Shown piece after piece: positions 1 through 64,000 of a stretch of 64,000 nucleotides of DNA (position 1 is its first letter; each line of letters opens with the position of its first letter). Source of the stretch: Candidatus Altimarinota bacterium (GTDB lineage Bacteria; Patescibacteriota; Gracilibacteria; BD1-5; UBA2023); NCBI GenBank assembly GCA_028714815.1, contig JAQTLR010000002.1:1-64000 (forward strand), read 5' to 3'. The position numbers and the translations under genes are program-made. A model generated the notes under the pieces. It saw only the letters and a program-made list of their open reading frames with translations, searched no databases and was not told the DNA's origin.

Positions 1-34
1 TTCATAGGAAGTGTTTGTATGAACATTTTTTTGG

Positions 35-592
35 TTATGCAGTTTTCTTGCGAGGGTAATAGTATTGGAATAGTTCCTGTGAATCAAAGTTCCGGCAATC
101 CGATCGACGGAACCCGAGAGCTTCCGCTGTCTCATATACCTTTTCGGGACCCGTCGCCTCTATCTCCAGAAATTCCGGTATGGACTTTCCTCCGAGTTCG
201 CTGTAGGTATCGAAATCCAAGCGGACCTGCTCGGATGAGCCGTAATCACGAACATAGCTCACTCGCCTCTTTATACTCGGAAGTCCCGCTTTTTCAAGTC
301 CTATTTTACAGAATGTCACTATGACCATCTCGAAATCCCGTGCCTCAAACCCTGTTTCCTGTCTCGACTTCACCTCCTCGTTCCCTCCTTCTACCAACGC
401 TTTGTGCTCTACCATCACGATATCATTCTCCTGCCGGACTCGGATCTTCTCCCCGTTTGCCGGATTCATGAGCCACTGAGCCTTGAGGATCCCCTCGAAA
501 TAGGGTTTGAATCCGAGTTCCATGAGTCTCGGGAGTAGCTCCCGCTCGGTGACACCGAGGATTTTGGCTTCGACTTCCAAGAGATGCGACAT
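35..592 (-). CDS. CYTH domain phosphatase/cyclase-family protein
   Basis: 185 residues. The N-terminus carries the CYTH signature E-x-E-x-K (EVEAK, residues 7-11), and alternating charged strands follow (KIRVRQEN, RLDFDTY, FLEIEATG), as expected for the eight-stranded tunnel fold that binds triphosphates through Arg, Lys and Glu. Known CYTH proteins are thiamine triphosphatases, inorganic triphosphatases and class IV adenylate cyclases; the substrate cannot be told here. There is no in-frame TGA and the gene ends at TAA. It is the last visible gene of the nrdA-led minus-strand run, 19 bases after its upstream neighbour. No Shine-Dalgarno sequence precedes the ATG. Confidence 0.8.
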   Translation of the reverse strand: MSHLLEVEAKILGVTERELLPRLMELGFKPYFEGILKAQWLMNPANGEKIRVRQENDIVMVEHKALVEGGNEEVKSRQETGFEARDFEMVIVTFCKIGLEKAGLPSIKRRVSYVRDYGSSEQVRLDFDTYSELGGKSIPEFLEIEATGPEKVYETAEALGFRRSDCRNFDSQELFQYYYPRKKTA

Positions 593-611
593 AAAGAGAA
601 ATTAGAAAGGG

Positions 612-1286
612 TTATTTATTTTTCACGAGTTCCTGTGCTTTTTTCGCGACAATATATGCATTTGGTGCGACATTCAGAGTATTTGGAAGATTATCAATCG
701 AGTACCAATCCCCTCCTATTGTATATTCGACCCCATCTTTGTGAGCGAGGATTCATTCGTACTCTTTCACCACGAAGTGCATGAGACAGACGAGTTTCCA
801 GAAATCCCCTCCTGTTTCATCTCGATTCTCCATGAGAACCCAATCCACAAGCGGAATCTCATTCCACACGTCCGTTACCTTCGCACCGGTTCGGTTGTAG
901 GTCCGGATATCCGCATTGTCCTCGACTCTGTCGAGATAGATTTTCACAACCACATCTACTGTGTAGAATACTTCTTTGTTTATGTCTTCCATTGGACTTC
1001 CGCCCGTGAACTGATGCTGGATCTTCCCGTCTTTCTCGGTCGTCACGAGCCAAACTTTCTCGCAAGTTGCATCGAGGAATACATGTCCGGAAGAATAGGT
1101 TCGGACAAGCGGTTTCCCTTCGTACATATCACTATTCGCGATATCGGAGAATGGAACTTCTGTGATATTTCCAGATTGGTTTTTCTTTCCGACAAAATAT
1201 TCCTCACCGTGCTTCCGCACAGAACAAAGTTGGAGTGCTTCGCAGAGGTGCTCGGGTTCTATTTGAGGGATGTAGCTTGGTTGCAT
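612..1286 (-). CDS. Conserved hypothetical protein, one TGA-Gly
   Basis: 224 residues if TGA at 753-755 is glycine; in the standard code it would stop at residue 177. The tail after the TGA (ILAHKDGVEYTIGGDWYSI...) looks like ordinary protein and ends at TAA. It is soluble and acidic, with several short beta-like segments. The stretch QFTGGSPMEDINKE has a faint resemblance to the start of a Nudix box, but the REUXEEXGU part is missing, so I do not assign a function. It sits between the UMPH-1-like nucleotidase gene (41 bases upstream) and the CYTH gene (19 bases downstream), so it is probably co-transcribed with nucleotide-metabolism genes. Confidence 0.75.
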
Positions 1287-1327
1287 ATGAGTTAGGGATA
1301 GGGATAAATTATCGAACGGTATTATAT

Positions 1328-2194
1328 TTAACTCTTTATTCTCTCCAAAAGAAATTTTCCGACTCCCCCATCGCCTGTATTTGATTCTACGACGATATCG
1401 AAAGTATCGAGGAATTTTTCTCTCTGATGGACTCGGTTACTCGTACAGAACCCGACGGCGATGGTCGAGTCGCGTTCTTCGTTTCGGATCATCTTAATAT
1501 CATCGAGACTATCTCCGAAGAGGAGGATATTTGTCCTCGCCTTAAACGTCTCTTGCACATTTTCCGAAGCATCCCATTCATCCTTGTTGCAGACATGGAT
1601 AATCTGTTTGGTATCGATTCATTGACATATTCACTCTGCATTGAAGATGAGCGAGTTCGATGCGATGGATATTTCTTGGAAAAGAAGATTCTGATTCCTA
1701 AGAACCGATTCTATCGATTGTGTGATGCCTGCCGAGAGAACGAGGACAGGAATGGAAAGTTCTTCAAGTTCCTGAAGCATGCTATCCATACCGGTTCGGA
1801 TTTTCATCTCGTGATTCACTACCTGTTCGAGAATGTCTTTATGAAGTCCATACTCGACCAGAAGTTCCAAGTGTCCGATCCACCAATCTCTCATATATCC
1901 GCTACGTTCCGTTTCCGATAGGCTCAGGTCGATTTCGTACGGATAATATCGGTCCTTCAAGACTTGGCGGCGTACTACATAACTCTCGGGCATGAGTCCG
2001 GAATCCGCAAAGAGCGACCAGGAGGTCTTTCCGTTATCGGCCGTCAGGGTGCTGTCGAAATCGGTCACTACCCGGGTCGTTTCCGGTGTGAAACGGGAAA
2101 GCTTGGATTCGAGGAGAGTGGGGTTTGGGGTGAGAAAGGACATAGAGTGGGAATATTTTTGAGGGTATTCGATGGGATGGATGGTGTGGGACAT
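1328..2194 (-). CDS. UMPH-1-type 5'-nucleotidase (HAD superfamily)
   Basis: 288 residues with two TGA-glycine codons (1631-1633 and 1619-1621). It follows cytosolic 5'-nucleotidase III (pyrimidine 5'-nucleotidase, UMPH-1) along its length. HAD motif I is VTDFDSTLT (catalytic Asp and Asp+2). The cap region has YYPYEIDLSLSETE, like the eukaryotic YYAIEVDPxLTxEEK. Motif II is VLVLSAG and motif IV is LLFGDSLDDIKM. The family dephosphorylates UMP, CMP or m7GMP in the cytosol. The standard reading cuts the gene before motif IV, so a standard gene caller would report two fragments. It lies 10 bases downstream of the 2H phosphoesterase gene in the nrdA operon, which fits nucleotide turnover. Confidence 0.85.
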
Positions 2195-2204
2195 AGAAAT
2201 GAGA

Positions 2205-2735
2205 TTATATTTTTATGGAATGCAATTCTCTATAGAAGTTCCGCTTTACTCCAATTTCAGCTAAAACAACCGATTCTATCTTATAAGTTCCAAGTAAATC
2301 TTGAGCTCTATATGCGAGATTGGCTATATCTGTATCTTTTGCGAACCGCAACAGAGTGAGATGAGCTCCATATTTTTTTCCTTCATATTCTGGATTCTTC
2401 GTCAGTATCTTTTCATAAAGAAGACGGAGTAGATTTTCATGTGCTATTCGTACTTCTTCACTTTCACCCTTAAGAACTAGAGCATCACCATATGTTTCTA
2501 TCGATTGGAAATGAATATCCAATACAGTAAATATACACGATTTGAATAATTGAATCAGATCATTTTCAGTCAATCACTCACCTAATCTAAACCTTCGTTT
2601 TAAGGTAATATGCGGATATAGTATGCCGTCCACCTCATCCGTTCAAATATGTTTAATTCGAAAATCCTGTATTTTCTTTATTACTTCCTGTTCAGGAATT
2701 AATAGTATCGTATAGTCTTTATCAGAGTTATTCAT
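2205..2735 (-). CDS. 2H phosphoesterase / LigT-like protein
   Basis: 176 residues with TGA-glycine at 2643-2645 and 2574-2576. With these read through, the two family motifs appear in their proper places: PHITLKR in the N-terminal half and AHLTLLRF in the C-terminal half (H-x-T twice). 2H phosphoesterases (LigT, CPDase, AKAP7-like) hydrolyse or ligate 2',5' or cyclic phosphodiester bonds in RNA. In the standard code only the second motif survives, so the protein could not be recognised. The start is the ATG at 2733-2735, 35 bases downstream of the nrdA stop. The exact substrate is unknown. Confidence 0.8.
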
Positions 2736-2770
2736 ACATATCTTATTTAGAAGCTCTTTATAATTCTTAA

Positions 2771-5386
2771 TTACCCACTACAACTCACACATGCCTCTCC
2801 CACCTCCGCTGACAGCGAACGGACATAGTACACGGTCTTGATTCCTTGTTCCCAGGATTTCAGGTAGTATCCGTAGAGTTCGGCTGGTGAAACCTTGGCA
2901 GGGTCGATCATCCACTCGAAGCTGATGGATTGGTCCACCCATGGGTAGATGACGGACATCATGTCGATGACGTCGTTCATATCCATGTTGATATACTCCT
3001 TGTAGAGCCAGAAGTTCTCGGGAGCGAGCTTTGGAGCGACACGTACGGTCGGTGCGGAAAGGTTGGTCTCGACGAAGTACTTCTTGTAGATCGGGAGAAG
3101 TGCCGCAGTCGTTCCGACGATACCGGCAGTGGAGGTGTTCGGTGCTGGAGCGGTGTGGTAGGCGAATCGTACTCCGTGCGATGCCATGGCATCGAAAAGA
3201 TCGGCCCATTTCTGCCCCATTTTCTTCTCTCGTACGAACCACTCTTTGTCATGACCGAGAAGGATCCCCTTGTCATACTCGGATCCTTTGTAGACTCCAT
3301 AGGTTCCACGCTCTGCGGCGAGCTTTATAGAGGCATCGTAGGTGTAGTAAGCGTATTGTTCGAAGAGATCGTCCACATGTGCCCGAGCTTCCGGAGAATC
3401 ATAGGCCATCCCATGGGTAGCGAGGTATTCAGCGAGCCCCAAGTACCCGAGTCCGACGGAGCGGTATTTCATGGCGGTATGTTCCGCTTCCTTGATAGGA
3501 TAGTAGTTCAGGGTAATGACATTGTCGAGAATGCGCATAACGACCGGGAAGGCTTCTGCCATGGTCGCCTGGTCGAATACCTTCGCCACGTTGATGGAGG
3601 CGAGGTTACAGACCACAAGGTCTCCCGGTTCATACCGGAGGATGATCTTACCGTCCTCGATCGTCTCCTCGATGAACTTGGTCGGAGCGGTGTTCTGGCA
3701 GATTTCGGTACAGAGCTGGGTGGAGTAGACCATCCCGGCATGCTTGTTCGGATTGAGTTTGTTCACGGTATCCCGGTAGAATACGTACGGCATTCCGGTC
3801 TCGACCGTCGTTTTCAGGAATTTCTTGAAAAGATCCTTGGCCTTGATGGTCTGTTTGAGTTTCATCCGGTCGTCCGATTCAAGTGCGATATAGAACGCCT
3901 CGAATTCTGCGCTATAAGAATCCTGGAGTTTCTTTCCGGTCACTCGCTGTACTTCATTCGGATCGAAGAGGGTCCACTCCCCGTCTTCTTTCACCCGTCG
4001 CATGAAAAGATCCGGAACGCTGATCGCCGGGAAAATATCGAATGCTTTGGAGCGGATATCCCCGGTCTCGGTCTGAAGATCCAAAAAGTCGTAGATATCC
4101 CGGTGCCATACATCGAGCGTCACGGAGATGGATCCGAGACGGGCCCCGAGCTGGTTCACGGCGATGGCCGTGTCATTGATGACCTTGATCCAAGGATTTA
4201 CCCCACCGGAAACCCCTTCGATTCCGCGGATCATCCCGCCTCGGGAACGGATATTTCCGAGATAGACCCCGATCCCTCCCCCGTACTTGGAGATCTGCGC
4301 CATGTTCTCGACTCCATGGTAGATTCCACGAAGATCGTCGTCGATATTGATCTTGAAACAGCTGGAGAGCTGATTGTAATTGGTTCGGGCATTTATAAGC
4401 GTCGGAGTCGGAAGGGAAATCTTCTGGGTCGAACACATCTCATAGACTTTGAGCGCGAATGCGAGACGGGTCTCGGCTGGCTCCGGGATGGCGAGGAAAA
4501 GCGCTACGGACATGTACATCTCCTGCGGAAGCTCTTTCACGACCTTGTTCGGGTTGCAGAGGTACCGTTTATTGAGGGAAAGGACGGTTGTATATCCATA
4601 CATCTCGTCGGTTTTCTTATTCAAGTGTTTCCCTGCTTCGAGGATATCCGCTTCACTGTAGTATTTGTAGAAATCCTTATAATACAATCCCTTCTCGATA
4701 TATTCATCAAAAAGCGCCTTGTAGGACTCCGGTTTGTAGATATCCGCGAGCTTGATCCCCCGGTTCTTGATAGCTTGTTTGTAGACATTCCCCAGGAAAA
4801 TCTGGGCCGCCACCTGTTCCCAGGCGATATTTTCCACCGAAACCAGGTCCACGCAGGTTTTTGTCAGGAGCTTATTGATGTCGGATGTCTTGATATCTTC
4901 CACGATGTTTTTCTTGAAGGCTTCCATGAGCGCATCGAAGGTACACTTCTCTTCATGTCCTTTCGCTGCACGGTCGAATACCGCCTTGATCTTTTCGGCA
5001 TCGAAGTATTCTTTCTTTCCGTTCGATTTCGTCACCTTCATCGCATTTTCCTCGAATTGCTTGATGAGCTCCTCCTTTTTCTCGGTCCGCTCTTCCGCAC
5101 GCTTCGATCGGTAGATGATATACTGTTTCGCTACCTCGTACTTATGGAACTTCATCAGGTTCTGTTCCACGATATCCTGAATATCCTCGACCCCCGGGAT
5201 CCGGTTCACGAACACTTCTCCGAATACGTGCTCTATATCTTTTACGATGAAATCGGTGATGACGGTCACGAAAGAACGATCCGCCTCCCCGGTATCGGCT
5301 GCAGCGAGATCGATCGCTTTCTCTATACGGGCTCTATCGAAATCGATAAGTTCTCCATCGCGTTTGCGGATTTGTGTAATGGTCAT
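2771..5386 (-). CDS. nrdA: Ribonucleoside-diphosphate reductase, class I alpha subunit
   Basis: 871 residues with no TGA. It reduces ribonucleoside diphosphates to deoxynucleotides in the cytosol. The N-terminus holds what look like two ATP-cone domains (residues about 1-95 and 110-200), one more than in E. coli NrdA. The barrel has SSCFKINIDDD with the substrate-reduction cysteine, a KYGGGIG stretch, the NxCxE-type motif (TQLCTEICQN), and the C-terminal CVSCSG pair that accepts electrons from thioredoxin. A beta subunit gene is not in this window. Two NrdR-like boxes lie 90-136 bases upstream of the start, so the cell-cycle and dATP-responsive repressor NrdR probably controls it. A TATAAT lies on the minus strand at 5404-5409. 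No Shine-Dalgarno is seen. Confidence 0.97.
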   Translation of the reverse strand: MTITQIRKRDGELIDFDRARIEKAIDLAAADTGEADRSFVTVITDFIVKDIEHVFGEVFVNRIPGVEDIQDIVEQNLMKFHKYEVAKQYIIYRSKRAEERTEKKEELIKQFEENAMKVTKSNGKKEYFDAEKIKAVFDRAAKGHEEKCTFDALMEAFKKNIVEDIKTSDINKLLTKTCVDLVSVENIAWEQVAAQIFLGNVYKQAIKNRGIKLADIYKPESYKALFDEYIEKGLYYKDFYKYYSEADILEAGKHLNKKTDEMYGYTTVLSLNKRYLCNPNKVVKELPQEMYMSVALFLAIPEPAETRLAFALKVYEMCSTQKISLPTPTLINARTNYNQLSSCFKINIDDDLRGIYHGVENMAQISKYGGGIGVYLGNIRSRGGMIRGIEGVSGGVNPWIKVINDTAIAVNQLGARLGSISVTLDVWHRDIYDFLDLQTETGDIRSKAFDIFPAISVPDLFMRRVKEDGEWTLFDPNEVQRVTGKKLQDSYSAEFEAFYIALESDDRMKLKQTIKAKDLFKKFLKTTVETGMPYVFYRDTVNKLNPNKHAGMVYSTQLCTEICQNTAPTKFIEETIEDGKIILRYEPGDLVVCNLASINVAKVFDQATMAEAFPVVMRILDNVITLNYYPIKEAEHTAMKYRSVGLGYLGLAEYLATHGMAYDSPEARAHVDDLFEQYAYYTYDASIKLAAERGTYGVYKGSEYDKGILLGHDKEWFVREKKMGQKWADLFDAMASHGVRFAYHTAPAPNTSTAGIVGTTAALLPIYKKYFVETNLSAPTVRVAPKLAPENFWLYKEYINMDMNDVIDMMSVIYPWVDQSISFEWMIDPAKVSPAELYGYYLKSWEQGIKTVYYVRSLSAEVGEACVSCSG

Positions 5387-5806
5387 AGGTAGATGAAATA
5401 ACGATTATAAAGTAATATCTATGGATTTAAAAGGGAAATTCACTGATATCATAGTCTCATATATCTTCATATAAGCACTACATATAGTGATAGCCAATCA
5501 TATTAATATACTATATATTGTCAAAAGAAACTTATAAAAATCCCCATAAATGCCTTGTTTACGGCATTCCTTGATGATAATGATAAGGCTGGTGAATGGA
5601 TTCTGAATGAATTCTGTTCATACATGAGGATTTTCATACGGGAAAAATGAAGATTTTTAGAACATTTTTCTGATAAATAGATTTGACTTTCTCTGTAAAA
5701 TAGAGTCTCATATGTCCATATATCCGATAATATACAAAATATGGGTACTTGTATGAATGGGACATCTCTGGAGTCTGCTAACCCATATAGAGAGTGATCC
5801 CCAAAT
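5387..5806. other. AT-rich regulatory intergenic region
   Basis: 420 bases between divergent genes. It holds the NrdR-like boxes (listed separately), a TATAAT for nrdA at 5404-5409 on the minus strand, a small hairpin AATGCC-N8-GGCATT near 5549-5568, and a TTGACT at 5683-5688 that may be a -35 element for the small gene at 5807. No reading frame in it has convincing protein character, even with TGA read as glycine. Confidence 0.5.
5476..5522 (-). promoter_or_regulatory. Tandem NrdR-box-like operators upstream of nrdA
   Basis: Box 1 at 5476-5489 is CACTACATATAGTG, one base away from the palindromic NrdR consensus CACTATATATAGTG as I know it. Box 2 at 5509-5522 is TACTATATATTGTC, matching 11 of 14 positions. 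Their centres are 33 bases apart, close to three helical turns, which is how paired NrdR boxes are usually placed. They precede a ribonucleotide reductase gene, the classic NrdR target. The nrdR gene itself is not in this window. Confidence 0.7.
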
Positions 5807-6040
5807 ATGGAAACATACAAGAAAACGATCCAAAATATGAGCGACGAGGCATTGAAACGAGAAATAATAGCACTGATGACCGCATACTGATACGTAGGAT
5901 CATCGGAACAATCCCTAAAAAAGCGATTGATATATGGAGAAATAGAAAGACGAAAATACCATGGAACACAGGTGTCGGAAGGATTGAGATGAGAAATACA
6001 AAATAGGATCTCTCAATTGATGATAAGACAGAATATATAG
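5807..6040 (+). CDS. Small paralogous protein A, two TGA-Gly
   Basis: 77 residues ending at TAG. TGA at 5888-5890 and 5990-5992 is read as glycine; in the standard code no frame here exceeds a fragment. The sequence (METYKKTIQNMSDEALKREI...) is helical and charged. It is clearly related to the next gene at 6112: both have YK-x3-(Q/R)NM-x3-AL-x2-E near the start and a GTQ about 30 residues later. I do not recognise the family. The pair stands alone between nrdA (divergent) and the chemoreceptor gene. Confidence 0.6.
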
Positions 6041-6060
6041 ATTTTTATTTGATTTATTTT

Positions 6061-6098
6061 ACATAATATGATTTCATATTATGTATATATCCTATAAT
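6061..6098 (+). promoter_or_regulatory. Perfect palindromic operator overlapping a promoter
   Basis: A perfect inverted repeat of 11-base arms, ACATAATATGA at 6061-6071 and TCATATTATGT at 6074-6084, separated by TT. It covers the place where a -35 element should be for the TATAAT at 6093-6098. The start codon of the downstream gene is at 6112, so transcription should begin only a few bases before it. The arrangement is that of a repressor operator. The regulator is unknown; autoregulation by one of the two small paralogues is possible but unproven. Confidence 0.6.
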
Positions 6099-6111
6099 CA
6101 CAATTCACTAT

Positions 6112-6396
6112 ATGTTCGCCAAAGATACCCAAAAAGAATATTCCAGTATAGAAATGTATAAAGGAGCACTGAGAAATATGGACTATAGTGCGTTGGAAGA
6201 GGAGCTCAAGATCATAAACAGGATAGCCTATGATATGTCCTATACTGAACGGCACCCGAAAATATCGGCGATTAAAAACGAAATGGCTATACGAAAAAGT
6301 ATAGGGACACAGACAGTAGGAAAATTGATATGAAACGTATCGAATGATATATATCGATCACTGAGTATGACATCTTCTGGAATGCATTGCCGTTAA
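6112..6396 (+). CDS. Small paralogous protein B, one TGA-Gly
   Basis: 94 residues ending at TAA, with TGA-glycine at 6331-6333. It has 14 extra N-terminal residues compared with its neighbour at 5807, then aligns with it: YKGALRNMDYSALEEELK against the YKKTIQNM region, and IGTQTVGKL against HGTQVSEGL. The predicted structure is mostly helical. No known domain is recognised. It is preceded by a palindromic operator over its promoter and followed directly by a strong terminator, so it is probably a single-gene transcript under tight control. Confidence 0.65.
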
Positions 6397-6417
6397 TAAC
6401 GGATATGCTATATCTTG

Positions 6418-6445
6418 AGCGTCCAATCTATATTGGACGCTTTTT
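6418..6445 (+). terminator. Rho-independent terminator
   Basis: Stem AGCGTCCAAT (6418-6427), loop CTAT, stem ATTGGACGCT (6432-6441), then a run of T. It closes the small gene at 6112. Confidence 0.85.
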
Positions 6446-6635
6446 AAACGATATTTCATATTTCTGTCAATCCATTTTCCTCCTTCCTTTTGACTCTTGA
6501 AAGGTTTTCCGTATAAATACGTGCGTTTGTAATAAAACAGACGTACGTTCATTAATATTCTTGAAGGAAATAAAGTGGACATAAAAACAGAAACAAAACT
6601 TTTTTTAAATTGTTTTTTGCTTTTTGGAGAGTGAA

Positions 6636-8285
6636 ATGCTATCAAATATAAAGATTGGAAGCCGGCTGTACATTCTGAGTGGCCTCATGATTGCCCTATC
6701 CGGGATAATCGGATCGCTCGGTATCTTCAGTCTCATGAAGATGGATGCGGTTGTGGAATCTTCCCATGATCGTCAGATTGATATCGAGCGGATCATGAGG
6801 ATTCGCTACCTCATGAGCGAGAACCGGAGCAATGCGACTCGCGCCCTCCAGCACGAGCCCAGTAATCCATTCTCGAAACTCCATGATCATTCGGTTACAA
6901 AACATACGGATGAGATCGCGAAGAACCGGGATACGATCGATATGCTCTGGAAGGAATATATGGGCCGATCGAAAACTGACGAGGAGCAGCAGCTCGCAAA
7001 GGATTTCGAGGAAACGCGCAAAGCATTTGTCCAAGGCGGTCTCATGACTTCGGTGGAAGCCCTCAAAAAGGGCGACTATCTGAAAGCGAATGAGATCATT
7101 CTCACGAAGCTCAATCCGCTCTACAAGAGCACAAATGACGCTTCTGACCGCCTTATGGAGAAAATCATCGAATCCGCACGTGCTGAAAATACAGGAGCGA
7201 ACGAATTATACCGATCGGTACGAGTCGAGCTTATTATTACCAGCTTCGTAGTAGTCCTGGTCGGGATCTTCGGATCTTTCCTTATCATCCGTTCTGTCAT
7301 CCTGCCGGTCAATACTCTCAAAGAGGCCATGTCGTCGATCGAACGTGATCATGATCTCTCCAGACAAGTCAAAGTCGATGGAAAGGATGAGATCGGGGAA
7401 ACGGTTATGATATTCAATCGTCTCCTCTCTACTTTCCAGAAAACGGTCACGGACGTGATAGAAGGGGCAGGGACGGTCGCAAATACCGCTTCCGAACTTT
7501 CTACCACAACCGAAAGGATCAGTAGAAACGCTCATATCCAGAGTGAAAAAGCTGCTTCTGTGGCTGCGGCAACCGAGGAAATCACAGTGAGCATCGATCA
7601 GGTTTCGGAGGGAACCAAAGAAACCCATCGTATTTCTGAGGAATCGCGGAGTTTTGCGGAAGGTGGTATGGGCATCATGGAACGGAATGCAAGAGCCATG
7701 GAAGAGATCGCCCGGATGATACGGGAGAATACCTCAGGAATGGAAACGCTTGCGAATCGCTCCGGTGAGATCACTGCCATCGTGAATGTCATCAAGGAGA
7801 TCGCAGATCAGACGAACCTCCTCGCGCTCAATGCCGCGATCGAAGCGGCACGGGCGGGAGAACAGGGACGTGGATTCGCTGTGGTGGCGGACGAAGTACG
7901 GAAACTCGCTGAACGTACGACGAAAGCGACTCAAGAAATCGCGAATATGATCGGCGGCATCCAGACAGACATCGTCCGAACAACACAGAGCATGCGTGAC
8001 AGTGCTAACTTGGTTGAAATCGGCGTGAATTCCTCCCAAGAAGCTTCGGAATCCCTCTCCCGTATCAAGCATGGTGCTATCGAGACCGATCATAAGGTTT
8101 CCGATATGACGAATGCTGTACGAGAGCAGGCGACTGCCAGTACGGAGATCGCTCGGAATGTTGAGCAGATTGCCCAAATGACCGAACAGACCAGTGAGGC
8201 AACCCATGAAGCTGCCGGAAAAGCCGACGAGCTCGCGATTTTAGCAAAAAATCTGCGGGAGCAAATGGGGCAATTCCGGGTGTAA
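6636..8285 (+). CDS. Methyl-accepting chemotaxis protein (4HB type)
   Basis: 549 residues from the ATG at 6636, which has GGAG six bases upstream; an upstream TTG in frame at 6624 is less likely. Architecture: TM1 at about 9-30, a four-helix-bundle periplasmic sensor, TM2 at about 198-218, a HAMP domain, and a long cytoplasmic coiled coil whose signalling tip is the highly conserved [21 protein letters not shown] (about 387 onward). It passes ligand signals to CheA through CheW, but no che genes are seen in the window. It has no TGA codon, uses a real Shine-Dalgarno sequence unlike most neighbours, and has a proteobacterial look, so it may have been acquired. It is flanked by terminators on both sides and is therefore monocistronic. 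Confidence 0.95.
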
Positions 8286-8350
8286 ACAATATAACATCAT
8301 ACCAAAAACGAATATACTTCCGGGGAATAAAGGAGCCCCGAAAAAAACCA

Positions 8351-8381
8351 GCCCCGGCGCAATATGCGCCGGGGCTTTTTT
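8351..8381. terminator. Bidirectional terminator
   Basis: GC-rich stem GCCCCGGCGC (8351-8360), loop AATAT, stem GCGCCGGGGC (8366-8375), T run on the plus side and an A run (T on the minus strand) at 8341-8347. It separates the convergent chemoreceptor and ftsH genes. Confidence 0.9.
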
Positions 8382-8415
8382 ATACCTTTTTATACCTTCC
8401 CGTAGAATTATCCTA

Positions 8416-10386
8416 TTATCCGACGGTCTTTGCTGGAACCCCTTCCATTCCCTCGAAGAAGGCATCGAATTGTTCTTGGGTTAACTCTTCCACTTCAAGG
8501 AGATATCGGGTTATCTTCTCATGGAGATCTTTATTCGCAAGGATGATCGTTCTTGCCCGTTCGTACCCGGCTTTCAGTATATCACGGACTTTCTCATCTA
8601 TCTTCTCCTGTGTTTTCTCACTGAATATCTTCCCTCCTCCTTCCGCACCGAGATGATTCCCTTCAAGCGCATCAGAAGCAAAGTTCTCCGGTCCAAGCTC
8701 ATCATCGAATCCGTATTTCATGATCATCGCCCGTGCGATCTCGGTCGCACTCTCTATGTCGGAAGAAGCACCAGTAGTGATATAATCTTTCCCGAAAAAT
8801 ATTTCCTCAGCCACCCGTCCGCCATACCCCATGGCGATCTGATCGAGAAACTTCGCTTTGCTGGTATAGGTAGTATCCTTCTCTGGAAGGAACCACGTCA
8901 CCCCTCCCGTCGCTCCGCGAGGGATCATGGATATCTTGTAGACCGGATCCGTGTTCGGAAGCATCTTCCCGACCAGCGCATGTCCCACTTCGTGGTATGC
9001 GGTCGTCTCCCGTTCCCGAGCGGTCAGTATATGCGATTTCTTGGTGCTTCCGATGGCAATTTTCTCGAAAGCCTTCTGGAGGATCTCGTGGGTGATATGC
9101 TTCACATTTTCCCTTCCTGCAAGGATCGCTGCCTCATTGAGGAGATTCCCGATGTCCGCTCCGGAAAACCCGACGGTTGCCGATGCTATTTTTCGGAGAT
9201 CCACGTCCTTTCCGAGCGGTTTATTCTTTGCGTGTACCTCGAATATCTTCACCCGATCTTCCATGTTGGGGAGACGGATCGTCACCTTCCGGTCGAATCG
9301 CCCGGGTCGGAGAAGTGCTTTATCGAGGACATCCGCCCGGTTGGTCGCCGCGAGGATGATGACATTGGTTTCGTTATCGAAACCGTCCATTTCCGTCAGG
9401 ATCTGGTTCAGGGTCTGTTCCCGTTCGTCGTGTCCTCCGCCGATTCCAGGAGAACGCTTCTTCCCGATAGCATCGACCTCGTCGATGAAGATGATCGATG
9501 GCGCATGTTCTTTCGCTTCCTTGAAGAGATCACGGACACGTGCCGCTCCGACCCCTACAAACATCTCGACGAATTCGGAACCGGAAATAGAGAAGAATGG
9601 AACGTTCGATTCTCCAGCAACCGCTCGTGCCAAGAGAGTTTTTCCCGTTCCTGGAGGCCCTACCATGAGGATTCCGCGAGGGATTTTCGCACCAAGGTCT
9701 TTATATTTTTTCGGATTCCTGAGAAAATCCACCACTTCTTCCAGATCCTCTTTCTCCTCTTCTGCTCCGGCAACATCCTTAAAAGTGATCTTTTCATCCT
9801 TTTCCGGATCGTACATGCGTGCCCGAGACTTTATGAAAGCCATCGGACCGTTCTGTCCACCGGACATCCGACCGAAAAGGAACACTAGGAGCACCACGAA
9901 AATGATCGTCCCGACGATGCTCGGGATCGCATCCGCGAGGAGCTTCCCCCAATATTCGTCCTTGACCGATACCTTTGTCGGATTGTTCTTATCGTTGAAA
10001 CCGAGGTCGGTGATCCCGTCATGCGGAGGAAGGATGATCTTGTCGATCTTGGTCACCGTCACCGGTTTGTTTCCGAAACCTGTTTCTATTTTCGTTTCTT
10101 TCTCTTTCGCCAAAAGGGAATCCCCCTGTATCGTCAGCTCGGAGTACACTCCGGATGCATACCGTGCCTGGATATCATTGAGACCGAGATTGGTATTGAC
10201 GATCTCTTTATTCGGAGAAGCGATGAAAGTATAGAACCCTGACAGAAGGATAGTTATGATGAAAAGGATGATGAAGGGATTGATGCCTTTTTTATTTTTC
10301 GGATCTTTCGGATCTTTTTTAGCCGTACTCTCCAGTTTTTTGAGGGTTTTCAGGAGATCGATTTGCTGTTTTTTCTGTTTTTTCAT
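8416..10386 (-). CDS. ftsH: ATP-dependent zinc metalloprotease FtsH
   Basis: 656 residues with no TGA. Membrane-anchored AAA+ protease that degrades misfolded and regulatory membrane proteins. A charged N-terminus precedes TM1 (about 36-56), then a small periplasmic domain, TM2 (about 150-172), the AAA module with Walker A GPPGTGKT (about 243) and Walker [12 protein letters not shown], the second region of homology ([18 protein letters not shown]), and the zinc site HEVGH (about 465). The length is usual for the family. The ATG at 10384-10386 has no Shine-Dalgarno sequence. The upstream unknown gene has its own terminator, so ftsH is likely transcribed alone. Confidence 0.97.
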
Positions 10387-10544
10387 GCGAGATGGATAGT
10401 AAGTATATTATACCTCTATACGAGAGTAATGAGGAGGAAAGATAATACGAAAAAAAGGGGGAAAAGCAAGCTGGTGTTTGAGTTTTTATACAGCAACCAT
10501 GGACCCTCCTCCATAGAAATGAGATGAGCTATATGAAAAAATCG

Positions 10545-10576
10545 ACAAAAAAACAAGCCGTAACGGACGGCTTGTT
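10545..10576 (-). terminator. Rho-independent terminator
   Basis: On the minus strand, stem AACAAGCCGT (10576-10567) and ACGGCTTGTT (10561-10552) with a five-base loop, followed by a run of seven T. It lies 20 bases after the stop of the gene at 10596. Confidence 0.85.
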
Positions 10577-10595
10577 CCGATATATTTCGGGGATT

Positions 10596-11150
10596 TTATA
10601 CAATCTCGGCATTATCCGGCTCATACCCGGTTCTCATGGCAAGGGTTTCCATATTCGCATCGATCGATACCCTCGGTCCGATGGGTCGTTCCTTCGCATC
10701 GAGTTCCTGGAGTTTTTTGATGATGAGTCTCATCATTTCATCATGATTGAGTCCCCGACTCTCATTAGTGCCCCATATTCCTTCAGGAGTCACAATAATT
10801 TCTCCATCGCTCTCAGGATTCACCTTGGTTATAATGGATCCTTTTGGCGGAATATTTGTCCAAAGATCCTTTTTTTTAATAAGAACGCTTTTTCCGTTCG
10901 TCAGTTCGGGATTCACGAGCAAATCCCCACTCTGGTTTGTATACCCGACAAGAGGTCAGCTATCTTCTGTTCGGAATGGTTTATCGAAAATTTCTCCCGG
11001 TGATAATTTCTTATCGATATAGGCTTCACCCTTTGGTCCCTGACAGGAATATTCCGTTCCGAATTTCGGATGTGTGTTGTTTTTGCAAGAAAGGACCTCA
11101 TCTCCCCTTGGAGTAAGTAGAGTCTCTGAAGTTAACATTTGCTTATCCAT
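10596..11150 (-). CDS. Hypothetical protein, one TGA-Gly
   Basis: 184 residues ending at TAA, with TGA-glycine at 10956-10958 (RTEDSG junction). I take the ATG at 11148-11150 (MDKQML) as start; an in-frame ATG 48 bases upstream is possible. The protein is soluble, with two cysteines spaced CKNNTHPKFGTEYSC, many short beta-like segments and a charged C-terminus containing NHDEMMRLIIKKLQELD. No signal peptide or known domain is recognised. It is a single-gene unit with its own terminator. Confidence 0.65.
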
Positions 11151-11350
11151 AGTTTTTATTTTAGAAGTAAATGATGATTCCGGATACCATCGTACCATAG
11201 AATTCGTATTTTTGCAAAAAATAACTTTTATCTAAGCAAAAAATAATTTCCAAGAATGTACAGATACTTTCTCTTTCCATTGCTAGGGAAAAGATTATAA
11301 TTCTCCGGATTTCCTGTCTCAGGCAATCCTTATTTCATAATGCAAAAACT

Positions 11351-12154
11351 ATGTTCGAATTCATCGGAAAGCTCTTCAAGCGGGCAGGGATACTCATCGT
11401 CATCATCATCATCGGACTTATATTCATGAATAGCGTCGTCGGAACCATCGGTGCGGGGCAACGCGGTATACTCCTTAGATTCGGGGCGGTTACCGGTACG
11501 ATCTACAATGAAGGATTGTATTTCAAGATCCCCTTCGTAGAACAGGTCGTGAAAATCGATGTGAAAGTCCAAAAAGAGCAAACGGATGCGGATTCCGCAT
11601 CGAAAGACCTCCAATCGGTACATGCGATCGTTGCGCTCAATTTCCATATAGACCCGTCCAAGGTCGGGAAAATCTATCAGGATATCGGAGTCGGATATAA
11701 GGACAAGCTCATCGATCCAGCGATCCAGGAGTCGGTCAAGGCCTCTACCGCGAAATTCACCGCAGAGGAACTTATCAGCAAACGAGAGATCGTCCGTGCG
11801 GAGATGAAGACTCTGCTTAAAGATAAGCTTGAGGGGTATGGCATCCTCGTCAATGATGTGAATATCGTAAATTTCAATTTCTCCGAATCGTTCAATACCG
11901 CGATCGAATCGAAGGTAACGGCTGAACAGGATGCTCTTGCGGCAAAAAATAAGCTCGAACGCATCAAATTCGAAGCGGACCAGAAGGTAGCGGAAGCAAA
12001 AGGGAAGGCGGAAGCGATGCGGATCGAATCCGAAGCGCTCAAATCCAACCCCGAAGTCCTCCAGCTCCGTGCTCTCGAGAAGTGGAACGGGGTTCTCCCC
12101 CAGGTTACGGGTGGCAATGTACCATTCATCAATATAGCAGGACTGGGGAAATAG
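11351..12154 (+). CDS. SPFH/Band 7 (prohibitin-like) membrane protein
   Basis: 267 residues with no TGA. A single N-terminal membrane segment (about 12-30) is followed by a Band 7 domain (GAGQRGILLRFGAVTGTIYNEGLYFKIPFVEQV...) and a long coiled coil rich in Ala, Glu and Lys (about 190-235). It belongs with prohibitin, HflC and HflK, which form rings at the membrane and often modulate FtsH; ftsH lies 1 kb away on the other strand. It begins a three-gene plus-strand unit with LemA and a TPM-domain protein (59 and 19 base gaps). No Shine-Dalgarno is seen. Confidence 0.9.
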   Translation: MFEFIGKLFKRAGILIVIIIIGLIFMNSVVGTIGAGQRGILLRFGAVTGTIYNEGLYFKIPFVEQVVKIDVKVQKEQTDADSASKDLQSVHAIVALNFHIDPSKVGKIYQDIGVGYKDKLIDPAIQESVKASTAKFTAEELISKREIVRAEMKTLLKDKLEGYGILVNDVNIVNFNFSESFNTAIESKVTAEQDALAAKNKLERIKFEADQKVAEAKGKAEAMRIESEALKSNPEVLQLRALEKWNGVLPQVTGGNVPFINIAGLGK

Positions 12155-12213
12155 GGAAATCTCCTCCCCTTTTATCTATAAACCATATTATATCATCTCT
12201 AACTTTTCAACCT

Positions 12214-12834
12214 ATGAATGCGACAAAAGGTATCCTTATCGGACTCGGTGTTCTCATCCTCCTCGGGCTTTTCGGCGCGATCGGATTCTATAATTCCATG
12301 GTTAGCATGGAAGAATCCCTGATTTCCATGGATGCACAAGTGAAAAACATGTACGAACGACGGACGGATATCGTTCCACAGGTAGCAGCGGTCGTGAAGA
12401 AATATGCAGAATATGAAAAGGGGACGCTCGAAGGGGTCGTGAAGCTCCGGGAAGCTTCCGGAAATCTGGATACTCTCCAGAAACTCTCGAGCGAAGGAAA
12501 GGTGACATCTGCCGACTATTCGAACCTTCTCGCCTCCACCATGGCAACCCTCAAGGTGACTATGGAAGCCTATCCGCAACTCAAAGCCGATACGCAATTC
12601 ACGAACCTCTATACCACCCTCGAAGGGTCCGAGAACCGCATCCGGGTCGAGATCAAGAACTACAACGATGCCGTTGCAAGCTACAATCTAAGCATCCGAT
12701 CGTTCCCGTACGGAAAGCTCCTCTCCGGAATATTCGGATTCTCCGCGAAAGAACGTATCAATCCTCCGGAAGGAAAAGAGATCAAAGCGGTTCCGGATGT
12801 GGATAAGCTTCTCGATATCGGAAACACAAAATAA
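12214..12834 (+). CDS. LemA family protein
   Basis: 206 residues from the ATG at 12214 (cctATG context). An N-terminal membrane helix (about 5-25, ILIGLGVLILLGLFGAIGF) is followed by a helical bundle with the LemA features: a tyrosine- and arginine-rich MYERRTDIVPQVAAVVKKYA stretch, a second NRIRVEIKNYNDAVASYN helix and a C-terminal FGFSAKERINPP. LemA proteins are membrane-anchored and often adjacent to TPM-domain genes, as here. The cellular role is poorly known. No TGA codon occurs. Confidence 0.92.
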   Translation: MNATKGILIGLGVLILLGLFGAIGFYNSMVSMEESLISMDAQVKNMYERRTDIVPQVAAVVKKYAEYEKGTLEGVVKLREASGNLDTLQKLSSEGKVTSADYSNLLASTMATLKVTMEAYPQLKADTQFTNLYTTLEGSENRIRVEIKNYNDAVASYNLSIRSFPYGKLLSGIFGFSAKERINPPEGKEIKAVPDVDKLLDIGNTK

Positions 12835-12853
12835 CTTCGATCCATAATTCCTT

Positions 12854-13723
12854 ATGAAGACTTTTCTTTCCCTTCTGGCATTCTCTTTTTTCGGTCTCCT
12901 TTCTCCGGTGTATGCTGCATCCGGAGCGGTCGTGGACCCCATGAACCTCCCCAAACTCACCGAATATGTAGAGGATTTTTCGGATGCCCTCGCTCCGGCG
13001 GACCTCACAAACCTTCGGCAGACAGCACGTGACTATGAAGCAAAAACAACTAATCAGATGGTTGTAGTACTTATTCCGAACCGGAACGGGAACGAGCTCT
13101 TCGATATCGGGATGAAGATATTCAACAGCAACCAGATCGGGCAGAAAGGGAAAGATAATGGAATTCTGCTCATCATAGCGACCGACGAGAAGAAAATCCG
13201 TATCGTCACCGGGTATGGACTCGAAGGAGATATTCCGGATGTGCTCGCGAGCGATTTCATAGAAAAAAGCATCCGTCCGCTGGTGAATGAGGGGAAATAT
13301 CAGGAAGCTATCCGGGCTTTCTTCGATCGCACCAGCAAAGCGATCGGCACGGATGAAGGGAAAAAAGCACAGGAAGCCGCTGACGAGGAAGGGAAAAATA
13401 TAACCTCTGCCATGGCCTTCATATTCGGTCTCATTTTCTCATTCAATATCTATTTCCTCATCTTTGCTGCGATTTTCTTCATAGTCATCTCGTTTTCGAT
13501 CGGTTCGATCGGGCCTATTGCCGGGTTTCTGATCGGAATGGTTATCACTCTCGCTTTTGCATTTTTGTTCGCCGGTCCATCTTTCCGAAAGACCTTCTTC
13601 GAGGCCCCGAAATCCAATGGTGGGAGCGGATGAAGCGGTAGCGGATGGGGATCCGGCAGTAGTGGCGGTGGCGGATTCTCCGGTGGCGGAGGGTCAAGCG
13701 GATGAGGCGGTGCTGGAGACTAG
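12854..13723 (+). CDS. TPM domain protein with glycine-rich tail
   Basis: 289 residues, with TGA-glycine at 13631-13633 and 13703-13705. A signal peptide (MKTFLSLLAFSFFGLLSPVYA) precedes a TPM domain (about 30-170, with TNQMVVVLIP and NGILLIIATDEKKIRIVTGYGLEG), then two membrane segments (about 190-245), then a Ser-Gly tail of the sort seen in many TPM proteins. In the standard code the tail would be cut at its start. The tail composition leaves no doubt that TGA is glycine. TPM proteins are thought to act in membrane or photosystem maintenance. Partner of the LemA gene 19 bases upstream. Confidence 0.92.
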
Positions 13724-13732
13724 AGAAATAGA

Positions 13733-13767
13733 AAAAAAATCCTCCGAAAACCGTATGGTTTTCGGAG
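13733..13767. terminator. Bidirectional terminator
   Basis: Stem CTCCGAAAACC (13742-13752), loop GTAT, stem GGTTTTCGGAG (13757-13767). The minus side is followed by eight T, so it is strongest for the minus-strand gene ending at 13779; the plus side has a weaker T run for the TPM gene. Confidence 0.85.
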
Positions 13768-13778
13768 ATAATTTTAAA

Positions 13779-14339
13779 TCAAGCGTGTATATTCATCCGT
13801 TCATGATATTCCCATTCCGGATCGATTTCCTTCAGTCGTCCGAGGATAACCTTCCGGAACTCGGGGATAAGGACATCCGAGAGTATCAAGGGGATCATAA
13901 GAACAAGAATCAGATATCCTCCATCCAACATCAAAAGAATGGTAAAGAAACTTTTCCAAAACAAAAGCCAGTATCGTTCGATAGGTTTATTCTTCAGATA
14001 AAACCAGAGAAAAATCGGACTCAGGAATGTCGTATCGATAATTTCCGTCTTCTGCCCTTTCTTATTGTAGCTCCGATATCTGAGCAAAGAAGGGATTCGT
14101 GTAAAAGCTTCAACTCCTAAATAAATCGTAATAGGAAACAGTATCCACCAAGGAGGAATTTCCTTGATGCTCACGAAGAATAGGAACATCCCGGTGATGA
14201 ACGGCCAAAGCAGAAGCGTTTCAAAAAACATCCTCCAGGACAATTTTGATAGATCCTTCGTTATGATCTCCACTCCGCCAAACTTCCTGATATGACAGAT
14301 CTGTTTCCATGAAAGAGGCACTGACAGATATTCTAGCAT
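13779..14339 (-). CDS. Integral membrane protein of unknown function, ends at TGA
   Basis: 186 residues from the ATG at 14337-14339, chosen because GGGAG lies seven bases upstream; an ATG two codons earlier is too close to that site. Three to four hydrophobic segments are visible (about 38-58, 62-80, and a long one at about 120-160). It has no internal TGA, and its natural end is TGA at 13779-13781, 11 bases before the terminator hairpin. With TGA read as glycine the frame would run through the hairpin and far into the TPM gene antisense. CTG is used often for leucine, unlike the neighbours. I infer a gene acquired from a standard-code bacterium. No family is recognised. Confidence 0.6.
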   Translation of the reverse strand: MLEYLSVPLSWKQICHIRKFGGVEIITKDLSKLSWRMFFETLLLWPFITGMFLFFVSIKEIPPWWILFPITIYLGVEAFTRIPSLLRYRSYNKKGQKTEIIDTTFLSPIFLWFYLKNKPIERYWLLFWKSFFTILLMLDGGYLILVLMIPLILSDVLIPEFRKVILGRLKEIDPEWEYHERMNIHA

Positions 14340-14570
14340 TTTCATACTCCCAAGATATAATATACACGATTGTTAATGATCTCTCCTTTTGCCGAATATT
14401 TTATCGGATGCTTTGTAATATATATATAAAGATATCTTTGTCAATATTTCACGAAAAATACCATCACCATGCGAAACCGACTCAGAGATACTAGATCGAA
14501 AAAATAGAAAAACAGCGTCTCCGATCAGCGCATGAGTGGGTGGCATGAAGCATATATGCGATCCATATTC

Positions 14571-15299
14571 TTAATTCACCACCCGTCCATCCCGGAGCCG
14601 AACGATCCGATCAGCCCGGCTCGCGACATCCGGAGCATGCGTGACCATGATGATCGTTTTCCCCTGTTTATGGAGCTCCACGAGAAGTTTCATGATTTCC
14701 TCGGTCGTTGCCGAGTCGAGATTCCCGGTCGGTTCATCGGCAAGGAGAATCTCGGGATTGTTCATGAGTGCCCGTGCGATCGCAACGCGCTGCTGCTGCC
14801 CTCCGGAGAGCTCACCCGGGAGGCTCGCAACTTTGTCCGAGAGTCCGAGGCGCTCGAGGAGTGATCTCGCCCGTTCGAACCGTTCATCGGATCATTGTCC
14901 GGAATAGATCCCCGGCAGAGCAACATTTTCAAGCACGCTTAGTCTCGGAAGGAGGTGAAACTGTTGGAAGATAAACCCGATCTTGCGATTGCGGATATAC
15001 GAGAGCGATTCGTCGTCCCGAAGTTCCGAGACGTCTTCACCCTCCAGGAGATACTGACCTCCGGTGAGGAAATGGAGAAATCCGATGACATTCAGCAGAG
15101 TCGACTTCCCCGACCCGCTCTCCCCCATGAGCGCCACAAATTCGCTTTTCTGAATCACGAGATCGATATCCCGCAGGACCGGGATCTCCTCGCCAGTCGA
15201 GAGATAGTAAGATTTCGCGAGATCCGTGAGTTCAATAATCGGCACCGACCGGATCGGCGGTTTCTTGCGAGTGAGAGAGGAGAGAATTTTTTTGAGCAT
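14571..15299 (-). CDS. ABC transporter ATPase, MacB/LolD type
   Basis: 242 residues with one TGA-glycine (14892-14894). Walker A is GESGSGKSTL, the Q-loop is FIFQQFHLLPRL, the signature is LSGGQQQRVAIARAL, Walker B is ILLADEPTGNLD, and the H-loop is VTHAP. The TGA lies between the Q-loop and the signature, so the standard code would split the enzyme in two. It has an N-terminal extension of about 20 basic residues before the usual start of the domain. It couples with the FtsX-type permease gene 20 bases upstream. Probable function: energising export through a MacAB-like complex. Confidence 0.93.
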
Positions 15300-15319
15300 A
15301 GAATTATTATAAAAAAGAT

Positions 15320-16507
15320 CTATTTCAACGCCTCCACCGGATCCAGCCTCGATGCCTGTATTGCCGGATAGATTCCGAAGAAGACCGCGAGTGTCCCGGT
15401 GAAGCCGAGGGCGAAGATATCGCCGAAATTGCCTCGCACGAGCTGGAAGCTCGGGGAAAAGTGGTTGATCAGGACAATGAACGCCTCAGAGAGTCCGATC
15501 CCGACTAATGCCCCGAAGAGCGCGAGGATGACGGACTCGGCGAGGAACTGCATAATAATATCCCGTTGTCGTGCACCGACCGCGCGCATGACCCCGATAT
15601 CCTGGGTCCGTTCCGCCACCGACGCATACATGATATTCATGATCCCAACCCCCGAGACGATGAGGATGAGGACCGCGATCCCGATCAGGAGAAAGGTGAG
15701 CGCCTGAGTTATCAGATTGATCGCATTTACCATCGCCTTCTGTTCGAAGACATTGAAGTCATCAACTTCCCCTTCGCGGATATCATGAAGATCACGGAGG
15801 ATAGTACGGATCTCTTCAGCCGCGAGCGTGACAGATTCCGCATCGCGAGCGAGAAACACGAGCGCGAGCGTATTCCCTGCCGAACCGACGATGAACCGCT
15901 TCGAAGTGGTGTACGGGATATACACCATCTCATTGAAAGACATACCGGAAAGCGACGGCGCATCGCCCAATACTCCGACGATCCGGAACTTTTTCTTCCC
16001 GATCGTGATCGATTCGCCGACCACGTCTTCCCGATCGAAGAATTTCTTCGCGATATCCTTCCCGACCACCACCACCTTATCCGCAGCGTTCGTCTCGCTC
16101 TTATTGAAATATCGCCCGAGCGCGACCGAGAAATTCATGACACCGAGGAAGGTCTCGGTTGTACCGACCAACATGTATGCCTCGGTTTCCCCTTCTGCAC
16201 TCACATTCGCCCGCCCCATGGAAAGCACCGTCGCTCCGGAAATATATTTCGTCTTCGGGACGACCTTGTCGAGATCCTCCTCTTTGAGTCGGGAAGACGC
16301 AAACGACGTGCTCGACGGCTCGACGAAAATCGAAGTCGCATTCAGAAAGCTGAGCTGGTCCTTTATGAAACTGTCCACCCCGCCCGAGATCGCATTCACG
16401 AACACGATCGTGAAGGTTCCGATCACGATCCCCAGCACCGACAAAACGCTCCTGAGCTTGTTCGAGCGGAGAGATTTGAAAGCAAGGAGGAGGATGGAGA
16501 GGTTCAT
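15320..16507 (-). CDS. ABC transporter permease, MacB/FtsX family
   Basis: 395 residues with no TGA. TM1 at about 20-42 (VLSVLGIVIGTFTIVFVNAI), a large extracytoplasmic MacB-PCD domain (about 45-265), then three TM segments forming the FtsX domain, with GVMRAVGARQRDI before the third and the usual ending RLDPVEALK. It pairs with the ATPase gene at 14571 and the HlyD-type gene at 17839. A MacB-like mechanotransmission role is expected: moving substrates or lipoproteins from the outer face of the membrane. No outer-membrane TolC is seen, consistent with a monoderm cell. Confidence 0.93.
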   Translation of the reverse strand: MNLSILLLAFKSLRSNKLRSVLSVLGIVIGTFTIVFVNAISGGVDSFIKDQLSFLNATSIFVEPSSTSFASSRLKEEDLDKVVPKTKYISGATVLSMGRANVSAEGETEAYMLVGTTETFLGVMNFSVALGRYFNKSETNAADKVVVVGKDIAKKFFDREDVVGESITIGKKKFRIVGVLGDAPSLSGMSFNEMVYIPYTTSKRFIVGSAGNTLALVFLARDAESVTLAAEEIRTILRDLHDIREGEVDDFNVFEQKAMVNAINLITQALTFLLIGIAVLILIVSGVGIMNIMYASVAERTQDIGVMRAVGARQRDIIMQFLAESVILALFGALVGIGLSEAFIVLINHFSPSFQLVRGNFGDIFALGFTGTLAVFFGIYPAIQASRLDPVEALK

Positions 16508-16522
16508 GGTAAAGGAAGATTA

Positions 16523-17680
16523 TTATTCTTCGATTTTCTCTGGGATATCCTCCCAGGAAAGACCTGTAGGAAGGATAAGCCCCCAGTCATTTTGAAGCAC
16601 TGCCCGCTCTCGGGCATACCCGAGATTATCCATAAGATCATCCCGATTTTTCACAAGGCAACTCCGCGAATAGGGAAATATCTGCTTTTTTGCATATTTA
16701 AAATGATCCAGGAGGTGATCTTTCATATTGTTCACACATCGCATCCAGTATTCTCCTGCAACAAAATGGGCTGTCGATCGAGTGAAGGAAAATCCACGAT
16801 CCTTGACCGAACCGAGCAGATCTTTTCTATAGCGATGAAATTTCATCTGGTCTATCTTAGAGATAATCTCTTCAACGTACGGAGTAGCATTTCAAAATGT
16901 TTCCTCAAATATTTCAATATCCCGTCATTCTGAACGATATTCTTTAAATCTTTCGTCTCGTTCGATGGATCTTTTCTGATTTTCCCCGTCCGGAAGTTCA
17001 TAGAGGAAAATGCGATTTTCTCCCAATGCATCGACTGCGTGCGATTCTATCCGATCGCGCCTTTTAAAATTCTTGGGGACAGCATACGGATTGCTTGGTG
17101 ATTTGATAGAAAGTCCGTATGAATTCTTTTTGGAGTATTTTTCCGAAAGTTTCCGAAGAGTCGGCAGGAATTCTTCGGTTACTGCTGTAATATAAGCACG
17201 ATCGACTTCTTTGCAATCTTTACGAATAATAGAATCTTCTTCCGTCGGAATGATACGGTTTTCCTTCTTGAAATCCTCAAGCGCCTGCGAAGGACGCCGC
17301 ATAAGTTGCCACTTTCCATCGAACATCTCATACAAATCTTTCACGATATATGCAGGATATTGCTCCATAAGTATGGTATCCGCGTGTTTGAGAAGTTCTG
17401 GGACTCCCGCCATCATCGAATATATTTGCTGGGTAGCAAAGAACTGAGCGATCGTCTCAGCGAGACTCCAGATCGTCACAAGTTCCGCCTCCTTTTCCGA
17501 CAAAACCGGAAGATCACAGAAAACGAGAATATGCTCAACCTGGTTTTTCACATCCTCAGATACATACTTGGCTATGAAATCGATATGTTCCCGGAGTCTC
17601 GTTTCGAGTTCCGGTTGTTCGTTTTCATCATACCCGATATGAACAAAATAATGAGCAGATCCGATTTTTGTTGGTGTCAT
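16523..17680 (-). CDS. Unknown protein within MacAB-like operon, two TGA-Gly
   Basis: 385 residues ending at TAA; TGA-glycine at 16925-16927 and 16892-16894. I take the ATG at 17678-17680 (MTPTKIG) as start. The protein is soluble, mostly helical and charged, with SAHYFVHIGYDENEQPELETRL near the N-terminus broken into short strands, and a C-terminal region containing FTRSTAHFVAGEYWMRC. No signal peptide, membrane segment or known motif is seen. It lies between the HlyD-type gene (158 bases upstream) and the permease gene (15 bases downstream), so it probably serves this transporter or is regulated with it. Confidence 0.7.
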
Positions 17681-17838
17681 ATATTTTGCATTTAAAAAAA
17701 TAATTATTTCCTTATTAGAAATCTGAAAGAACAATGGAATTCGCGTGAAAAATGAGTACCGGAGCGAATCGTACGACTGTACGTTGAACGAGGAAACGGA
17801 ATTTTGAACGTGAAGTCTGAAGTTATTTCAGATTTCTC

Positions 17839-19875
17839 TTATTCCCGTACTTTTTCCCCCATCTTCACCCCATTCCTCACCTCCGTCATCTTCCCGTCTG
17901 AGATTCCGATCTCGACCGGGACCAAGGCATTGCGATCGAGCGAGAAGAGCGAGTATTTCCCGCCAGTTTCGGTCAAGACTCCCGATGGAACGATAAGGAC
18001 ATTGTCCACCTCGTTTACGATATAGTCGACTGTCGCGCTCATACCCTCGCGTACCTCCGTCACTCCGGGCTCGAATGCGACATCAACCCGATAGGTCACA
18101 ATCCCGTTCGCATCGATCGAGGAGGATGGACTGATGAAGGTCACGGAACCGGTGAGACTGACACTTTCGAGCGCATCGAAGCTGATCCGGACCGGTTGTC
18201 CGAGTCGCACTTTGGCGATATCGATCTCCTCCATGTCGGATTCGATGTATGGATGGGTCGTATCGACGAGTGAGACGAACGGTTTACCGGCGGTCACCTC
18301 CTCTCCGACGAGTGTATCCACTTTCGTGATTGTCCCGTCGGTCGGGCTCCTAAGAATCGTGTCCTGGAGACGTTGTTTCGCTTCCTTGACGGCATTTTCA
18401 GCGGTATGGATCGCGATTTCATACGGTGCAAGTTCCTCGGGACTCACTCGTTTGCGTTTTGCATTGAGCGATGCCCGGGCGATATCGACCTGCTTGCTGG
18501 CAGAAGCGATATTGTCCTTCCCCTGTTTTATGACCGTATTATAACGGAGCTCGCTCTCTTCGACCTGTTTTTGTGCAAGATCGAATCTCGATTGCGATGA
18601 AGTAAGAAGAATCTCCATACCTGATTTCGTCTTTTCGAGCGAGCTCTTCGCAAGATCAAGCCGGGAGGAAAGCACATTTACTCCATCCATACGTGTTTTT
18701 TCATCGGTTGCAAGATCCGTTTCTTTCGTAGCGATAGCCTGCCGAGCGGCAATAAGGATATCATTTTGCGATCTCACCGCCGAAAGCTCCGAATCGAAGA
18801 GATTTACGGAAACATCGATCGCTGTTTGAGGAAAATTTCCCGAAACGATGGAATTCCTGAGAACCGCAAGCGTATCTGTCAGTAGATCTGAAACAAGTCC
18901 CGATATCGAATAGACAGTATCCATCTGTAGTACAGCCTCTGAATATGAAGGATTGGCATGAACAGCATTCCAATCCGCGAAAAATGCATCGAATGCAGTT
19001 TTTGCTACTGTAAAGGAATTTTCTGCACGGATTTTCGTACTCGGATCCTTTGCTCCGAGATACGTCTCGAAAGCATCGTTCTTATCCCGGTTTATAGGCG
19101 TCACACCAAGGAGATTATCCGCATCGCTCAGATCCTTTGAAAGGATATTCATCATGGTATCGATCGTGAGGAACCCTCTCTCTCGAAGGTCACGGAGACT
19201 TCCGGATCCATCGGAAAGGGTACGATCGAGATCGCTCCGGGCATTCTGGAGCTCTTTTTCGGCAATCTTTACCGTATCAAGTGCGTTTTGGAGGCTTTTT
19301 TTCGCATCAATTCCCGTTGCATCCAGATCGCTCCGGGCATTCCGGAGACCTACCAGTGCGGTCTCGAGCGATTTTTTCGCCGAGAGCGCGTCAGAATCCG
19401 CCTGACGCTTCGTATTTTCCAGAGTGAGAAGGGCTTGTTCGAGCTGTTCTTCCGTGATACGGATATCCTCTGCCGATGGCGCGGTCGCCCGCTTCGCGAC
19501 GAGATTCGCCCGAGCGGTCTCGAGTGCGATATCCGCCTTCTCAAGATCCAAACGCTGATACATATCATCGAGAGATGCGATCGGTTCGCCTTCTTGTATC
19601 TTTTCTCCATCCTTCTTGTATACTTTCATGATCTTTCCAGCTAGGGGAAATCCGAGATTGTAATATCCGCGATAGAGCGATTTCCCATCTCCTGAAACGG
19701 TTTCCACGATCGATCCGGATGCAACCGTATAAGTTTTATATGCCAAGTCCTGTTTTTTCGAAGGAAAAAACCAAGCATACGAAGCGTAGACGAGGATCGA
19801 TACCGCGGCAACCGATCCGACGATGATCGTCTTTCGGCTCTTTTTCCGGGATTGGATCTCTGAGAGGATGCTCAT
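17839..19875 (-). CDS. HlyD/MacA-type periplasmic adaptor (membrane fusion) protein
   Basis: 678 residues with no TGA, about twice the length of typical MacA. An N-terminal TM (about 19-36) is followed by a half lipoyl domain (GKIMKVYKKDGEKIQEGEPIASLDD), then a very long coiled-coil hairpin (about 110-500) with repeated NARSDLD segments, the second half lipoyl (SPTDGTITKVDTLVGEEVTAGKPFVSL), and beta-barrel and membrane-proximal domains. It links the inner-membrane permease to the exterior. The insertion in the hairpin (about 215-330) is unusual. Upstream gene 19908 is 32 bases away and the MacB-like genes are downstream. Confidence 0.9.
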   Translation of the reverse strand: MSILSEIQSRKKSRKTIIVGSVAAVSILVYASYAWFFPSKKQDLAYKTYTVASGSIVETVSGDGKSLYRGYYNLGFPLAGKIMKVYKKDGEKIQEGEPIASLDDMYQRLDLEKADIALETARANLVAKRATAPSAEDIRITEEQLEQALLTLENTKRQADSDALSAKKSLETALVGLRNARSDLDATGIDAKKSLQNALDTVKIAEKELQNARSDLDRTLSDGSGSLRDLRERGFLTIDTMMNILSKDLSDADNLLGVTPINRDKNDAFETYLGAKDPSTKIRAENSFTVAKTAFDAFFADWNAVHANPSYSEAVLQMDTVYSISGLVSDLLTDTLAVLRNSIVSGNFPQTAIDVSVNLFDSELSAVRSQNDILIAARQAIATKETDLATDEKTRMDGVNVLSSRLDLAKSSLEKTKSGMEILLTSSQSRFDLAQKQVEESELRYNTVIKQGKDNIASASKQVDIARASLNAKRKRVSPEELAPYEIAIHTAENAVKEAKQRLQDTILRSPTDGTITKVDTLVGEEVTAGKPFVSLVDTTHPYIESDMEEIDIAKVRLGQPVRISFDALESVSLTGSVTFISPSSSIDANGIVTYRVDVAFEPGVTEVREGMSATVDYIVNEVDNVLIVPSGVLTETGGKYSLFSLDRNALVPVEIGISDGKMTEVRNGVKMGEKVRE

Positions 19876-19907
19876 ATAAGCAACAGGTTAGGATGCGAAA
19901 TTGGAGA

Positions 19908-21458
19908 CTATTTTACTATGACCGCCGCTGGGATCTGGACTTCCTCCAAAAACCCACTCACTTTCTCGAAGCTTTCAGATAAAGAGATTCAGAGATCCTT
20001 TATTTTTCAGAATAGCCTCTCTTTATAGATATATCATTCGACGGCTACAAACCCCTCCTTTATATCAAACAATCTTCATTTGTGAAGATAGAGATGTCTC
20101 TCCCGGATATTGGCAGTTTTAGGAAATTCTATAACAAAGCAGGTATTTCATATGAAATGCAATCCTGGATGCAGATAACTGTGTATCTTGACCAAATCCT
20201 TCGCTGTTTTTGATTCTCGATCGAATATTTTCACGCAATAGGATCCATTTTCGCTCATAAGAGTTGGAGTTCCTTGAAGGAAATCATCCCTAGATATATC
20301 TACTCACTGGAGTCAATCTATCGGAGCGATAAGATGCATATCCCTATCAAGAGTGTAATAATTATACCCTCAGGCGGTAAAAACCCTGCACATATCCATG
20401 TCATCATAGAATTTCACCAGATTCGTATCTGGACGATACCTTCAATAATGCGATCCTTTTCAGAGAAGCGTTTTTCCTATGAACTCCTTTTTTGGGTAGG
20501 CACTATCATTCCATGATTCGATATGGATCCCTATAGTCGTATATCCATTGGCACGGTCATCATAATCCTCCGTCACTATGATTCCACCTGGTCACATATA
20601 GACACGATCATATAATTCCTGTAATATCTCTGAAACATTCCATTCATTTGCCTCCGTTTCCGTTATTTTCAAGACTCACTTTTTTCAGGATTCATGGATG
20701 GTTTGGAAAAAATCGTATTTTTTGCTCAATATATCCATCGACACGAGTCATTCTTTGGTATACACCTGTTCGAGCCGTTTCGCTATTGCATCATACCTGA
20801 AAAATAGTCCTTGTTGCATACGTGACTCATCTTCCCCGGACCGGAATACGCCAAAAAATAGGCCATTCTTCAAAATCTGCACTTCTTGTTCAAATGCTTC
20901 ATTGAAATATATGATTTCATTATGTTCATCTATAAGGAAAAATCTATATTTTCAAAGAGTATCCCTATAGGAATAGAACTCTCCTATTCCGTCCATAACG
21001 ACCGTACATTTTATGCTTTCTCAGTCCAACAGATCGATATCAACCACAAAGGGGTATGCTCCCAGTTCTTGCAGAACATATTGTATGAATTTATCACCAT
21101 TATACTTCCCATCCGGTCCTTCTAAGAAACTGCGTATCAATGCCTTATTCCCGTCGGTTTGTTGTATTGCTATCTTCGAGAGTATTTGATTTGAAATGGC
21201 TTTCACTTCATTGTTCCGAAAGAACTCTTGCAATTCTTTCCTTTGGCTCGAAGCGATAGGAAACTCATCGATAAATACCCTCGTATAGAGCGATGCGATC
21301 CTATCGGACTTTTCACCATATGTCTGTTTTCCAACCACCCCTACGATCTTCCTGGCCGTTTCTGAGCAGATAACATCATACCTATTGCTGCAAACTTCCG
21401 AAGAAGAAGTATGATCCATCCGTTTGGAATCTGATCCTAGAACCATCTCTTTTGACAT
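19908..21458 (-). CDS. Large unknown protein interrupted by 16 TGA-Gly codons
   Basis: 516 residues from the ATG at 21456-21458 to TAG at 19908-19910. TGA is read as glycine at 21021, 20952, 20748, 20685, 20676, 20592, 20460, 20442, 20370, 20313, 20304, 20148, 20076, 20034, 20007 and 19989 (lowest base of each). Between these codons the frame stays open for 1.5 kb with consistent protein-like composition, for example LKITETEANEWNVSEILQ, FYDDMDMCRVFTAGGYNYY and IVTEDYDDRANGYTTIGIH. No signal peptide, TM or known domain is recognised. In the standard code only the first 145 residues would be called. It starts the MacAB-like operon, 32 bases before the HlyD-type gene. Confidence 0.75.
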
Positions 21459-21561
21459 AAAAAATATACTAAAAATTAAAAGAAATCTAATATTCTATAC
21501 TCAAAAACGAGAAAAAAGCAAATCGATTTTGATTATAGGCGGAAAATATGTGCAAAAAAAA

Positions 21562-21590
21562 TTGACAAAAATGATTATTTAGTGTTTAAT
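21562..21590 (+). promoter_or_regulatory. Sigma70-type promoter
   Basis: TTGACA at 21562-21567, 17-base spacer, TTTAAT at 21585-21590. It is followed by an 80-base leader and the start of the secreted-protein gene at 21679. Confidence 0.75.
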
Positions 21591-21678
21591 AGCTGTATCT
21601 ACCAGTAATCATCTTTCTATGATTCAACAAAAATACCTGAGAATACAAGAAATTTTCTATCCATCTAATATTCTTCCT

Positions 21679-22812
21679 ATGAAAAAAAATACAATGCTTT
21701 CTCTCGCTCTCATCGGAGCGATGATGTTCCAGGGATTTGGAGGGTTCGCCTATGCAGCAACCAGTTCCGCAGAGGTATCCACACAGACAAACTCACCGGA
21801 TATTATGAAACTTACCTACAACGGCACAGAAATCCCCCTTGAGCCGAATGGAAATTTTGTGTTGAACGGAAAAAGCTCGCATATCGATTCCAATGGTGAT
21901 ATCATCTACAATGGTTCATTTGTCGGGAATACGAGAAACTTCCCATGACTCGTATTCACCAATCCGATAACCGCTTCGGATACCGTTTCTTCCACTACAG
22001 AAAGCGGTGCTTTCTCGGATATCTCCAACAAGACATATGCGCTCACCTATAAGGGAAACGAACTTTCCCTCAGGAAAAACGGAATCTTTTTCCTTGATGG
22101 GAAAATGTGACGTATCGATTCGAAGGGAGATATCACCTACAAGGGGTCACTTGTAGGAAATATCGCGAGTAGCCCTGACTTCAAACTCACCAGTATCTCC
22201 GGTTCGGAAAATACCGGTTCCACCACTGCTGATACCTTCCTGAACTCCCTTCTCGGCGGAATCGCTCCTGCAAGCATCTCCGGTTCCACGATCGACACGG
22301 GTGTTACCCAACAGCAGACAGCGGCTTCCGATGGACTCGGATTCTTGGATTCATTGCTTGGAGGAACTACTTCTAGCACCACTTCCCAAACTATCGCCGA
22401 TACGAATCCTTACGGACAATACCTTTCCAGCACCGTTTTGGCGATAGCCAACAATTGGATTTCCCAGAAGATCGTTTCAAAGCAAAACTCTCTCAGTCCG
22501 GATGAATATGATAGTTTCGTAAAGACCGCTATCGCTAAGTTCGAAACCGCGAAGGGGCAGACCACAAATACAATGAAGCTCCATGCGATCGATTATACGC
22601 TCTATGAGCTCCAGAAACTCCAAAATTCCAACCCTGTAAATGCCTGATTCTTCGACAATATCCTTGGGACTACCCAAGGATCGAACCAGACATCGTCCGA
22701 TGGGCTCGGATTCCTCGATTCATTGCTTGGAACCGGAAGCACCGCCAATACGGCAGCTACCGACACCGGATCATCCGATGGGCTCGGATTCCTCGATTCG
22801 CTATTGAACTAA
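21679..22812 (+). CDS. Secreted repeat-containing protein, three TGA-Gly
   Basis: 377 residues with TGA-glycine at 21946, 22108 and 22645. A signal peptide (MKKNTMLSLALIGAMMFQGF...AYA, about 28 residues) is followed by two related 45-residue repeats (LTYNGTEIPLEPNGNFVLNG... and LTYKGNELSLRKNGIFFLDG...), a linker, a helical module (NPYGQYLSSTV...LSPDEYDSFVKTAIAKFE) and three copies of SDGLGFLDSLLG. The helical module resembles one in the genes at 30979, 30394 and 42123. Probably a surface or periplasm-like-space protein; the role is unknown. It has its own promoter and terminator. An upstream in-frame ATG at 21619 would precede the signal peptide and is unlikely. Confidence 0.8.
22327..22806 (+). 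repeat. Three 33-36 bp direct repeats encoding SDGLGFLDSLLG
   Basis: Copies at 22327-22362, 22696-22731 and 22774-22806, each starting TCCGATGG and encoding the same 12-residue motif. Copies two and three are nearly identical at the DNA level, so they arose recently. Confidence 0.8.
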
Positions 22813-22840
22813 GCACCCCCGGATCCATATGACCAAAAAT

Positions 22841-22870
22841 ACCCCGTTCCTCGGAAACGGGGTATTTTTT
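22841..22870 (+). terminator. Rho-independent terminator
   Basis: Stem ACCCCGTT (22841-22848), stem AACGGGGT (22856-22863), then ATTTTTT. Confidence 0.85.
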
Positions 22871-22873
22871 CGT

Positions 22874-22901
22874 TTGCATATTCTTCAGTCTTTTTTATAA
22901 T
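22874..22901 (+). promoter_or_regulatory. Promoter of the HtrA gene
   Basis: TTGCAT at 22874-22879, 16-base spacer, TATAAT at 22896-22901. The start codon at 22936 follows without a Shine-Dalgarno sequence. Confidence 0.65.
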
Positions 22902-22935
22902 AGAGGAGATATTTATTCCCCTATCTCACGTACCT

Positions 22936-24129
22936 ATGAAAAATCCCACCATTCTCTTTGTCCTGACTATCCTCTGTGCATTTTTCACCACCCTTTTCTC
23001 CAATATCCTCCTTCAGGATATGGGATACACAGGGACAAGAAATACAACAGGCACGGTGACGGGACAGGATACCGCAGGAAATATAAAAATAGACACCGCT
23101 TCCATCAAGAACCTGAGTGCAAGCGTGAAATCGGTCGCAAAGAAGCTCTCTCCTTCTGTCGTCAGTATCATCATTTCCAAGGATGTACAGACCTATAAGA
23201 CCGATCCGTTCGGATTCTTTTATGAACCATCCGGAACCGTAAGGAAACAGATCGGTGGAGGAACCGGGTTCTTCGTCACCAAAGAAGGGTTAGTCCTCAC
23301 CAATAAACATGTCGTTTCCGATCCCCAGGCAAGCTATACCATCATCACCGCAGGAGGAGAGGAATTCACCGGAAAAGTCCTCGCCTTCGATCCTACCACC
23401 GATCTCGCCATGGTGCAGACCTACGACGTGGACGGAAAGAAACTCGCAGATCGTGAACCCGTCAGTTTTGTCAATGATACCGATACTTTGGAGGTGGGGG
23501 ATTTCCTCATCGCCATAGGGAACGCGCTCGCCGAGTTCAAGAATACCGTGACTTTCGGGGTGGTTTCTGCACTCGGGCGTACGATCGAAGCCGGAGATAT
23601 GGGGACTCAGGAAACTGAGCTTCTGACCGGACTCATCCAGACCGATGCGGCGATCAATCCCGGGAACTCCGGATGACCGCTCGTGAATCTGGACGGGAAA
23701 GTCATAGGGATCAACACGGCTATCGCGAGCAATGCCACCGGACTCGGATTCGCCATCCCTCTCTCGGAAAAAGAGGTGCAGTACCTCATACATTCGGTTG
23801 AAAAAAGCGGGACCATCAAGCGGGCCTTTGTCGGTGTCCGGACTACCCCGCTCACTCCGGATATCGCAAAAAGCCTGAATCTGACGATCACGTTCGGCGA
23901 TCTGATCGTCAACTCTCCCGATGCTATCGTCGCGAAATCTCCAGCCGAAAAAGCAGGGCTCATGAGCGGAGATATCATCACGGAAGCTGCCGGAACAGCC
24001 CTCAGAGATGGAATCACACTCCGTGACATCGTTAAGGATAAGGTTCCCGGCGATGAAATCACCCTCAAAGTATGGCGGAAAAAGAGCGGAAAAGAGGAGA
24101 TAGTGAAGCTCACCCTCGGGGAACAATAA
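22936..24129 (+). CDS. HtrA/DegP-type serine protease
   Basis: 397 residues. An N-terminal membrane anchor (about 5-27) precedes a trypsin-like domain with His at about 125 (LTNKHVVS), Asp at about 156 (PTTDLAMV) and Ser245 in GNSGGP, then one PDZ domain (about 280-390). It degrades or refolds misfolded exported proteins. The codon after GGA in GNSGGP (23674-23676, residue 247) is TGA. This glycine is invariant in the family, so the site proves TGA=Gly and rules out TGA=Trp. In the standard code the enzyme would stop inside its active site. Promoter immediately upstream; ends at TAA. Confidence 0.96.
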
Positions 24130-24135
24130 GAAAAC

Positions 24136-24162
24136 TTGACTTTTCTGAAAAATAATTACAAT
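24136..24162 (+). promoter_or_regulatory. Possible promoter with structured leader
   Basis: TTGACT at 24136-24141 and TACAAT at 24157-24162 with a short 15-base spacer. The leader that follows contains CTCCC and GGGAG arms (about 24169-24192) that could form a hairpin. Confidence 0.45.
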
Positions 24163-24235
24163 AGGCTACCTCCCGACACTACCCAACTGGGAGAATACAA
24201 AATTTGTTCAATACAAAAATCAAAGGAGCTTCACA

Positions 24236-24454
24236 ATGCAAGTGCTGACCCAGCAAACCCTCGCCGCCACAAGCGGCAATAGCAATGCCCCATTCGTTGG
24301 TCTCCACAGGGATCATACGGATGGATCGCACGATCGTCCAGCAGTACTATTTGCTGATGAAAATCATATGCCCGCTGTATTTAGCACCAAGCGTGTTGAT
24401 ACCAGTGGATACCACGCAGATCATCGGCTGTTTATCAAAAAAATCAGACCCTGA
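24236..24454 (+). CDS. Small ORF with strong Shine-Dalgarno, ends at TGA
   Basis: 72 residues (MQVLTQQTLAATSGNS...). AAAGGAG lies seven bases before the ATG, the best Shine-Dalgarno sequence in the window, and a promoter-like sequence lies 75 bases upstream. It ends at TGA (24452-24454), 17 bases before a terminator; reading TGA as glycine would carry the frame through the hairpin. Codons ending in C and T for Gly, Ala and Arg are commoner than in the neighbours. The sequence matches no family I know. A second frame (24285-24488, ending TAG inside the terminator) also stays open, so the coding frame is not certain. Confidence 0.4.
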   Translation: MQVLTQQTLAATSGNSNAPFVGLHRDHTDGSHDRPAVLFADENHMPAVFSTKRVDTSGYHADHRLFIKKIRP

Positions 24455-24471
24455 TCGCACCCCAATGAAAA

Positions 24472-24497
24472 AGCTACCTCTCCGGTAGCTTTTTTTC
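24472..24497. terminator. Bidirectional terminator
   Basis: Stem AGCTACC (24472-24478), stem GGTAGCT (24484-24490), seven T on the plus side and a run of A before the stem. It separates the convergent small ORF and mltG. Confidence 0.85.
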
Positions 24498-24502
24498 TTC
24501 GT

Positions 24503-25480
24503 CTATTTCCCCAGGTACTGTACCCGGTTCCTATTGTGTTCTTCCAGCGTTTTCGCATAGTGGATATTCCCGGAATCATCATGGAGATAGTAGTAATATT
24601 TGCTCGGCTCGGAGTTGATGGTCGCACGGATAGTATCGATACTCGGGTTCGCTATGGGCGTAGGGGGAAGATCCAGACTGTTTCTCGTATTGTACGCGGT
24701 CTTTTCGTAGATGTGATCCGATATGAAACCGGGTGTACAATCGGACATCATCAGGCGATACGCATAACACACCGTCGCATCCGCACCGATGAACCACTTC
24801 TCCCGATATCGTTTCTGGAGGATTCCCGCGACGATCGGTTTATTGACACTGCTTTTCTCCTCTTTTTCCAGGATGGAAGCGAATATGAGCATCTCGTAAA
24901 GCTCAGCATCGGAAGTGAAATCAAATTCCTTGTATACCCTTTCATCGAAGGCTTCCAGGAGCATCTGAACGATAGTATCCGCCGAAGCTTCGGGACTTAT
25001 GCGGTAAGTGTCTGGGGTCAGAAATCACTCTAAAGTTGTCGCTTTCCCGAGAAAAGGGAATCCCTTTCTCATTTTATCCGTGATATTTTCCGCCACAGCA
25101 GTGAATTCCCCTGTCCGGATAATCCCCTGTCTGGTCAGATAGGCATCGATATCCCATATATTCCACCCGGGAAGTAGGGTGATCGTGATATCCTTGGAGG
25201 TAGGGTTCCGAAGTACCTGTGAGAAAAGCGTTTCTATGGTCGCATCTTTTTCCATAGAGTAGGTTCCTGCCTGAAGCGTGAAATTCTTTACGAACAACCG
25301 GATATATGCTTTGAAGATAGTGGGATTCACGCTGATGGAGAGCTTTTTCTGAAGACTCGCCACCGTATCGCCACGATTCACAATAAAATCCTGTTTCACA
25401 ACAGCGGTTTGCGGGAATATATAAGCTACATACCCCATTCCAAGAAGAATGCAGAATATGAGAAAAGAAAGGAGTTTCAT
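24503..25480 (-). CDS. mltG: Endolytic murein transglycosylase MltG
   Basis: 325 residues with TGA-glycine at 25025-25027, in the conserved ...LEGFLTPDTY stretch (usual family form LEGFLFPDTY). N-terminal TM (about 4-22), a LysM-like region (VNRGDTVASLQKKL), and the YceG catalytic domain with the glutamate in ASILEKEEKS. It cuts nascent glycan strands and so ends peptidoglycan elongation. I use the ATG at 25478-25480, which gives a normal N-terminus; an 18-residue longer frame exists. A minus-strand TATAAT at 25494-25499 lies only 13 bases before the ATG, so the mRNA may be almost leaderless. Confidence 0.93.
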
Positions 25481-25611
25481 GAAGAGAAAAAAGATTATAC
25501 CACCAGAGTATAGGATTTTATCGCGATTTTTCAAGAAAATAACTTTATTTTTCTGCTCCTATTTTTTTGACATTTCCCTCTTTTTCCATACGATACCGTC
25601 ACTTCTCCCCT

Positions 25612-25633
25612 GCCCGGGTGGTGAAATGGTAGA
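25612..25633 (+). pseudogene. tRNA-Leu 5' fragment
   Basis: 22 bases identical to the first 22 bases of the intact tRNA-Leu at 25750, 138 bases upstream of it. After the D-arm the sequence diverges and no anticodon, T-arm or matching acceptor strand can be folded. It looks like the remnant of a duplicated tRNA gene. Confidence 0.6.
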
Positions 25634-25749
25634 TGTGTGACCTTTGCGAAGCAATGGGAGCCATACCCCCGAATACGAGTATCCGTGAAACGGTGCGACA
25701 TATGAGAGGGGTGCACGAGACTCGGGTGAGTTGAATCACAAAACTTTAA

Positions 25750-25835
25750 GCCCGGGTGGTGAAATGGTAGACACGAGAGACTCAAAATCTCTTGGCAGCA
25801 ATGTCGTGAGGGTTCGATTCCCTCTCCGGGCACCA
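25750..25835 (+). tRNA. tRNA-Leu(CAA)
   Basis: The acceptor stem GCCCGGG pairs with CCGGGC at 25826-25831. A D-arm with TGGTGAAATGGTAGA follows, then an anticodon loop CTCAAAA (anticodon CAA, decoding UUG), a class II variable arm typical of leucine tRNAs, the T-arm GGGTTCGATTCCC, discriminator A, and an encoded CCA at 25833-25835. A terminator follows directly. Confidence 0.95.
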
Positions 25836-25845
25836 GAGCATATCA

Positions 25846-25875
25846 AAAAACTCACGTGAAAACGTGGGTTTTTGT
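25846..25875. terminator. Bidirectional terminator after tRNA-Leu
   Basis: Stem CTCACGT (25851-25857), loop GAAA, stem ACGTGGG (25862-25868), five T after and six A before. It serves the tRNA on the plus strand and the PAP2-type gene on the minus strand. Confidence 0.8.
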
Positions 25876-25895
25876 TTGTTTCGTCTTGAACCTTC

Positions 25896-26582
25896 CTAAA
25901 GAGACTCCCGTGCAACCAGATGATCTTTATGAAAGAACACCTCCGACATCCTGTAAACCGAATAGGTGATGAAGAATGCTGAAAACACATCGATGGAGTA
26001 GTGTATGTGTCAAAGGAGGACAACGGTTCCGAAGGCGATGGAAGTGGTGATACATAGAGTGCGGACGAGTCTATTTTTCCAGAAAATGAGCGCTATAAGG
26101 AAAGGGAGTCATGTATGTCAGGAGAAGAAAAGATCCCCAGTGAATATGAAATTCTTCAGGAAATCGGGCGAGGAAACAACGACTTGGGTAGGAAACGGAC
26201 CTATATGCGTCAGGCTTATGGAGATGGAACGTACAAGGACAAATAGGGCGATGCTTTTGAGTATAAATGGGGTCTTCCCTGGATACCAGAAGCAGAGGAG
26301 TGCTATATATCAGACGAATATGAGAGTTCAATGGATGAATATCCACTCCACCTCATGAGGACGTGTATTGCTGAGTACGATATCCGTGACGGAATTGCTC
26401 GCCGAATTGCTCGCATATTCTCCGGCATAGAAATTCAAAACCAGTGTCACAGATAAGAGTATCAGACCAAAAAAGACACTTCACCAATAATGACGGCTCG
26501 TCACATGGGGACGATGGCTCTTCTCGAACTTTTCCTTCAATCGTCTCATGAGACGAAGGTGAAATGGCCGCATTGATTCCAT
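25896..26582 (-). CDS. PAP2_C / sphingomyelin-synthase-like membrane enzyme
   Basis: 228 residues ending at TAG with six TGA-glycine codons (26481, 26328, 26310, 26118, 26109, 26010). About five to six TM segments are seen. The active-site motifs match the sphingomyelin synthase type of lipid phosphatase: FFSGHTGLP (both glycines from TGA) and LGHIHYSIDVFSAFFITY, where the two His and the Asp form the catalytic triad; eukaryotic enzymes have SGHT and HEHYTIDV. These enzymes move a phospho-headgroup between lipids or remove it. Start at 26582 follows the stop of the GT4 gene by 11 bases; an ATG at 26633 would overlap it. In the standard code no recognisable piece remains. Confidence 0.8.
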
Positions 26583-26593
26583 AATATCTGGGA

Positions 26594-27655
26594 TTATAGG
26601 ATACTTCGGAGATATTTCCGTTTCAGAATTCATGGCATTCGTTCTGCCGGATCGGTTTTGACAAGATTCTCCAGAAAAGCTTTAGTGGAGTTCTCCCACG
26701 AATATTTGAGTGCCTTCTCTCGGCACTTGGTCCGATCCAATAACAGACATCGTTTTGCTGCGTCTTCGATATCCGTGCTCAGTATGCCATCTATGCCATC
26801 GCTAATGATATACGACGGTCCAGGTGCTGGATAAGCCGCAACAGGGATCTGGCAAGATAGAGCCTCCAAAGCAACGAGACCGAAGGTTTCCGTACGCGAT
26901 GGGAGAACAAGTACATCGGCTTTCGATAGGATCTCTACGAGATCTCCCCCGGTTTTATAACCGAAGAAACGGACTTCCGGATACATCGCCTCGAGCTCAT
27001 ACCTCTGAGGACCATCCCCAACTACCCATTTTTCACCGGGAAGGTTGCAATGTAGAAAATCCTCAACCCCCTTTTCCACTGCGAGCCTACCGAGAAAAAT
27101 GAAAATAGGGTGACCAAGATTGGGACGAGGAGTATTTTCTGGTTTCTGGAAAAGTTCTGTATCCACTCCAAGCGGACGGACAACGAGGTGCTTGAAATTC
27201 CGAACTTCCAGTTCGTTTCTGAGTAATTCGGTTGAAACCATGGTGCGTTCTGCGGCACTATGGAACCAGCGAAGATAGGAAAATATCCACTCGCCGGAAA
27301 GCCCGGTACGAACCTCGAAATAATGAGGGAAATTCGTATGATACGCTGTTGTAAAGCGTTTTCCTTGAGAGATGCATGCTCGCCGACCAGCGAGTCACAA
27401 AGCCGATTCCGTATCTATATGGATATAATCCGGATTGAATTCCCGGATAGTCTTACGGATTACCCCCTGTCCAAACGGGACAAACCGGATTTCCGGATAA
27501 AATGGGAGCGATATACCGAAAAATACCCCCGGATGGATAAGGCGTACCTCGAATTCAGATTCCGGAAGCCTCTTTATAGTTTCGCGCATTACCGTAACCA
27601 CTCCATTTACCTGAGGAGTCCATGCATCGGTAATGATAAGAAGTTTTTTTTTCAT
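26594..27655 (-). CDS. GT4 glycosyltransferase, MgtA-like
   Basis: 353 residues with TGA-glycine at 27395-27397 and 26630-26632. The N-terminal Rossmann half has DAWTPQVNGVV and IHIDTESALGLAGRRAC, then FTTAYHTNFPHYFEVRTG, close to the alpha-mannosyltransferase and SQD2-like GT4 group. The C-terminal half has the nucleotide-sugar site FIFLGRLAVEKG and the E-x7-E motif TETFGLVALEAL. Likely product: a glycosylated diacylglycerol or phosphatidylinositol at the inner membrane face (inference from the family). It starts two bases after the GT2 gene ends and is followed by the PAP2-type gene. The second TGA is followed by a 12-residue tail ending at TAA. Confidence 0.9.
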
Positions 27656-27657
27656 AA

Positions 27658-28374
27658 TTATCGGACTACAGTCCATTCCTTAAGAAATATTTTACGGATA
27701 CGCATCGGCAACATAGTGACCGCCCATGTGAGCAACATTTTCGGCCATCCTATTTTATGGGGACGCCGACCGGTATGGTATATAGTAAGCTCTTTTACAG
27801 AGATAGTCCGTCCTATTTTTGCAAGCCGTCTGAAATGTTCATGATCTTCTCAACCGATAAGTATTTCGTCAAAACCCCCGGATTTCCGAAATGCTTCCGT
27901 TTTCACCATCTGAAACTCTCCGGAGGCCCCACCGATATGGAATACATTATTCAGAACCAGATAGATATAATTGAGCACGCCGAATATATGTTTATCCGGC
28001 AGTGTTTCCATCTCCGGAAATACTCGCATATATGCCGTGAGCGCAACAGAATTCTCTATACTACCCATAATATCGATAGCGGTAGCAAAAAACATATCAG
28101 GTTCAAAAATGGTAACATCCGCATCGAGAAATACAAGATATTCTCCTGTAGCGATGCTGGCTCACATATTTCTTGCCATTCCGATCGTCTGACGCCGCGT
28201 CTCTTCATATACGATCACCTTATCCGTATATCTTTTAGCGATTTCCCTGGTTTTATCGGAACTTTTCCCGTCAGAGATAATGATTTCACTCTCTCCTGCA
28301 TAGGCAGAAAGCCACCGAAGCGTCTCTTCTATGACGGATTCTTCATTAAGGGTAGGGATTATAAATGAGATCAT
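27658..28374 (-). CDS. GT2 family glycosyltransferase
   Basis: 238 residues with TGA-glycine at 28162-28164 and 27850-27852. The GT-A fold starts at residue 1: MISFIIPTLNEESVIEETL, then ISDGKSSDKT, and the metal-binding DxD in VFLDADVTIF. The C-terminus has a hydrophobic or amphipathic stretch (WPKMLLTWAVTMLPMRI) for membrane association. It transfers a sugar from a nucleotide donor to a lipid or polymer acceptor; the acceptor is unknown. The start overlaps the end of the DedA gene by 16 bases, and the GT4 gene follows after two bases, so the genes are translationally coupled. Confidence 0.9.
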
Positions 28375-28970
28375 TTTTCTAGAATTTTAGTTTTAAAATA
28401 ACGATGGAGAAAGTATAAGGAAAGAGGGATGATAAGAACGATTGCAATGATAAAATAGTATTTGAAATTATCGGAAACCTTTGTGTAGGCACTTCAAAGA
28501 ATATATCCGATCAGAAACAACATCGCTACAAGGATTATCTCACCGAATAGATTGATTACCGTATATTTTTTAAATGAGATCCGACTTGCTCCAGCAACTA
28601 GAAGCACTGCTAACGATGCACCGAAACCGATAGTGATTTTCGATATAAAGAGAATCTTCGTATGAAATCTCTTAAAAAGGACCTTTACTTTCCCTAATAT
28701 CTCCTCATCGACTCAAAGATATCCTCAAAATCGTACTAGGAAAGTATCGAGAAAATACCGTCAGATACCGTACCAGATGATATCTCCGACCAGATCCCCG
28801 GCTATGACGCTCAAATAAAGTGGTATGAAACTGAATAGTCCGAGTTTCAATAGGAACCCGCATGCTATCATAAGTATCGGTCCTTCGATTATGGTTCCTA
28901 TGAATATCAGAAAATATTTATAACTGGAAAATTGAAGGGCGTATATAGCGAAATCCGGTAATGAAGACAT
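28359..28970 (-). CDS. DedA/VTT-domain membrane protein
   Basis: 203 residues ending at TAA with TGA-glycine at 28761, 28725, 28713, 28494 and 28371. Start at the ATG 28968-28970 (MSSLPDF). Features of the DedA family: an early TM (FLIFIGTIIEGPILMIACGFL), then AGDLVGDIIWYGIGYYGIRR with the acidic and Gly-rich membrane-entering segment, FKRFHTKILFISKITIGFG, and two C-terminal TM helices. DedA proteins flip or transport lipid carriers such as undecaprenyl phosphate and phosphatidylethanolamine. Its place in a lipid-glycosylation operon fits. Confidence 0.85.
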
Positions 28971-29141
28971 AACTTTAGATAGTGAATATTCATGGTAGAA
29001 TTTTATTGTGCATTCATATATCTGTCTTTCTTTTTCTATTCTGGAACTATCCCTGTATAGTATCCTTTCCATAAGAAAAATCAAATTTTTTATCTTAACG
29101 GATCTATCTGGAAAATACCATCACTGCATCATCCGGAAAAG

Positions 29142-30284
29142 CTATCAGAATCCCGTATGATGGGGGATGTATTTTCTGTAGATCCGTACGATCTCGTCTC
29201 TTTCTTGAGGATCTCCCGAGAGGAAGAGCGTCTTCATATACTCCTCGTGCCGCACGAGATATTCGCCGATCCGTTCCCGGACCTCCGGTTCATCAGGATT
29301 GCGGCTGTGCAGTCCGATATCCGCAAGAATGGCTTCCATGACGAAGGGGGTTTTCTCATAATCCAGCAAAAGCTTGTTCATATTATTCACTGTCTCCATG
29401 GGACTCGAAACATAGTGTATATGCGGGGGACGGGAAACACCTTGCATGCTTGGCCCCATAGTGTCCAGGATGATCTCTATGGTTCAGAAATCGAAAAACG
29501 ATCCGAGAAAATTCGGATAGCTGCTCTGGATGATTTTGATATTATGTATGAGCTGCAGTGTTTGGATGTTCTCATGCACTCCCACCTGATCGATGAAGTA
29601 GATCTTCCCGGGGACGACGAGGATGTAATCCATCTCCAGATCTATCATACGCCATCTATAGTAGGCGATGAGCATGACCTGTATACAAAGGGAAGAGATG
29701 GAAATATACGGGACCGGGTCAGAGTAATCTCCGGAAACGAATACCAGATCCCCTACCGCAAAAAGGGTTATGATGATGGAAAGGAAATAGCTCATGGTCA
29801 CCCGATTGAAAAACCGGGAAAAAACCGCACTCCCTTCGGTCAAAATTCTCTCTCCTTCATAGATATTAATGATATCATTGTGTTTCCCATGTATCTTATG
29901 GAAATAGATCAGATAGGCGAGACCGGAGTATACTGTAAAAACAATACTGAAAACAACAAGCCCTGATATGAGGTAACCGATAATGGGATTGGAGGAGAAA
30001 TCCTCCAAAATATACTGCACATTCACTACCGTCATCGCGACGATGAGCAAAAGCAGGAGATTGATGAATATGCCGTAAATCCAGGATCTCCTGATGATCA
30101 TGAGACGGCTTATTTGCTCTTGTTCAAATACCCTCACCAGATCAACACTCCCCTTGATGCGGAAGGATTTGAATACCCATTCATAGATTTTTTGAAAATT
30201 GATCATATCCGAAAAGAGTGATGGATCTTCTATAAAAGACTGAAGAACTCCGGTAGAGACATATTCTTCATGGAAACCGCCCAT
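29142..30284 (-). CDS. Membrane protein with bacterial PH-like domain (paralogue 1)
   Basis: 380 residues from the ATG at 30282-30284; TGA-glycine at 29484 and 29145, the second directly before the TAG stop. Two pairs of TM segments (about 78-135 and 180-235) are followed by a beta-rich PH-like domain (DYILVVPGKIYFIDQVGVHENIQTL...) and a helical tail. It is paralogous to the gene at 58729, sharing the VFKSF/MFKSF N-terminal region, (V)VVPG-x-I-x-F at the domain start and SPMETV/SPLDTV. PH-like domains of this kind occur in membrane proteins that may sense lipids or proteins; the role is unknown. 171 bases upstream of the DedA gene, same strand. Confidence 0.7.
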
Positions 30285-30335
30285 TTTACTTATTTCCACC
30301 TCATCGTCAAAAGATAATAACCGGAAAATATTTAT

Positions 30336-30365
30336 TTGACTTTTTTATATTTTACATACTATAAA
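30336..30365 (+). promoter_or_regulatory. Sigma70-type promoter
   Basis: TTGACT at 30336-30341, 18-base spacer, TATAAA at 30360-30365, just before the secreted protein gene starting at 30394. Confidence 0.65.
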
Positions 30366-30393
30366 ATTTATGTATTCCTTATTTTCCCATACT

Positions 30394-30831
30394 ATGAAAC
30401 GCTCTTATTCTCTTATTCTCATTATTCTCATGGGGTTTTCAACCACCCTCGTATCCGCGGATTTCTTCAACGAACAGATACTCGGGTCTGATCCGGAGAC
30501 CGCTATGGTCGAGGATATAGCACTCAACAATATAACCTTGAAAGACAGTAAAGAGATAACCCGGTATAATAATACCACTTACTTCATCGCAGGCATAAAA
30601 GCCGAGGCAGTAAAACGATTTAATGATGGAACCATTTCCTACTATCGTCAGCACGATATCATTACCAGCCTCGACAGTTTCGTATATACGATGAATCAGT
30701 ATTTCTCATATGAAAAAAGATATGAGCAGACCGGAAACGATGCATATAAGGAACGTGCCCGATCCTACCTCGAGGATTCCAGATGAGACTACGCACGACT
30801 CCGAGCGGCTCTGAAAAAGAGCACCTATTAG
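30394..30831 (+). CDS. Small secreted helical protein, one TGA-Gly
   Basis: 145 residues ending at TAG; TGA-glycine at 30784-30786, followed by DYARLRAALKKSTY. Signal peptide (MKRSYSLILIILMGFSTTLVSA), then a helical domain (about 60-140: IKAEAVKRFNDGTISYYRQ..., YEKRYEQTGNDAYKERARS). The helical part resembles the C-terminal module of the 750-residue protein at 42123 and modules in 21679 and 30979. I use the ATG at 30394, which starts the signal peptide; one at 30370 is also in frame. Own promoter and terminator. Confidence 0.75.
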
Positions 30832-30846
30832 ATCCATATTTCATAA

Positions 30847-30875
30847 AAACCTCTTTGGATTCCAAAGAGGTTTTT
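30847..30875 (+). terminator. Rho-independent terminator
   Basis: Stem ACCTCTTTGG (30849-30858), loop ATT, stem CCAAAGAGGT (30862-30871), T run. Confidence 0.9.
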
Positions 30876-30978
30876 ATTCGCTCTAAAAATTCCGGAATTT
30901 TCATGCAAATACATTTGCATTCCTCCGGATTTTCTTATATACTACCTCTGTAATATCCTATTTCCCATTCTTTTCTAT

Positions 30979-32253
30979 ATGAAAAAACATTCTTTTACAA
31001 CCATTATGGTCGGGTGTATTTTTATGGTCGGGTCGATCGCCCCTTCCATATATGCCGATACTACGGCAGATAATAATCTTTCCAATGTTCTCGGAATTCT
31101 TGATAGTGCCAATCCGTATGCAAGTGCACTTTCCTCAGACGTGCGAGCTAAACTCGATGCTTTTATGGGAAAAGTGCAATCCAAAAAATTATCCATGGAT
31201 AGTGCATCCTATACTACCCTTCTCACCACCATCAAAGGGAAACTTACAACTCTCCAAACAGATCCGCAGTACATAAATAACACGATGATACAGAATGTAC
31301 TTGGATATATTCTGTATGAAGTGAATAATCTATCCCTTTCTTCAAGCAACACTTCAAGCTCAACGAGATCCGCTTCAATTCTTTCGGCCTCTCCAGATAA
31401 TACAGACCTCTGTGCACAGCAGGGGCTCAATAATATCGATGAATTGAATTGGGAAGGCAAAAGAGGGGATCATGTTTTCCGACGTGGCCAATTTACAGAT
31501 TGGGATATACGCGGATATGCATACAAAATGAACGCGGGAGAATCGTATTCTTTCCCGATCCGGACGGATATCCCATACTTTGAGCTCGCAAATGATTACA
31601 ATTCAGGCTTTTCACATATCTATAATATTTCCGAGAAAAAGTGCGACTTTACGAACATCAAACAGACGGACGGTGGTTGTTCTGGTTTTGTGGGATGGAT
31701 GGATAGTGGTATAAAAATATCTGTAAATGCAAAATTTGCTAATCCGAACTGGCAACCTCCTGCTAATCAGTTCGCTCCTGTTGCCGATCCATCCGAACAT
31801 GGATATGGATGTCGCCTTGTTCCGGGAAAGAAATACTATCTGAATGTCCGATGGGAACGGAAGTCCGACCTAGTCGATGCATCTGGAAATATCAGGAACG
31901 ATGGAACTCCTCTTCTTTCTAGAGAAAGAAACAATCTTCGTTCTAAATCCGCAGCCGAACTCAAGGAATACCTTGATGGAACCTTCAATGGATATGGTGA
32001 TAGTTGTATGAACGGAATAGGTGGACATTCCTGTATGATCGACTACAGTTTCGGTACTTTTGCCCCAGGCATGGATAAGTGGTCTCCGCAACAACGAGCG
32101 GATATGACAGCTAAGCTAGAAGCGGTTACTGCAGCAAATCATGCAGCCTACCAAGCAGATCTTACTCAGAGAGCTGCTACCGAGACTCCAGCAAATCCCT
32201 ATGGACTCATATGTCCAGCAGGGCAACGGGTAATAGGCGCAAGTTGCCACTAG
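30979..32253 (+). CDS. Secreted protein of unknown function
   Basis: 424 residues with no TGA, ending at TAG. Signal peptide (about 1-26, ending SIYADTT), then a helical module (NPYASALSSDVRAKLDAFMGKVQSKK..., about 45-115) that matches the one in the gene at 21679, a Ser/Thr-rich linker, and a C-terminal domain (about 135-424) with at least eight cysteines (DLCAQQG, KKCDF, GGCSGF, GYGCRLV, DSCMNG, HSCMID, LICPAG, GASCH), which suggests disulfide bonds outside the membrane. The C-terminal domain is not recognised. It stands as a single transcription unit with a terminator. Confidence 0.8.
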   Translation: MKKHSFTTIMVGCIFMVGSIAPSIYADTTADNNLSNVLGILDSANPYASALSSDVRAKLDAFMGKVQSKKLSMDSASYTTLLTTIKGKLTTLQTDPQYINNTMIQNVLGYILYEVNNLSLSSSNTSSSTRSASILSASPDNTDLCAQQGLNNIDELNWEGKRGDHVFRRGQFTDWDIRGYAYKMNAGESYSFPIRTDIPYFELANDYNSGFSHIYNISEKKCDFTNIKQTDGGCSGFVGWMDSGIKISVNAKFANPNWQPPANQFAPVADPSEHGYGCRLVPGKKYYLNVRWERKSDLVDASGNIRNDGTPLLSRERNNLRSKSAAELKEYLDGTFNGYGDSCMNGIGGHSCMIDYSFGTFAPGMDKWSPQQRADMTAKLEAVTAANHAAYQADLTQRAATETPANPYGLICPAGQRVIGASCH

Positions 32254-32288
32254 AATAGCGGAAAGATGGGCATATCATACAACTTTCA

Positions 32289-32318
32289 AAAGGATCCCAA
32301 TACTGGGATCCTTTTTTT
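32289..32318 (+). terminator. Rho-independent terminator
   Basis: Stem AAAGGATCCCA (32289-32299), loop ATAC, stem TGGGATCCTTT (32304-32314), more T. Confidence 0.9.
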
Positions 32319-32375
32319 AAAAAAACACAAACAATAACAGAACTTTGTTTTGTATTTTTCCGAACTTTCCATAGT

Positions 32376-33293
32376 ATGCTCCCGATTTATTATTATTTCC
32401 TTCCAAAAAAATCCAGAGTGTTTATAGAGGTCATACCATTCGGTGGGTCCATAGATGATACATGTCTCACCTACTACGTACGTGACGAGCTTGCCGAGAG
32501 CATCCGGATCGGATGCCTTGTGGAGGTACCTTTTCGCAATGCCGTCGATTATGCGATCATAACAAGTCTGGAGAGTTCGGATATTCCCGAAAATCCGAAA
32601 TCCATCGTGCGGATCATCACACCCCTCCCTCTCCTTGCTCCGTACCAGATCCGGTCGATTTTCGAAAGTTCCTCTTACTATTTCGTCCACGTCCACCATA
32701 TCCTCTCGCTCTTTCTCTCGAAATCACTCGTAAAATATCTGGAGAAGAAAGACTTCGTCGCACTTAAAATACCCCCCTCTCCCTCTGGGAGAGGGTCGGG
32801 GTGAGGGCTCTGAGAGAAAAAAGAAAGTTCCACTAATAGCATCCGTTTCTATCACCACACAGGCAACGATACTTTCTCTGATGTGATACGGAATCATATC
32901 GATGGACGGACTATCGTCGCATTCCCTGATGATTTCGCTATCGATGCCTATCTGAAGCTGCATCCGATCAACCCGGAAACCACTCTCGTCATACCGGACA
33001 AATTGACCGAAACCAAGAAATACAAGGCTTTCTGTTCCGTATACAATGGAGAAAAAAATATTATCATTTGAACCAGACGGATTCTTTATTATAATCTCTC
33101 GCATTATGAAAATATTCTCTATATAGAAGATTCACTTCATAGCAAGGCTATGCGATTCTGACATAGCTATAAGCACCTGGACATACTCCAAAGGATGGCA
33201 ACGAATAGCGACTTCCGCATAACGATACTCTCTACGCTTCCGAGTATCGGAAGCATGTATATGCTCCATACCGGGGTATATAAGAAATTATAA
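32376..33293 (+). CDS. PriA-like protein lacking the C-terminal helicase half
   Basis: 305 residues with TGA-glycine at 32802, 32811, 33069 and 33159. The N-terminus resembles the PriA 3'-DNA-binding domain (DTCLTYYVRDELAESIRIGCLVEVPFRN, then VDYAIITSLE), and the C-terminal part resembles the PriA Walker B region (IIIGTRRILYYNLSHYENILYIEDSLHSKAMRF, usual form GTRSALF...IVDEEHD). The DEEH acids are changed to IEDS and the frame ends soon after, so the motor half and the zinc-binding region of PriA are missing. It could be a non-catalytic replication-restart factor. A palindromic repeat (32771-32810) is inserted in the linker. The PBP gene starts 25 bases downstream. Confidence 0.5.
32771..32810 (+). 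repeat. GC-rich palindromic repeat inserted in the coding frame
   Basis: CCCTCTCCC-TCTG-GGAGAGGG followed by TCGGGGTGAGGG. From memory it resembles a short palindromic repeat scattered in many unrelated bacterial genomes. Here it is translated as a PSPSGRGSGGGLG linker, using TGA as glycine at 32802 and 32811. It is far more GC-rich than its surroundings. Confidence 0.7.
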
Positions 33294-33318
33294 AAATACT
33301 TAATTTAGTCCAACTATA

Positions 33319-35628
33319 ATGCAGCAAAAAATCAATCGTTTCCTCGGTTTCCTTCTCACACGGATCTCCCATATCGAAAGGGTTCGCATGGTATTCATCA
33401 TGTTTGCACTCTTTGCTTCCATCATCATTTGGACAACCTTCAAGTACACCGTTCTGGAATACCCCTACTACAAAGGGCTTGCCGATAAACAGCAGATGAT
33501 AACCGTAAAAAACCCGGTTTCTCGCGGAACGATATATTCCGATAACGATCCAGCCTGAGTGTTTGCCACCAGTACGGACCTTTCCGATCTCGCCATAGAC
33601 CCTCAGGCAGTAGGATCGAAAGAGAAACTGGAAACCTTTCTGACCGATCTGGTATTTGAAGAGATCTGTTCCAAGCAATCGGACGACCGTTGTGTAGAAA
33701 ACCTCTTCAATTACCTCCGACAAGTCCAAGATGATAATTTTGTAGCAAGCGATACGAGCGTAAAAGACAAGATTCGCGAGGATATCCACAGGAAAATCTC
33801 CAAAGAGTTCATCGACTCTGTCATAGTGAAAGAGAATCTTAACGGAAAAGAGATGAACGACCTCAAAGATCTGACAGAATGATCCGGAAGCTCTTTCGGT
33901 ATCATCAACAACAGCCTCTATGTAGACCCTACGAAAATCAGCAGCAAAGACGCTATGGTTGCAAGACTCATGCCTCTATTATCCCTTTCGAAAGAAGATC
34001 TCGATTTCAAGCTCTCGAACCGTACAGTCCGTTATGTAAAAATCCTCCGGAAGATGGGACTTACCACTCGCGATATGATCGACGCCCGAGTACAGGCCGA
34101 AAAAATCAATATCGCCCAGGGACGTATGCTCGACACGGAAAGCATATTCCACTTCTTTATCCTGGAAGCGAATCCGACAAGGTTCTACCCGGAAAAGAAT
34201 ATGGGTGGACAGATCGTCGGTTTCGTAGATAATGCCAATGAAGGGAAGTACGGGATCGAAGGGTATTTCAATGAAGAACTCAAATGAAAAGAAGGGGCAC
34301 GGATCGCGAAGAAAGATATCTCTGGACGTACCATCGGATCATTCGATCTCGGAGAACGGAAGATGGTGAACGGAACCGATATCAAGCTCACTATCGATCG
34401 GAATATCCAAAAGGAGGTAACGAAAATCCTCTCGGAAGGGATCAAGGAATTCCGAGCCAACAAAGGTTCGGTGGTTATTATGGACCCGAAAACGGGGGCG
34501 GTTATCGCTATGGTGAGCTATCCTGATTTCGACCCGAATAACTTCGGGGATGTCTACGAAATCGAGCGGGTGAGCCACGCCAAATATCCGAATCCTTCCT
34601 TCGATCTTCTTGGATTCCCTCTATTTGTCGAAGATTCGGAAAATGGTGTACCGATCATGGTCGGGAAAAAGAAAATATCTCTCCGCTCCGCCACCGAGGC
34701 GGAAATCGGAAACGGTGCTATCCCGAAATACAAGTACAAGAACATGTTCGGTCCTGGAGTATACGAGGCTGATCCCGTGAGTTCTCTTTATGAACCAGGT
34801 TCCGTATTCAAAGCCATAACTACATCCATCGGTATCGATACGGGCGATATCAAACCTTCCGATACCTACACGGATAAAGGATATGTAAATATCGATCAAT
34901 ACAAGATCAGCAATGTCTCTCAGGAATGTATCGGGCTTCATACCTATTCCCATGCTCTCGACTGGAGTTGTAATGTCGGGATGATCGATATCGTGCAAAA
35001 AATAGGAAAATCCCTTTTCTACAAATACATCAACGATTTCGGATTCGGGCAAAAAACCAATATCACGCTGGATGGCGAGGTTTTCGGGAAAATCGACCCT
35101 TATGAAAAATGGTCCCGGGTAAAACTCTTCACCATGGCATTCTGACAAGGTATCACGGCAACCGTTCTCCAGATGGCAGCCGCTTACTCCGTCATAGCAA
35201 ACGGATGAATCTATATGCAACCATATATCGTTGATTCCATGACCCTCGCCGATGGTACGGTCGTCAACAACACTCCGACTCCGCTCCGTCGCGTCATCAA
35301 AGAAGAGACCTCAAAAAAAGTGGTCGCCATGCTGACCGAAGGAGCGACGATCGGATTCGCTAAAAAAGGATGAGTAGAAGGATACGATGTTGCTGGAAAA
35401 ACCGGAACATCCCAGATCGCAGCCAAGGGGAAATACGAAGTCGGTACCGCTGGGCATACGGTTACCTCGTATGGAGGATTCGCTCCAGCATCCAATCCGA
35501 AGTTCGTCATGATCGTAAAGATAGAACGTCCCCGCAGTGCCATTTATTCCGAAACAACCGCCTCGGCAATCTTCTCGAAAATCGCAAAATATATGTTCAA
35601 TTATTATGGGATACCGAGGAATCAATAA
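33319..35628 (+). CDS. Penicillin-binding protein transpeptidase (FtsI/PBP2-like)
   Basis: 769 residues with six TGA-glycine codons (33556, 33880, 34285, 35143, 35206, 35371). One N-terminal TM (about 23-43), a dimerisation/pedestal region, and a transpeptidase domain with the three class B motifs: SVFK in YEPGSVFKAIT (Ser about 495), SCN (about 550) and KTG in VAGKTGTSQ (about 694). It cross-links peptidoglycan at the outer face of the membrane. It is longer than E. coli FtsI (588), with an insert between the TM and the transpeptidase. In the standard code it would fall into several pieces, the last with only the KTG motif. Confidence 0.92.
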
Positions 35629-35695
35629 TAAATTTGATTTCAAAAAATCTCAAGATATACTTTCCCGGATTTTTATCACATTATTTCGCTCTGCT

Positions 35696-37495
35696 ATGGG
35701 TTCTTTTAAAAACATCACAAAAAAATCTCATGCTTTCACTCTCATAGAACTCATCGTTGTCATTACCATCCTCACTATACTCTCAACCATAGGGTTTGTT
35801 TCTTTGACCGGATATTTTGCAGGAACCAGAGATAGTGTCCGTTTAACGGATATGAATAACATCTATGGACAATTAAATCTCTCGCTCTGAATGGATGGAG
35901 CCCTTCCATTACCTGATGGATACAGAACCATTACTCTTTCCGGTACCACCATCGCCTATCAAGGGTATGCTGGAAAAACCGTATTGGATGCTATCAAGTT
36001 CGAAAAGGGATGACGCGATCCGAAAGACGATGTCTATTATACCTATATCATAGACAGAAAAAGAAGACAAGCTCAACTCATGGGATACTTCGAAGAATAT
36101 GATACAAGCAAGATGTCCCTCATATCCCCTCTTATGAACAAAGCCTTTGCAGCAAACCCTACGAATTATTCGGATAGGAAGATAGGAGTTCTGGGGAAGA
36201 AGATAGGAGTACTTGTAGAATCGGGAACTCTTGTTCCGGTTCAGGATACGAGTAGCGGAATTCTGGATGTAGCCACAACCTCCACCGGATATATGGCATA
36301 TTTCGACAATACCACTATAGGGAATGGAACAGGAAGTGTATTACAGAGCGCCTTTCTGAATAATAGTGTGGTGTATACGACGGGAAGTACAAGTACCGCT
36401 CTTGTGATTACAAATGGTTCTTGTGGAACTGCAAATATAAAATACCGAGTAAATGCGCCATCAGGAGCAGAACTTTGCTCAGCAGGAACTCCAACGATAG
36501 TATCATGATCTTGACCTTGGACTTGGACTTGTCAGCAACAGAATGGATGAATTGATTCATCGACCTGTACAACCAATAAACTCTGAGTTCCTACCACAGG
36601 AACTGGTGTTTCTGGGACCGCCAGTATCACCTGGGGCTGGACCAATCCTACCGGTGTAACGAATATAAAGTGGTCGCCGGATGGAACAGCTTGGACTAGC
36701 AAAGGTACTAATACGAGCCATCTTGAAGCATGGCTTGGTTTTGCTACCTATTCAAATCGAGTCGTACAAGCTTGCGATGATATCAATAACTGTACCACTA
36801 GCCTTACGCTTCCCTCTGCTACTCCTACACAAGATACTAATCTGATTGGATACTGGGATATGGATACAATGTCTGGATCAGTATTAAAGGATATGAGTGG
36901 CCATGGAAATAGTGGTATATTAAGTGGCACAACTTCTCCTATCTTGGGGGCATGAAAAGTTTGAGGAGGCCGTAATTTTTCTGGAAGTTGAAGCAAAATA
37001 GTTATAAATAATACCACTATTTACCCAACTTATAGTTTTGTCGCATGGATTAAGCCAGGTTCCGTAACAGCAGGTTATAACATGTATCTGATAGACAAGG
37101 TTAGTTATTTTGCAACCTCAACTACAGATTTCCCCTATGGTATAGGTATATCTGCATCAGGAACAATAGCAACAAGCTCGATGAGTATTTGAAATGATTA
37201 TTCTAATGATTGCTCAGCATCAGGTTCATTTACTAATAACACATGGCATTTTATTGCGACAACATATGATGGGAGTAATTTAAATATGTATATTGATGGG
37301 GCAATGAGCCAAAGTTCCAGTTTCGCATGAACCCCCTCAAATAACACTCAACCTTACACAATAGGAATGGCGAGCCAAGAATATGGATGATGAATATGAC
37401 AATCTTCTTTTTCATGATCCATCGATGAAGTCCGTATCTATAACCGTGCTCTCTCCGGTCCAGAGATCCAGTCATTGTATGATGCGACGAAATAA
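35696..37495 (+). CDS. Pilin-headed surface protein with LamG-like domain, 15 TGA-Gly
   Basis: 599 residues ending at TAA with about 15 TGA-glycine codons. The N-terminus is a type IV prepilin (KKSHAFTLIELIVVITILTI; cleavage after Ala/before Phe). A pilin body follows with YQGYAGKTVLDAIKFEKG and DDVYYTYIIDRKRRQAQLMGYFE, shared with the gene at 46754. After a Thr/Trp-rich linker (about 270-330) comes a concanavalin/LamG-like jelly roll: LIGYWDMDTMSGSVLKDMSGHGNSG, SFVAWIKPG, HFIATTYDGSNLNMYIDG and ending SIDEVRIYNRALSGPEIQSLYD. LamG domains bind glycans or proteins, so this is probably a tip adhesin or minor pilin. The standard code reveals only the pilin half. Confidence 0.85.
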
Positions 37496-37534
37496 TATTC
37501 ACTTCTTTTTAAACATACTTTTAGCGAGATAATT

Positions 37535-38545
37535 ATGTACTTCAATTCCTTCGATTCCATCCACATTGTTCCCGCTTTCCTCTTCCTTCTGGTGACTCTC
37601 GGAGTGGTATTTTTCCGCTACCGAAAATACCTATTCCCGAGAGAAAAAACCATCAACTATACCATCAATGGAAAAAATGCCATTATCCGGATCGTGAGTC
37701 TTGTCCTTTCTCTTGTCGTCCTCAGTGCCGCTCTTCTGGAACCGACGGGACTTGTGGAAGATCCATCCGCTCGCGCTCAGGGGATCGACTGTGTCTGGCT
37801 TTTGGATGTCTCGCTCAGCATGGATGTACCGGATATCGCTGAGAATGATTCCTTTATTTCTCGGCTTGCCAAAGCAAAATCCGTGATAGAAAACTATATG
37901 ATCACCCATCCCGAAAATCGGTATGGACTCGTGATTTTCGCAGGAAAATCACGACTCGTTTCCCCGCTCACCTCTGAACACTCTTCCCTACTCACTTTCC
38001 TCGCGAGCATAGATTCCAAGAGCATTGCGGAAGGCGGAACCGATTTCCATGATGCACTGGAACTTGCGATAGAGCGCTTCGATACAAAAGATACGATCCC
38101 CCATGCGATAGTCCTTCTGAGCGACGGTGGTGACAGAGAAGATGCTCCGGATACGGACTCTATCAAGAATCTTTTCCACAGAAAAGATACCCGTCTCATA
38201 TCCGTCGGGTTCGGTCAGACCAAGCCATCCCCCATCCCTGTAGGACAGGATTCTCTTTGAGAAGTAGCCTATAAGAAATTTCAGGGAGAAACAGTGCTTT
38301 CCGGTCTGAATAGAGAAAGTCTCGAAAGACTTGCCGATATAGGGAAGTGATCCTATATCGAATGGAATTCGGTCGGGAAAGGTCTGGAAAAATCCCTCAG
38401 CACCGTTTCCCATCATGCTTTTCAGGATTCATGAGGCAACTCCAACGATATGACAGTACCGGTCTTTATCATGATCAGCTGTTTCTTTTTCCTCATCTTC
38501 CTCTTACTTCCTTCTTCCTTTCTGAAACGATGAAACGCTTTGTAA
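37535..38545 (+). CDS. BatA-like von Willebrand factor A domain membrane protein
   Basis: 336 residues with TGA-glycine at 38258, 38348, 38432 and 38531. Two N-terminal TM segments (about 8-26, 50-70), a vWA domain with the MIDAS motif D-x-S-x-S in LLDVSLSMDVPD, a conserved Thr in GGTDFHDAL and LLSDGGDRED, and a C-terminal TM (VFIMISCFFFLIFLLL). BatA/BatB-like proteins sit in the membrane and bind partners through a metal ion. The last TGA is followed by three codons and TAA. It overlaps the next gene by 16 bases and leads the surface operon. Confidence 0.88.
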
Positions 38546-39390
38546 TCTTTCTCTTCGTCCTCATCGCATTTGTCGGAATCTATAATCTGTCTATGCTTCA
38601 TGATTCCATATCCTGATTTTTTGGCGACGATTCCTATCGGAAAAACGATTTTTTGAATGCCCGGAAGCATTATTCCGGTACTCTCGACGCATACTCCGGA
38701 AGCATTCTTCTGAAAGCCGATATACTCTATAACCTCGGGAATACTCTTTATCGGCTCGGGGAAAAAGAAACCGGTACGAAGAGAATGGAGTTCTGGAAAG
38801 AATCCGTCGGTAGTTATATACAATCGCTCTCTTTCCGTATCGATAAAGAAACCGAGGAGAATCTCGCTTTCGTAAAAGAAAAACTTCAGGAGGAGCAAGA
38901 AAAAGATAAAAAGAAAGACGAGAAGCAGGAAACCGATTCCGGATCCAACCAAAAACCGGATCAAAATGAGAGTAAAGATCCCCAAAACAATACATGAACC
39001 GGATCAAAAAAAGATCCGGGAGATAGTTCGCAAGAAAAAGAAAAACCGCAGACAGGAAACGAACCTGCCGAGAAGGAGACAAACACATGAACTGGAAACA
39101 CCGGAAATGTGCTGCAACCATGAAAAAGCTGGTCCAATGGCGGATCCTATAATCCGGTAGGATGACAAAGCAAAGACGATGTCCATTCATCACTGTCCGA
39201 TACCGATCGGCAGGAGATATGAAAGTATCTCGAGGATCTGAAACGATTCGAAAAACAGAATGGAAAACTCCTGAATCCGGAAAAATGAGGAGAAGCAGGA
39301 AGCATCTCTGATCAAATACGCAATTTCTTTGGAAACGACTCCTTTTTCCAGGATGTCCTGCCGAGCGATGATGGGAAAAAAGATTGGTAA
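38530..39390 (+). CDS. BatC-like TPR protein, seven TGA-Gly
   Basis: 286 residues ending at TAA; TGA-glycine at 38614, 38995, 39088, 39121, 39163, 39220 and 39286. The N-terminal TM (RFVIFLFVLIAFVGIYN) is followed by TPR-like helices (ADILYNLGNTLYRLGEKE, then ETEENLAFVKEKLQEEQEK) and a long, charged, low-complexity region rich in Lys, Glu, Gln and Gly. This order is that of BatC proteins, which are encoded next to vWA genes in Bat operons. Its ATG overlaps the last codons of the vWA gene, so the two are translationally coupled. Confidence 0.75.
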
Positions 39391-39462
39391 AAGACTTTTT
39401 TCTTGTATTTATCCAAGAAATCATTATATTTTCAAGTATCTACTCTATTTATTTTTTTTCTT

Positions 39463-40644
39463 ATGAAGTCATCACGATATCTGAGCGCTCTCGCACTCTT
39501 TATTTCCTGCATATCTTTTGCTCACGCAAATCTTTCCATATCGCCGCTCAAGTACGAACTGACCGTCGGGGCCGGAAAGGAAACATCGGAAATCATCAAG
39601 GTCACCAATAACTCCGATATACCCATTACCCTCTATACCTCGAAGGAAGATTTCATTGCCGGAGACGATACCGGAACACCGACTTTCGTGAAACCGCAAA
39701 ACCAGATTTCGGATGAATACAGTCTCTCTAATTGGATAAATATCGAGAATGCCAATGTTACTCTTGCTAAGGGAGAAACCCGTGAGGTACGTTTCACGGT
39801 AAAGGTTCCTCAGAAAGGAGAGCCAGGCGGACACTACGGAGCCATATTCTTCTCTCCAGGGGCACCAAGTGGAGCGCAAGTCGCTGTCGTGCAGCGACTC
39901 GGGGTCCTTATCCTGATCAATGTTCCCGGAGATATCCAGATTGCCGGAAGCGTAGAGAGTTTCGATATCGGAAAAAAACTGGAGAACGCTTTCACTCCTG
40001 CTAGCGATTTCAACGCCTTTCCTATAGTATTTGAAACCAAATTCAAGAATGAAGGGAATACACACCTGAAACCGACCGGACGTATCGAGCTCATCGACGA
40101 GAATGGAGAAACCTTGAAGAATATCGGAAAAGAGGCCATCACCAGTCCTGCCGGAGCATTTATAGGAGAGAAGATGGTCGACTATATTCCGGTCAATGAC
40201 GGACTCGGGAATGTTCTCCCGAAATCGGAGCGCCGTTTTGAATCCGCCTGGGAAGGATTCGGATATCAAGAACTTCAGGCAGATGGAACCAAAGTGGTGA
40301 AATTCAAAGACCTCACAGCCTATTATGCCGATAAAGCAGCTGAGAAAAGGGCATTTCTCCAATTTTGGGAATCCATCCACACGCGAACCGTCGATAAAAC
40401 CGTTTCTGCAAATCTCATTCTTTCCTATGAAGGGAAAGACAAAGAGAAGAAAGAATTCCGTGACTCGAAAAAAATCACCGTCCGATACCAAGAACAATAT
40501 GTCGGCATCAATTACTTCGTCATCATCATGATTCTCGGGATTGTTGCTGCGCTTGGATACTATGTGCTTATCGCTGTTCCTGCCTCAAAAGAACGACTGA
40601 GGAAAGAACTCATGGAAGCTGTAGGTAGACACAAAAAAGAATAG
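39463..40644 (+). CDS. DUF916-like cell-surface protein
   Basis: 393 residues with no TGA, ending at TAG. Signal peptide (MKSSRYLSALALFISCISFAHA), then an N-terminal Ig-like domain NLSISPLKYELTVGAGKETS... with VTNNSDIPITLY, typical of DUF916 and pilus-chaperone-like folds, a second beta domain, and a C-terminal TM (about 360-382, YFVIIMILGIVAALGYYVLI) with a basic tail. Such proteins stay anchored in the membrane and hold partner surface proteins. I use the ATG at 39463; the frame is open 20 codons upstream. Member of the surface operon. Confidence 0.85.
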   Translation: MKSSRYLSALALFISCISFAHANLSISPLKYELTVGAGKETSEIIKVTNNSDIPITLYTSKEDFIAGDDTGTPTFVKPQNQISDEYSLSNWINIENANVTLAKGETREVRFTVKVPQKGEPGGHYGAIFFSPGAPSGAQVAVVQRLGVLILINVPGDIQIAGSVESFDIGKKLENAFTPASDFNAFPIVFETKFKNEGNTHLKPTGRIELIDENGETLKNIGKEAITSPAGAFIGEKMVDYIPVNDGLGNVLPKSERRFESAWEGFGYQELQADGTKVVKFKDLTAYYADKAAEKRAFLQFWESIHTRTVDKTVSANLILSYEGKDKEKKEFRDSKKITVRYQEQYVGINYFVIIMILGIVAALGYYVLIAVPASKERLRKELMEAVGRHKKE

Positions 40645-40664
40645 ATTCATCTTCATCCCCATTT

Positions 40665-41099
40665 ATGAAAAAATTCTTTACTACTCTCATTGTTAGTTGA
40701 ATAGGAATCATCTCCTCCTTATTTTTCGTATTTGCGAACCAATCCGTAGGGGTAAGCGCTATCGTGGGCTCCTTCAATCATCCTCCAGTCATCACTACCC
40801 TGAGCCCATCAAGCGACCCGAAACTCCTTGGACAGAATAAGATTCAGAATTATACGCTCTACTTTCGTGATGACGAAAAAGATACGGTTTCCTATACCAT
40901 CACCCCTGTGAGCGGATATGTCAATCCTGTGAGTGGGACCGTCAATCCATCAGATTATGATTCCATGAGCGGAGCTTATGTGAATTTTACCTATCTCTCT
41001 CCCTCTGTAATCCCATCGCCCGATCCGACGACTGTGACAGTCACCCTCAACGATGGCCCGAATCTGGTAAATAAGGATATCCATCTCTATATCTACTAG
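40665..41099 (+). CDS. Secreted Ig-like/beta-sandwich protein, one TGA-Gly
   Basis: 144 residues ending at TAG. TGA-glycine at 40698-40700 lies inside the hydrophobic signal segment (MKKFFTTLIVSGIGIISSLFFVFA), so the standard reading would miss the start. The mature part is a beta domain with NHPPVITTLSPSSDPKLL, DEKDTVSYTITPVSG and TVTVTLNDGPN, like cadherin or Ig-like extracellular modules. It lies 20 bases after the DUF916-like gene and 5 before the next gene. Likely a structural part of the same surface assembly. Confidence 0.75.
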
Positions 41100-41104
41100 G
41101 ATCT

Positions 41105-42115
41105 ATGAAATACCGCTATCGAATCCTCCTTCTCATCTCTGTCCTCATATCCTGAGGACTTTTCCTTTTCTTTTACCAGATCCACGATTTCGATTCCGAT
41201 TCCCGATCCGAGACGAAATTTTTTATGAGAAACCTTACATGGCAAACGGATTTCGGTACCAATGTCCCCTATAATAAGGGGAACGATGTCGAATATTCCT
41301 GGGTATTTTCCTGAGATTCACCAAGAAACGTGGCTATCGATATATCCTCTCTCAAGAATTTTCTCGATATCGAACATATCAGACTGGATGATATCGAGAT
41401 ACAGGAAAAAGATCTTACGGATATCCATGTGACCGGTACCTCTCTTCTGAAAATCACCGGAAAAGCGAAAAATACGAGCAATGCTGATGCTATCGTTCAG
41501 CCGAAAATCACGACCATTCCCCAAGAAGCGATAAAAAATCAGGAACCGAAAGAGCAGGAACCCCTGAAAAATCTTCAGATCGAGCCGACCGGTATGAGCA
41601 TGGATACGACAAAGTACAATTCCAATATCAATAATCTGATTACTGTTCATGGGAAAAACCTCGACAGTATCGAGTTTGTGAATATCGGAGAAAAAAGGAT
41701 CCGACCGGTGTATTCGAATGGAACACTCTTCATTCAAGCGGATCATGATACCTTTGCCAGCGGCGAATATTTCGTGTTTTTCACCCTCAAAAACGGGAAA
41801 ATGCTCACCTCCGATTATCATCTCCTATTCGAACACTCCAATTCTGCCATCAATATCGCCAATATCACACCGCGTATGATACACAACGATGAAGACCGGT
41901 TCGTCGTCATACAAGGGAACGGGTTCGATAAGATCGTATCCATCCAGCTCAGCAATAATCTCATCCTTAAGAATGCGGAATTCCAGATCATAAACAAGCA
42001 AGTTGCCGGAGTGAAGATCCCGAAAGATCTTCCTCCCTGAGAATATTACTTCAATATCATGGACACGAATGCTATTTATGAGCTTAAAAACATCCGATTC
42101 TCTATCACTAACTAA
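41105..42115 (+). CDS. Membrane-anchored protein with IPT/TIG-like domains
   Basis: 336 residues with TGA-glycine at 41153, 41312 and 42038. An N-terminal TM (RILLLISVLISGGLFLFFY; the first TGA is inside it) is followed by a charged region and two IPT/TIG-like beta domains, recognised by ITVHGKNLDSIEFVNIG and FVVIQGNGFDKIVSIQL with the closing LPPGEYYFNI. Such domains are common in bacterial adhesins. It begins 5 bases after the previous stop and ends 7 bases before the next start. Role: probably part of the same extracellular complex. Confidence 0.75.
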
Positions 42116-42122
42116 CCCGCGT

Positions 42123-44375
42123 ATGTCCGAAAAAAAAATCCTCTGTTCGTTCGTCGTCTCCTTGTCCATCGTCAGCCTGGTTCCAGTTTCCTCTGCAGCG
42201 AATCCAGTGGATTTCAATGCTAAAATCGCAACTGCCGGCAACGAGACCTATACCACCGATTTGAAAAATGTAAGCTATTTCAATAACGATGTGACTTTCC
42301 AATTCGTAGAGATTTCTGGTGGCGGAACAGAGGAATATTCCCTCAGCCTGCCGACCGGATTCACATACCAATCATACAACACCGCTGGAAATACCTGCGC
42401 AAATTTCTCTCTTCTCAATGCCAGTAATGGAAATTATCGCTTTTCTCTCAATGGATCGGCCGGTTGTCTCGCAAAAACGGAATTCACCTATCGGGTGACC
42501 CCTACGGCCATTCCATGAAATACGAGCCTATCTCTCCTTTCAAAAAGCGGTTCTGATTGGAGTATTGCAGCCGTTCTCTCCATGGGTATCACTTCCAGCA
42601 ATTCCATCACGAAAGCCGCTACCGCGGATTTGAATGCAAATGGATACATCGATGCCTATATACTCTCATTTGCAACCACTGCAGGTGTGAACGCCAGTAC
42701 GCTTTCTTGAATAACCGTCGCTTGAGTGACAGTATCCGCAGCGACAGCGAGCGGTTCCGAATGGATCATCCCCTTCACGGACAATATCCTTGGAACCGGA
42801 TATACCCCACAGATCGGCGGGACATTCGATGGTATCGTACTCACAAATACCTCAGTCAATGAGACGGATGGGGCCCGTCCTCGTGTCATGACCATAGCAG
42901 GAAGCACGACAAATACAGGAAGCATCACCATCGGCACCGGAGCACTGATCATGTCTCTCTCGGAACCACTGTCTCCGAGCTCTGCCGGAAGTTTCTCGCT
43001 CAAGCTCGGAATAGGAACGATTGCCGGAACCATGACCCTGACCGGGAATCTGAATACGCTTATTTTTACTCCGACCTCTCCTCTTATAGCAGGAACATAC
43101 ACCTTTACGAATACTACCGGTGCAACCGATTGGCCAGCCGGATCCAATGCTGTCTCACAGATTTTTCCGAATCTTCTGGTCACAGACATCACTCCTCCAA
43201 CAAATGGAAGCATCCTTATCAACAATGGGGCAACCACTACTACAAGCCAAACAGTTTCCCTCACCCTTGGAGCATCCGATAATATCGGTGTGGCAACGAT
43301 GATGGTATCCGATTCTCCTGCATTTATCGGAGCTGCCTGGGAACCCTACGCGACCGCCAAGGTAAATTGGAGTCTCGCTTCCAGTGCTCTTGGGGTACAA
43401 ACCGTCTATGTCAGATTCCGGGATCTTGCGCTCAATATAAGTCCGAGTTACTCGGATGATATCACTATCGTAGCTCCGCCTCCTTCGGGAGGAGGAGGAG
43501 GAGGATGATGAGGAGGGGGTGGTGGATGAGGAGGGGGTGGTTGAAGCCTATCTCCCGACAATTGTCCTTCAGGCGATTTTTCCGGAAACCTCTATGACAC
43601 TATTTGTGGAACACCGACGTCCGGAACAGGTATGACGAACACCGGGACCGTTACTGCCACAGGAACCGTTCCTATGCCGATCGCACCATGGATTCCAGTA
43701 TGATTTACATCCCCTTCCGATCTTTCTTCCGGGACGCTCGATGCAAAGTATTTTCCCACGCTCGCAGAGGCTCGTAAATATCTCCTTTCACGAATCTCGC
43801 ACCCCTCTATCGTAAAGCTTATCAACTCTTACGGAGATAAACTTGCTATCGCGGACGATTCATATTTCCTCTCTGTAGATAAGGATCTCTATATCGGATA
43901 CAACCGCATCATCAACGCCTACGTACTCTTATTTCTACGCGTACAGGATGCGGTTTCCGGGAATCGATCCGAAAGTGTGAGAAGCGATGGGCGAGCAAGT
44001 GTCGGTATCGTTATGTCCGGTGTCGCTCTTGCCAAGAATTTTCTCGATAGATATGTGATACGGGATTATATCCCTGAAAAGAATATCACTCTCTACCGTA
44101 CAAAGAATCCTCTTCTCGTAAAGCCGATTGCCGCCCTTGAGAGGAAAGTCATTGCCAAGTTCGATGCTCTTTTGAAAAACGGAAATATTTCCAGGGACGA
44201 GTATGAATCATCCGTGCAAGCCTACGATGATTTCATACTCCATCTCATGATCTACCGGGATTATGGGAAAAGCGCACTCTCTAAGGATCGGGCGCTTGCT
44301 GCTATCAAAATATTCACCGCAACATATGCGAAAAATATTACCGTCCACTCCGAACCGGTCATCGATGGGAGATAA
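42123..44375 (+). CDS. Large surface protein with 19-residue polyglycine linker
   Basis: 750 residues with eight TGA-glycine codons (42516, 42708, 42723, 43506, 43509, 43527, 43542, 43701). Signal peptide (about 1-25, ending SSAANP), a beta-rich N-terminal half (about 30-440, Thr/Ser/Gly-rich, Ig-like repeats such as SPLIAGTYTFTNTTGATD and DNIGVATMMVSD), then PPPS and 19 consecutive glycines (43488-43544, four of them TGA), a Thr-Gly linker and a helical C-terminal domain (about 545-750) with KPIAALERKVIAKFDALLKNGNISRDEYE. The helical end resembles modules in 21679, 30394 and 30979. Last gene of the surface operon; converges with 44382. Confidence 0.8.
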
Positions 44376-44381
44376 AAAGAA

Positions 44382-44570
44382 CTAAAAAACATCTCCGAGC
44401 AAGTCGTTCATCTCGCGGCTTGCTTTTTCCTGTTCCTTTTTCTCCTGTTCCAATGCCTCTTTCGAGAGTGCTTCTGCACGGGCATAGTCCTCCTGCATAC
44501 GACGCAACTGGGCTTTTGTAACCGGTTTCGCACGACCGGACGAGGATGGGGTATAATCTCAGGCTCACAT
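44382..44570 (-). CDS. Small coiled-coil protein starting ATG-TGA
   Basis: 62 residues ending at TAG; codons 2 and 4 are TGA (MGAGDYTPSSSGRAKP...). The body is a charged helix (KAQLRRMQEDYARAEALSKEALEQEKKEQEKASREM) likely to form a coiled coil, ending NDLLGDVF. It lies 22 bases downstream of the sugar transferase gene and is missed under the standard code. No function is known. Confidence 0.6.
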
Positions 44571-44592
44571 AGATATGTCATTACAATATAAT

Positions 44593-46014
44593 TTATCTTC
44601 CTTTTCGTGCCAGCACCACCCCTACAGTCTTGAAAAGGATCTTCATATCCAAAAGGAGGGTCCAATTCTCGATATAGAAGGTATCGAGCCGTACCTCGTC
44701 ATCGAATGTATTCTCGTGCCGTCCGTGGGACTGGGCCATTCCAGTGATGCCGGGCTTCAGAGTGAGGACTCGTTTCTGATGTTCTTTGTAGAGTCTCACC
44801 TCATCTTTCAGATGCGGCCGTGGACCGATGAGGCTCATGTTCCCGATAAGGACGTTATAGAGCTGTGGAAGCTCATCGATATCGAATTTCCGGATCCATT
44901 TCCCGAGAGCGGTGATTCTCGGATCATTCTCTATCTTGAAGAGCGGTCCGTCTTTCCTTTCGTTTTTCGAGAGGAGTTTCCGCTTCTCTTTTTCCGCGTC
45001 CATGATCATGGAGCGGAACTTATACATATCGAACAATATGCCGTTTTTTCCGACCCGCTGGCTCTTATAGAAAGGATTATGTCTATCTTGCGAATAGATA
45101 AGGAAAGCGACTATAAGAAAAACAGGAGAGAGCACGACGAGAGCGAAAAAAGAGAATACGATATCGAACATCCGCTTCCAGACACGTCCCCATGGGGTAA
45201 GACCGATATTTTGTATCTCGATCACCGGAATCTTTCCAAGGAAAGATATCTCCGTATTGATCTTGGTTGTCTCGAAAGAATTCGCGATATAGCGGTACCG
45301 TACACCATAGATACGGGCATATTCGAATATCTCCTGGATTTCCTCTCTGGTGAAATCGCTCTGCACGACGAGGATCTCATCGATCGAATGAGATTGTATG
45401 GCAGCTATCACTTCTCCTATTCATCAAACATAGGGGATACGCAGATCCGGTATCTCTTTCCTGTGCGCATATCAGCACATATCATACATCGCGGAATCCT
45501 GTATGGTTTCAATGATATCTTCATCGTTTTTTCCTAATACGAGGAGAATCTTCGTCTTTTCCAATACCCCCTTCCGCATGAGAACCGTTTCAGCTTTATC
45601 CAATATACCACGCTCCAGTATGACCAAAAATGTGGCGATCAGAACCGAAAAAAGGACAATCAAACGCGGAATCTGTTCTGTATAGAGAAACCCGAAAGAA
45701 AGGTATAGGATAGCGATGTAGACGAAGAACCAATAGAACGAAACAAGCAGGATATCCCAGAATTCCTGGATGCGCGATTGATATATCCGCATCTTATAGA
45801 GCCCGGAAAATGCTGAGATCATGATATATACAAGGGAGCCGACGAGAGCGAATCCAAGAAGATTATGTGTATCAATGGTCTGGATAGGCAGATGGATATC
45901 CGGGATAAGGTCAGTGACCCGACGGAGGTCGCGAGCCAGGAAGAATGCCAGGAAGACGATAGACGCCTCGATCGGGACCTTGATCATTCAGAAAAAAAGT
46001 TCGTGGCGTTTCAT
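44593..46014 (-). CDS. Undecaprenyl-phosphate sugar phosphotransferase (WcaJ-like)
   Basis: 473 residues from the ATG at 46012-46014; TGA-glycine at 45988, 45472, 45424 and 45421 (two in a row). Four N-terminal TM segments, a CoA-binding-like central domain (ILLVLGKNDEDIIETIQ, DEILVVQSDF), a fifth membrane helix (DIVFSFFALVVLSPVFLIVAFLI) and the bacterial sugar transferase domain with KSQRVGKNGILFDMYKFRSM, GKWIRKFDIDELPQLYNV and GPRPHLKDEV. It starts surface glycan synthesis by loading a sugar-1-phosphate onto the lipid carrier. A flippase gene at 57121 could export the product. Confidence 0.92.
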
Positions 46015-46164
46015 AGAAAACAGGTATTCACATATATGCTTGCGAACGAGTATATGCAAAATACCCGAAAAAGAAAAAATATAGTGGAGATTTTACAAAA
46101 AATTTCCGAAATTCCTGTTTTTACATATACTCTTCGTCAATAGATCTCATTATTTACATATTTT

Positions 46165-46680
46165 ATGTACTGGATAGTTTTTTTCACATTTGTAGGCCTG
46201 GTATCCATAGCTTTCATCGTATTCCTTTCCCGGGCTATCCTCCTCTCAAAAGCCATACAGAGACGGGAACAGAAGATCATCTCTCTCTATAAGGAAAAAA
46301 TAGATAAGATACCGGCGTTCATAGAGATAATGTCCAAACATACCGCCTATAAAGACATATTCCTCGAACTCATCCACCTCCACAAAGTGGCGATCATCTC
46401 CCATGTATGAAGCATCTACGATTTGCTCGAGAATAACAGCCGGATCCATCGGGAATTCCTCTTTCTCATGAAAGTTTCCGCACGCATACAGGATCTTCAT
46501 CGAAACGGGAACTTCCTCTACATACGCGATTTCATCATCTTCTACGAAAATACGCTCTCCAAAGAACTTCTGTTTCTCAATAGCGATATAGAGTGCTACA
46601 ATAGGCTTCTGCAGAAAAAGAACCTCACAATAGTGGGGCTCCTGTTTCCGTTCAAGAAACGGATGAAAACGAGCGTTTAA
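46165..46680 (+). CDS. Membrane-anchored helical protein, weakly LemA-like
   Basis: 171 residues with TGA-glycine at 46408-46410. N-terminal TM (about 3-24, WIVFFTFVGLVSIAFIVFLS), then a helical bundle (RREQKIISLYKEKIDKIPAFIEIM...) and a C-terminus TIVGLLFPFKKR. The single TM, the KIDKIP spacing and the tail suggest a divergent LemA protein, but identity is too weak to be sure. It is divergent from the sugar transferase gene (150 bases apart). Confidence 0.55.
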
Positions 46681-46693
46681 ATCCCAAAAAAAA

Positions 46694-46721
46694 TTGACCT
46701 TCTCTTATTCTCTGGTACACT
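46694..46721 (+). promoter_or_regulatory. Promoter of the 800-residue pilin-like gene
   Basis: TTGACC at 46694-46699, 16-base spacer, TACACT at 46716-46721, 32 bases before the ATG at 46754. Confidence 0.6.
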
Positions 46722-46753
46722 TCCTACCATTCTAGTTTCTCAATTCTCCTCCA

Positions 46754-49156
46754 ATGAAAACAAAAAATACCAATCATTGCAAAGAAGTGAAAACATCCGT
46801 ATCAGAAAAAACCTCTTTTTCAAGAAAGCTCTCCGCATTCACTCTCGTCGAACTCATCGTCGTCATTTCCATCCTTACTATCCTCGCAACCATCAGTCTT
46901 ATTTCCATCCAAAACTTCTATGGAAATGCCCGAGATAGTGCCAGGATATCTGATATAAAATCTATCCAGAAATGACTTTCCATTTTTTATGTAAAATCAG
47001 GAGTTTATCCGCTTCCGGACAACTCCATAGAAATAGATGCAGGGGGTACGATACTCTCCTATCAAGGGTATGCCGGAGACAGTGTTTCCCGAATCGCGAG
47101 CACCAACAAAATCCCTCTCGATCCCAAAGATACAGTACGGTATATCTACACCGTAGATAGTGTAAAGAAAAAAGCGCAATTGATGGGATATCTAGAATCC
47201 GGAGATACTATAAAAACTACCGCATACAATGACATATTTTCTCGCCTTGTAAATCAGTCCTATGCTGCCTCAAGCGGCATAGACTACAGGAATCGATTCA
47301 TCTATGTGACCGGAGACAAGATCGGAGTACTGACCGATGGGAACAGTGCGCCTATTCAAGAATCCGTTGATGGGACGGGTATCAATCTCAGTTCGACTGA
47401 TACCACGGGATATGTGGCGTATTTCTGATGAGATACCTACGGAGCCGGACAGAGCACCGGTACCGGGGAGATTCTCATTACTCAAATAGTCTGAGCTCTT
47501 ACTAATACGATCCCGTGTAATCCTCTGACCTATAGCGGATATGCTATTACCGCGCTTTCTCACAACGAAACGAAAACCTTTGCCAAACCGCTCACGGTTG
47601 CGAACGGAACCGGAACCGGTTCCCTCCAGATACAGTGTCTGAATGGAACGCTCGATACCCTTCATGCGATAGAGACATCGAATATCAGCTGTAATGCCAG
47701 TTTCGTCAATCAGGCGAATATCTGTGTGGCGGATGTCTGCGGAGGAACTACACCATCTTTGTCATCGCATACGCATTCGACCGCGACCAGTCAGACTATC
47801 AGCCAGAACTGGACCCGGAGCGCTGGAGCGGGAATCTGTACTTTCGACTGCGATACGAACTATACGTGGAGCGGTGGGACGAGTTCGTGTATGGCGAATA
47901 GCCAATCCATGAGCTGCATAGGACTGCCATCGAACGGTGTCTGGAATACCGTTTCTTCCATTATCCAAACATGGAACGGATCCAGTTGGATTCCAAGCAC
48001 TACCGGTATATACAACACGTCCGCTTCCACGACAAATTGTAACTATACCTGTAATGCCGGCTTCCATACGGAAAATGCAGGAGTGAGCTGCGTTTCCAGT
48101 ACGCAAAACTGTGCCATTACAAATGGAGTCGGAAGCCAGACGTGGAATACCGGAACGAGTGCTTGGAATAGTTGTACGGTCGTGAGTTGTAATACGGGAT
48201 TTACCGTAAGTGGGAATAGTTGCATCACCAGCACCTACACTGTCAGCGGAGGATTTGGAGCCAATGCCAACGGGGCCACCATCTCTGTCTGCGGATCAAA
48301 TGTCACTGCGAATGCAAGCGGAAATTTCTCAACGACTAGAAATTATGGATCTGTCTGCAACAACATCACGGCAAGCAGGACTGGATACACCTGTAGCACG
48401 AGCACCAATGGACCTGCAAGCCTAGTTGGGAATTTCACAACGGTTGCAGGGAATTGTGTTTCAGCATTTCCATTAGCGTTGAGCACCGGGGGAACTATCA
48501 CTACTTCAGGGAATTATCGAATCCATACTTTCCTTACCTCAGGAACCTTTACCCCGAGTGGTGCCGGAACAGTGGAATATTTAGTAGTTGCAGGAGGGGG
48601 CGGATGCCAATGAGCTTCCTTCGTTATAGGCTATGTTCCTGCTGGCGGCGGAGCTGGTGGTTTGCTAGCAGGTAGTTTGAATGTGATAGCAAATCCCTTA
48701 ATAATAACTGTTGGTAATGGAGGAATTAGTGGTTGAAATTCCTCAATAGCTGCGCAGGTCATAGCTTACGGTGGTGGTGCATGAGCTTATTATTCTAATG
48801 GTTCTCACGCTGCTACATCAGGTGGTAGTGGAGGTGGTGGTACTGGAACCAATGCAACTGGAACCAATATTGGAGCTGCTGGAACCGCCGGACAGGGAAA
48901 TGTGGGTGGAACGGGATTGGGGGCATGGGGTGGTGCCTCCGGTGGTGGTGGTGGAGCTGGTGGAGCTGGTGGTGTTAGTAATGGAGGAATTGGGGTAATG
49001 TCTTCTATATCGGGCATAAACACATCCTATGCTCAGGGTGGTGCTGGCTCAAGTAATACAAATGGTACATCAAATACCGGCAACGGTGGTGGTGGAAGTT
49101 GGACATCTACTGTAGGTGGCTCCGGTATCGTCATTATCCGTTACCTGTACCAATAA
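46754..49156 (+). CDS. Giant pilin-headed protein with glycine-rich domain, seven TGA-Gly
   Basis: 800 residues ending at TAA; TGA-glycine at 46973, 47426, 47429, 47492, 48611, 48734 and 48782. Type IV prepilin N-terminus (LSAFTLVELIVVISILTILA), then a pilin body like that of 35696 (LSYQGYAGDSVSRIA, DTVRYIYTVDSVKKKAQLMGYLE, GDKIGVLTDGNSAPIQE). A Cys/Asn/Thr-rich region (about 310-540) contains repeated C-x2-G-x-(W)NT modules. The C-terminal 230 residues start TSGTFTPSGAGTVEYLVVAGGGG and run into a glycine-rich domain ending SGIVIIRYLYQ, a pattern known from adhesin and tail-fibre glycine-rich domains. Probably a surface adhesin or pilus tip. Own promoter and terminator. Confidence 0.85.
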
Positions 49157-49170
49157 TCAGTTCCAGACTA

Positions 49171-49197
49171 AAAAAGAGAGCAGTTTGCTCTCTTTTT
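49171..49197. terminator. Bidirectional terminator
   Basis: Stem AAAAAGAGAGCA (49171-49182), loop GTT, stem TGCTCTCTTTTT (49186-49197). It separates the pilin-like gene from cysS. Confidence 0.9.
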
Positions 49198-49211
49198 CTT
49201 CTTCTAACTTT

Positions 49212-50666
49212 TTAAACTTTCTCCACGTGGCTTCCAGTCTTATCATCCACAATCTTATACCCCATCGACCCTATCTGATCTCGTAAACTATCCGCCAGCG
49301 GATAGTTTTTTTGTTCCTTGGCGGCATTTCGCTGCATAAGAAGAAGTTCTATCTCCTCAGGGATATCCGTGGATTCCAGAAGCGAAAAATCGAAAAGCCC
49401 GAGTACCTCGTCGAACGAGTGAAGCAGATCCAGGATAGCATTCTTCTCTTCCAGAGAAAAGGCATTGGTGTCGATTCCGCTATTGATGAAGGAGAAGCAA
49501 TCGAAGACGATCGCGAGGGCTTCCGGGGTGCCGATATCGTCCTCGAGACACTCGATATAGGCTTGGACATACTGTTGCATCATCTCCCGGAAATCCCGGA
49601 ATACTTTCCCGGAAGGAGGATTATAGTGCTTGAGGCGCTTCAGAACCTCATCAAACCCCTTGACGGTTTGGATAGCGGTCGTGAGACGGTCGAAGGTGAA
49701 ATTGAAATTCTCACGATAGCGAGTCTGGAGGTTCATGAGACGGAATCCCCGATAGACCATCTCCGGTTTCTCGCTCGGAACTTTTGTAACTATGTCCGCG
49801 AGGGTATAGAAAGTACCGTCTTTTTTCGACATCTTTTTATTGTCTATCATAAGATGTCCCGAGTGCATCCAATATCGAGAAAATTTCTTTCCACTGTAGG
49901 CTTCGCTCTGCGCGATCTCGTTCTCGTGGTGCGGGAATATATTGTCGATCCCTCCCATATGGATATCGATCTCCGGACCGAAGTGTTTCAGATTGCAAGC
50001 GGAGCACTCAATATGCCAACCTGGTCTTCCAGGAACTTCTACCTCCTTTCCGTCCACGTTGAATTTCACGATCCACTTATTCGGCCCGTCTTTTTCCACA
50101 TCATAGGCTTTCCAGAGCGCAAAATCCGCCACGCTCTCCTTCTCGTATTCGTCGTTATTGATGCGCACGCTTGATTTCATCCCCTTTATATCGAGATGGG
50201 CCAGCTGTCCGTATTTCGGGAATTTTTTGATGGAATAGTAGATACTCCCATCCTCCGCGAGATAGGCATAGCCTTTATCCAAGAGTTTCTGGATGATCTC
50301 GACCATGGTATCGATCGCGGTTGAGATCGGCACGATAGTATCGGCCGGGATGATTCCGAGTTTTTTTATGTCTTCGAGAAACAGTCCGGTATATTTCTCG
50401 GTGAAACTCTGGAGGTCCATCCCAGCCTTCTGCGAATCCCGGATCGTCTTGTCATCGATATCGGTCACATTCATGACCGTCTGGACCTTGTACCCGAGAT
50501 ACCGAAGCGTCCGGACGACTGAGTCGGAAAAAAGATACGCACGGAGATTTCCGATATGCGCATAGTTATACGGAGTCGGTCCGCAGTAGTAGACCTTTAC
50601 GAGTTCCTGACGGATGGGTTTGAATCGTTCTTTTGTTTGGCTAAAGGTATTCTGAAGTTGGAGCAT
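49212..50666 (-). CDS. cysS: Cysteinyl-tRNA synthetase
   Basis: 484 residues with no TGA. Class I synthetase with [15 protein letters not shown] (zinc Cys and the HIGH-type motif HIGN), the zinc-binding [13 protein letters not shown] and [12 protein letters not shown], and the KMSKS-type loop KKMSKKDG. The anticodon-binding helical C-terminus ends [19 protein letters not shown]. It charges tRNA-Cys in the cytosol. The length fits bacterial CysS. It lies 10 bases downstream of the unknown gene at 50677. Confidence 0.97.
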
Positions 50667-50676
50667 GAAATATGTA

Positions 50677-51072
50677 TTAAATCCCTAAACTTTTCTTCAT
50701 CTCGTCGATTTTCGCCTGATCCTCATTCTGTTTCAGTTTCTGTGCCCGTTCCTGGATATAAATCTCCCCGAGTTGATTCCACCCCTCGCGTGCCTTTACA
50801 ACAAGCTCCTTGATGGTATCCCCTTCTTTCGGGAGGAGCTTCTTGAATTCTTCGCGTTCATCGACGAACACCTTGGTGAGTTCATCGATCTGGAATTGCG
50901 AAAGGGTTGGAATAGCATCGATAACGCGCTTCTTCTCGGTCACAGAAAGAGAGAGTGAGTGTTCGAGAAGATCAAGAAATACGCCCTCCTCGAACTCTGA
51001 GAGCGGATGGATCGATACAAGTTCCGCGAAGAGAGCGGCTATTTGTGTGGTAACTGCAGTAGAATCAGACAT
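50677..51072 (-). CDS. Small conserved helical protein
   Basis: 131 residues with no TGA, start at the ATG 51070-51072 (MSDSTAV). All-helical and acidic: FAELVSIHPLSEFEEGVFLDLL, VTEKKRVIDAIPTLSQFQID, then a long charged coil (LVVKAREGWNQLGEIYIQERAQKLKQNEDQAKIDEMKK). No family is recognised. It lies between the YebC-type gene (67 bases upstream) and cysS (10 bases downstream) and is probably co-transcribed with both. Confidence 0.75.
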   Translation of the reverse strand: MSDSTAVTTQIAALFAELVSIHPLSEFEEGVFLDLLEHSLSLSVTEKKRVIDAIPTLSQFQIDELTKVFVDEREEFKKLLPKEGDTIKELVVKAREGWNQLGEIYIQERAQKLKQNEDQAKIDEMKKSLGI

Positions 51073-51139
51073 GATAAAAATGTAAAAAAATAGTATGGAA
51101 GCAAGTGTATGAATTTTAATGCCTTTGTCAAAACCCTTT

Positions 51140-51919
51140 TTATGTGCGGAATCGGGTTTTTGCCATCGCCTCCTCCGCCTGTTGCCAGAGCTCGGGTGAG
51201 ACCTCGGCGTTGTGCCAGACCTGCTCGACATCGTCATCCTCCTCGAAATCAGCAAGGAGAGCATAGAGCTTGAGGATCTTTTCCGGATCGTCCAAAGCCA
51301 CGATATTGGTCGCAGAATATTCGAGCCCGTAACTGTCGAGCGTAAGCCCTTGCCCCTTCAAGAATTTCACCACTCCCATAAGATCCGTCCGTTCTGAGGA
51401 AATGCGGACTTTTGAATTATCCTCGAGGAATTCATAGTCGCTCGCTCCGGATTCGATGATCCACTCTTCCCACTGCTCAATAGAATGAGTACCGACCGAC
51501 GCTTCCACATATCCTTGATATTTGAAAGCGAAAGACGAAACGGAACCTGTTTCTCCGAGATTCCCACCGTATTTAGAGAAGGTATGCCGCATATTCTTCG
51601 CGGTCCGGTTCTTGTTGTCGGTCAAGGCTCGTACGACCACCGCGACCCCACCTGGGGAATATCCTTCATAGATGATTTCGGTAATTTCCGTACCATCCTT
51701 ATCCGCTCCGGTCCCCTTCTTGATCGCACGTTCGATATTATCGGCAGGGACATTCGCCTTGCGGGCTTTCTCGAGAGCATCGTACAATGCCGGATTCATC
51801 GCCGGATCGCCTCCGGATTTGGCAGCCATAGAGATAAGTTTTGCATGGATGGCAAATACCTTTCCTCGGGCATTATCGCTCAGAGTTTTCTTAGGTCCGA
51901 CTACTGGTCATCGTCACAT
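51140..51919 (-). CDS. YebC/PmpR-type DNA-binding regulator
   Basis: 259 residues from ATG at 51917-51919; codons 2 and 4 are TGA (MGRGPVVGPKKTLSDNARG). In the standard code the N-terminal 30 residues would be lost. The rest follows YebC: RGKVFAIHAKLISMAAKSGGDPAMNPAL, KANVPADNIERAIKKGTG, EIIYEGYSPGGVAVVVRALTDNKNRTA and the C-terminal VEQVWHNAEV. YebC proteins act as transcription regulators, and some members relieve ribosome stalling. It is divergent from the small gene at 51997. Confidence 0.92.
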
Positions 51920-51969
51920 AATGGAAAATAGCATAAAAAATAAAATCCGTATCCCGTTCCACACTATAA

Positions 51970-51989
51970 GCACCGAATCACTTCGGTGC
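51970..51989 (+). promoter_or_regulatory. Hairpin just upstream of a start codon
   Basis: Stem GCACCGAA (51970-51977), loop TCAC, stem TTCGGTGC (51982-51989), then CTATTTT and the ATG at 51997. Its place suggests attenuation or translational control of the next gene, or a terminator of an unseen transcript. Confidence 0.45.
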
Positions 51990-51996
51990 CTATTTT

Positions 51997-52245
51997 ATGT
52001 CCTCCACAGTATATGAAGACAAGAGAAAAAATCAAATCTACTCAAGGAGAATATTATTCCTTGCGCCCCTCCAGCATAGATTTACCAATGAGACCGTAAT
52101 TCCCACTGAAAAATGGGCAAGTGTGTGTGATCTAGAATCTATCTCTGGAGTCCAAACGCACATGATATACCATCCTGATGATGCAGAGACGATCCACCTA
52201 AAGAAGATACGGATTACATTTCATCCGGTTCAGGCTTCTCTTTAG
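51997..52245 (+). CDS. Small hypothetical protein
   Basis: 82 residues ending at TAG with no TGA. The composition is protein-like (MSSTVYEDKRKNQIYS..., EKWASVCDLESISG, DDAETIHLKKIRITFHPV). No signal peptide, TM or known motif. Its end overlaps the end of the minus-strand frame at 52214 by about 30 bases. A hairpin precedes it by seven bases. Confidence 0.5.
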   Translation: MSSTVYEDKRKNQIYSRRILFLAPLQHRFTNETVIPTEKWASVCDLESISGVQTHMIYHPDDAETIHLKKIRITFHPVQASL

Positions 52246-52590
52246 GATTTTTCTGAGTGCCTCCCATTCACTTTTTAGTTTTGGGCTCTTCTCCTTCAGG
52301 AGTATCATCCGCCCATTCTCCCGCATTTATGAGGAGATATAATGGCACTCGGGGCATGATCTGTGTCATAGATGGGAAAGTAAGGAAATAAAAGATGTCC
52401 TGCATTTCCAGACGGATACCGTCCGGGGTGAGAAGATAAAGATATGAGGCGGGGCAGAATCCTCCACCTGCCACCTGGAACCAGTATCATGTTTTTTCAG
52501 GAAATTACAATTTTCCGGATACCCGATAGATGTACCGTCTTTCCTTTTTCTCTCTAACAAAAGGAAGAGAGATATGGAAAAAATGACCAC
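52214..52590 (-). pseudogene. Small membrane protein with a frameshift
   Basis: Two overlapping frames look like one protein. The first (from GTG at 52588) gives a TM segment VVIFSISLFLLLERKRKDG and SIGYPENCNF; the second continues with PEKTGYWFQVAGGGFCPASYLYLL, then TPDGIRLEMQDIFYFLTFPSM and an acidic end EGEEPKTKKG, stopping at TAA 52214. They join if one base is added in the TTT run near 52504. TGA-glycine at 52487 and 52268 supports the second frame. It may be a broken gene or an assembly error. It follows the TrmB-type gene by 23 bases. Confidence 0.45.
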
Positions 52591-52613
52591 AATGCCTGTC
52601 GCTTTCCAGGTAT

Positions 52614-53381
52614 TTAATTCCCCTCTTTTTTTCCCCGCATCCAGAGCTCCATGAATATCTGCCGGAAGGCATTCGCGATTTCCTGATGCTTGATGATGAG
52701 GCCGATTGGCGAAATGTGTTCCAGCGATAAGATAGCGATAGTATCTTCCGTAATCTGGATATCCACCTTCAGCTCATCAATATATTGGAAATATTGATCC
52801 TGTTTCCTTCCATCCGTGTAGAGTTCTTTATACTTCGGAGCACGTATTATCATTGTAGATTTATACTTTTTCATGGATTTCGCCCGAAACTTTTTTACGA
52901 TATCCGGTTCTTGCCGGAAAATATAATCCCCTGCCCCGAAAGCGCAGAGTGTGGTCGGAGGGGTATTCGGAGAGGGGGATTTCAACAGATCATCGAGCAT
53001 CCTCTCCGCTCCGTCGATTCATTCATAGAAAGTGACTTTCGGAAGTTTTGCATTGGGATCATATACCTGTTGCAATTCCTTTACAATGGTCATAAGCTGT
53101 TCCTTTCTCCGGATAAACCGTTCTTCTTCGGCATTATATAGAGCGAAAAGTTTGGTCGGATTTTCTGCCATGAAAAGTTTCGTATTGGCCTTCTTGGTTT
53201 CGATCATAAGCCCTTTGTGGACAAGCGATTCGCAGGTGTAACGCGCGGTGGATCTCGGTATGCTTATACGGTTCCCGAGGATGGATGCAGGGAATGTACC
53301 GAGCCCGAGAGAAATCCTATATGCCTCGGCTTCCAGTTCCGAGAGTCCGAATTCTTTAAGGAATGCAGAAATGTTTTTCAT
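52614..53381 (-). CDS. TrmB family transcriptional regulator
   Basis: 255 residues with TGA-glycine at 53019-53021 (VTFYEGIDG junction). The N-terminal TrmB winged helix (LKEFGLSELEAEAYRISLGLGTFPASILGNRISIPRSTARYTCESLVHKGLM) is followed by the usual linker helix (PTKLFALYNAEEERFIRRKEQL) and an effector-type domain (KVTFYEGIDGAERMLDDLL...). TrmB proteins bind sugars or other ligands and repress or activate nearby genes. It is adjacent to the small frameshifted gene. An imperfect inverted sequence GGAAA-N16-TTTCC-like lies just upstream of the start (53391-53416) and could be its operator. Confidence 0.88.
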
Positions 53382-53714
53382 GGATACCGGAAATTATGAT
53401 ATATATGATTTTCCAACCTGCCATTATAGCCGAAAAAACATAAATACCAATACATTTGTGCGGAAATATTTGGATGAGGAACAAAAACGCTCCGGACAAG
53501 CACAAGATAACGACAACTCTTGTCGCCATTATTTTTTTATCATGTATCCTTTTGTTATCGATAACTACACATATATGGGATATCCGATTTTTTCTGAAAG
53601 AATTGTTATTATGACAATAAATACGATACTTAGCCCTACGATTTATCCGTGAAATATGCTACCTAATTATTCTTTTTAATTATTCAGATGTATTTCTCTT
53701 AATTATTCAGACTT
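53382..53714. other. AT-rich intergenic region
   Basis: 333 bases between the TrmB-type gene and a small plus-strand ORF. It holds a perfect 12-base palindrome GTTATCGATAAC near 53552 and three copies of TAATTATTC (53664-53708). A 45-codon frame starting with ATG near 53541 exists but has no convincing features. Confidence 0.4.
53664..53708 (+). repeat. Three copies of TAATTATTC
   Basis: Copies at 53664-53672, 53677-53685 and 53700-53708, the last two extended to TTAATTATTCAGA. They end seven bases before the ATG at 53715 and may be protein-binding sites. Confidence 0.45.
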
Positions 53715-53852
53715 ATGCACGATCAGTATCATTCATCACCAGCTCATGATACCCCCACAGGGATATTCCAAACACGGGAAGAAATATTCATAGACAAGCA
53801 CGCGGAAATACAGGTACGATTCACTCTCCTTAAAAAAGGGATGTTGCTATAG
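53715..53852 (+). CDS. Small ORF of 45 residues
   Basis: MHDQYHSSPAHDTPTG followed by IFQTREEIFIDKHAEIQVRF, ending at TAG, with no TGA. The composition is plausible for a small regulatory or signalling protein, but I recognise nothing. It is followed by a terminator 8 bases after its stop and preceded by three direct repeats, which supports its being an expressed unit. Confidence 0.4.
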   Translation: MHDQYHSSPAHDTPTGIFQTREEIFIDKHAEIQVRFTLLKKGMLL

Positions 53853-53860
53853 AAATGAAA

Positions 53861-53885
53861 ACCCCGCACTTCCGTGCGGGGTTTA
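53861..53885. terminator. Bidirectional terminator
   Basis: Stem ACCCCGCAC (53861-53869), loop TTCC, stem GTGCGGGGT (53874-53882). The T run is better on the minus side, so it ends the metallo-beta-lactamase-fold gene; the plus side ends the small ORF. Confidence 0.8.
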
Positions 53886-53943
53886 AGGTGGTTTCTCCGA
53901 TGTTGCTCCACCGTCTTCACGTTACAGGGGTATAAGAAAACGA

Positions 53944-54900
53944 TCAGATTTCGATCGTCATAAGATCTTTGCAGGAAAAATACTCGATGTCCGGCTCTGT
54001 ACTCGCGGATTTGGCTTCTTTGACGATTTTGAGGATCGACTCGTCGGTTGCGTCCGGGTCGTGATGTGTGATACCAACCCGCTTAACCCCAGCACGACAA
54101 GCCAGTCTTGCTAAATAATCACCCGTTCCATGACCGAAGCCAGCGGTAAGGGTGTCATAAGTATTCCGATCATACTGACCATCTGCGATAAGCAGATCGG
54201 CACCCGAAATATGACGGATGAGCCCTGTGGGGTGCCCATCCATGTTTTCATGATCCGTAAGGAACACGAAGACTTTTCCGGTCGGACGCTCTTCAAAACG
54301 GTATGAAATCGTGAGCTCGGGGTGGTTGCAACGATACATCCGAACCACGAGACACTCCTCCAACGAATATTTTCCTTTGCCGATCGGAAAGTGTTTGCGT
54401 TCCGCTTCTAGGCGTTCGAATTCATCAACTGCCATGATCTTACGCCCTCCTTGCGGATGGAACAAGATTACATGAGCCGCAGGATGCTCAAAGCCTTTAA
54501 AGAAAAAACGTGATTCCACTTCGGCGAAATGCACCGGAAAACGGGCAGGCGCCATCAGATTCTCAAATTCCTCTTTGGGACCTCTGCCATTTTCAGATGG
54601 CCCAATGAGTTCTTTCCTTACTCCTTTCATATAAGTTTGCGGAGCGAACGGAAGCCCAAGCATATGATCCGCATGAAAATGGGTAATGAGCACATTTATG
54701 GTATCAATGCCTTCCTTAAGTAGATCTTTGCAAAGAAGACGGAAACCTGTGCCCATATCGATAGCAAGTGCTGATTCTTTCGGAATGCATTCCGAAAGAA
54801 TACGCAGGCTCGTGGTGTTTCCGCCATGGATCGAACGTTCCGGAGTACAGACTGGACATGAGCCGGCCGTACCATAGGTTACAACAGATATGCTTTTCAT
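53944..54900 (-). CDS. Metallo-beta-lactamase-fold hydrolase, ends at TGA
   Basis: 318 residues. MBL-fold motif THFHADHMLGLPF supplies the H-x-H-x-D-H metal ligands; FLTDHEN and ITHHDPDATDES supply later ligands. It may act on a phosphodiester or small-molecule ester; the substrate is unknown. AAGGA lies seven bases before the ATG. There is no internal TGA, and the natural end is TGA at 53944-53946, about 60 bases before the terminator. If TGA is read as glycine, translation continues 38 codons through the terminator hairpin to TAA at 53830. Glycine is written mostly GGC/GGT and arginine CGT, unlike neighbours that favour GGA. I infer recent acquisition from a standard-code organism. Confidence 0.85.
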   Translation of the reverse strand: MKSISVVTYGTAGSCPVCTPERSIHGGNTTSLRILSECIPKESALAIDMGTGFRLLCKDLLKEGIDTINVLITHFHADHMLGLPFAPQTYMKGVRKELIGPSENGRGPKEEFENLMAPARFPVHFAEVESRFFFKGFEHPAAHVILFHPQGGRKIMAVDEFERLEAERKHFPIGKGKYSLEECLVVRMYRCNHPELTISYRFEERPTGKVFVFLTDHENMDGHPTGLIRHISGADLLIADGQYDRNTYDTLTAGFGHGTGDYLARLACRAGVKRVGITHHDPDATDESILKIVKEAKSASTEPDIEYFSCKDLMTIEI

Positions 54901-54985
54901 GATTTATTCCTTTTCCGATTTACGGACGGGGAGTGGCTTTCGGAGAACCGATGTATTTATAGGGATTTATAGGCTACTGTCAAAT

Positions 54986-56986
54986 TTAAGTCTGTTTCCT
55001 CCCCATCCATTCCTCGATATCCTCCCGGATCTCGCTCACGAGCTCCAAATCCTTCAGATCGGCGATTTTGAACTCGGGAACTCCGCTCTGACGGACTCCG
55101 TAGACTTCTCCGGGACCCCGGAGCTCCAGGTCGATCTCCGAGAGTTCGAATCCGTCATTGGTGCGTTCCATCGCCTTCAATCGTTCTCCGGTATAGTTTT
55201 TCGTCGTGAAGAGATAGCAATAGGATTGGTCCTTTCCGCGACCGACACGCCCACGGAATTGATGAAGTTGGGAGAGCCCGAACCGCTCCGCGGCTTCGAT
55301 GCAGATCACCGAAGCATTCGGATTATCCACCCCGACTTCCACGACCGAAGTGGAGGAAAGGATATCGATCTTCCGCTCGTAGAAAGCCTGCATGATCGCA
55401 TCTTTCTCTTTCGCTTTCATCTTCCCATGGATGAGTCCCACCCGGAAATCCGGGAATACGCTCTGGAGAATTTCTTGCATATTGACCGCACTGGCGATAT
55501 CGAGGGTCTCGGATTCCTCGACCAGGGGCGATATCCAATACACCTGCCGCCCGGCTTGCACTTCCGATGCGATGAAATTATACGCCTCATTCCGCTCCGA
55601 TTCCGCAAGCACCTTCGTATGGATCGGCTTGCGTCCGACCGGATATTCGGAAAGCACCGAGATATCCTGGTCTCCATATATCGTCAAAGAAAGGGTTCTC
55701 GGTATTGGCGTCGCCGTCATATTCAGAACATGCGGAAGTCATCATGTTTTATGGGAACTATATTGCTCCAACGCCCGTCGCTGTTCCACCCCGAACCGGT
55801 GCTGTTCATCCACGATGGTGAATCCGAGGTTCTCGAAATGCACCGTGTCCTCTATAAGGGCGTGGGTTCCGATCACCACCGAAAGATCCCCGTTTTTAAG
55901 CCGTGCTTTCACATCGGTTTTCTGTTTCGGAGTGAGCCCTCCGACGAGAAAATCGGAAGTGATCCCGAATCCTGCGAGGAGTTCCATAGAGCTCGCGAAA
56001 TGCTGCCGAGCGAGAATCTCCGTCGGAGCGAGGATAGCGACTTGCACGGGAATTTTTCCCTGCATCTTCCGGCTCTCCAGTATGGCATGGATCGCTGCGA
56101 TCATCACCACGATCGTCTTTCCGGTTCCGACGTCTCATTGGAGCAGGCGTTGCATCGCATGGGTTTTCTCCATGTCTTTCAGGATCTGGAAAAGCACGAC
56201 CCTTTGCCCGTTCGTGAGCGGAAATGGAAGCTTGGAAATGATATCCTTCACGGTTTCCGGATTCATAGGAATGGCATTCGCCCGACCTTCGCTCAACTCT
56301 TCTCCGCTCTTCTTCCGTATGATCCCCTCGTACTGGAGGGAAAAAAGCTCCTCGTACGCGAGTTCGGTCCGGGCTCGCTCGAAATCCGCCTTCGAGGTAG
56401 GAAAGTGGATGGCTGTCAGATTCACCGACTTCATGCGGAATCCTTTCTGTTTCCGGATGTCTTCGGGGAGCACTTCCGGAATGGTTCGGATGTATTCCCG
56501 GACCGAGGCCATCTTCCCTTCGAACCAGGCCGATGGGATATAATTGCACTCCGGGTATACAGGCACGATCGAAGATCCCTCATCCTTCGCGAATTCTATA
56601 TCGGGACTCGGGAAGGAGAGTTTCCCATACTCGTATTTCGGCTTCCCGTAGATCTTCACACTGTCGCCCGCATGGAACTTCTGCAGCATGAATTTCCGAT
56701 TGAACCATACCGCCTCTGAGAGAAATCCACTCTTATCCGCAATAATCGCCTTACTGAGCTCCTTATTGTTCCGTGTCCGTTCCGTGGTAAGGGATTCGAT
56801 CTTCACCCGCAGCGTATTCGGTTCTCGGATATTGACATAACTGAAAAGCTCCAGTACATCCGACTTGTCCTTGTACGTCCGCGGATAGTGAGAGATCAGG
56901 TCCTCCACCGTCTCGATCCCGCCCTTCTGGAGGCGCTTGATGTACGAGTCAGTGGTGTGGAGGAGGGTTTTTGTAAGGAGGGTCAT
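54986..56986 (-). CDS. recG: ATP-dependent DNA helicase RecG
   Basis: 666 residues with TGA-glycine at 56135-56137 and two in a row at 55742-55744 and 55739-55741. Wedge/OB domain (about 1-165), then the helicase: Walker A LLQGDVGTGKT (first glycine is TGA), APTEILARQH, the DEQH box in TIVDEQHRFG, MTATPIPRTL, and motif VI in QFRGRVGRGKDQSYCYL. It regresses stalled forks and branch-migrates Holliday junctions. The standard code would split it into three pieces with the Walker A cut. Divergent from the flippase gene. Confidence 0.96.
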
Positions 56987-57120
56987 AAAAATGATTATGA
57001 AGAATTAAGAGAATAATATGGAAAATGGAGAAGAAAACAAAAAAATATTCCTCGTATCTTGCTTTTTCTCTTTTTTCCCTATACTCAGGCTATCTCCCTA
57101 GCACCAATCTCTATTGATAA

Positions 57121-58632
57121 ATGGCCACCAAAAAAGTCTATTCCAATACGCTCGCGCAAGTCGCCGGAAAGGTGGCGACCGCGCTCATCTCGATATTTTT
57201 GATCAAGATCCTCACCAACTACCTCGATGTCGCGGGGTACGGGCTCTATTCCAAGGTCTACAACTACCTCTCCATCTTCTCGGTCATCGCCGATCTCGGG
57301 CTCTACACCATCACGGTCCGGGAGATATCGGAACATAAGGACGATCATCAGAAAGTCCAGAGCATCGTCGGGAATATCCTGACACTCCGGACGGGTTTCG
57401 GAGCGGTTATCATCCTGCTTTCGCTCGCCATCGGGTTCTTTTTGCCGGGGTACAACTCGCCCATGGCGATGGCAGGAATCCTCATCACCGGGGTATTCAC
57501 CCTCTTCGGACTCATGAATAGTTCGGTCATGTCCCTGCTCCAAGCACACTTAAAGACTGAGTTCTCTTTCGTGTCCATCACGGTCGGAAAGGTGGTGAAT
57601 TTCCTCGCAGTACTCCTGATCGTCTTCGTCCTGCTCCCGAAGGGGCTCATGTCCAATGATCCGACGATGCAGTTCTGGGGTTTTGTCGCAGTACTCCTCG
57701 CTGGACTCCTCGGGAATATCGTCATGACGGGACTCCTCTATTTCTATGCCCGCAAGATCGAACCGATCCGGTTCCGCTTCGACCCGGTGTACATGAAGCA
57801 CATCCTCCGCATTTCCCTGCCCTACGGAGTCGCTCTGTTCCTCAATGTCATCTATTTCAAGGTCGATATCATCCTCCTTTCGGTTCTGGAACCTCGCACC
57901 ATAGCCGACACTTCCATCGCCCTCTACTCGGTTCCTATGAAGATCGTCGAAGTGGGGATGATGTTCGGAACCCTGTTCCTGAACTCGATGCTTCCGCTCT
58001 TTACGGAAGCGATCAAGAAGATGGACAAAGAAGCACTCTTCGGCTACGTCGCAAAATCCTACAGAGTCCTCCTCATCTTCGGAGTCGGGATTGCCTCGTT
58101 TCTCTTCATGAACGACGCGAATATCATCAGTTTCATCGCGACCCGTGAATACATCGAGCACACGAAGTATCTCTACACTTCGCTCGATGCCATGCAGATC
58201 GTCGTATTCATCTTCCTTTTCTATTTCCTCTCTTCCCTCTTCACCTATCTCCTCATCGCCCACGATGAGCAACAGAAACTCCTCCGTATCAATCTCATCA
58301 TCACCGTCGCGAATCTCGTCGGGAATCTCGCGCTCATCCCCTTCTATTCCTTCGTCGGATCTGCTTGGGTCACGCTCGTGTGTCAGATCCTCCTGCTCAT
58401 CCAAACCTATCGCGCGACGCGCCACCTGGTGCATTTCAACTTCTTGCCGAGTTTTACCATCTCTACGCTCTTTTTCGCCGTTCTTGCGAGCGGAATAAAT
58501 TGGTACCTGCTAGAAAATCTTCATACCGGAACTTTCGTTTCGCTCATGATCTGTACTCTAGTGTTTTCTCTCGTTTATCTCGGAGGGATCGGAGGGGTAT
58601 GGATTTCGAGCAAAAAGAAACTCCCGGGATAA
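57121..58632 (+). CDS. Wzx-type oligosaccharide flippase (MATE/MOP superfamily)
   Basis: 503 residues with no TGA and about 14 TM segments. The N-terminus KKVYSNTLAQVAGKVATALISI and the following NYLDVAGYGLYSKVYNYLSIFSVIADLG are typical of polysaccharide biosynthesis (RfbX/Wzx) exporters, which flip lipid-linked glycans to the outer face. It fits the sugar-phosphate transferase at 44593. Gene GC content is higher than that of the flanks. Upstream TTGCTT and TATACT (57080-57085) may form a promoter with a short 15-base spacer. Confidence 0.9.
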   Translation: MATKKVYSNTLAQVAGKVATALISIFLIKILTNYLDVAGYGLYSKVYNYLSIFSVIADLGLYTITVREISEHKDDHQKVQSIVGNILTLRTGFGAVIILLSLAIGFFLPGYNSPMAMAGILITGVFTLFGLMNSSVMSLLQAHLKTEFSFVSITVGKVVNFLAVLLIVFVLLPKGLMSNDPTMQFWGFVAVLLAGLLGNIVMTGLLYFYARKIEPIRFRFDPVYMKHILRISLPYGVALFLNVIYFKVDIILLSVLEPRTIADTSIALYSVPMKIVEVGMMFGTLFLNSMLPLFTEAIKKMDKEALFGYVAKSYRVLLIFGVGIASFLFMNDANIISFIATREYIEHTKYLYTSLDAMQIVVFIFLFYFLSSLFTYLLIAHDEQQKLLRINLIITVANLVGNLALIPFYSFVGSAWVTLVCQILLLIQTYRATRHLVHFNFLPSFTISTLFFAVLASGINWYLLENLHTGTFVSLMICTLVFSLVYLGGIGGVWISSKKKLPG

Positions 58633-58668
58633 ACCGGAAAATCCGTCAAATTTTTCCGAACAAAAACC

Positions 58669-58696
58669 TTGCTTTTCCCATGAGAAAACCTATACT
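58669..58696 (+). promoter_or_regulatory. Promoter of the second PH-domain gene
   Basis: TTGCTT at 58669-58674, 16-base spacer, TATACT at 58691-58696, 32 bases before the ATG at 58729. Confidence 0.55.
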
Positions 58697-58728
58697 TCTC
58701 TCGCATAATATCATTTTCCCTCTCATCC

Positions 58729-59784
58729 ATGTTCATCAATTTCAGCAGCATCCTCACCTGGATGTTCAAGTCATTCGATATCGCCGGAGATACCAAACTT
58801 CTCGAGAAACTCGAGAAAGACGAGGTACGGTTCCTTATGATTATCAAGAAGCACTGGATATATTCCATACTCATGTCATGGAGAGTTCTTTTTGTAGTGA
58901 TCATCGCTTGCGCCAATGTCTACCTCCTCATTTTCTGACAGAAAGCCACGGATAACATCACTCTGGGGATAGCGGTATTTCTGGCTATCAATGTCGTCTG
59001 GTGGCTCATCGTCGTGAGCATCTACATACGGAGATTCTATACCATCCAAGGAAATAAACCCTATATCGAGGACATCCATTCCGCCATCAAGAAGAGCCAC
59101 CTCTCCGATACCGCTTTCGAACATTTCTTCAATCAGACTATCCTCCTTCTCATACTCCTGGTGGGTATCACTGTTTTCGTGCTCTTCACGAGCATCATGG
59201 GGTTTTTCTTCTCTGGAGATATCCACGCTTCTCTCGGGATAGCGAATGTCATTCTCCTCATGATCCAAACCGGCCTTTTTTACGGATACCTCAATGCGAT
59301 GATCAACCAGGAAATGGATTTCAAAGTAGTCGTACCCGGACAGATATTCTTCTATAATCAGCTCGGGATTTTCGGGGACAGCCAATCCATGAATGCCGAC
59401 AAGATAAAGACGATCAATTCCAAGCACGCCGGGCTCTTCGGAGCCTTCGTCAATTACGGAACCGTCATCATCCTGACCGAGGGGGACCAGGGAGCCAACG
59501 GACAGATGGATATGGAGTATGTCGGAAGTCCGCTGGATACAGTCACCGAAATGCAACGGGTTTTGAACAAGGACTATGCGAGTATGGAAAAAAGCGTCAA
59601 TCTCCTCCTTCGGAAGTTCGAGAACGAGATAGGGATCGAGAATATCGATACTCCCGAAAATAAGGAAAAACTTCGGGAATTCATCGAAAACAACGATGCG
59701 ATGATCCAGGGGATCTTCAAAAACGGCGACAGCGAGACGAAACAGGAAGTACGGGAATTGTATATATTGATCCAATGAAGCTAG
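58729..59784 (+). CDS. Membrane protein with bacterial PH-like domain (paralogue 2)
   Basis: 351 residues; TGA-glycine at 58936 and 59776, the latter followed by one serine codon and TAG. Two pairs of TM helices (about 45-110 and 140-185) precede a PH-like beta domain starting DFKVVVPGQIFFYNQLGIFGD and a helical C-terminus. It is paralogous to the gene at 29142 over its full length and shares its TM layout. A PH-like fold at the membrane suggests binding of lipids or partner proteins. Upstream promoter; mraY follows after 86 bases. Confidence 0.72.
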
Positions 59785-59870
59785 TCTGTCATTCTGACCG
59801 AAAAGGGATTTCTCGACTATCGCTCGAAATGACAAATATATTATTTTAATCAAAATAACACTCCATAAAT

Positions 59871-60929
59871 ATGTGAAATCTCAGTTTCCTCCTCATGTAC
59901 CTCCTCCTCTCGTTCCTTCTGACTTTCCTCCTCATCCCTCCGTATATCCGGTTCCTTCATAAGTATAAGCTCGGGAAACAGATCCGCGAGGAAGCGCTCG
60001 TCGGGAAGGCGACCGAGTTCGCCAAACTCCACAAGAACAAGACCGGAACCCCTTCCATGGGAGCAGGGATCATCCTCCTCTCCATTTTTTCGCTCGTCGC
60101 ACTTTCCGTCGTCGTGCACTTTTTCGCTCCGGACATAGAGCGTCTATTCGGTGTCCAGATAAAGTATAGTCTCTGGAACCGGAATGAGACCTACCTCGCG
60201 CTCTTCACACTCGCAACCGTCGGACTCATCGGGCTCGTGGACGACTACCTGAATGTCCGCGGGATCGGCCGGACCAAGGGGCTTTCCGCACGGGTCAAGA
60301 TGATCCTTCTGACCATATTCGCCGGACTCGGAGCCTATTGGTTCTACGTGAAGCTCGGACACACCGGACTCCACTTCCCGCTCCTCGGCGAAGTCAGCCT
60401 CGGTATCCTCTATATCCCGCTCTTCATCTTCATAATCATCGCGATGGCGAATGCGGTCAATGTCACCGACGGACTCGACGGGCTTGCAGGCGGGCTCCTG
60501 CTTTTCAACTATGTCGTATACGCGTTCATCACTTACACCCACAGCCTTTTCATCCTCTCGGCGGTCTGCATGCTCATCGTCGGGGCACTCATCGCCTTCC
60601 TCTGGTTCAATATAAAACCCGCCCGATTCTATATGGGCGATGTCGGCTCGCTCGCCCTCGGGGCGAACCTCGGGATCATGGCCATGATGACCGATACGCT
60701 CGCCGTTCTCCTCATCATCTCCGGGATATACATCCTGGAGATCTGCTCCGTCATCATCCAGATCACTTCCAAGAGGCTCCGTAATGGGAAAAAAATCTTC
60801 CGGATCGCTCCGTTCCACCACCACCTCGAGGCTATCGGATGGTCCGAAGAGACCGTCGTCATGCGCTTCTGGCTCATCGGGATGATCCTCTCCTCGATCG
60901 GACTCATCGTCGGTTTTGTGATGAAGTAA
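59871..60929 (+). CDS. mraY: Phospho-N-acetylmuramoyl-pentapeptide transferase
   Basis: 352 residues starting ATG-TGA-AAT (MGN); without the TGA read as glycine the start would move 8 codons in. Ten TM segments. Conserved MraY features: KTGTPSMGAGIILL, GLVDDYLNV (Mg-binding aspartates), NAVNVTDGLDGLAGG, FYMGDVGSLALG and the histidine motif FHHHLE. It makes lipid I from UDP-MurNAc-pentapeptide and undecaprenyl phosphate on the inner membrane. It is followed by a strong terminator. Confidence 0.96.
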
Positions 60930-60968
60930 CAACAAAAAATACTCTCTATCCGAGAGTATTTTTTGTTG
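60930..60968. terminator. Bidirectional terminator
   Basis: A 17-base perfect inverted repeat, CAACAAAAAATACTCTC and its complement, with loop TATCC, running directly from the mraY stop. The A/T-rich outer part supplies T runs in both directions. Confidence 0.9.
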
Positions 60969-60972
60969 CTGG

Positions 60973-62568
60973 TTATCCTCATTGCACGAGCAATTCGATT
61001 CCGTTTGCCGTAATATAGGGTGGTTCTTTCCGGAAAACCCCCCCGTGAGCGGAAGTGAGTTTTTCTCTTATAGAACCGATATCCTGCATATCTTCCTGGC
61101 GAGTGAAATCAAAACCGGATTTGAATATATTGCTTCCGATAAGGCGGGAAAATTCATTTCTGATAAATATTTTCTCTTTCTTATCGAAACCCTTATTAGG
61201 ATCGATCGTCAGCCCGACAGTACCCGCTTTCTTCGCGATCGTCCGGAAAAATACATCTATATTTTCAGTGGTTCCGAGTGCATAGATTCCCATATCATCG
61301 ACGAAATCGATGGTATCACGGGCCTTCTGTTCTCTTTTCACGGAATTACCGTCTTTCTGTATGAGGGAATCATTGAGGGTTTCTTGGAGTGCATCCTTTT
61401 TCTGCTGGAGTTCCGTCTGTTTCTTTTCCAGATCCGCTTTCACTTCGCTCTTTCCATTCTCATCCACTTTCAGATGGGTCTTGTATTCCGCGATCTTTTT
61501 TGATAATCATTCCTTGTCCGCAGTATCCGGATCTTTGAGACGTTTCTCCATATTTGCAAGCTCTTGCATGAGCATATCCACTTGCCCGAGCTTCCCAGTA
61601 AGGGACTGTAGATCGTTGTCCATCTGGAATACCTCTTGGGTTGCCAGAGCCTGTTCCCTATCCTCCCTGAAGTCCATATTGATTTCACGGGCATACCCGC
61701 TCTTCCCCGATACGATCGTCTTCGTCGCGTTCCCGCTTTTTTCATCGACACGCACGATCTCGTCCGTCTTCTCCCCGAAACGCACATATGCGTCCCCGAA
61801 ACGCTCATAGTCCTGTTTCTTGAGGTCTTTCCCGATGGACGTCTCCGACAGATTCCGGCTGTCCTCTACAGATTTCGACGAACCCTTTTCCAGATCCGTG
61901 ATCTCTTTGGTGATCCTGATAAACTCCGCATCCGACACCGCCCCGATTGCATGGAACTGATCCACAAACGAACGATATTCCGCGAAATCCCCAGATTTCT
62001 CGGCTTGGGTTTTGAGTTCTGCGAGGATGGATTTTACGGCGTCTTTAAATTTAGAAGAGGAAGGATCGTTGTTATTCTTAATAATAGAAATAGCTTCTTT
62101 GTTTATTATATTGAGAACATCAAGTTCTTTACGTATTTTATTAAGAATAATCATCTTTTCTTCAGCTTTCTTTTCTTCCTTTATCTGTACTGCCTGTTCC
62201 TTTATCTGTACTGCCTGTTCCTTTATCTGTACTGCCTGTTTTAAAATCTGATTCACTCATGCAATATTACATATCCCATCAAATCATTCTTTCGGGTCGA
62301 TAAGTTTTCGAAGTGTTTCATCAGAACAGGTTGCTAAAATTTTATAACAATCAATTCCTTTTTCTTGTGTTTTCAGAAAGTCAAAAAACGTTTCCATATC
62401 TTGTACAGGATAATTTTCAGTATCATTTCAAAATACCTGACGGCAACGTAAGAAGGCGTCCGCTCTCGGGTCAGATTCCCGAAATTTCGATACAATCGGC
62501 CCTGTCTCTTTTTTCGGAGTCGGAGTCTGGGGAATGGTATCGATAGAGGATATTTCGTGTGAAGCCAT
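60973..62568 (-). CDS. Coiled-coil protein with heptad tandem repeats, five TGA-Gly
   Basis: 531 residues from ATG at 62566-62568 to TAA at 60973; TGA-glycine at 62428, 62284, 62257, 61507 and 60979. No signal peptide. An acidic Pro-rich N-terminus (MASHEISSIDTIPQTPTPKK), a domain with three Cys, then three exact EQAVQIK heptads (21-bp repeats at 62178-62240), long charged helices and an ending NGIELLVQGG. The mix of coiled coil and charged domains suggests a scaffold or filament. No family is recognised. It is 63 bases after the coiled-coil gene at 62632, with a hairpin terminator between. Confidence 0.75.
62178..62240 (-). repeat. 21-bp tandem repeat, three exact copies
   Basis: Units at 62178-62198, 62199-62219 and 62220-62240, identical, each encoding one heptad (QAVQIKE). 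The exact identity indicates recent slippage and possible length variation. Confidence 0.95.
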
Positions 62569-62570
62569 AA

Positions 62571-62615
62571 AAAAATAGGATATACTCTTAAATACAGAAA
62601 GTATATCCTATTTTT
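62571..62615. terminator. Hairpin terminator
   Basis: Perfect 16-base arms AAAAATAGGATATACT (62571-62586) and complement (62600-62615), 13-base loop. It lies between two minus-strand genes and should end the transcript of the upstream one. Confidence 0.75.
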
Positions 62616-62631
62616 AGTGATTTTGCAAAAA

Positions 62632-63375
62632 CTAGTGACTTTTGAGGTTTACAAGGAATCCTTGTAAAAAATCAATATCTTTTTGCAATTTCGTCACTCT
62701 TTTTTCTCATTCTGTCACTCTTTTTTCTCATTCTGTCACTCTTTTTCATATCTTATCTATAATCATAGTGTCAAACTCATTTGCTTTTTCCAGTTTAACA
62801 TACACAGATCATCCAGTAAAACCATTGGTTGCAATTTGTGCACTGATTCCTAGTGATGGAATTTCCCCGTCGGGAAGTTTCCCGGTTTTTTTCATTTGCT
62901 CCAATATTACATCAACGATTTTAAGATCACGATAATATCGCATCAGATTCACTGTTCCTTTATAGAATTTCTTCGCATTTATTTTTTTGTCTTTCCCCTC
63001 AGTATAATAGTTTACTACTTTTGCCTGATCTTCACTTGGAAGACTGTTAAATAAAGCAACATCCTCTTGGTCAAAAAGTTTAAAAAGCTCCTCTTTGTCT
63101 TTCGCACCCTCCTTCAACACCAACTGTGTCTTCCCGCTCGCGTCGGCGAGGGGTTCGTATGGGGATTTCTCGGCGAGAGAGGGGTTGGACATGAGGACCA
63201 TACTGGAGAGCACGGCGATCTGTGCGCCGGTCCTGACACGGTGGGTGATCTTCTCGACCGATGCGGCTTGCGCCAGCTGTTCTATAGGAGAAACAGGCGC
63301 TGCGACAGTGTTCTGTAGTTCCGCTTCTGTTGTAGCCGTTTCTGCAAGTTGGTTCTTTGACTGAGGAGTGGTCAT
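62632..63375 (-). CDS. Small coiled-coil protein with heptad repeats, four TGA-Gly
   Basis: 247 residues from ATG at 63373-63375 to TAG at 62632; TGA-glycine at 62809, 62746, 62728 and 62707. N-terminus MTTPQSKNQLAETATTE, then one hydrophobic segment (GAQIAVLSSMVLMSNPSLA), a helical domain (EELFKLFDQEDVALFNSLPSEDQAKVVNYY), and after the first TGA a C-terminal coiled coil with repeats of KRVTEGE, in which each glycine is a TGA. The standard code would lose the coiled coil. Function unknown. Same strand and similar build as the next gene, so the two may work together. Confidence 0.7.
62694..62750 (-). repeat. 21-bp tandem repeat, about 2.5 copies
   Basis: Units at 62694-62714 and 62715-62735 are identical, with a partial third copy. 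Each encodes a KRVTEGE heptad with the glycine written TGA. Confidence 0.9.
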
Positions 63376-63578
63376 AGAGATGAGTGGAAAGTGGTAATAT
63401 GAGGGTATTATAGCAGATGTGTGGAAAAAAGGCAAAAAAATGAAACAGGATCCTATCGAGATGGGGAAATCCCCTTCCGAAGAAGATTTGGAAAAATCAT
63501 TTTGATTTTCCGGTTAATCCGTTAAAATACGGTAAAATATCGCTCGAGACCCCCTATTTTAGTTTCCTCTCATTTTCC

Positions 63579-64000
63579 ATGCAAAATGCAAACATGTCCA
63601 CAGTCGAAAAATCGGACCCGATTTCAAATAAGGGAAGGGGGAGAAAGGTCTCTGGTTTCACCCTCGTCGAGCTCCTCATCGTTGTAACCATCATCGCCAT
63701 CATCGGGATATCTTCCATATCCGGTTTCTCGCATATGAATGAGGCACAAGATGCGGATACGACCATAAAAGTCGTCTCCCATGCGCTCGATTCGTTCGAG
63801 CGCGATGTATTGAGACATGAAGTAGTTTCGTACGATGCTCTATTCGAGAGTGGATCCATCGGCTTTACTGCCAACCTTGACTGGTACAAGAAAGATCCAC
63901 AGATACAGTACTCGTTCGATTTCTCTACAGGAAGCGGACTTGTTTGGAGAACCGATACAGGGACGGGCGTGGTAGGATTGAATTTCGCCACCTACGATAC
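63579..64000 (+). CDS. Type IV pilin-like protein, 3' end beyond the window
   Basis: At least 140 residues, open to the last base. The N-terminus, after a 27-residue basic leader, is a class III signal: GFTLVELLIVVTIIAIIGISS, with the prepilin cleavage site after Gly and Glu at position 5 of the mature protein. The rest (SFERDVLRHEVVSYDALFE..., NLDWYKKDPQIQYSFDF) is a globular pilin or pseudopilin body. An alternative start at 63594 exists. It is transcribed away from the coiled-coil gene at 62632. No TGA occurs in the visible part. Confidence 0.85.
   Translation, partial: MQNANMSTVEKSDPISNKGRGRKVSGFTLVELLIVVTIIAIIGISSISGFSHMNEAQDADTTIKVVSHALDSFERDVLRHEVVSYDALFESGSIGFTANLDWYKKDPQIQYSFDFSTGSGLVWRTDTGTGVVGLNFATYD

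Follow-up and report, generated by a model that had tools for sequence, protein, structure and literature searches.

How the ultra-small CPR bacteria hold on to other cells is a central problem that is still open, and the majority of their surface genes are nameless. The closest described counterparts of the locus analysed here lie partly in other phyla. WxL clusters of Lactobacillales and Bacillales encode a WxLIP, i.e., a membrane protein with a DUF916-DUF3324-TM architecture. The logic of these clusters is that a small and a large protein with one C-terminal domain in common are accompanied by a WxLIP, a hairpin strand of which was predicted by AF2 to complete the WxL sandwich (PMC10599100). 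Related principles are seen in chaperone-usher pili (PapD/FimC/CsuC/CfaA) and in the TasA/TapA fibres of Bacillus, where a monoderm builds a donor-strand fibre alongside a protein that resembles a chaperone. Within CPR itself, a Pam pilus is represented in NCBIfam by models for Pam pilin C (NF058581) and PamT (NF058579). In a literature search, no paper was found that joined DUF916 or Pam pili with CPR.

We analysed a window of 64,000 nucleotides (contig JAQTLR010000002.1, positions 1 to 64,000) from a 1.2-Mb genome of Candidatus Gracilibacteria in 23 contigs (G000). Genomes G001 to G006 belong to the same genus, G005 being the sister of the window genome. The features of interest are as follows, with positions in the window unless another contig is named.

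37,535-38,545, plus strand: gene 1, BatB-like vWA membrane protein, 336 aa (PF13519, NF047506), outside the surface block
38,530-39,390, plus strand: gene 2, BatC-like TPR protein 3′ of BatB, 286 aa (NF047507)
39,463-40,644, plus strand: gene 3 (D916), WxLIP/DUF916-like protein with a signal sequence, two Ig-type domains and a C-terminal TM helix, 393 aa (PF06030)
40,665-41,099, plus strand: gene 4 (Ig), small secreted Ig-like protein kept with type A D916, 144 aa
41,105-42,115, plus strand: gene 5 (TIG), N-terminally anchored protein with an IPT/TIG-like C-terminal half, 336 aa (weak TIG match)
42,123-44,375, plus strand: gene 6 (Big), secreted protein with Ig-like repeats, a Gly-rich linker and a helical C-terminal domain, 750 aa
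44,382-44,570, minus strand: small convergent ORF at the far border of the block, 62 aa, conserved in G001, G005 and G006
44,593-46,014, minus strand: polyprenyl glycosylphosphotransferase (EPS_sugtrans; TIGR03025, 2e-108), a flank common to relatives without the block
Contig 3 (G000:C3:133022-133636): c1, small pilin-like protein, behind atpC
Contig 1 (G000:C1, about 71,925-79,640): giant protein of 2,573 aa with a C-terminal domain of the c1 kind

The window genome reads TGA as glycine (code 25). With this table, the six ORFs are all open on the plus strand at the coordinates proposed by the first-pass annotation, with 23 in-frame TGA codons read through across the six genes; the standard code breaks five of the six. 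Chance ORFs are excluded because the genes are conserved as whole proteins in relatives. The domains assigned at first pass also hold, i.e., a vWA domain, weak TPR, a DUF916-like domain above the PF06030 cut-off and an IPT/TIG domain below threshold, and it was right to describe a compact run of surface proteins of unusual mix with a DUF916-like anchor.

D916 matches PF06030 (WxLIP_PGBD, formerly DUF916) with E = 1e-9, above the cut-off, and aligns over its first domain with seven Firmicute WxLIPs (hhalign, E = 3e-14). Pfam gave no match to DUF3324 in this protein, and no NCBIfam model matched it. In its AF2 model (pLDDT 86.6), residues 22-340 adopt a WxLIP-like fold and residues 351-392 form the C-terminal helix. 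The best structural match was the Enterococcus faecium WxLIP 9i25_C (Z = 14.9 over 231 residues, rmsd 5.2), and a second WxLIP, 9i1y, gave Z = 14.1. The model also aligned with the PapD-type chaperones CfaA (Z = 13.2), CsuC (13.1) and PapD (11.4), a likeness that at Z values of 11-13 would indicate a shared fold and is no proof of homology or function. The family is widespread, being present in 49 of the 59 relatives that made up our panel for presence and absence of gene families, and in 166 of the 380 genomes sampled across the phylum.

The genes around D916 were examined in 40 genome regions and, from a separate scan of named genomes, in 52 loci, neighbour counts being based on 48 loci and the position of c1 on the 43 that had enough upstream DNA. 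c1 lies immediately upstream of D916 in 31 of those 43; it is upstream in loci labelled Uhrbacteria as well, and near D916 in Komeilibacteria. c1 and the upstream giants have a C-terminal domain in common (hhalign, E = 6e-6), the end of which shows alternating hydrophobic residues, a tyrosine at -13 and a terminal aromatic residue (F 24/24, Y 13/14). Across the 59 genomes, and uncorrected for phylogeny, D916 co-occurs with c1 (46/3/1/9, p = 2e-7) and c1 with the giant domain (44/3/1/11, p = 1e-8); on the same uncorrected basis, D916 and BatB showed no association (p = 0.43). Within the genus, all seven genomes are concordant, with D916, c1 and the giant together in G000, G002, G005 and G006, and none of them in G001, G003 and G004. 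From the adjacency, the shared C-terminal domain and the co-occurrence, we take giant, c1 and D916 as the most likely functional unit, to which Ig-TIG-Big is added as a cassette in one type of D916.

The model of c1 has a domain with pLDDT mostly above 90. Its structural matches are mostly subunits of donor-strand polymers, i.e., the CfaE pilin domain (Z = 8.2), PapG (7.5), CsuA/B (7.5), TLP-1a (7.4) and CanA (6.9); all are weak, and according to the structure-comparison tool Z values of about 8 and below can reflect a common arrangement. The TasA fibre was the second Foldseek match, also weak (E = 7e-3). These values prove nothing alone; the finding of a PapD/WxLIP-type partner is independent of them. 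The N-terminal extension of mature c1 is more conserved than the core (0.76 versus 0.63) and is unstructured, at low confidence, in the monomer model, as would be expected of a donor strand.

Relatives of c1 matched the Pam pilin C model of NCBIfam in 19 of 24 cases (best 4e-7), and the c1 of the window genome matched it over the whole domain (1e-4), the scores, where seen, being 22-37 bits and hence under the curated cut-off of 55 bits. Partial PamT-like matches lie beside D916 homologues in other CPR loci (1e-11); the window block has no PamT match. The Pam matches of c1 and the PamT-like neighbours suggest that a pilus system of this sort already bears a name in CPR, and the best reading of the window block is a Gracilibacterial variant of a Pam-type system with a WxLIP-like component and the Ig-TIG-Big cassette.

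Probably, then, genes 3-6 are the accessory half of a CPR surface-fibre or adhesin system with c1 and the giant encoded elsewhere, and D916 is its strand-donating chaperone or anchor. In such a scheme, c1 and the giant would leave the cell with an Ig-type C-terminal domain that is still incomplete, and the C-terminal helix of D916 would fix this protein to the membrane, facing outwards. Its two Ig domains would hold the C-terminal domain of c1 or the giant and complete it with a strand, in the way that PapD-type chaperones complete pilins; the strand might then be swapped for the N-terminal strand of another subunit or be kept as an anchor. The product would be a wall-anchored fibre, or a coat of giant adhesin, for contact with other cells, and Ig, TIG and Big would assist anchoring in peptidoglycan. 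We propose strand donation because of the WxLIP/PapD-type fold of D916, the N-terminus of c1 and the AF2 precedent for WxLIP and WxL (PMC10599100). Polymerisation and a role in attachment are likewise conjectural. The first-pass annotation had suggested attachment or predation; we judge the former plausible, and it fits both the proposal that Gracilibacteria depend on a host (PMC11452946) and the occurrence of giant surface proteins in a predatory relative among CPR (PMC8080830), while predation in particular would be a further step of conjecture.

A static anchor of the WxL type is the strongest competitor, and we regard it as rather unlikely. According to this idea, D916 would fasten the giant (and c1) to the peptidoglycan by the C-terminal domain, one-to-one, and no fibre would polymerise. 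The best structural alignment of D916 is indeed with a WxLIP (Z = 14.9), and a small and a large protein sharing one C-terminal domain, together with a WxLIP, is the logic of the WxL cluster (PMC10599100). However, c1 lacks WxL motifs and WxL profile matches, its structural neighbours are mostly pilins that polymerise, and a static anchor leaves the conserved N-terminal extension of c1 unexplained. The possibility that c1 is itself a WxL protein was rejected, a profile-profile comparison with 11 WxL proteins having given no match. For the C-termini of c1 and the giants, there was no WxL match in Pfam, no profile alignment and no W-x-L in the conserved columns. Solved structures searched by sequence gave no convincing match to c1 or WxL, and 9i25, in which a WxLIP is bound to a long WxL protein, was absent among the matches listed for the c1 model, though it may still resemble that model.

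Ig and Big had no Pfam match, the IPT/TIG match of TIG was below threshold (0.018), and neither Pfam nor NCBIfam yielded a usable family for any of the three. Judged by sequence, the cassette would belong to no known family and appears to be previously undescribed. In 10 loci, a conserved Ig gene stands between those of D916 and TIG, and TIG occurs in exactly those 16 of the 59 genomes that have type-A D916 (16/0/0/43). Relatives of Big end in PG_binding_1 (in G005, G006 and two others) or in SLH domains; the Big of the window has neither, and also lacks one internal stretch. The best reading of Ig-TIG-Big is a lineage-specific anchoring cassette tied to one type of D916. The wall domains of these relatives could also suggest an S-layer-like lattice, in which Big and its partners would form a cell-wall sheath served by D916 and c1, but we consider this improbable: the window Big has no such domains, and near-complete relatives such as G001 have no block, unlike what would be expected of an essential envelope layer.

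The first two genes belong to another module. Gene 1 has a vWA domain (PF13519, E = 3e-16) and is nearer to the BatB model (NF047506, 5.7e-25) than to BatA (5.2e-19), both below the model cut-offs; gene 2 has a weak TPR/BatC match (NF047507, 0.0017). BatB is present in 56 of the 59 relatives, with or without D916 (Fisher, p = 0.43), and adjoins the TPR gene in several, including G005. The DUF58-like and BatA genes of the window genome lie away from the BatB-TPR pair, and MoxR, which 57 of the 59 relatives have, was not found in the window assembly. Genes 1-2 appear to be an ordinary Bat pair, i.e., membrane housekeeping, separate from genes 3-6.

The placement of the block bears this out. The genes D916-Ig-TIG(-Big) form an unbroken run at 10 of the 48 D916 loci, and Bat genes lie beside D916 in just one of the 48, that of the sister G005. 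In G001 and G006, the sugar transferase, small ORF, TPR and BatB genes follow one another with no block between; in G006 the stops of the TPR gene and the small ORF are a few nucleotides apart, and the same gap holds the block in G000 and G005. In other species the block is elsewhere or absent, and in G006 and G002, as in other genera of both families, it stands behind a giant gene and c1, which there encodes a secreted protein of ~220 aa. The spacings between genes 1 and 6 are, in order, -16, 72, 20, 5 and 7 nt, so that the largest gap of the run is exactly the border of the two modules. Matches between the ends of the block were of chance length (7 nt), and thus carry no mobile-element signature, and scans for promoters and terminators gave nothing above shuffled sequence. 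The simplest history is that D916-Ig-TIG-Big was relocated into the junction of the TPR gene and the small ORF in the lineage of G000 and G005, the direction of the move being our inference.

The first-pass annotation had taken the six genes as one complex, and synteny in relatives divides that claim: the linkage of genes 3-6 stands, and genes 1-2, whose adjacency to that set is confined to G000 and G005, are unlinked from it. We rejected the six-gene unit on the block-less sites in relatives and the wide distribution of Bat genes: that Bat proteins assist assembly or stability of the surface block in this genus is very improbable, since, despite co-directional genes spaced tightly enough in G000 and G005 for co-transcription to be possible, the linkage is confined to two sister genomes, the Bat pair is present with or without the block, and the 72-nt gap falls at the module border. 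The composite locus is a caution against inferring function from one compact gene run.

Among known systems, the Bat (aerotolerance) locus, DUF58-BatA-BatB-BatC, is resembled by genes 1-2 in their BatB-like and TPR/BatC-like products, but differs in that the Bat set is split in the window genus and MoxR was not found in the window assembly. The TasA/TapA fibres are like the proposed system in being donor-strand fibres of a monoderm that involve a chaperone-like protein; the structural match is weak, however, and D916 is a membrane protein with two Ig domains, whereas TapA has a single V-set Ig domain. For chaperone-usher pili, the likeness lies in the modelled folds, that of D916 resembling the chaperones and that of c1 the pilins, and in the alternating hydrophobic C-terminal strand of c1 with its terminal aromatic residue. 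The differences are that D916 is membrane anchored, that c1 has no detectable sequence homology to these pilins, and that an usher was recognised in none of the loci as read. The Pam pilus, compared by model matches only, is resembled by c1, which matches pilin C end to end, and by the PamT-like and Pam-pilin-like genes that adjoin D916 homologues in other CPR lineages, although the c1 scores are below the cut-off and D916, Ig, TIG and Big are unmatched by NCBIfam. With the WxL cluster, the locus shares a homologous first domain of D916, the architecture and fold of two Ig domains and a TM helix as far as the model goes, and, beside D916 in relatives, small and large partners with a common C-terminal domain. 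By contrast, the partner domain has no dual WxL motif or detectable WxL homology, D916 has neither a DUF3324 match in Pfam nor the NQIDKxxxYFDLK motif, there is the additional Ig-TIG-Big cassette, and the host is a Gracilibacterium rather than a Firmicute. Since the WxL partner proteins are missing, the window system is no WxL cluster. The link of D916 to WxLIPs and pilus-type chaperones offers a way to test how an adhesion system of wide distribution might be assembled, and connects an adhesion cluster of Firmicute gut commensals with CPR epibionts. We would tentatively go further, to a picture that we hold at less than an even chance, in which Gracilibacteria, and by homology many CPR, make fibres and giant adhesins anchored in the wall by means of a membrane-anchored two-Ig chaperone, which donates a strand both to a small pilin and to the C-terminal domain of a giant protein. 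Such a system, with its Ig-TIG-Big cassette, would be an usher-free monoderm counterpart of the chaperone-usher pathway, evolutionarily tied to the WxL/WxLIP system of Firmicutes.

The locus is flanked on both sides by genes for large type IV pilin-like proteins:

35672-37492, N_methyl plus LamG-like domain, on one flank
46754-49153, N_methyl plus Gly-rich domain, on the other flank

Comparable large pilins recur in the same genome on contig 2 (about 212,270-214,840), and proteins akin to the flanking pair are also found in relatives. Within the locus, the linker of the 750-residue secreted protein contains a run of about 20 glycines (43490-43550), several of which are specified by TGA codons.

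A second type of DUF916-like protein (L040, L048 and L069), with a length of about 460-560 residues, has two domains separated by a long low-complexity insert, and in some of these a zinc-ribbon-like cytoplasmic tail (CPYCGxK) lies beyond the TM helix. Elsewhere (L156, L146 and L149), DUF916-like genes are paired or in tandem, i.e., two or three together, adjoining giant genes; L156 is labelled Actinomycetota.

MoxR (PF07726) was matched in 57 of the 59 relatives; there was no match in the assemblies of this genome or a same-genus relative (G001), where its absence is possibly due to an assembly gap. DUF58-BatA spans a contig break in this genome (end of contig 2 and start of contig 10; L087 and L086), and is distant from BatB-TPR. 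The Bat set of this genus is split, whereas in several other genera BatA, BatB and TPR are still together.
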